A stretch of DNA of 23,780 nt, from positions 8,111 through 31,890 of IMG/VR virus record IMGVR_UViG_3300010233_000154; one strand, given 5' to 3'. Below, piece by piece: positions 1 through 23,780 of this stretch. Position 1 is the stretch's first letter. Each line of letters starts with the position of its first letter. The notes under the pieces were generated by a model. The model saw only the letters and a program-made list of their open reading frames with translations. It was not told where the DNA came from and did no database searches. The stretch is from a virus. Both the position numbers and the translations under genes were made by a program.

Positions 1-1
1 A

Positions 2-436
2 GTTACTATGTTTGGCAAGCCTATGACCTGTCAGCTCCCGGTGATGGACTACAAAAATAAGGCCATCGTCAATCCTGATGCCTTTGCAGTCAACACAGCA
101 ATCATGCGTTGTATGACCAAAGCACTGAGCTTGCACGGTCTTGGCCTGTACATCTATGCTGGTGAGGATCTGCCAGAAGATGGTGATGTCAAACGCAAAG
201 GCCCAGGTCCAGTAGTTACCCCCCGTGGCAACATTGGCGAAGACCTGCCTGAAGAAGATAAAGAGTTTCTGCGCGATATGGCTCAGTCCTGCACCGATCT
301 GGTCAAGGCAGGCAAAGCACTAGAAGCATATCTGATGATCAAGGAAAGCGCACTTGAGTCAGACCAAGAGATCTGGTTATCCAATCAGATGGACGCTGGT
401 ATTCGATCAGCGATCAAAAAAGCAAAACCTGTTTAA
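2..436 (+). CDS. Single-strand annealing protein, DUF1071-type (C-terminal part)
   Basis: The reading frame is open from base 2, so the true start lies left of the window and the first in-frame ATG at 8 is probably internal. The visible part carries the block LPVMDYKNKAIVNPDAFAVN, then NTAIMRCMTKALSLHGLGLYIYAGEDLP split over the next residues. I recognise this as the conserved core of DUF1071/Sak-like phage recombinases. Such proteins anneal complementary single strands during phage recombination and replication. The last 60 or so residues (acidic, then Lys-rich) look like the variable C-terminal tail. Nine bases separate the stop from the SSB-like gene, a common pairing because annealing proteins work with SSBs. 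Family assignment is from memory of the motif; I am fairly sure. Confidence 0.82.
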   Translation, partial: VTMFGKPMTCQLPVMDYKNKAIVNPDAFAVNTAIMRCMTKALSLHGLGLYIYAGEDLPEDGDVKRKGPGPVVTPRGNIGEDLPEEDKEFLRDMAQSCTDLVKAGKALEAYLMIKESALESDQEIWLSNQMDAGIRSAIKKAKPV

Positions 437-445
437 AGGAACACA

Positions 446-760
446 ATGGAAATCTCAATCGAATGGAAAGAGGGACAGTACCCCTCTTTCAACTTAATGT
501 TGGCATCCAAAGAGGGCGCTGAACCATTTATCACCATCAAAGGCTGCGGCATCATGTCCGGCTCCAAGGGTGAATTTGTTAAGTACCCCTCCAAAAAGAT
601 GGACAACGGCAAATGGTTTAACTACATCTATGCCAATGAAAAGTTCAACGCTGTTGTGCTGTCAAAAGCCAATGAAGCACGACCTACCGCCCGTCAAATC
701 TCTGAGCCAACACGCCGTGGCAACAGCGTGATTGACATGGAAAGTGATGCCCCATTTTGA
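446..760 (+). CDS. Small SSB-like / SpoVG-like nucleic-acid-binding protein
   Basis: This 104-residue protein is probably a single-strand DNA-binding protein working with the annealing protein just upstream. The central pattern (ITIKGCGIMSGSKGEFVKYPSKK, given here only as key words: IKGCGIM, GEFV, PSKK, then NGKWFNYIY and AVVL) recalls SpoVG-like proteins and small phage SSBs. The C terminus ends MESDAPF, an acidic stretch closed by Ala-Pro-Phe. This is like the D-D-I-P-F tip by which bacterial SSBs recruit partners. The region before it (PTARQISEPTRRGNS) looks disordered, as in an SSB linker. The start has a good SD, AAAGGAACACA before ATG. Function is inferred from motif and neighbourhood; the exact family is uncertain. 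Confidence 0.65.
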   Translation: MEISIEWKEGQYPSFNLMLASKEGAEPFITIKGCGIMSGSKGEFVKYPSKKMDNGKWFNYIYANEKFNAVVLSKANEARPTARQISEPTRRGNSVIDMESDAPF

Positions 761-775
761 TTTAGGAGTAATGAA

Positions 776-997
776 ATGAAATTGACTATTGAAAAGCATG
801 GTTTTACAGTGACTGTTGAAGGCCCAGACAGTGGCAGCATTGGTGAGATTGGTTACTTTATGGACAGCTTGGTTCCAAGGCCAATTGTTCGTGATGACAT
901 TGTTAAGCAGGCTGATGCTTTGTTTACCAAAGAGCTTGTCAAATTAAGGACGCCTGTCAAACGTGGTCGCCCAGCAGGATCACGCAACAAGAAGTGA
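776..997 (+). CDS. Small protein with AT-hook-like basic tail
   Basis: The product has 73 residues. I do not recognise the N-terminal part (a short beta-rich segment, then a helix). The last dozen residues, KRGRPAGSRNKK, contain the R-G-R-P core typical of AT-hook-like minor-groove binders and of many small phage proteins with RGRP-GS-NKK tails. DNA binding is therefore plausible but inferred. SD AGGAG lies six bases before the ATG. It sits in the recombination/replication operon, 15 bases after the SSB-like gene. Confidence 0.6.
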   Translation: MKLTIEKHGFTVTVEGPDSGSIGEIGYFMDSLVPRPIVRDDIVKQADALFTKELVKLRTPVKRGRPAGSRNKK

Positions 998-1012
998 TAG
1001 ACGGGGGAGTTC

Positions 1013-1255
1013 ATGCAGTTAAATCTCTTTGTGAATTCCCCCAACACTATGAACCCAAACAAAAACATCTTATGGCCTGATTGCTTTGCAAGTTACAAAC
1101 AGTATCTTGAGTGGCTGCATCTAGCCAGAATCGTCAAAGAACCAGCAAACGTCTGTGATGACTGCAACTTTGATCACCAAAAAAAGATGATGGCTGTAAA
1201 ACGCTGTCATCGTGATTGGATAGTAATGAATTGGAACGTTGGAAGGAAAGGATAG
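1013..1255 (+). CDS. Small protein with Cys/His cluster (possible zinc ribbon)
   Basis: The product has 80 residues. Around residues 48-66 there is a CDDC pair, then His, and after a basic helix an R-C-H, giving a C-x2-C ... C arrangement that could bind zinc. I recall short phage proteins with a similar CxDC ... M...RC pattern and no assigned function. SD GGGGGAG precedes the ATG closely. The gene ends two bases before the next start, and its last codons contain the next gene's SD (GGAAGGAAAGGA), so the two are likely translationally coupled. No role is assigned. Confidence 0.6.
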   Translation: MQLNLFVNSPNTMNPNKNILWPDCFASYKQYLEWLHLARIVKEPANVCDDCNFDHQKKMMAVKRCHRDWIVMNWNVGRKG

Positions 1256-1257
1256 AT

Positions 1258-1545
1258 ATGAAATTTCTAGACATCTTTCGGGCACGTAAGACTGACCCAG
1301 AAACAAGCAAAGAAGCTGCTGTTGAGATTGAACATGCAGCACCACAACACTTTGAAAAGATTCATCAAGTACTGCAACAGTTCGGACCGCTTGGCAAAGA
1401 CGGTATAGCTTATTTCGCAGTCATGGATGGAAATCAGATAGCACGGCGACTACCTGAGATGAAAAAGCTTGGAATGGTTGATTTAACAGGTAAAACAGTG
1501 ACCTCTAACTCAGGTCGCAAAGAAAGAGAATGGGTAGCACTATGA
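1258..1545 (+). CDS. Probable winged-helix DNA-binding protein
   Basis: The product has 95 residues from the ATG at 1258, which I chose over the upstream TTG at 1216. The ATG follows a strong SD (GGAAAGGA) and avoids a 40-base overlap. After an N-terminal DPETSKEAA segment, the middle reads like a winged-helix module: helices around HFEKIHQVLQQFGPLGKDGIA (residues 32-52 or so), a recognition-helix-like GNQIARRLPEMKKLGMV, and a short hairpin around LTGKTVTSNSGRKEREW. Small phage proteins of this plan are usually annotated as winged-helix or HTH proteins. It may regulate the early operon or assist replication; this is inference. The stop overlaps the next start (ATGA). Confidence 0.6.
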   Translation: MKFLDIFRARKTDPETSKEAAVEIEHAAPQHFEKIHQVLQQFGPLGKDGIAYFAVMDGNQIARRLPEMKKLGMVDLTGKTVTSNSGRKEREWVAL

Positions 1546-1727
1546 CTAAAGAAGAGCTATTGGATCTCTGTAACGATCTAGCTAATTCTTCTTTGGTGTT
1601 GTCAAAAATGAGTTATGTAGTCAATGGAAGAATTGTTCAAATAAACGGCGCTCCAGAAATCATAAAAACTTTTAAAACTGTTATTCAGGCACATAGAGAA
1701 CTAAAAACACAATGGGAACAAACATGA
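1542..1727 (+). CDS. Small hypothetical early protein
   Basis: The product has 61 residues starting at the ATG that overlaps the previous stop in an ATGA tetranucleotide; an in-frame ATG 12 bases earlier is less likely. It looks like two helices around a short strand (VVNGRIVQINGAP). I recognise no domain. Its TGA again overlaps the next ATG, continuing a chain of coupled small genes. Confidence 0.5.
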   Translation: MTKEELLDLCNDLANSSLVLSKMSYVVNGRIVQINGAPEIIKTFKTVIQAHRELKTQWEQT

Positions 1728-1945
1728 ACGCATTCCACCCCGACTACATCAAGACCTTTTATCCAAACCTGATGAAAGAACAAATCATGTCTACCAAGGG
1801 CAAGATAGCAATGGCAGAGGTAACCAGAAAAAAACGTCTGGCTAACCCAGATCACGGCAAGGTTAACTACACGCCCAAGGCAACACCATTGTCTCTCAAG
1901 CCATTGGACTTCATGATCTTTAGCAGAGCAGGGATGCCCAAATGA
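1724..1945 (+). CDS. Small basic hypothetical protein
   Basis: The product has 73 residues from the ATG at 1724, which overlaps the previous gene's TGA (ATGA); an ATG at 1712 is an alternative. It is basic (TRKKRLANPDHGKVNY) with no membrane segment. I recognise no domain. Its stop overlaps the start of the 31-codon gene in another ATGA. Confidence 0.5.
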   Translation: MNAFHPDYIKTFYPNLMKEQIMSTKGKIAMAEVTRKKRLANPDHGKVNYTPKATPLSLKPLDFMIFSRAGMPK

Positions 1946-2037
1946 TTGAAACTGCACTTATCTTTGCGGCTGTAGCAGCTATAGGAGTTGTGGTTGTTGT
2001 GGCTGTTGTGTTTGTCATGATAAACATTGAGCTATGA
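1942..2037 (+). CDS. 31-residue single-span membrane microprotein
   Basis: ATG at 1942 overlaps the previous TGA (ATGA), and the TGA at 2035 overlaps the next ATG in the same way. The product has a three-residue polar N terminus, then about 23 uninterrupted hydrophobic residues (ALIFAAVAAIGVVVVVAVVF and on), and ends MINIEL. This is a single transmembrane helix with almost nothing outside it. The coupling on both sides argues that it is translated. Function is unknown; tiny phage membrane peptides can be antiholins, exclusion factors or modulators of host membrane enzymes, but nothing here decides among these. Confidence 0.55.
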   Translation: MIETALIFAAVAAIGVVVVVAVVFVMINIEL

Positions 2038-2213
2038 ACACTTGGACCTACGTGCTGTTATGCAGAGATGATAAGGGGACCGTAATTGAATCCACAGATG
2101 TAACGGACGAAGTACGGTTCCTCTACATGATGATAGAGAAGCAAGAAAAAACGCTCAATGCCTACCGCAAAGAGCTTGGCTACCCCTATCTGATAACAGA
2201 GCTACCCCATTAA
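2034..2213 (+). CDS. Small hypothetical protein at the end of the early operon
   Basis: The product has 59 residues, starting MNTWTYVLLCRD, acidic in the middle with a helix (FLYMMIEKQEKTLNAYRKEL). The ATG overlaps the previous stop (ATGA). The last 12 bases overlap, tail to tail, the end of the endolysin gene on the other strand. No domain is recognised. It is the last plus-strand gene in the window. Confidence 0.5.
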   Translation: MNTWTYVLLCRDDKGTVIESTDVTDEVRFLYMMIEKQEKTLNAYRKELGYPYLITELPH

Positions 2214-2801
2214 GGCGGCTAGAGTCTGCTGTGTAAGGGCTACACGCTCGTTTAAACCAATAGTCCCACCATTGATTATCTTGGTGACCTTGGTTGTGTC
2301 ATTGGCGTCTGCCGGGGCATTGATCTTGTGTGTGTCCCAAAACCACCCAGCGGTCATAGCAGCGTACTTGGGTGTAGCTACCAGATCTGGTTCCATCACG
2401 AAGTCAACGCCGAGCGCTTTTCCAGCATGGAAATAATTAGCATGCCCAGTAAGCTGAATACAGCCCCGACCACGAAAACGATAACCATCACCAGAAGCTT
2501 CATCACGATTGCCCATACGTGAAGCGTAGACCATGTTGGCAATCTTCTTGGGGTTTCCTGCATAAGCATTTGCAATCTCCAAAGTAGGAAAACGCTTGGG
2601 CCACAGACGCATCAAAGTAGCGGCCTTGTAATTCAAGTTCTCTTCAAGTATTCGAAAGTGACCGCATTCATGACCACATTGCCCAATGAAAGCAGCTTGT
2701 TGATTAGGAGTAAGAATATTGAATCGAGCGAATGTCTCGTTCAAAGGATCAACCCAGTCGGCAGAGATATGCAGCTTGGCAAGTTGAGTGCTATTGACCA
2801 T
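2202..2801 (-). CDS. Endolysin, glycoside hydrolase family 19 (chitinase-like)
   Basis: The product has 199 residues, a usual length for a single-domain GH19 phage lysin. It cuts the glycan strands of peptidoglycan at lysis. Diagnostic segments are IGQCGHECGHF (the Glu at about 45 is the expected general acid), ENLNYKAATLMRLWPKRFP, IANMVYASRMGNRDEASGDG (second catalytic Glu near 101) and YRFRGRGCIQLTGHANY. There is no signal peptide or membrane segment, so export should need a holin. The gene follows Rz/Rz1 and overlaps Rz by 11 bases, so it is last in the late operon, an unusual position after rather than before the spanins. Confidence 0.93.
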   Translation of the reverse strand: MVNSTQLAKLHISADWVDPLNETFARFNILTPNQQAAFIGQCGHECGHFRILEENLNYKAATLMRLWPKRFPTLEIANAYAGNPKKIANMVYASRMGNRDEASGDGYRFRGRGCIQLTGHANYFHAGKALGVDFVMEPDLVATPKYAAMTAGWFWDTHKINAPADANDTTKVTKIINGGTIGLNERVALTQQTLAALMG

Positions 2802-3246
2802 TTACTGTAGTCCTCACTTTTTCGTAGGCTGCAATGCAGGCGTTGAGTCTGTTGATTGCTTGGTCGCCTTCGGCTGCGAGTTGAGCAATAAGTTGGAGAG
2901 TCTCTCTGTCAGATTCGCTTGCATCGGAGACACTTCCGGGGGCAGCGGGGGTACTTGTACTGGCTTGAACACAACCTGGGGTGGGGAGGCGCACCCTGCC
3001 AGCGTTAATAAGACGATTGAGATCAGACTGTTTTTTAGCAATGGCATCGTTGGCCTCCTTCAATTCTGTAGACGTTTGGTTAATCTGCTCATTCAGCTTG
3101 GTTTCTGCTTGCCGAGCCTGTTCGTTCTTGAGTGCTATCTGTGCCTGCATCTCTTGATCTCTTTTCGCATAACCTGCATGGTGACCGTAAAAATATGCAG
3201 AGATGCACACAACGATAGCTCCAATGATCATCCAAGGGTTCGGCAT
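2791..3246 (-). CDS. Rz-like inner-membrane spanin (i-spanin)
   Basis: The product has 151 residues. Residues 5-21 (WMIIGAIVVCISAYFYG) form an N-terminal membrane anchor, followed by a long charged coiled coil (about 25-80) and a periplasmic part. This is the plan of Rz proteins, which with Rz1 fuse inner and outer membranes in the last step of gram-negative lysis. The identification rests on architecture, on the nested Rz1-like lipoprotein gene in another frame and on the adjacent endolysin. The start ATG shares one base with the stop of the upstream membrane-protein gene (TAATG). Confidence 0.85.
   Translation of the reverse strand: MPNPWMIIGAIVVCISAYFYGHHAGYAKRDQEMQAQIALKNEQARQAETKLNEQINQTSTELKEANDAIAKKQSDLNRLINAGRVRLPTPGCVQASTSTPAAPGSVSDASESDRETLQLIAQLAAEGDQAINRLNACIAAYEKVRTTVNGQ
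2814..3047 (-). CDS. Rz1-like outer-membrane lipoprotein spanin (o-spanin), nested in Rz
   Basis: The product has 77 residues, encoded wholly inside the Rz-like gene in a different frame. A short signal sequence (LLKNSLISIVLLTLAGC) carries the lipobox L-A-G-C with the lipidated Cys at 19. The mature part begins with a Pro-rich stretch (KPVQVPPLPPEVSP), as in Rz1 proteins. Fully nested Rz1 genes are known from lambda and others. Signal peptide, lipobox, Pro-rich segment and placement agree, so I hold this call firmly. Confidence 0.88.
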   Translation of the reverse strand: MPLLKNSLISIVLLTLAGCASPPQVVFKPVQVPPLPPEVSPMQANLTERLSNLLLNSQPKATKQSTDSTPALQPTKK

Positions 3247-3704
3247 TATTTGGACTCCAGTCTGGCGGCTGCAAGGGCTGCTCGTTCATCATCAGACTCC
3301 AAGTGAGTAGGTGGTGTAGTAGGAGGAGGTGGTGGCGTCCAAGACTCGTCCAAAGGAGGATTCACCCATGTTGGCAAAGCAGATGATGTTACTGTTGGAG
3401 CAGCAACAACTGGCGTAGGTGTAGATGGTCCAGCAAAGGCACTAGATGCCGCTTGAACGCCTTTCTTGCTCATTACCCCACCGATACCCCCCACTACCAA
3501 CAAAACGATGTCGTTGAGCATCTTGGTGTACGCAATGTCAATCGGAGCCATTGACTTGATTGGCTGAACAACAAACGTCACCGAGTACAGCAAGGCGAAG
3601 ACGATGCCAGCCAGGATAAGGGTGACCATGATCACCACAAAACCCCAGATGTATGTCTCTACCTCTTCAGTTGACAGACGATGCTTGTGGTGCTGGTGGA
3701 TCAA
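3246..3704 (-). CDS. Two-span membrane protein with Pro-rich tail; holin-region protein
   Basis: The product has 152 residues with a His-rich N terminus (HQHHKH). Two hydrophobic segments sit at about 18-45 and 64-79 (the second rich in Gly, DIVLLVVGGIGGVMS). A long Ala/Pro/Thr tail contains PPPPP near residues 123-128 and ends in a charged helix. It sits immediately before Rz/Rz1. Holin or holin regulator is possible from position and spans, but the tail is longer than in most holins and I recognise no family. It overlaps the preceding lipoprotein gene by 38 bases. Confidence 0.6.
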   Translation of the reverse strand: MIHQHHKHRLSTEEVETYIWGFVVIMVTLILAGIVFALLYSVTFVVQPIKSMAPIDIAYTKMLNDIVLLVVGGIGGVMSKKGVQAASSAFAGPSTPTPVVAAPTVTSSALPTWVNPPLDESWTPPPPPTTPPTHLESDDERAALAAARLESK

Positions 3705-3876
3705 TTTTCTTCTCCAATACTGGGGCTACAAGGTACTCAGGACACGTTTGGGTAAACAAGCAACGAGGCTTCTGGCATTCAGCCAAGGCAAAGTTATCAG
3801 GGTTTTGGCAGGCATAGCGATAACGGTCTTCACATCCCATCAGCATCAGGCTTAGGATCAATACGAGCTTTCTCAC
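3667..3876 (-). CDS. Small Cys-rich lipoprotein
   Basis: The product has 69 residues from a GTG start with SD AAAAGGAAAAG. The signal peptide ends in the lipobox L-M-G-C (Cys 15). The mature part has four more Cys (about 23, 34, 39, 45) in a pattern CEDRYRYACQNPDNF ... ECQKPRC ... TCPEYL, then a Pro-rich end. I recall similar short CxDRYRYxCQ lipoproteins near lysis genes of aquatic phages, without known function. A second outer-membrane lipoprotein beside Rz1 could aid disruption or superinfection exclusion; both are inference. It overlaps its neighbours on both sides. Confidence 0.68.
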   Translation of the reverse strand: MRKLVLILSLMLMGCEDRYRYACQNPDNFALAECQKPRCLFTQTCPEYLVAPVLEKKIDPPAPQASSVN

Positions 3877-4021
3877 GTTTCTTTTCCTTTTCTTCTAACC
3901 GCAGAATGATTGCATCTGCTTTGTTAATGCGCTTCTCGACATGAAAGATCATGATAGACAGGACCATGATGCAGGCGATCAAAAGAGAAACGATGATCAT
4001 CCAAAACCAGAATTCCTTCAT
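3830..4021 (-). CDS. Small membrane protein with coiled coil
   Basis: The product has 63 residues from the ATG at 4021, chosen because it overlaps the upstream gene's TGA (ATGA). A longer form from 4123 would overlap that gene by about 100 bases. Residues 4-28 (FWFWMIIVSLLIACIMVLSIM) form one membrane span. Residues 29-53 are a charged helix (KRINKADAIILRLEEKEKKR), and the end is polar. Anchor plus short coiled coil recalls a miniature i-spanin or an antiholin, but there is no recognised family. Confidence 0.58.
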   Translation of the reverse strand: MKEFWFWMIIVSLLIACIMVLSIMIFHVEKRINKADAIILRLEEKEKKREKARIDPKPDADGM

Positions 4022-4737
4022 AGAGTGAAATACAGTCCAGCTATTTCCAACAGACCGAGGAACACTACTACTGCGTAAATCAGCTTGTACGTTAGTATTT
4101 CTTTGCGGTGTTCTTGTTGCCATGCCAAATCACGCTCTTTTTTCTCTTTGGTAGCACGAGCAAATTCCTGCTCTTCAAGAATCTGCTCATACATCTCAAG
4201 GAACCGTTTGTACAAAGCCTGAAGACCCAATGACTCAGGGGTGTAGACCATTGCTTCTCTGACCTGCACAGCCAACTGGTTCATCTGCCACTCCAATTCA
4301 ATACGATCAATTGCACTGTCAGCTACCTTTTCTGTTGTCAAAGATTGTTCTTCAAGCTGTCTGCAATGTGCTTTTAAAGCTCTTATGGCTTCAAAATAGA
4401 CTTTAAGGTTCTCGCAGATCTCGTGGACTGATCTTGCTTGATATTCTTCGTAGGAAAGTTCTGGTTCGGCAACACGCTTTTCCTTTTTCGCCACAGGCTT
4501 GGACTCTGCTGGGGCAACTGGTGCGCTTTTAGCTTTTGCATTGCCTCCAAAAAGTCCTTTAACCCATCCCCAAAGTCCTGTGACTTGACCGTAGATTGCT
4601 TGGGCATCTTTGACGCCTCCTTCAACGGTTTTCTTGAACTTGTCAATCTCTGCTTTACCCTCTGACAACCACTGGCAACCAGTGCGAATAGCACTAACGG
4701 CACTTTGTGCCATGAGTAAGAGCGAGATAGGGTCCAC
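4018..4737 (-). CDS. Coiled-coil protein with C-terminal membrane anchor
   Basis: The product has 239 residues. It uses a GTG start one base after the stop of the holin-like gene; no clear SD is seen, so coupling is likely. It has an N-terminal helical segment (MDPISLLLMAQSAVSAIRTG), a Trp/Gly-rich amphipathic patch (VTGLWGWVKGLFGG, about 52-65), an Ala/Lys/Pro linker, a long helical region (about 95-210) and a single C-terminal span (about 214-239). I recall homologues in aquatic phages with the same MDPISLLL start, always unassigned. The tail-anchored plan beside lysis genes suggests a membrane role, but function is unknown. Confidence 0.62.
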   Translation of the reverse strand: MDPISLLLMAQSAVSAIRTGCQWLSEGKAEIDKFKKTVEGGVKDAQAIYGQVTGLWGWVKGLFGGNAKAKSAPVAPAESKPVAKKEKRVAEPELSYEEYQARSVHEICENLKVYFEAIRALKAHCRQLEEQSLTTEKVADSAIDRIELEWQMNQLAVQVREAMVYTPESLGLQALYKRFLEMYEQILEEQEFARATKEKKERDLAWQQEHRKEILTYKLIYAVVVFLGLLEIAGLYFTL

Positions 4738-4738
4738 A

Positions 4739-4921
4739 TTATTTGCGGAAGTCTTTGTACATCAAATAGACTTTGTGAATGATCATCAGCATGGTGTAGA
4801 TTAGAGTACACCAGACAAGCACATCACTCACTGGAAAGCCAAAGATAGTGGCTATAGAAACACCGACAGGCAAAGCGGCTTTAGCGACAACAGCGGTTGT
4901 CGTTTCTTGTGTAGTTTGCAT
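4739..4921 (-). CDS. Holin-like small membrane protein
   Basis: The product has 60 residues. A Thr/Gln-rich N terminus is followed by a mildly hydrophobic stretch (ALPVGVSIATIFG), then FPVSDVLVWCTLIYTMLMIIHKVY, which forms a membrane span at about 31-50, and a basic end (YKDFRK). The G-x-P-x-x-D-x-x-x-W-x-T-x-I-Y ... HK pattern is what I associate with the small HP1-type/class II phage holins. It would form lesions letting the GH19 endolysin out, at the head of the lysis cluster. It is the best holin candidate here; the 152-residue protein is the alternative. Confidence 0.68.
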   Translation of the reverse strand: MQTTQETTTAVVAKAALPVGVSIATIFGFPVSDVLVWCTLIYTMLMIIHKVYLMYKDFRK

Positions 4922-4923
4922 AG

Positions 4924-6189
4924 TTATCTCTGATAAGCAGAAGGAGGAGCAATACCACGACCGCCGCCAGAATACCCAATCTTTTGCAGTTCTGTTTGCA
5001 ACAGCTTTTTGTATTCAGGGTCGTTGGTAGATTCTATTTTTTGCAACAGTTCACGTTGATATGACGGGTTACCAGCAGACACATAAGCATTGCCAAGGCG
5101 ACCAATTTCTTCACCTTTTCCAGCAAATATGTCAGGAGATATACCAATGTCTTTGATGGCTTTACTAGCCCTTTCCATAGCTTCTTGGCTTTTTTGTGAA
5201 CCTGCTATGCCAAGTAATCCAGCAGTTGCGGCAAGAGAAGCCATTCCCTTTAATGAAGCATTTCCTTTGATGTAACTTGGTACAGTAGTTTCTCTTGGGA
5301 ATTTACCACCTTTACCTTCAACGACAGGCGCTCCCTGCAAACGCCCTTCTTTAACAGCTTGAGTTACATTTTTGTACTCTTGATTAGTTCTGCCAAATTG
5401 ACGCAACCATTCTTCTTCTGCCTTTGGCCCCATTTGACTTTGATACCAATTCCAACCACCTTTTCCAATTACATCTGATCCTTGTTTATTTTTATATTCA
5501 ATTGCGCCGCCTTTTTTGGTTTTACCTGTCATATAGTTAGGAATACGATCTTCTGGATTGATTGCTCCTGTTATGGGTGTAGCAGGCGCAGGCGCACTGC
5601 CTTTAGGAGCAGCAGCGGAAACTTCTTTAGAAAGTTTGTTTTGCTCACTACGCTCAACTAGCCCCATGTCTTTAGGTGCTTTGCCAACCTCTGTTTCAGC
5701 AGTCACGCCAACAGGAAGATTTGGTTTGGCAGAAGCAATTATTTTTTCAGCAGTTTGTACTGGTTGTGGCGCAATTGTTTGTTCAGGTGTGGCAACCGTT
5801 GGATTAACTTTCTTTTCAGCTTGTTGAGTAGCTAGAAGTCCTTCATCCGCTGTTTTAGAAGACATGAAATCTCTTAATGAGCCATGTACTTTCTTTGCTG
5901 TTTCTGATCCTTTTTCAGCTGCAACTTTCCCAGCGCCAAACAAAACAGCGGCAGCAGGAATACCAAGGAATGCTTCTGGATTTTGTTGAGCATAGTCAAT
6001 AACATCCGCAGCATGATATTTTGCACGTTGAGCAAACGGAAGATTATTGAACTGTTCTTCATGCTTTTGCTTTTCAGCATTTAAGGCTTCTTTTACAGCA
6101 GCCAATTCTTCTGGCTTGTAATCTTTCTCATACTTGCTGAGATCAAGATCATCAATGTTTGCTTTTCTTAAATAGTAAGGATCAGACAT
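4924..6189 (-). CDS. Hypothetical virion-associated protein (candidate internal/ejection protein)
   Basis: The product has 421 residues with good SD AGAGGT before the ATG. The N terminus is charged and helical, followed by a short hydrophobic segment near residues 75-95 (AFLGIPAAAVLFGAGKVAA) that could insert in membrane. A long Ala/Pro/Lys low-complexity region (about 115-215) follows. A Trp/Tyr-bearing segment then occurs (KGGWNWYQSQMGPKAEEEWL), a second weak hydrophobic stretch (GMASLAATAGLLGIAG), and a Gly/Tyr-rich end. I recognise no family. Position between tail and lysis genes is where many podoviruses keep internal ejection proteins; this assignment is inference from location and composition. 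Confidence 0.5.
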   Translation of the reverse strand: MSDPYYLRKANIDDLDLSKYEKDYKPEELAAVKEALNAEKQKHEEQFNNLPFAQRAKYHAADVIDYAQQNPEAFLGIPAAAVLFGAGKVAAEKGSETAKKVHGSLRDFMSSKTADEGLLATQQAEKKVNPTVATPEQTIAPQPVQTAEKIIASAKPNLPVGVTAETEVGKAPKDMGLVERSEQNKLSKEVSAAAPKGSAPAPATPITGAINPEDRIPNYMTGKTKKGGAIEYKNKQGSDVIGKGGWNWYQSQMGPKAEEEWLRQFGRTNQEYKNVTQAVKEGRLQGAPVVEGKGGKFPRETTVPSYIKGNASLKGMASLAATAGLLGIAGSQKSQEAMERASKAIKDIGISPDIFAGKGEEIGRLGNAYVSAGNPSYQRELLQKIESTNDPEYKKLLQTELQKIGYSGGGRGIAPPSAYQR

Positions 6190-6198
6190 GGTGACCTC

Positions 6199-7707
6199 TT
6201 ATTTTGGTTTGTTTGGGTTTAAGCTTTTTGCAATCTCAGCAGCTAAAGCTTTTACACGATCTTCAGACGAAGGTTTAGGTTTGTTTTCCGTAGAAGGAGG
6301 TGCAATTTCTCTAGTGATCTTGTTTGCTTTAATTTCAGCACCGCTTGCAGGAGCAACACCAATTCCACCAATAGTAGCTTTAGTTTCTTTGTTTGACTTC
6401 TTATGCTTCTCAATGTTTTCTTGTGCGCGTTTCTCAACATCATCAAGAATGCCGTCATACTTGCTTTGAAGATTTGTATATTCTTTTGTTCTCGTAAATG
6501 CAGCCTGTAATTCACCAGAAGTAGGCATTGCAGATGCTGGAAAGTTTTGAGCTTTGCGCCATTTGGCAAAAGCATCACTTACTTCAGCATTAAATTCACC
6601 AATCGTTGCTTGCAATTCACCAGATCCAGCCTGTTGAAGAATTTCAGGATTAAATGGTGTTGGAGCAATAACTAAGTCACCCATCTTGGTAGATTGAGCT
6701 GTCAGTTGATCAATGTTTTTTGAACGCTGAAAAATATCTTCAATAAGTTTTTTGCCGTTATCATCAAGACGGCGATACCAAGCAGATTTGAAAGCTTCCT
6801 TTTGTGTTTGGTTATAACCATTCTCTAGTCCTTGACCAGAACTAGCATTTTTATACAACTGATCCAAATCAGAACTGCCAGCACTTTCTACTTTGTCTTT
6901 GGTTATTCCAAAAGCGCCAGAAAGAATTCCAGTAGCCCAATTCAATTTGCCACTTTTTTGCAAAGCATCTTTTGTGTTTTGATCTTTTTGAGCTTGCTTC
7001 ATTGTGTTGTACGCATCACTCAATGATTGGCTAAAAGTAGCTGTTCCTGTACTCATAGATGCCAATTCATTTAACTCTTGATTGCTTAATCCAGCAACAG
7101 ATCCAAGCTTGGCATATGCTTCACGTTGTTTGCTGTGCAAGTTATACAACTGAGGAGCAGCAGCTTCTTTTAAAGTTGTAATTGCAGCTTCCGCTTCGTT
7201 ATCAGCGGCACGTTTTTCAACTTGAATCTTTGATGCCAAACCACCAAATGTTTCTTTGTAATTAGAGAACTCATTACCTTTGCGGTCTGTCCATTGTTTT
7301 AAATCAAGAGGTGAATTCGTGTTTACATCAATAGCTTCAACAGGAATAGGACTGTTTTCTGCAAACTTAGCAAGGATTGCATTACCGTTTACGTCATAAA
7401 CAACTTTAGGAACAATTCGACCTTGAGTAGCAAACAAACGTGCTTGCTCATCAGTAGCGCCCATCATTTTTTGGGCTATGGCTTTTAAAACGCTTGTTTC
7501 TGGCTGTACTTCTTGTAAAGTTTTGGCAACCTCAAGTCGTTGAAATGGCGCAGAAATACCACCAACATTTTTAATTCTGTCAGTTAAACCATTGAAATCA
7601 AACTCACGCTTGATTGTTCGATCAGCATTTGCAAAATCAGGAGGAGGAACGGCTACAGCACCACCTTCAAATCGTGCTGGTACTGCGACTGCTTGTTGTT
7701 CTGCCAT
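6199..7707 (-). CDS. Large helical hypothetical protein (candidate internal virion protein)
   Basis: The product has 502 residues, SD AAGGAAACATC before ATG. It is mostly helical and polar, rich in Ala, Gln, Lys and Asn, with no signal peptide or clear membrane span. A short Gly-rich stretch lies near KLNWATGILSGAFGI. The C-terminal 60 residues are Lys/Pro-rich. No catalytic motif is visible. It is the largest of the candidate internal virion proteins and lies nine bases upstream of the 421-residue gene. Ejection or scaffold-like roles are possible; I cannot choose. Confidence 0.5.
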   Translation of the reverse strand: MAEQQAVAVPARFEGGAVAVPPPDFANADRTIKREFDFNGLTDRIKNVGGISAPFQRLEVAKTLQEVQPETSVLKAIAQKMMGATDEQARLFATQGRIVPKVVYDVNGNAILAKFAENSPIPVEAIDVNTNSPLDLKQWTDRKGNEFSNYKETFGGLASKIQVEKRAADNEAEAAITTLKEAAAPQLYNLHSKQREAYAKLGSVAGLSNQELNELASMSTGTATFSQSLSDAYNTMKQAQKDQNTKDALQKSGKLNWATGILSGAFGITKDKVESAGSSDLDQLYKNASSGQGLENGYNQTQKEAFKSAWYRRLDDNGKKLIEDIFQRSKNIDQLTAQSTKMGDLVIAPTPFNPEILQQAGSGELQATIGEFNAEVSDAFAKWRKAQNFPASAMPTSGELQAAFTRTKEYTNLQSKYDGILDDVEKRAQENIEKHKKSNKETKATIGGIGVAPASGAEIKANKITREIAPPSTENKPKPSSEDRVKALAAEIAKSLNPNKPK

Positions 7708-7716
7708 GATGTTTCC

Positions 7717-8133
7717 TTATTGCTGCGGTGTTCCAAATCCTTGAGGACGTAAGAACTTGCGATAACCACCAACTGTAAATTGATTATTTTCAGTAGGATT
7801 TGTTGTTTCTGTACTTAAAGGTGTTGTTTGAGAATATGGAACAACAGGCGCATTTGCTTGAGGCATATTCAAACTTTCACTAAAACCATAGTTTACTGGA
7901 GGTATAGGTTGTGGCGCGACAACATTGTTAGTGTTTTCAGGAGCGGGTACAGATCCTTGTGGAGGAATTTGATTGGACATTTGATCAGCAAGCCAATCAA
8001 GTCCTTTACCCAAGAGCTTTCCTAATGCTCCAGGTTTGCCATCGCCACCAGACATTCCTTGTTGTGCGTATTGCCTTTCAGGGCCACCAAACATGCCAAG
8101 GCCAGCATTTGCAAACGGATGACTATCTGCCAT
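7717..8133 (-). CDS. Pro/Asn/Gly-rich hypothetical structural protein
   Basis: The product has 138 residues, SD AAGGAACAATC before ATG, nearly the same leader as the 89-residue gene. The N-terminal third is Gly-rich with one amphipathic helix (GALGKLLGKGLDWLADQM). The rest is Pro/Asn/Thr-rich and probably disordered. No family is recognised. It lies in the virion-protein cluster. Confidence 0.5.
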   Translation of the reverse strand: MADSHPFANAGLGMFGGPERQYAQQGMSGGDGKPGALGKLLGKGLDWLADQMSNQIPPQGSVPAPENTNNVVAPQPIPPVNYGFSESLNMPQANAPVVPYSQTTPLSTETTNPTENNQFTVGGYRKFLRPQGFGTPQQ

Positions 8134-8142
8134 GATTGTTCC

Positions 8143-8991
8143 TTAGATTTTAAATCCACCACCTTTACTGCTACTCTGACCTGTAGTCCCTTGAGTACCA
8201 GCAAAGTTAGGCGTAGTAGAAGCTTGAGGTGTGCCGTAAATAACGGAAGCGTATTTGGACACCAAGTCTTGAGGTGTTTGACCGTAGCCAATACGAGCAG
8301 CAGCAGCTTGATTGGCAGCACCCAAGCCAGCAGCACCCTGACCTGCAAGATTGCCAAACAATTGACCAGCTTGGCTTGTAGCTCCTTGTCCAGCACCCAG
8401 TAAAGCTTGTCCAGCAGCCATCTTGTTGGCTTGAACCTGGGCTTGTGCGCCAGCAGCAGCAGTAGATTGACGTTGAGCATTCAGACTAGACAGGTTTGCA
8501 TCAGCCAAAGCCATGCGAGAGCTGCCTAGACCACCTGCACCACCGTACATAGCATTCTGACCAGCCTGAGATTCACGAGCTGATTCACGGCCTGCTTGAA
8601 GTGCGGCTTGAACCTGACCTTGTTCGTACTGAGGATTGAACAGCGATGAAAGTCCAGCAGCGCCTTGACCTGTTAAACCTTTACCAAGACCTGATTGATA
8701 ACCTGCAAGCCCTTGTTGGCCTTGTAAACCAGCTCCATAAGCCTGTGTGCCACCAGCTTGTTGTAATGCACCAGTTTGACCAGCCACATCCATAGCAGTA
8801 TTGGCAGCAGTAATAGATGCAGGTTGAGCTTGGTTATAAGCGCCACCAGCCATACCAATGGTTTGTTGGTAAGCAGGAAAAGCAGTATTAGTTAAAAACC
8901 CAGTTTGGGCTTTCAGTAATGCAGATTGTTCTGGTGTTAATTGCGCTTGTTGTGAGCCACTAGAAGACCCACCGCCAAATGAAATTCCCAT
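8143..8991 (-). CDS. Ala/Gly/Gln-rich helical protein (candidate DNA-ejection or tail protein)
   Basis: The product has 282 residues, dominated by Ala, Gly, Gln and Ser in helix-prone runs such as LTPEQSALLKAQTGF, GGLGSSRMALADANLSSLN and AAAGAQAQVQANKMAAGQAL. The end is SSKGGGFKI. I associate this composition and the GLGSSR...LAD...L...R pattern with podovirus DNA-transfer/ejection proteins, but the match is by style, not by a diagnostic motif. Its ATG follows directly on the previous gene's TAA, with SD AAAGG inside that gene's last codons. Confidence 0.5.
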   Translation of the reverse strand: MGISFGGGSSSGSQQAQLTPEQSALLKAQTGFLTNTAFPAYQQTIGMAGGAYNQAQPASITAANTAMDVAGQTGALQQAGGTQAYGAGLQGQQGLAGYQSGLGKGLTGQGAAGLSSLFNPQYEQGQVQAALQAGRESARESQAGQNAMYGGAGGLGSSRMALADANLSSLNAQRQSTAAAGAQAQVQANKMAAGQALLGAGQGATSQAGQLFGNLAGQGAAGLGAANQAAAARIGYGQTPQDLVSKYASVIYGTPQASTTPNFAGTQGTTGQSSSKGGGFKI

Positions 8992-9261
8992 TTATTGGCC
9001 TTTGCCTTTCCCGCCATATTGTGGCTGTTGAGGTTGTATTCGTGCATTATCCCACTGTCCGACAGTATTGGAGTACTGATTGGGCATTCCAGCTCTAGGT
9101 TGACCAGAGGTTGCTGAGTTTGTTTGAACCCCACCCTTGCCCATAGGCTGTGGAGCTTGTTGTTGAATAGGAGAGTAATCATGTTGACCACCGCCTTTAC
9201 CCATAGACTGATTAGATTGATCAGTCTGAGGTTGCTGTACTTGTGCTGAGAATCCACCCAT
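8992..9261 (-). CDS. Gln/Gly-rich protein with repeated GKGG motifs
   Basis: The product has 89 residues from the ATG at 9261, chosen for its strong SD (AAAGGAACAATC); the upstream ATG extension would run far into the next gene. The sequence is low complexity with two MGKGG repeats (QSMGKGGGQ and QPMGKGGVQ) and a related end YGGKGKGQ. The neighbouring 282-residue protein also ends in KGGGF. Probably an unstructured small virion protein; no function is assigned. Confidence 0.45.
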   Translation of the reverse strand: MGGFSAQVQQPQTDQSNQSMGKGGGQHDYSPIQQQAPQPMGKGGVQTNSATSGQPRAGMPNQYSNTVGQWDNARIQPQQPQYGGKGKGQ

Positions 9262-9271
9262 GATTGTTCCT

Positions 9272-9469
9272 TTAATTTCTTGGTGGACCAGCTTCAGGGT
9301 CCCGTGGGGGAGGCTCTGGAGCAATCCATTCGTTGTTTACATATTGAAAAGCAGTAGTCAAATCAGACCTGTCTGGAGTTTCAATAACATCTGGACGAAG
9401 TAAGTCTTCTGGCGTTGTCATTTCCAAACGAGAAACAAAGAAATTTTCTTGTGTTATTACTACGTACAT
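9272..9469 (-). CDS. Small hypothetical protein after tail tip gene
   Basis: The product has 65 residues (MYVVITQENFFVSRLE...) from the ATG at 9469, which shares a base with the upstream TAA (TAATG). An eight-residue longer form is possible. An acidic segment is followed by NNEWIAPEPPPRDPEAGPP, a Pro-rich end. The end of the preceding tail gene gives no strong SD, so coupling is likely. The W-I-A-P-E-P and N-N-E-W features are often seen in small proteins or tails accompanying fibre genes. No function is assigned. Confidence 0.48.
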   Translation of the reverse strand: MYVVITQENFFVSRLEMTTPEDLLRPDVIETPDRSDLTTAFQYVNNEWIAPEPPPRDPEAGPPRN

Positions 9470-10911
9470 TATGTTACCTTGTATAAGTTCCAATCAATGC
9501 CGCCTGGACCGTAATAACTAAGGTTGAATGAATCAGCGCCACCAGTTAAAGTAGCCCATAAAACAACTTTAACCCAAATAGTAGCGCCACCAAACCATCT
9601 CCATTCGTAGTTCAAATCAACCACTTCAATTAAAAAGTTAACGTAACCTGGGTTACCAACTGGATAATATGTAGTCACGCCACTAGCGTTTAAGCCAGCA
9701 GTAGCAACAAACGTAGAAGTGTTTGGACCCCATCCGTCAGAACTAACGCCTGTATCAATCCACAAATCACCATCAAGGGCGTAATATGTAACACCTCTAA
9801 ATGTCATGGTTGTACCGTACATATATGTTCTAGTTCCATATACGGAAAGAGTACCTGAAGCAATCAGCAAATTTCGAGAAACAACAATATCATTGAATTG
9901 AGCAGCACCACTGTTTAAGATCTGCCAACCAGTAGAACCTGAAACAAAGTTATTGCTCTGTAAATTACCTTTGATATACAAAGCACTGTTATCCCAAACA
10001 ACACTGCTTGAGCTGTTACCAATACCTATTCTTCCATCGTTATAGATATGGGTTCCATAACCTGTCATTCCAGTACCGCTAATTTCAGGGCTTGAACCAA
10101 CAATTAGGTTACCAGCAGTAACAGTCCCTAGGTTTACAGATATGGCAGATAACTGACCAACGCTCATATTGCCAGCAGTAATAGTATTAGAGGCAATCTG
10201 AGTTGCAGTAATGGTAGCGGCTGCAATATTAGCGGCAACAATACTGTTTGCAACGATCAGGTCACCAGTAATATACTTTTGAAATAAAGCCCAACCAGTG
10301 GTGTATTTGAATGTAAGTGAATATATGCCAGCGTTGTAGTTAACAGTGCAAATATCTCCTGATATTGGAGTACGACCAATAGCAGATATACATTCTGAAT
10401 CTGTTGGAGCAGCAGAGTTATTGGCTACACGAATAACTACGAAGTTGGCTACTGCATTGGTTTTGGTGGTTATATCAAGGTCAATAGCAGCGCCGCTGTC
10501 TTGAATCCAGCCAGAATTAGGTACAGAAGTGGCTACTGCAAATTGAATCTGTCTGCCACCAGTGGTCAGGTAATATAAAAACCTAGTGGTTCCAAAATTA
10601 AAAGTTGCTTTGTACCAAGAATAATCTGCTGGATTTGTTGATTCTGCTGGATCAACTAAATGATCATCATTACGCAAACCGTAGTAAGCACGATTTGTAG
10701 GCGAATTACTGAAGTTCAAAGTCCCGTCAAAGCTATCAGAATATTTGACATCAATGTACTTGTACAGATAGCCAACACCCTCACCAGTAGGACCAGTAAT
10801 CTGTCCTGTGGCTGGGTCAGCAGATACGTTCTGAGTAAAGTTACTCAGCAAGTAATTAACTGCCTCAGAGACCTCACCCTGAGTTGGATTGCCGTCAAGA
10901 AAGAATGGCAT
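9469..10911 (-). CDS. Tail fibre / tip protein with gpJ-like central repeats
   Basis: The product has 480 residues. Residues about 215-265 carry the repetitive segment typical of lambda gpJ-like host-specificity proteins and related fibres: GDLIVANSIVAANI, AAATITATQI, ASNTITAGNM, SVGQLSAISVNLGTVTAG. After it come beta-rich repeats (YGTHIYNDGRIGIG, LYIKGNLQ, TGWQILNSGAAQFND, VVSRNLLI) as in trimeric fibre shafts. A C-terminal globular region (WRWFGGATIWVKVVLWATL) probably contacts the host. It acts on the virion surface in receptor binding. The gene shares one base with the stop of the nozzle-like gene. Confidence 0.72.
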   Translation of the reverse strand: MPFFLDGNPTQGEVSEAVNYLLSNFTQNVSADPATGQITGPTGEGVGYLYKYIDVKYSDSFDGTLNFSNSPTNRAYYGLRNDDHLVDPAESTNPADYSWYKATFNFGTTRFLYYLTTGGRQIQFAVATSVPNSGWIQDSGAAIDLDITTKTNAVANFVVIRVANNSAAPTDSECISAIGRTPISGDICTVNYNAGIYSLTFKYTTGWALFQKYITGDLIVANSIVAANIAAATITATQIASNTITAGNMSVGQLSAISVNLGTVTAGNLIVGSSPEISGTGMTGYGTHIYNDGRIGIGNSSSSVVWDNSALYIKGNLQSNNFVSGSTGWQILNSGAAQFNDIVVSRNLLIASGTLSVYGTRTYMYGTTMTFRGVTYYALDGDLWIDTGVSSDGWGPNTSTFVATAGLNASGVTTYYPVGNPGYVNFLIEVVDLNYEWRWFGGATIWVKVVLWATLTGGADSFNLSYYGPGGIDWNLYKVT

Positions 10912-12527
10912 CAGTACGCATCCTCAGTGATAGTTGTCTGCCAGTTAAGCGCGGTCAAATTCCACGCATTGGTGGCGTCATTAGACTCTACCTTGACAGA
11001 CACTGTACGCACATTGTTTTGTTGAGTTGTCACCCAAGGATTGTCTGTTGATACAGCAACAACTTCAGTAGCCCCATACGTGGCGGCTTGTGCAGTTGAA
11101 TTAGCACCGCCAACAGTAATGTTGAGGTTGCCTGAACCAGCTACTTCAGGAAGCAATCGGTGAATATAGACCTTGGACGAATAAGGAACAGCTCCCTCTT
11201 CTGTCTGTAGGACAAGGTTGTTTCTTTCAAACAAAGCGTTTATAGCCCCGCTATTGATAAAAGAGTTGCCTTGACCTGTTTGTATGATCTTGCTGCTTGC
11301 AGTGCCTCCTACGCCGTATGCAACGCATCTAGAGGCAAACTTGAATGCACCACCAGTGTAGACAGGAGATTCGCATCCCATGCAGGCGTTGGCAATGTCT
11401 TTTGGAGCATTCCAGATCTTGAGGTCATAGCGGTAAGACAACATCTTGTTGCACCACCCGGTAGACGTTAGATCAGGATAATAGATCTCGACCTGATTCT
11501 TCTGAGTGTTGTTGACCACAAACATGCGATCAGAATAGGTGTTGTTCAAGTTGCGGAAGAAGTAATCCCGAACCCTTTGGTTGCCCAATGGCTGGAAATC
11601 AGAACCGTCAAACACCCAAATGTCTCGGCTATCAACACCATACACCTCAGAGTCTGTATTGCACCAACAGTTGTTGTGCATTAAGCCACGACCTTGGTTA
11701 AACAGACGAATACCGAATACTGGTGCTGTAGAGTTCTGATAGGCAATTGGAGACATGACAACCGTGTCCCAATAGCTGCACAGATAGAAGTTAGCGCCCA
11801 AAAAGAAACCATCAATCAACGGACCACGAACAGGAACCTCTTGCTCGTTAGCTACGTTATTGAGAGTAGGCATCCAAGTCGCAGGAACACCAGTGTTGGC
11901 AAAAGCCTGTGACCAGCGAATAGTTGTCGGGTAATTAACAGTGCCACCAGAGGTGTAATCCTTTGTCAGATTACCAGCAACCAGGATGTTTCCCACGTTT
12001 GGAGATGAATAGTTCCTGACAAACTCAGCACGAGTAGCAGAGACTCCTACGTCATAGTTCCAGACATAGTTATCAGGAGCAGAGTCGTAAATGTAGATCT
12101 CAGTAGCAGTAGCCAAGAAATACATTGGTGGACGCAGGCTGTCATTGATAAAGAAAACACTGCCAACCCACGAGGTGGTGATGTTGGTGTCATCTGTATA
12201 ACCAGACAATGCTACGCTAGGGTTTGCACCTACTCCGGGAGTAATGTTGGATATACCTGCTGTAGTGATCTTGTACCACTTGCCTTCTTTTGTGGCAGCG
12301 ATATAAGTCCACGTAGTGCCTCTAAAACCGCCATCAAGAAAGATGCAGTTACCTGGAATAGAGCTAAGTATCTCTTGTTCGCCGTAGATCTTTTTGATAC
12401 CACGAACATCTGCTTCAACATTCAACCCGCTGTTGTACTCTGACGGACCCAAGGCATTGCTTGGTACGTCTGGCGTAAAGCTCATGTTTACAAATGGGGT
12501 ACGGGCGCGGGTGTAGTTGTCACTCAT
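10911..12527 (-). CDS. Tail nozzle/hub-like protein (P22 gp10 / T7 gp12-like fold expected)
   Basis: The product has 538 residues, nearly all beta. Repeated strand-loop units with Asp/Gly turns and aromatic residues, such as TWTYIAATKEGKWYKIT, SVFFINDSLRPPMYFLA, FLGANFYLCSYWDTVVMSP and EVYGVDSRDIWVFDGSDF, fit a beta-propeller as in podovirus hub/nozzle proteins. The N terminus (RARTPFVNMSFTPDVPSNALGPSEYNSG, key words only: PSNALGPSEYNSGLN) is the type that folds onto the adaptor ring. A Cys-containing segment (ANACMGCESPVYTGGAFKFASRC) is unusual. Length and position suit the role. The assignment is structural inference. It starts in an ATGA overlap with the gene upstream. Confidence 0.6.
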   Translation of the reverse strand: MSDNYTRARTPFVNMSFTPDVPSNALGPSEYNSGLNVEADVRGIKKIYGEQEILSSIPGNCIFLDGGFRGTTWTYIAATKEGKWYKITTAGISNITPGVGANPSVALSGYTDDTNITTSWVGSVFFINDSLRPPMYFLATATEIYIYDSAPDNYVWNYDVGVSATRAEFVRNYSSPNVGNILVAGNLTKDYTSGGTVNYPTTIRWSQAFANTGVPATWMPTLNNVANEQEVPVRGPLIDGFFLGANFYLCSYWDTVVMSPIAYQNSTAPVFGIRLFNQGRGLMHNNCWCNTDSEVYGVDSRDIWVFDGSDFQPLGNQRVRDYFFRNLNNTYSDRMFVVNNTQKNQVEIYYPDLTSTGWCNKMLSYRYDLKIWNAPKDIANACMGCESPVYTGGAFKFASRCVAYGVGGTASSKIIQTGQGNSFINSGAINALFERNNLVLQTEEGAVPYSSKVYIHRLLPEVAGSGNLNITVGGANSTAQAATYGATEVVAVSTDNPWVTTQQNNVRTVSVKVESNDATNAWNLTALNWQTTITEDAY

Positions 12528-12670
12528 GGCTTGTCTTCAGGAGGTACTTGTGGGTCGGCTTGCTCTTTGATGAGCATCATGAGCGCCATAGCATTGGTCT
12601 TGGAGGGCAGTTCACCCAACGCAGCCAAGATCATGTTGACAGCGTCTACAGGGAGTTCAAGTTTGATCAT
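12524..12670 (-). CDS. Small conserved phage protein (48 residues)
   Basis: Start taken at ATG 12670; the longer form would overlap the previous gene by 65 bases. The product (MIKLELPVDAVNMILAALGE, then LPSKTNAMALMMLIKEQADP, PQVPPEDKP-like end) has a strand, a helix with V-N-x-I-L-x-A-L-x-x-L-P, and a second helix with I-x-x-Q-A. I recall this short pattern recurring in many environmental phages beside tail genes, always unassigned. It overlaps the neighbouring gene by 14 bases on one side and by 4 (ATGA) on the other. Confidence 0.6.
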   Translation of the reverse strand: MIKLELPVDAVNMILAALGELPSKTNAMALMMLIKEQADPQVPPEDKP

Positions 12671-12890
12671 TTTTGTACGCCGTGATGAGTGCTTCAGTCC
12701 ATGCAGCGTTGCAAATTGCAACCACTTGAGCTGGCTGGTCAGTCAGGTCTTGGCCCGGTGTTAGGCTTGTGCGGTGGTAGGTCTTGCTGATCTCGTTACC
12801 GTCTTCCATGATGCGTGTTGCTTCACGGTACAGCACGATGCCGTTTTCGGTCACGGTGATTTGATCGACTGTGGTGGTTTTAGTAAGCAT
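12657..12890 (-). CDS. Small conserved tail-region protein (77 residues)
   Basis: SD AAAGGAAATAATC precedes the ATG. The sequence reads as a four-stranded sheet and a C-terminal helix: KTTTVDQITVTENGIVLYRE, ATRIMEDGNEISKTYHRT, LTPGQDL, then VVAICNAAWTEALITAYK. I recall this pattern (D-Q-I-T-V ... G-x-I ... R-x-A-T-R-I-x-E-D-G ... K-x-Y-H-R) as a common small protein in phage tail-fibre neighbourhoods, possibly a fibre accessory. Its role is not established. Confidence 0.6.
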   Translation of the reverse strand: MLTKTTTVDQITVTENGIVLYREATRIMEDGNEISKTYHRTSLTPGQDLTDQPAQVVAICNAAWTEALITAYKNDQT

Positions 12891-12901
12891 GATTATTTCC
12901 T

Positions 12902-13441
12902 TTAAGCCGTGAAGTATGTCGCGGTAAATCTGACAGTTGTGTTGTTAGCCAAATCAATATGGACAGTATTGGCAAAGTTTAAAATTGCGCTATTTTGAAT
13001 AATGTAGTTGTATGTGTTTGCAGCGCTTTGTGCAGGCGCGTTTTCCCACGCTGTAACCCCAAGCGATAGGTCAGGTTGAGAAATTGCCAATGCAGTAAAA
13101 GGCAAGCCTGTGCAAGCTGCACCTCCAGCTGAAGAACCTTTATTGCTTAAAACCATCGCGCCAATCAACGTAACTTGACGCCCGATTTTTGTGTACGTGC
13201 CGCCTCTGTTTGTGTACGTAATTCCAGTTGAGCCGCCACCAAAAGTTAAAGCAGGCGTCCAAGTCCCCTCCTCATAATCATCTAGCGTGTTTGCGTCAGA
13301 TGATGCTGATTGAGTTGCGGGGAAGCTGACACCAGCGCCAGAAGCAGACGGCGTTGTTCCACCAACACCAATGGTGGTAGCAGAGATCAAAGTACCTGAG
13401 TTGGTTGTGACACCTGAACTGCCACTTAAAACTAATGACAT
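12902..13441 (-). CDS. Tail fibre / appendage protein
   Basis: The product has 179 residues. The N terminus is Ser/Thr/Gly-rich. The block QSASSDANTLDDYEEGTWTP (about 44-63) is a segment I know from many phage tail fibre and receptor-binding proteins. It is followed by a beta-rich domain (LTFGGGSTGITYTNRGGTYTKIGRQVTLIGAMVL). The product is expected on the virion surface. SD AAGGAAAAAATATC before the ATG lies entirely inside the last codons of the GIY-YIG gene, with a 10-base gene overlap. Confidence 0.7.
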   Translation of the reverse strand: MSLVLSGSSGVTTNSGTLISATTIGVGGTTPSASGAGVSFPATQSASSDANTLDDYEEGTWTPALTFGGGSTGITYTNRGGTYTKIGRQVTLIGAMVLSNKGSSAGGAACTGLPFTALAISQPDLSLGVTAWENAPAQSAANTYNYIIQNSAILNFANTVHIDLANNTTVRFTATYFTA

Positions 13442-14115
13442 GATATTTTTTCCTTACAGTTATCAAAGTGCCAGCGTGTGCCAGTACCTTTGTTAAGTCC
13501 AATTTTGCCGCAATGTGGGCAAGTCCAAGGGTTAGCAGCCAAAGTTGATTTTAATTTTTCAATGGTTTCAACAGAGTTTGGGATGCCTCGTTTTTTTGAA
13601 GGTTTCCCGGTATTAGCCAGTCGAATCTTTTCAATTGTCTCAGGCGTGTGTTTGATGCCTTTACGATGCCCGGGTTTGCCCTTTTTGGCGTTGGAAAGCA
13701 GCTCACGCATACCAAGCCTTGTCCACTGTTCTTTAGCCGCCTTGCTGACCTTTGCACGGGTTTCAGCAGACATAATCTTGCCCTTATTCCAAGGTGGTTT
13801 GCCTGTTTTATAGCGTTTACCCAATGAACTCGGAGGCTTACCACCTCCAATAGCACAATTCCATCCAATACTTTTATCTGGTCTAAGTTTCTTTTCAATA
13901 TCTAGGCAGTAATCTTCATCAGCAATCAAGATTTCTGACTTGACCAGCGCATCCCAACCATACTTTTTTATTGCGTTTTTGAGATGAGGATTGCCGACAA
14001 GTTTGAAATGCTCCCACATGCGTCTATCAAATCTGCTGGACACGCCAATGTACCCCTGACTAGTCATGTCAGTGTGGTCTTGGCAGCGTATCCAATAGAC
14101 GCTGGTCACAGTCAT
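13432..14115 (-). CDS. GIY-YIG homing endonuclease with NUMOD3 repeats and C-terminal zinc finger
   Basis: This 227-residue free-standing site-specific nuclease is of the kind that spreads its own gene between phages. The N-terminal catalytic domain has the GIY equivalent VYWI (6-9) and GYIG (21-24). FDRRMWEHF (29-37) carries Arg residues. LDIEKKL has the probable metal-binding Glu at 74, followed by GWNCAIGGG (84-92). The DNA-binding part has NUMOD3-like repeats: KPPWNKGKIMSAET, KGKPGHRKGIKHTPET, TGKPSKKRGIPNSVET. The C terminus, CPHCGKIGLNKGTGTRWHFDNC (199-220; Cys 199, 202, His 216, Cys 220), is a zinc finger I know from other phage homing nucleases. It sits between two fibre genes, SD AGAAGGAG. 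Confidence 0.92.
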   Translation of the reverse strand: MTVTSVYWIRCQDHTDMTSQGYIGVSSRFDRRMWEHFKLVGNPHLKNAIKKYGWDALVKSEILIADEDYCLDIEKKLRPDKSIGWNCAIGGGKPPSSLGKRYKTGKPPWNKGKIMSAETRAKVSKAAKEQWTRLGMRELLSNAKKGKPGHRKGIKHTPETIEKIRLANTGKPSKKRGIPNSVETIEKLKSTLAANPWTCPHCGKIGLNKGTGTRWHFDNCKEKISCH

Positions 14116-14165
14116 TTTGCTGCTCCTTCTAGGGCCGTTAATCTGTCAGTCAGAGATTGAATCAT
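14112..14165 (-). CDS. 17-codon microgene, detached fibre-type coiled-coil end
   Basis: ATG (14165) overlaps the stop of the G2-like fibre gene (TAATG) and has an SD, AAGGTGG, about four bases away. The TGA overlaps the GIY-YIG start (ATGA). The predicted peptide is MIQSLTDRLTALEGAAK. Against the last 15 residues of the S74 fibre, ITQLQADVAALQGAA, positions I, L, A-L, G-A-A match and L/V and E/Q are conservative. It may be translated as a peptide, be a remnant of a replaced fibre end, or simply carry the endonuclease gene's SD (AGAAGGAG lies within its LEGA codons). Confidence 0.4.
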   Translation of the reverse strand: MIQSLTDRLTALEGAAK

Positions 14166-15229
14166 TACGCCACCTTCACGATGATGCGTGCCCGACCGTC
14201 TTGCTCAATTGCAATGACTTTGCCGACAGTTTGTTGATATTGTTCAAACGTAGGGTTGCTCACAGCCTCACCCTTGATTGCGCCGTTGTCATTCACAGGG
14301 ATGATGTACTGACCAGCAGTAGCGCCTGTGACGTTGACAGGAACTTGACCAGCAAAAGCAATACGGTCTACGGTTTGACGAGCTGCTTCTAAGCCATCTT
14401 TGTCATCTTCAAAACCAACACCCCATGTGTCTCCGCCGATATAAGCGGGGTCAGTAGATTTCACAACAAACGTCACAGCACTAGCAAACACATTAGTCAG
14501 CTTGCCGTCTGCGTTGATACCAACCACATCACCTTTGGCAATAGCAAAGTCGCCAGCTTTAATCATGTATTCAGCATAGTCAGCACCCGAAGCGTTAATT
14601 GAGCCTCCAGCGTTAATAGAACGGTTAGTTGTATTGTTTAGCGGAATTCTAAACCCCGTAGCAGCCACGTTTCCATTTGCTCCACCACAAACAAAAAACT
14701 GTCCTCCATTAGTCAAACTAAGATTTACGTTTCCTTGTGTCTGAGTAGGATGTTGAATTGTGTTTGATGATCCACTTGTAGTACCCACCAGCAAATTCCC
14801 ACTAGCATCAAGCGTCATTGCTTGGGTGAAAGTGATTGCGTTACCTGCTGTGCCTGAAGCTGCGTTGAACCAAGCGTGGATTCCATTGGCGTTGTTGATG
14901 GCGTAGCTATTAGCAAAACCGTTGTTTATATAGCGGTTATTTGAACCATCATAGTAAGCGTTTGAGTAGATATAACCGTTTACTCCACCTAATGCCCATG
15001 CGCTTAACCCACCATTTTTTAATTGCATTGCACCTTGACCAGAGGGCCAAGCACTAGGAGTAACTCCCACGCCCACGTTTTGAGCGTTGTCCACCGTCAC
15101 CGCTGTGGTTGCGGAACCCCCCGCCGTAGTAGTTTGCAAAAGCAAAACGCCATCGTTGCCACCCGTGGACTTGATGCCCGCCGAGCCGCTGGTTACGCCA
15201 TTGTCAGAAAGTACGATGCTTGAGGCCAT
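14165..15229 (-). CDS. Tail fibre protein with G2-like C-terminal domain
   Basis: The product has 354 residues. The N-terminal half contains the fibre blocks NVGVGVTPSAW (51-61) and GTAGNAITFTQAMTLDASGN (126-145), shared with the neighbouring S74 fibre. From about 215, GADYAEYMIKAGDFAIAKGDVVG begins a domain ending in RIAFAGQVPVNV ... GQYIIPV ... IGKAIAIEQ-type strands (here GKVIAIEQDGRARIIVKV). The GADYAEY start recalls the Peptidase_G2 intramolecular-chaperone domain of fibre proteins, which trimerises and may cleave itself; I cannot confirm cleavage residues. It is on the virion surface. The start shares a base with the S74 gene stop (TAATG), SD AAGGAG within that gene's LQGAA codons. Confidence 0.75.
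   Translation of the reverse strand: MASSIVLSDNGVTSGSAGIKSTGGNDGVLLLQTTTAGGSATTAVTVDNAQNVGVGVTPSAWPSGQGAMQLKNGGLSAWALGGVNGYIYSNAYYDGSNNRYINNGFANSYAINNANGIHAWFNAASGTAGNAITFTQAMTLDASGNLLVGTTSGSSNTIQHPTQTQGNVNLSLTNGGQFFVCGGANGNVAATGFRIPLNNTTNRSINAGGSINASGADYAEYMIKAGDFAIAKGDVVGINADGKLTNVFASAVTFVVKSTDPAYIGGDTWGVGFEDDKDGLEAARQTVDRIAFAGQVPVNVTGATAGQYIIPVNDNGAIKGEAVSNPTFEQYQQTVGKVIAIEQDGRARIIVKVA
14801..14857 (-). repeat. Fibre repeat cassette A, copy 1
   Basis: 57 bp, differing at about three positions from copy 2 (15652-15708). It encodes SGTAGNAITFTQAMTLDASG in the G2-like fibre. Conservation at DNA level, beyond the protein motif, indicates recent duplication or gene conversion. Confidence 0.88.
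15047..15082 (-). repeat. Fibre repeat cassette B, copy 1
   Basis: 36 bp encoding QNVGVGVTPSAW in the G2-like fibre; two mismatches to copy 2 (15898-15933). It lies 246 bp from cassette A copy 1, exactly as copy 2 does from its A partner. Confidence 0.87.
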
Positions 15230-16056
15230 TATGCGGCTCCTTGTAATGCGGCTACGTCAGCCTGCAATTGAGTTATGAGGGCTTGTTGTTCTTTGATGGC
15301 TTTGATACACAAAGAAACCATGTTGCCATACGCCAAAGCGTCTGGTGTTCCATCTTCTGCGTATTGCACAAATTCAGTAAGTCCTGCCTCATGCACCTCT
15401 TCAGCAATCAAACCTCCAAATATGGCGTCTCCGTTATTGTTTCCCTTGTATGTAACAGGACGCAACGACATGACTTCAGCAAGTCCATGAACTGCATCTT
15501 GCACATCATTTTTGTACTTTAATGACGATGTTGATCTATGCAAATAACCAGCAGCATCAATGTACATATTAGCGGCATTAGCTACTGTGTCGTTATATGC
15601 ACCAATGGATGAAATACTGCTTCCAGTTGTTTTAGAGATAATAAGGTTACCACTAGCATCAAGCGTCATTGCTTGGTTAAAGGTGATTGCGTTACCTGCT
15701 GTGCCTGATGGGGCGGTGAACCATTGATGCCGACCTGTAGTTTGTTGGTAATATGTTGCAGCAGCGGTAGTCTTATAAATCCATTGATAAGAACTGTTTA
15801 AAAACCCATTAGTTGCAAGAATTGCAGATGCGCCATCCGTTTGCCCAAATAATGAAACCCCGTAAGGAAACTCTAAAACTCGATAGCTAGCTGTATTCCA
15901 AGCACTAGGAGTCACCCCCACGCCCACGTTTTGTGCCGTGTCAATATAAACTGCTGTAGTAGGTGTAGCCCCGGTTTGTAAAACCAGAGTGCCTGTGGTG
16001 TCCGCAGCTACCTTGTAGGCGGTCGTTGTGGTTGTGCTTGCGCTAATAGTTGACAT
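15229..16056 (-). CDS. Tail fibre protein with C-terminal S74 intramolecular chaperone
   Basis: The product has 275 residues. Fibre blocks NVGVGVTPSAW (43-53) and GTAGNAITFNQAMTLDASGN (118-137) are followed by an S74 domain from about 170: YLHRSTSSLKYKNDV, LRPVTYKG, FGGLIAEEVHEAG and a final coiled coil (IKEQQALITQLQADVAALQG). S74 domains trimerise fibres and then cut themselves off. By comparison with S-D-R-R-L-K in known members, Ser 177 and Lys 182 (five apart) would be the catalytic pair, placing the cut just before Ser 177 (inference). The start directly follows the previous stop. Confidence 0.88.
   Translation of the reverse strand: MSTISASTTTTTAYKVAADTTGTLVLQTGATPTTAVYIDTAQNVGVGVTPSAWNTASYRVLEFPYGVSLFGQTDGASAILATNGFLNSSYQWIYKTTAAATYYQQTTGRHQWFTAPSGTAGNAITFNQAMTLDASGNLIISKTTGSSISSIGAYNDTVANAANMYIDAAGYLHRSTSSLKYKNDVQDAVHGLAEVMSLRPVTYKGNNNGDAIFGGLIAEEVHEAGLTEFVQYAEDGTPDALAYGNMVSLCIKAIKEQQALITQLQADVAALQGAA
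15652..15708 (-). repeat. Fibre repeat cassette A, copy 2
   Basis: 57 bp, about three mismatches to copy 1 (14801-14857). It encodes SGTAGNAITFNQAMTLDASG in the S74 fibre, 851 bp from copy 1. Confidence 0.88.
15898..15933 (-). repeat. Fibre repeat cassette B, copy 2
   Basis: 36 bp encoding QNVGVGVTPSAW in the S74 fibre, two mismatches to copy 1. It lies 851 bp from copy 1 and 246 bp from cassette A copy 2. Confidence 0.87.
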
Positions 16057-16536
16057 TTAGATTACCACCCATTGTTGTCCAGAGGCAACCGTGACTGTTA
16101 CGCCACTTGCCAGAGTTACAGGTCCAACAGAAAAACCATTAGACCCACTTGCTATCGTATAACTTACAGTTGCTGTTGTTTTGTTTACTTGAATAGCACC
16201 ACCAGCCTGTGCGCCACCAATACCGCCCCAATTAGAACCATCATAGCCCTCAAATTGAGTTAGATCAGTGTTGTAGCGGAACATGCCCTGTGCAGGCGTT
16301 GGACGGTTTGCAGTAGTACCCGCAGGCACTTGAATAGTCCCAGTTCCAGTAAACAAACCAGCAGCCGCAGCTTTAGTCGCCAATACTTGAACAGCATTTG
16401 AACTATCCTTATAAAACAACTTTCCATCAGCAGTGTTAATTGCCAATTCACCAGCAAGCAAATTACCAGCAATAGGCGTATTGGTTGTTGTTGGTGAGTA
16501 ATATAGTTGAATAGGGGTGTAGCCTGTTTGCGACAT
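16057..16536 (-). CDS. Tail fibre-like / appendage protein
   Basis: The product has 159 residues, SD AAGGAAACAAC. Its two recognisable parts are YTPIQLYYSPTTTNTPIAG and GELAINTADGKLFYKDSSN (28-46), and RPTPAQGMFRYNTDLTQFEG plus YDGSNWGGIGG. Both are blocks common in phage fibre proteins, where they form short trimeric beta units. The remainder is Gly/Thr/Val beta sequence. No C-terminal chaperone is present, so it may be a short accessory or adaptor of the fibre. Confidence 0.7.
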   Translation of the reverse strand: MSQTGYTPIQLYYSPTTTNTPIAGNLLAGELAINTADGKLFYKDSSNAVQVLATKAAAAGLFTGTGTIQVPAGTTANRPTPAQGMFRYNTDLTQFEGYDGSNWGGIGGAQAGGAIQVNKTTATVSYTIASGSNGFSVGPVTLASGVTVTVASGQQWVVI

Positions 16537-16545
16537 GTTGTTTCC

Positions 16546-16881
16546 TTAAAAAGTTCCACCCTGAATGCCACTACCCAATGAGTAGGACATTTGTCCGGGA
16601 GTTGACCAAACCAATGCTGCTGTACTTGCTGAATCAACAAAAGCAATCGATACCCATACCGTTGTTCCAGGACTAGCTGGAGGAATCAAAGTCCAGCCAG
16701 TAGGAGCAGTACCAGTGTTGGTAGAGAAATTCCAAGAACCGCCAGTAGGAGTAGAAGGTGCTACAGAACTTACATAAAAAGCATAAAGCTGAAATGCAGT
16801 GCTTGCCGTAAAAGTTGTAGACGTAGTGGCATATAACCCTGAAGATTGAGCTACGTTGCTGTAGATACCTGCTGTAGTCAT
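16546..16881 (-). CDS. Short fibre-type protein paralogous to the N-terminal domain of its neighbour
   Basis: The product has 111 residues. PSTPTGGSWNFSTNTGTAPT and GW, then ALVWSTPGQ match PSTPTGGSWNFLTNTGTPPS, GW and TLVWSDPGQ in residues about 30-85 of the 563-residue collagen-like fibre. Both proteins also end in G-G-T-F. The gene is therefore a duplicate of the fibre's N-terminal domain without the shaft. It probably binds the same virion site or the same partner, but this is inference. The start overlaps the fibre stop (ATGA). Confidence 0.65.
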   Translation of the reverse strand: MTTAGIYSNVAQSSGLYATTSTTFTASTAFQLYAFYVSSVAPSTPTGGSWNFSTNTGTAPTGWTLIPPASPGTTVWVSIAFVDSASTAALVWSTPGQMSYSLGSGIQGGTF

Positions 16882-18572
16882 CAGAATGTTCCTCCAGAGA
16901 TACCTGTCGTTGCTTTTAGCGTAGTAAACGTACCAGCAGCAGGCGTTGTGTTGCCAATAATCACACCATCAATATTTGATGAAAATGTTGGCGCACTTGT
17001 TCCAGCAGATGTTAATACTTGTCCAGATGTACCAACAGCAGTAACAGCTAATGCAGTTGTTGTTAAACCATAAACTACACCACCAGCAACAAATGCAGAT
17101 GATTGACCAGTACCACCACGGTTATAAGCAACAGAATTACCGTTCCATGTAGCAGAGGTTATTGAACCCGGATAATCAAATGTGTTTGTTGACCAAGATA
17201 CATTAGATGGCGCAAAGTTATGTACATCCCATGATCCAGCAGCGGTTGCATTACTTAACAAAATTATTTCAACAAAACCACCAGATTGGATGGTTGAAAT
17301 AGTAGTACTTGAATTGTTTTTAACAACAATAGTTCCACTAGATTGATTATTGTTAAAAGTGTAATTTGTACCATTTGCCAATGTAGTTGCATCAGGCAAT
17401 TGATATGTTTGACCACCAGAACCAGTAACTACAAAATTAGGCGCAGACGATACTGTTAAAACAGTAGTTGTACCAGCAGCGGCAACATTAGAAAATGCTT
17501 CATTGATTGAGTTTGCGGTAATGTTTAAATTACTATCACGAACAACTACAGAATTTGAGCCACTTGTAGTTAAACTAATTGCAGGAGTTGTAGTGCCTGT
17601 TGCAACCAATACAGGAGCAGTTCCAGTTACTGATGTAACAGTTCCTACTGAAACAGCACCAGTTTGACCGTTTACCGATGTGACGGTGTTTGTTTGGTCA
17701 ATCTTTTGCCAAATAGTGCCATTAAAAATAGCCCAATCACCAACTTGCCAATCAGTAATGCCATCAAGGTTGGTACTACCAGCAGTCGTAACTACATAAT
17801 AAAAACCGTTTGTTCCAACACCAGAAGCCAACGTAGGCGTGTTGGTTGAAGCGTTCCAGCCGCCTTTGTATTGCAAGCCACCAGCAAGTGTTACCCAGCT
17901 TGTGTCGTAATCAGTACCGCTGTTTTTGGCAAGGATCTGACCCGTTGTTCCACCAGTAGGTACGCCCGCACCCGTAGCACCTGTAGCACCAGTAGCGCCC
18001 GTAGCACCAGTGTCTCCACGAGGAATCGTAAAGTTAAATACAGCAGCAGACGATGTACCTGAGTTTGTAACGCTTGCAGAACTACCAGCAGCACCCGTAG
18101 TGGTTGTACCAACAGCAATGGTTGCCGCAGCTCCAGTAGAGCCTGTTGCACCTGTTGCGCCTGTTGCACCTACATCACCACGAGGAATTGTGAAATTGAA
18201 TACAGCAGCGTAAGCGTTACCAGAATTGCTAACTGAAGCAGATGAACCAGCAGCACCAGTAGTAGTTGTTCCAACAGCAATGGTCGCTGCTGCACCGGGT
18301 GTTCCGGGACGAAAGATCTGTCCGGGATCAGACCAAACAAGTGTCGCACTGCTAGACGAGTTAACAATCGATGTAGACATGTACACCGGGTTAACTGGGT
18401 TAGGTGGAGCAACTGTTGCCCAACCAGACGGAGGCGTCCCAGTGTTAGTTAAAAAATTCCACGAACCGCCAGTAGGCGTTGAAGGCAAAGTAGCCGATTC
18501 AATGAATATCAACCACTCAAAATAGATACCCGGTTGAGTTGTACTACCACCATAAAGTCCATTGGTTGCCAT
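16881..18572 (-). CDS. Long tail fibre with collagen-like repeats
   Basis: The product has 563 residues. Residues 1-90 form the module shared with the 111-residue neighbour. A short G-T-P-G then leads into two tandem copies (93-146 and 147-200) of a 54-residue unit: GAAATIAVGTTTTGAAGSSA, a beta segment ending FNFTIPRGD, and a collagen-type run of G-A-T triplets. After that come GTTGQILAKNSGTDYDTSWV, TDWQVGDWAIFNGTIWQKID and SVNGQTGAVSVGTVTSVTG blocks, all common in phage fibres, and a beta-rich end (YNRGGTGQSS ... GVIIGNTTPAAGTFT). This is a surface fibre for host attachment. No chaperone domain is at its end, so trimerisation may rest on the repeats. Confidence 0.8.
   Translation of the reverse strand: MATNGLYGGSTTQPGIYFEWLIFIESATLPSTPTGGSWNFLTNTGTPPSGWATVAPPNPVNPVYMSTSIVNSSSSATLVWSDPGQIFRPGTPGAAATIAVGTTTTGAAGSSASVSNSGNAYAAVFNFTIPRGDVGATGATGATGSTGAAATIAVGTTTTGAAGSSASVTNSGTSSAAVFNFTIPRGDTGATGATGATGATGAGVPTGGTTGQILAKNSGTDYDTSWVTLAGGLQYKGGWNASTNTPTLASGVGTNGFYYVVTTAGSTNLDGITDWQVGDWAIFNGTIWQKIDQTNTVTSVNGQTGAVSVGTVTSVTGTAPVLVATGTTTPAISLTTSGSNSVVVRDSNLNITANSINEAFSNVAAAGTTTVLTVSSAPNFVVTGSGGQTYQLPDATTLANGTNYTFNNNQSSGTIVVKNNSSTTISTIQSGGFVEIILLSNATAAGSWDVHNFAPSNVSWSTNTFDYPGSITSATWNGNSVAYNRGGTGQSSAFVAGGVVYGLTTTALAVTAVGTSGQVLTSAGTSAPTFSSNIDGVIIGNTTPAAGTFTTLKATTGISGGTF
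17973..18296 (-). repeat. Two tandem 162-bp units of the collagen-like fibre
   Basis: Unit 1 (18135-18296) and unit 2 (about 17973-18134) each encode a 54-residue block: GAAATIAVGTTTTGAAGSSA, a variable NSG segment, AAVFNFTIPRGD, and G-A-T triplets. The variable segment differs (NAY against TSS) and silent changes are frequent, so the duplication is not very recent. Confidence 0.85.
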
Positions 18573-18582
18573 TTATGAACCT

Positions 18583-19566
18583 CTATTTGAACGAATATCT
18601 GTAGTCGCGTGGTTGGAATTCAGAGGTAAGGTGACGATCACCACCAGACCACTTATCTTTGAAGTTTTGATCTTCAATCAGACCGTAGGATTCATCCATA
18701 CGAACAGCCCACTTCTGAGCCTCAGCCACGTTCTTATTCTTGTCGTAATAGCTTTCCAAAGTGCCATAGAAATAGCCTTCAGGGAATGTAGCCAATACTG
18801 CGTTGTTTTGCACAAATGGTCGAGCCGTGTCGCCAGTAGCACCAAACAAGAACGGAAATGTTTTGATGTAATACGCCTTCATCGTGACGTTAGCGCCAGG
18901 ATTAGGAGTAAACACATATTTACTGCCAACCTCAGAGAAAGAAGCTCTAATGACCCTTGGAACGCCAAACGGACGTACATACAGTTGGTCAATCATGCGG
19001 CGGCGAATAATCTCTCTGTCGCCTACCCGGTCATACATGATCCAAGGACCCATGCCAGCGCCAGGGGAACCTTCTTCCAAGCTTGAATTGGGAGTTTCCT
19101 GCCAAAACAAAATAGGCCAGTTCATGTCCGCAGGAATAGTAGCCAAACCTGCCGAGTCAGTAGTAATTGTGGTTGGAGCAACGGAATCAAAAGGATCTGA
19201 GCGCAACGCAGGCAGTTCAAGAGTACGCATCTTCAGCTCACAGAACTGAATAGCAGACACAATCTCTACCGATGACTGTGTGGGTAATTTGAGGATGGTT
19301 GTACCAGTTGCGACACCAGTCCAGATGCCGTCTGGATCATCTACCGTGACAGTAGTGCTGCTGATGTCAATAACTGCTGCAAATGAACCGATAACGCTAG
19401 TACCAATGAAATCTCCGACCATCAACAACGATGTTGGGTTTGAAGAAGTGGTGATAACACCAGCGTTATATGAGCTAACAGTTAGAGCAACAGACTGAGG
19501 AATTGCGCCTACCCATGCAGCAACACGGCTAACCAAGACGTTAGCGGATTGAATGAATAGGGCCAT
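18583..19566 (-). CDS. Tail adaptor / tail tubular A-like protein
   Basis: The product has 327 residues, SD GAGGAAG. It begins MALFIQSANVLVSRVAAWVG with a beta segment, then a helical core (SSVEIVSAIQFCELKMRTLE, PADMNWPILFWQE). The C-terminal helices end in ATFPEGYFYGTLESYYDKNK and a Trp/Asp-rich tail. Alternating helices and strands with this length, directly after the head genes and before the fibres, fit a tail adaptor of the gp11 (T7) / gp4 (P22) class. I do not see a diagnostic motif. The alternative is an unassigned neck or head-completion protein. Confidence 0.55.
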   Translation of the reverse strand: MALFIQSANVLVSRVAAWVGAIPQSVALTVSSYNAGVITTSSNPTSLLMVGDFIGTSVIGSFAAVIDISSTTVTVDDPDGIWTGVATGTTILKLPTQSSVEIVSAIQFCELKMRTLELPALRSDPFDSVAPTTITTDSAGLATIPADMNWPILFWQETPNSSLEEGSPGAGMGPWIMYDRVGDREIIRRRMIDQLYVRPFGVPRVIRASFSEVGSKYVFTPNPGANVTMKAYYIKTFPFLFGATGDTARPFVQNNAVLATFPEGYFYGTLESYYDKNKNVAEAQKWAVRMDESYGLIEDQNFKDKWSGGDRHLTSEFQPRDYRYSFK

Positions 19567-19575
19567 AGAACTTCC

Positions 19576-20085
19576 TCACTTGGTCGGTATTGCTGGATTA
19601 TATGGTAAGGGGATCTTTCCAGAAGGATGACAAACAAAGTCGGAATAGTATTCGTTCACGATGGCGTAAAACAAAATCTTGTCTTTTTTTTCCCGCTTTA
19701 TCAGTTCCCACGGACGATTGTTAAAGTACTTTGAGCTGATCCCGTGAGCAATCGATTTTGGGAGACACATAGCCTCAAAAGTGCCAGCAAAGAAAGGATT
19801 GTCCGTAGTTCCAATAGTTTGGTAAAACTCTCGGCGTTCTTTGCAATATTGCTTGATGCCATCAGTATTGTGTTGGGTATATTGAACGTAGTTGTTACCG
19901 TCTTGGGAACCAACCTTGTAATCAATATTCTTTGTCTTAAATGTTTGCGACCAAGTGCCAGACTTGACCTCGTTGTACATTTTGTCGTTTTTGATTAGAA
20001 GGCCTTCAATGCCACCTTCAAGGATACCTTTGGAATAGTAATCCTCGTTGATCTTTGCTTCTTCGTTGTTGAGGTTCAATTCCAT
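19576..20085 (-). CDS. Hypothetical head-tail region protein
   Basis: The product has 169 residues from the ATG at 20085; SD AAAGG, ten bases away, lies inside the end of the HNH gene. It starts MELNLNNEEAKINEDYYSKG. Conserved-looking parts are CKERREFYQTIGTTDNPFFA, GTFEAMCLPKSIAHGIS, SKYFNNRPWELIKREKKDK and EYYSDFVCHPSGKIPLPYNP. I recall similar proteins (EYYSDFVCHP type) in environmental phages beside the capsid gene, without established function. Location argues for a head-completion or neck role (inference). Confidence 0.55.
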   Translation of the reverse strand: MELNLNNEEAKINEDYYSKGILEGGIEGLLIKNDKMYNEVKSGTWSQTFKTKNIDYKVGSQDGNNYVQYTQHNTDGIKQYCKERREFYQTIGTTDNPFFAGTFEAMCLPKSIAHGISSKYFNNRPWELIKREKKDKILFYAIVNEYYSDFVCHPSGKIPLPYNPAIPTK

Positions 20086-20579
20086 ACTTTGCCTTTGCGT
20101 TGATTTTCTAAAGCAGACAGAATTTGAAGATTGAATTGATTGTGCAATCCACATACGTTTGTACCTGCTAATGGCACAACATGATCAACGTGGTACTTGA
20201 CACCGGGATTCATTGCTTCAAGTTCCTTTGCTTTTTTATAAAAAGCTTTTACACCATCTTGACCCCATTGGGTAGTTGCTTGCAATTTGTAAGCCCTACG
20301 TTTGGCGTCTTTGGCAATGTAAATATGTTTGTTTTTATAGTAGTGATCTTTTCCATATTGCCTTCGCTTTTCAAGCATTTCATCTGATTTGATGTAGGCA
20401 ATAACTTTTTCAGGATTTCTATCACTCCAACTTTTTGTTCTGTTTGTTTGACAAATTGAACAGTTGCCCGTTGCAGTCCATCGTTTAGCCACATGGCCTT
20501 GTTTGCAAAATAGACCTGTGAAATAGGATTTTGAACCCACCTCACAGGCTTCTTTTCTAGTCTTTGGTAAATCGTACAT
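20076..20579 (-). CDS. HNH homing endonuclease
   Basis: This 167-residue free-standing nuclease is inserted between the capsid gene and the next head-tail gene. The N terminus has a zinc-binding arrangement (Cys 25, His 29, Cys 40, Cys 43: FCKQGH ... GNCSIC). The middle is a basic helix (NRTKSWSDRNPEKV ... YKNKHIYIAKDAKRRAYKL). The C-terminal HNH domain reads KYHVDHVVPLAGTNVCGLHN (His 130, Asp 132, His 133), then FNLQILSALENQRKG with Asn 150 and Asn 159. The start has SD AGGAGG. The last codons overlap the next gene by 10 bases and contain its SD. Confidence 0.92.
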   Translation of the reverse strand: MYDLPKTRKEACEVGSKSYFTGLFCKQGHVAKRWTATGNCSICQTNRTKSWSDRNPEKVIAYIKSDEMLEKRRQYGKDHYYKNKHIYIAKDAKRRAYKLQATTQWGQDGVKAFYKKAKELEAMNPGVKYHVDHVVPLAGTNVCGLHNQFNLQILSALENQRKGKVWN

Positions 20580-20598
20580 GCTGTCCTCCTAAAGAAGA

Positions 20599-20613
20599 TT
20601 TTACCTCCTTTTT
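20599..20613 (-). promoter_or_regulatory. Perfect Shine-Dalgarno sequence without a start codon at the right distance
   Basis: On the minus strand this reads AAAAAGGAGGTAAAA, an almost full match to the 16S 3' end. The next start, that of the HNH gene, is about 24 bases beyond GGAGG and has its own SD (AGGAGG, 20584-20589 region), so this one serves no visible gene. It may be a leader left when the HNH gene entered, or a ribosome standby site. Confidence 0.5.
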
Positions 20614-20626
20614 GATTTAGCATGTA

Positions 20627-20640
20627 CTGATTTACATCAG
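20627..20640 (-). other. Small hairpin with GNRA-type loop after the capsid gene
   Basis: Minus-strand CTGAT-GTAA-ATCAG forms a 5-bp stem with a GUAA tetraloop, starting about 10 bases after the capsid gene stop. No U-tract follows (AAAAAGGAGG comes next), so it is not an intrinsic terminator. It might protect the capsid mRNA end or mark processing, but chance is also possible. Confidence 0.3.
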
Positions 20641-20650
20641 ACTATTGTCA

Positions 20651-21808
20651 TCAAGCCAAATATCTCTTAACTTGCGCTGTTGCACGTGCCGTAGTTACTA
20701 CTGCGCCAGTGGTCATGCCTGCAAGGACAGCCACGCCTGCTGGGTTGCGGACAATGAGCGTGCCTTCGAGAATGTATTGGTCCAAGCTGGCGTCAGCATT
20801 GGAGAACACTTCATTGTTAGGACCCAATTCGCGCAAGCTACCCCACTGAACCACATCAGGGTTCAAGAACAGGATAGAGGTGTTGTCAGAACCAGTTTGG
20901 TCCATCACCCAGCTGTCATCGATCTGATAGGTGTAGTTGAAGTCACCTTCGTAAGTACCAATCGTGTCGCCCTTGTCAGCAGGGTTAAAACGGTTGATCG
21001 AACGGCTCTGAGGAATGTTGTCAGAGATAGTGGTACGCAACGAGGTAGGCACAACCATGTTCGTGATTTTGGCGTTGAAACGCTGTTCAGCAACAGTCAC
21101 GAGTTGTTTGTACAACACGGGGCTGAAAGCTTGCAGGGTTTGACCAGTTGCGAACGAGAAGTAACCCAAACCAGCATTAGCCAACGAACCGTTGAAAGGC
21201 GTGTTAGTAGAAGCAGTGGTTCCGATAGCATCGTTGCTGTCAGAGGTAGCGATGTTCAAGACGCCAGTACCGCTGGTAGGGTTACCAGAGCGAGTGCCTG
21301 CGAAAGCGAACAAAGAACCAAAACGGCGACCATTGTCAGGCGAAGAACCTTGAGTAGCGGCTTGACCAGAGTACTTGATAGAAGCACCGTCAGCGCGCAA
21401 CATTTGCAGCTCAACGTCAAACATAATCTCAGTCAATTGCTTGACTTCTTGATAGGCTTGAGGATCACCACCAGCTTGTTCCACAGCGCGGGCAGTGCCA
21501 GTAGCACCAATCACGGTCGTGAAAATCTGGGTGTAGTTGCCCAAGTTAGAACGAGTGTTAGAAGCAGCAGCGGTCGAATCGACAGATGCACCTTCCAATT
21601 TAGCGTTCAATGCTGGGACACGGAAATAGTCATTAGGCCAAATGTGCAGAGTCGAATTGACTTTGCGCTTTTTGGACATAGCCATGTTAGTAACCGGGGT
21701 GCGGTCTTTAACATAGTTAGACACGGTCATGTCGAGGTCTTTGACCACGATGTCGGTTGTATAGGAACCGTTACCATTGCCAAGTGCGGCAGAGGTGATA
21801 GTAGACAT
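20651..21808 (-). CDS. Major capsid protein, DUF5309 / SU10-like
   Basis: The product has 385 residues. After a short Gly/Asn-rich start it reads DIVVKDLDMTVSNYVKDRTP (N-arm), WPNDYFRVPALNAKLEGASV, then NTRSNLGNYTQIFTTVIGAT and GTARAV. A helix follows with EVKQLTEIMFDVELQMLRAD (HK97-fold spine), then EGDFNYTYQIDDSWVMDQ and ILFLNPDVVQWGSLRELGP, and finally IVRNPAGVAVLAGMTTG. This order is what I know from DUF5309 capsid proteins such as that of phage SU10. It builds the icosahedral head around the scaffold encoded just upstream. SD CAGGAG; 18 bases separate it from the scaffold gene. Confidence 0.9.
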   Translation of the reverse strand: MSTITSAALGNGNGSYTTDIVVKDLDMTVSNYVKDRTPVTNMAMSKKRKVNSTLHIWPNDYFRVPALNAKLEGASVDSTAAASNTRSNLGNYTQIFTTVIGATGTARAVEQAGGDPQAYQEVKQLTEIMFDVELQMLRADGASIKYSGQAATQGSSPDNGRRFGSLFAFAGTRSGNPTSGTGVLNIATSDSNDAIGTTASTNTPFNGSLANAGLGYFSFATGQTLQAFSPVLYKQLVTVAEQRFNAKITNMVVPTSLRTTISDNIPQSRSINRFNPADKGDTIGTYEGDFNYTYQIDDSWVMDQTGSDNTSILFLNPDVVQWGSLRELGPNNEVFSNADASLDQYILEGTLIVRNPAGVAVLAGMTTGAVVTTARATAQVKRYLA

Positions 21809-21826
21809 TAAATTCTCCTGTGAAGA

Positions 21827-22957
21827 TTAACGAGGTCGGCGCTTATTAGACGCCAGCAATGTTGCCAAAAGTTCTTGCGTTGCCTTCTTATCCCCAGATT
21901 GCGCTTTCTTTTGAAGTTCTTCAGTCTTGTTATCAGGAGCCGTCTTTGCTTTTGCACTAGGTTTATTAGCCGCAGCCAACGAACCACCAGCATTACGCAT
22001 TTTCGGACCATCCCTAAACTTCATACCGTCACGGATTAACCCCAACAGATATTCATCACTGGAAACCAAATCAAGATTCGGTACACCTGGGACAAATGAC
22101 CCATTAGCGCCTTTCCACTCCTTAGACAGCTTATCCCGTAGTTCGGAGTAAGTCGCCTTATTCTTCAGTTCGGCATCAGAGAAACTCTGACGGGCTTTCT
22201 CAAGTTGCTCCTGCACGAATGCAGAACGCTGTTGATAGAACTGTTGAACTTTCGGACGGTTCGCTTGAATGAACTGGCTCTTTTCTTGGATCAACTGTGA
22301 GTTTTGACGGATAGCCGCCTCTGCTTCACTACGTTGAACCTCGTCAGTAGCCGAATCCCTGATTTGCGTCCATTGCTGGTTATATTGCTGAAGAGTAACC
22401 AATTCATTTGCGGCTGTTTCCAACTGCGGCTGAATAGTCAGCTCTAAACCAATTTGCAAACCATCGAGTTCTTTCCTGCGATTGGCTTCATATTCTTCAA
22501 AATCAGCACGTTCGGTTTTAAGCTTGCGCGCATTTTCATGAATAGCACTACCTTGACCGAGGATAGCAGCCGCCTTAGATACTGGGATCTCAATAAAGCC
22601 ACCATCGGCGTCCTTATTAGGAATTCTCCACAACATGTCAGGATTCTGTTCTGCAAACTCCAGAAAGTTAACTGCGTCATTTACACCATCGGTGGAATCT
22701 TCAGTATTTTCTTTGTCTACAGCATCATCAATCTCAGATGCACTATTTTCAGGTTCGGCTTCCTCATCAGGAGCCGCCTCCGGGGCAACAGCTTTCGCTG
22801 GAGCTTGTCCGGCTGGTGGAGTCGTGCTTTCGGGTTGCGGGACGTTACGCTCGTTAGCGGCGATCATCGCAGCGATAGCATCGGCGGGATTTACTGCACC
22901 AGTTTGTACTGCACCAGTTTGCTCAGTGGCGGTCGATTGCTCGATTACGTCTGACAT
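21827..22957 (-). CDS. Scaffolding protein
   Basis: The product has 376 residues, strongly charged and helical, located between portal and capsid genes. The N terminus is acidic and disordered (Glu/Asp/Pro/Ala-rich, residues 1-95). A patch FLEFAEQNPDMLWRIPNKDA resembles the helical segment of P22-type scaffolds. The middle is long coiled coil (about 140-270), and the C terminus is basic (ending SNKRRPR), suited for electrostatic capsid binding as in P22. SD AAGGT. Assignment is by context and composition. The tail contains a 15-bp perfect tandem repeat near the N terminus (QTGAVQTGAV). Confidence 0.8.
   Translation of the reverse strand: MSDVIEQSTATEQTGAVQTGAVNPADAIAAMIAANERNVPQPESTTPPAGQAPAKAVAPEAAPDEEAEPENSASEIDDAVDKENTEDSTDGVNDAVNFLEFAEQNPDMLWRIPNKDADGGFIEIPVSKAAAILGQGSAIHENARKLKTERADFEEYEANRRKELDGLQIGLELTIQPQLETAANELVTLQQYNQQWTQIRDSATDEVQRSEAEAAIRQNSQLIQEKSQFIQANRPKVQQFYQQRSAFVQEQLEKARQSFSDAELKNKATYSELRDKLSKEWKGANGSFVPGVPNLDLVSSDEYLLGLIRDGMKFRDGPKMRNAGGSLAAANKPSAKAKTAPDNKTEELQKKAQSGDKKATQELLATLLASNKRRPR
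22892..22921 (-). repeat. 15-bp perfect tandem repeat in the scaffold gene
   Basis: Two adjacent identical 15-bp copies (plus strand TACTGCACCAGTTTG) encode Q-T-G-A-V twice near residue 13-22 of the scaffold. The unit is a multiple of three, so copy-number change would stay in frame. Confidence 0.9.
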
Positions 22958-22978
22958 ATATTACCTTATTTCGTTAAG

Positions 22979-23293
22979 TTAAGCTTTTTTGTTAGCTACC
23001 TTAGCGAGATATTCACTCTTCTCAATGAAGTCAATGAAATCACGCACCCCAGCAACATAATATGCGTTGCCTATTCTTTCCTCGTCAGATTTGGCTTCTT
23101 CAAGCCTCTCCAACATGTTGAACCTATACAGGTTAAACATCAATGCAAAATCCACGTTCAGCAATAACCGGGTCGCGGCCTCACCGTTTTGGATTACCAG
23201 AGTTCGTTTTTCAGCATTGGCCTCCTTATATGAATCGGTTGCTTTGGTCCGGCGATTAAAGTAATCCCGGATATTCTTTACTAGACTTTTCAT
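22979..23293 (-). CDS. Small conserved hypothetical protein between portal and scaffold
   Basis: The product has 104 residues, basic at the N terminus (MKSLVKNIRDYFNRRTKATD), helical throughout. Notable are RLLLNVDFALMFNLYRFNML and a C-terminal IDFIEKSEYLAKVANKKA. SD AAGGAATAGGAA precedes the ATG. I recognise no family. Its position beside the portal in the head-gene order suggests a morphogenesis role, which is inference. Confidence 0.5.
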   Translation of the reverse strand: MKSLVKNIRDYFNRRTKATDSYKEANAEKRTLVIQNGEAATRLLLNVDFALMFNLYRFNMLERLEEAKSDEERIGNAYYVAGVRDFIDFIEKSEYLAKVANKKA

Positions 23294-23303
23294 TTCCTAT
23301 TCC

Positions 23304-23780
23304 TTAATCAATTTCTACAGCTGAGAGTTTGCCTTTCTTCATGGCTTGCATCTCAAAGTAGTTGTCCATGTCCACATCTTCGGCTTTCTTCATGTTCAAA
23401 GCAGCCACAGATTGTGATTCTTGCACCTTGGCGTTGTTCAAGTCCACCTTAGATTTGGTTTCCTGTTCAGCAACGCCCGGCCCTTGTTGTGCCTTGGCTT
23501 GAGCTACTTTTGCAGCTTCTTCCATAGTCGGCAGGTAAGAATCACAGTTCTTCACGCCCAAAGCATACAAAGTGTCCTCAAACGGACGGCGAGCCTTGAC
23601 AAACATTTCAGGCACACTTGGGTCAAGTTGCATCATGACCTGTGCAAACCCTTGTTGGGCCTGCATGATCAGTTGTTGACGGGTCAGGCGGTTCTCATCA
23701 GACAAGAACCCCAAGGCCAGATCAATGTTGATCATGTTGCGGTCAAGGAAATCAAAACGCTCCATAGACTTGGCATCCAA
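23304..23780 (-). CDS. Portal protein, C-terminal part
   Basis: The frame runs off the right edge, so the N-terminal part is missing; the first visible codon is TTG and is not a start. The segment FDFLDRNMINIDLALGFLSD with NRLTRQQLIMQAQQGF and QVMMQLDPSVPEM matches the C-terminal region of podovirus-type portal proteins as I know them. The end is a charged Gln/Ala-rich helix (EEAAKVAQAKAQ ... DVDMDNYFEMQAMKKGKL). Order portal, scaffold, capsid supports this. The portal is the dodecameric ring through which DNA enters and leaves the head. Confidence 0.7.
   Translation of the reverse strand: MDAKSMERFDFLDRNMINIDLALGFLSDENRLTRQQLIMQAQQGFAQVMMQLDPSVPEMFVKARRPFEDTLYALGVKNCDSYLPTMEEAAKVAQAKAQQGPGVAEQETKSKVDLNNAKVQESQSVAALNMKKAEDVDMDNYFEMQAMKKGKLSAVEID

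Follow-up and report, generated by a model that had tools for sequence, protein, structure and literature searches.

Free-standing homing endonuclease genes at the starts of resident viral genes probably re-supply the SD from their own last codons

Two predicted free-standing homing endonuclease genes, one of the GIY-YIG type and one of the HNH type, are located directly upstream of resident genes in the window, which is the whole 23,780-nt stretch of viral DNA analysed here (Table 1). The GIY-YIG gene product contained the DNA-binding NUMOD3 domain above the Pfam cut-off (E=1.7e-9) and matched phrog_314, annotated as 'homing endonuclease' (E=5.4e-25). A candidate GIY-YIG domain matched PF01541 at E=5.2e-4 and 20.7 bits, under the cut-off of 22.6, and the VYW..GYIG motif is visible at the N-terminus. 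The CPHC..WHFDNC end of this protein is common to annotated homing endonucleases of T4-like phages. The HNH protein matched PHROG 1035, labelled endonuclease VII (E=2.6e-16), and also PHROG 26577; Pfam HNH gave no match up to E=10. Its profile was aligned with Cas9 HNH domains (E=0.0014) over the DH..N..ENxxKGN core. This sequence-profile comparison did better than the AlphaFold fold check, in which the model was of low confidence (pLDDT 71, pTM 0.35) and gave no useful PDB match. The motif of endonuclease VII is CX2-4C...DHDH...R...CX2C...N (PMC6083498). An assignment as Endonuclease VII or F-CphI was rejected, since alignment by eye gave a DH..PL...N..ENxxKGN core without DHDH or the flanking C-x2-C pair. 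The resident 169-aa protein, called a head-tail gene product by the first-pass annotation, had no match among Pfam, PHROG, and NCBIfam families or PDB folds, and bore a weak resemblance to uncharacterised viral proteins. The head-tail label reflects its position and was dropped. Although its reading frame is open to 20154, the start at 20085 is taken as correct, since MELN is the beginning of the homologues and immediately follows an intergenic SD in them.

Table 1. Positions of the genes and junction elements in the window.
Feature	Position	Strand	Remarks
Resident small tail-fibre-like gene, downstream of GIY-YIG gene	12902..13441	(-)	PHROG matches, function unknown; homologues without endonuclease
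GIY-YIG homing endonuclease gene	13432..14115	(-)	NUMOD3 and C-terminal CxxC..WHFDNC zinc-finger-like end; tail KEKISCH, then stop
GIY-YIG/fibre 10-nt overlap, ATGTCATTAG (coding strand)	13432..13441	(-)	TAG stop from fibre codons 3-4 (TTA GTT)
Putative fibre-gene SD, AAGGAA	13450..13455	(-)	K-E codons immediately past last Cys of WHFDNC; from sequence and family-wide pattern
Resident mini-ORF MIQSLTDRLTALEGAAK and its stop, before GIY-YIG start	14112..14165	(-)	its AAGGAG at 14123-14128
Resident conserved 169-aa gene	19576..20085	(-)	between major capsid and adaptor-like genes; at least 80 homologous loci
Right co-conversion tract, first ~24 nt of 169-aa gene	20064..20087	(-)	diverged, then ~99% identical
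HNH-type free-standing homing endonuclease gene, 167 aa	20076..20579	(-)	last codons ENQRKGKVWN, then stop
HNH/169-aa 10-nt overlap, ATGGAATTGA (coding strand)	20076..20085	(-)	TGA stop from resident codons 3-4
Putative 169-aa gene SD, AAAGG	20092..20096	(-)	invariant K and next G of HNH N-x-x-K-G motif
HNH insert, 562 nt	20088..20649	(-)	in place of 52-nt spacer (hairpin and SD) of empty allele; blastn to L170
Left co-conversion tract, last 119 nt of MCP	20651..20769	(-)	22 mismatches vs about 99% identity beyond
Major capsid protein (MCP), SU10-type, left neighbour of insertion site	20651..21808	(-)	Pfam SU10_MCP E=4.5e-36

For both endonuclease genes, a 10-nt overlap with the next gene had been noted, with the SD of that gene in the final endonuclease codons, and the coordinates and the sequence confirm this. 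The last GIY-YIG codons run through TGTAAGGAAAAAATATC to the ATG of the fibre gene, and the last HNH codons run through CGCAAAGGCAAAGT to the ATG of the 169-aa gene. N159 and K162 are invariant in the HNH family alignment. The ATGGAATTGAAY start of the 169-aa gene is also present in many endonuclease-free relatives. At the other junction, the AAGGAG of the mini-ORF has the position that the fibre SD has in empty relatives, and in the window it precedes the GIY-YIG start. A mini-ORF-like element is located directly before the fibre ATG in three relatives (L557, L571, and L576). The GIY-YIG gene is flanked by complete genes, and its empty arrangement was seen in these relatives only; no close empty allele of it was found.

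A close empty allele was available for the HNH gene. L170 (IMGVR_UViG_3300047200_000033) is ~99% identical to the window outside the diverged immediate flanks. In blastn, homology to L170 ends at the MCP stop and restarts 2 nt before the ATG of the 169-aa gene. All of the 22 mismatches in the left tract are synonymous, except for a TGA/TAA swap of the stop. The HNH gene is thus polymorphic for presence and absence against L170, with co-converted flanks, and the synonymous tracts indicate recent homing. The same junction is occupied by an HNH gene in several relatives and in MW202484.1, and by a GIY-YIG gene in two others (L100 and L077). Gaps of ~900 nt between MCP and the 169-aa gene (L117, L159, L201, and others) were considered as endonuclease alleles and rejected: they hold a decoration-like gene of ~270 aa, with the hairpin and SD kept. 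L167 was likewise considered as a frameshift keeping AAAGG and losing K-G. Its alignment showed that K is retained and G is changed to A.

A pooled sample of 122 endonuclease/neighbour junctions was collected. Their downstream genes form 79 homology groups, including NrdB, DNA polymerase, terminase, portal, and baseplate genes. Similar tails precede 42 gene groups in the GIY-YIG type and 41 in the HNH type, and therefore the junction arose many times. GIY-YIG-type ends were sampled regardless of their tail sequence, and the counts ignore shared ancestry. An SD 4-mer was present in the tail of 31 of the 40 genes with a following gene and of 4 of the 39 without one (p=9e-10). The SD energies were –5.6 for coupled tails and –0.95 for uncoupled tails (p=9e-10), and the standard deviation of the SD-to-ATG spacing was 2.4 against 4.2 after permutation (0/300). 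The tail lysine codon is AAG in 24/29 cases, in comparison with 9/55 at internal K-E of the same genes (p=3e-9). Codon choice and the restriction of the SD mainly to tails followed by a gene support the earlier proposal of selection for continued translation of the downstream gene, as far as GIY-YIG tails are concerned. For the HNH genes, SD strength was no different between coupled and uncoupled genes, and no signal of selection was obtained in this sample drawn with the K-G-N pattern. That test is void because the search pattern itself fixes K-G-N.

The insert edge had been expected at the SD/start region. It was found there in the comparison of L170 with the window, and again at the nrdA/nrdB locus, where KVP40 is empty, PVA8 is occupied, and the PVA8 insert ends exactly at the nrdB ATG. 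The PVA8 endonuclease carries WHYDNCKEK with AAGGA ahead of nrdB. Vibrio phage phi-pp2 has a different mobE without a good SD, and its nrdB starts with TTG; this mobE counts against the tail-SD pattern. Remnants of the resident start were detected in 9 of 62 GIY-YIG loci (about 15%) and in 0/53 HNH loci. The rate per ATG was 2.8%, against 0.1% in the control. These remnants put some GIY-YIG breakpoints 26–39 nt inside the resident gene. In six loci (L081, L082, L014, L015, L026, and L361), a full-length N-terminus is rebuilt downstream and a short remnant is left upstream. Apparent exact duplications in L446, L428, and L342 were self-matches only. Entry at the start region, as first suggested, is shown by the empty alleles; judged by the remnants, however, the two families seem to differ in how they enter.

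Taken together, it is probable that free-standing homing endonuclease genes were inserted exactly at the resident translation start and that their tail codons re-supply the SD. The insert would push out the resident SD, and the endonuclease frame would read past the resident ATG to the first in-frame resident stop, by which the overlap would be fixed. The last codons of the endonuclease would then give the resident gene a new SD. In the GIY-YIG/zinc-finger type, its source would be the free tail that follows the final Cys, C-K-E-K (TGY AAG GAR AAR), and in the HNH type the N-x-x-K-G motif (AAR GGN). Since co-conversion takes in the opening codons of the resident gene, the SD and ATG of the junction would move as one unit during homing. 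In some GIY-YIG insertions, the endonuclease may also seize the SD and start of the resident gene, which is left with a rebuilt start downstream. The tail SD is probably used and kept by selection, and it would bind an essential gene to the element.

The recurring feature is the fusion of an SD to a start, not the length of 10 nt, to which the first-pass annotation had given meaning. The opening codons of the resident gene contain the endonuclease stop and so set the overlap length. Over the 122 junctions the overlaps ranged from –13 to +26 with 4 as the commonest, P(10) was 0.057, and P(any two equal) was 0.116 (about 12%). The shared length in the window is incidental and no more than chance gives. 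Selection for exactly 10 nt on both nucleases through a termination-reinitiation geometry could appeal to its occurrence in two unrelated nucleases of one genome and in L077, L011, L373, and L417. However, the observed spread refutes it as a general rule, and the resident codons dictate the stop. At the 169-aa site, the overlap in L077 is also 10 because the TGA is resident, L003 and L167 have 11 and 16 where the resident reads ATGGAACTTAAY, and the GIY-YIG gene of L100 has its own TAA and zero overlap. Such selection is extremely improbable. Ordinary compact packing, in which any directly upstream gene holds the next SD and endonucleases are nothing special, has more in its favour. Other genes of at least 100 aa in the same contigs were used as the baseline, a random-position baseline (13%) being weaker. 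Among them, the next start lay between –26 and +8 nt from the stop in 42%, and 15% held the next SD; therefore tight packing alone yields part of the pattern. The commonest overlaps were also alike, with 4 and 1 nt in the other genes and 4 in the endonucleases. As a full account, packing is nevertheless unlikely: the next SD lies inside 36% of the endonucleases, 2.4 times the share among the other genes (p=1.3e-5), similar tails recur before many gene groups, and the resident SD is replaced according to the empty alleles.

The geometry could also reflect a route of entry rather than selection, with recombination at short homologies shared by the endonuclease tail (AAGGAG) and the target SD, both of them purine-rich. 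The insert edges at the SD/start region would fit this route, as would the residues past the conserved motif, which vary by site and look resident-derived. On the other hand, the HNH SD at the 169-aa site (AAAGG) comes from a conserved enzyme motif and not from the resident GGAG. The GIY-YIG breakpoints within the resident gene are not at the SD, and L081 and L082 suggest that the breakpoints on either side lie at a distance from it. This route is quite unlikely. Insertion at the start with restoration of the SD by the tail remains our preferred explanation. A wider form of it is put forward tentatively, as possible but somewhat short of probable. Homing endonuclease genes with this C-terminus may be start-restoring mobile elements. 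Each would insert within the opening codons of an essential gene, take over the SD and start found there, and give the gene a new SD and start from its own 3' end. Part of the conserved C-terminal sequence would be maintained for its role as a signal in the RNA, and the gene would fall silent if the endonuclease were lost.

Phage operons commonly contain free-standing homing endonucleases, and accounts of how these enter essential operons without silencing the next gene have dealt mainly with transcription. If a conserved protein end does serve as the neighbour's ribosome-binding site as well, this would account for the success of these elements at gene starts, the difficulty of their loss, and the odd short overlaps reported by gene finders. 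It would also give a rule to spot such insertions, namely an ATG after a WHFDNCKEK or N-x-x-K-G-N end. The arrangement before about 80 unrelated phage genes suggests how parasites may enter essential operons without silencing them.

Several known systems can be compared. Integrative elements that target tRNA genes rebuild the 3' end of their target. They also repair the end of the gene they enter, but they use other enzymes at the opposite gene end, and the likeness is an analogy only. According to PMC10448857, homing endonucleases cluster by terminase, nrd, and capsid genes and are passed from phage to phage; that paper was not found to mention the SD, the start codon or overlaps. The open-access full-text subset yielded no description of a homing endonuclease whose end contains an SD, which is no proof of novelty. 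The nrdA-mobE-nrdB arrangement of phi-pp2 and PVA8 has the same geometry, with insertion in the nrdA/nrdB gap and an 8-nt overlap set by the nrdB codons. The consulted passages of the phi-pp2 genome paper cover endonuclease expression and not the fate of the nrdB SD or start. In T4 mobA (between genes 39 and 60) and Aeh1 mobE (in nrdA), the endonuclease is likewise located within or between gene parts, and the downstream part is a protein of its own. However, these insertions leave the protein in two pieces, whereas here the full N-terminus is rebuilt and only a short remnant is left upstream. The free-standing seg/mob endonucleases of T4 contain embedded promoters for the downstream gene, which were proposed to favour retention (Edgell, Gibb & Belfort 2010, PMC2988022). 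In both cases a mobile endonuclease in an operon carries, in its coding region, an expression signal for a downstream essential gene. In T4, the signal is a promoter and the overlaps discussed are with the upstream gene, whereas here it would be an SD within a C-terminal motif, fused to the starts of many unrelated genes.

The window takes up the greater part of an IMG/VR virus record of 31.9 kb and carries a run of virion genes on its minus strand, including an SU10-type major capsid protein (MCP) gene. Two predicted free-standing homing endonuclease genes lie directly ahead of a fibre gene and of a gene for a 169-aa protein. The first-pass annotation had described a 10-nt overlap at both junctions, with the Shine-Dalgarno sequence (SD) of the downstream gene inside the last endonuclease codons, and the sequence confirmed this. 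The start of the 169-aa gene is backed by endonuclease-free homologues, which have the same initial Met and an intergenic SD ahead of it. This gene is conserved in at least 80 loci; family and fold searches found neither a recognised family nor a PDB fold for its product.

Features of the window at the endonuclease junctions and at neighbouring sites
Feature	Position	Strand	Remark
Endolysin-like gene	2202-2801		
Longer nested ORF	2791-3246	minus	out of frame, beside endolysin-like gene
Shorter nested ORF	2814-3047	minus	out of frame; lipoprotein-like start
Fibre gene	12902-13441	minus	downstream of GIY-YIG gene
GIY-YIG gene	13432-14115	minus	adjoins fibre gene, 10-nt overlap
Mini-ORF (MIQSLTDRLTALEGAAK)	14112-14165		detached; ends LEGAAK and stop; resembles the coiled C-terminus of nearby fibre genes
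169-aa gene	19576-20085	minus	downstream of HNH gene
HNH gene	20076-20579	minus	adjoins 169-aa gene, 10-nt overlap
Antisense frame of MCP gene	20645-21811	+	

The antisense frame is fully open in 20 of 72 distinct MCP copies. In the annotated phage MW202484.1, the deposited annotation calls such a frame a protein (1777-2952) and misses the capsid gene itself (1798-2949, + strand, 93% identical to the window's MCP). The two nested ORFs look like an Rz/Rz1 spanin pair.

The shared length of 10 nt had been taken as a special geometry. This did not hold up, as pooling over 122 junctions gave P(10)=0.057 and equal overlaps for two random junctions in 11.6% of cases. In endonuclease-free relatives the 169-aa gene often already starts ATGGAATTGAAY, and an ORF entering in that phase must therefore end at the resident TGA. 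The overlap is also 10 with an unrelated GIY-YIG gene at this site (L077), because its stop is the resident TGA, and likewise 10 at the HNH/169-aa junction of MW202484.1. In L003 and L167 the resident gene reads ATGGAACTTAAY and the overlaps are 11 and 16, respectively. At the same site in L100, the GIY-YIG tail has its own TAA, the overlap is zero and a resident-type hairpin is kept upstream. The endonucleases at the nrdA/nrdB site differ between the Vibrio phages PVA8 and phi-pp2, yet both overlap by 8 because nrdB codons 2-3 supply the TAA. The nrdA-nrdB gap of KVP40 is 9 nt. In PVA8 the endonuclease ends in WHYDNCKEKHV, with AAGGA directly ahead of the nrdB ATG. In phi-pp2 (L553, around 1126), nrdB beside a mobE-type endonuclease now starts with TTG without a good SD, in which KVP40 and PVA8 differ; thus the SD is not supplied by every insertion.

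Entry at SD/start regions, which had also been suggested, was borne out by an empty allele (L170, IMGVR_UViG_3300047200_000033) that, outside the immediate flanks, is about 99% identical to the window on either side. Homology stops at the MCP stop and restarts 2 nt before the ATG of the 169-aa gene, and the 52-nt spacer of the empty allele, containing a hairpin and the SD, is replaced by 562 nt in the window. On the left there are 22 mismatches in the last 119 nt of the MCP gene with the protein unchanged; on the right, divergence covers the opening ~24 nt of the 169-aa gene before high identity resumes. This divergence is the co-conversion signature of homing and indicates that the SD-ATG junction came in as one unit. 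Between the MCP and 169-aa genes, empty alleles (e.g. L091 3368-3421) have a terminator-like hairpin with a T-run that is absent from the window; insertion here may affect read-through in addition to translation. In other relatives (L117, L159, L196, L201, L209 and their kin) the gap is filled by a ~270-aa gene (MATLAWKEYNSAFVSDVNTG...), possibly for a capsid decoration protein, with the resident hairpin and SD intact.

For the GIY-YIG class, a tail-blind pattern scan turned up 86 non-redundant, short-tailed WHFDNC ends, the tail being the residues after the last Cys. In 44 of them (coupled), an ORF of 50 aa or more opens with an ATG 6-30 nt past the Cys codon. The best tail SD energy was –5.6 for coupled and –0.95 for uncoupled ends (p=9e-10), and, with slightly different filters, an SD 4-mer was found in 31/40 against 4/39 tails (p=9e-10). 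The SD-to-ATG spacing had an s.d. of 2.4, compared with 4.2 when tails were paired with the ATG distances of other genes (0/300 permutations). In tails with Lys-Glu next to the Cys, the Lys codon is AAG in 24/29 cases, compared with 9/55 for Lys-Glu pairs elsewhere inside these genes (p=3e-9), and a first-residue Arg is AGG in 7/8 coupled genes. Where the first tail codons lack the SD, it is found one or two codons later with the ATG shifted along. Overall, 36% of these endonucleases contain the next gene's SD, against 15% of other genes (p=1.3e-5). Selection may well maintain the tail SD in this class.

The HNH class differs. An ATG ORF lies within 30 nt of 53/98 N-x-x-K-G-N ends, and in 44 of these 53 the best SD falls within the K-G-N codons. 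N159 and K162 are invariant in the family alignment, and the motif, which we take to be the catalytic Asn motif, aligns to ENSKKGNR of a Cas9 HNH domain. In this class the SD seems to be a by-product of the enzyme motif, and selection on it could not be demonstrated.

Remnants of resident starts also separate the classes. L081 and L082 come from two metagenomes. Upstream of the endonuclease, both keep the opening 39 nt of the resident gene as a truncated remnant; after the tail, the same 13 codons recur in recoded form and run on into the full gene. L014 has the same arrangement with 26 nt, and in L015, L026 and L361 the resident N-terminus is apparently fused to the endonuclease. In counts uncorrected for shared ancestry of the loci, remnants occur in 9/62 GIY-YIG loci, at 2.8% per ATG against 0.1% at control ATGs farther upstream (p=2e-5), and in 0/53 HNH loci. 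Therefore, the two classes apparently reach the same geometry by different routes. In L557, L571 and L576 the SD of a mini-ORF of the window's kind stands ahead of a fibre ATG, and in the window the mini-ORF precedes the GIY-YIG ATG instead; similar mini-ORFs with an internal SD lie between fibre genes in relatives.

The 122 downstream proteins form 79 homology groups, four of which have both nuclease classes. PHROG matches among 20 scanned neighbours include NrdB, DNA polymerase, terminase large subunit, portal, head closure, head-tail adaptor, baseplate wedge, RtcB-like ligase and helicase. The comparisons demonstrate insertion at the start region with loss of the resident SD, an SD-like sequence from endonuclease codons, a stop codon that the resident gene supplies, co-conversion, and recurrence ahead of unrelated genes. 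Ribosomes would use the SD in the tail, and dependence of the downstream gene on it could protect the element against deletion. Searches of the open-access literature, which takes in few subscription journals, brought up no account of an SD lying within a conserved endonuclease end. Gene splitting by endonuclease genes is already known, as are the clustering of endonucleases near essential genes (PMC10448857) and the promoters for downstream genes embedded in the T4 seg/mob endonucleases (PMC2988022).
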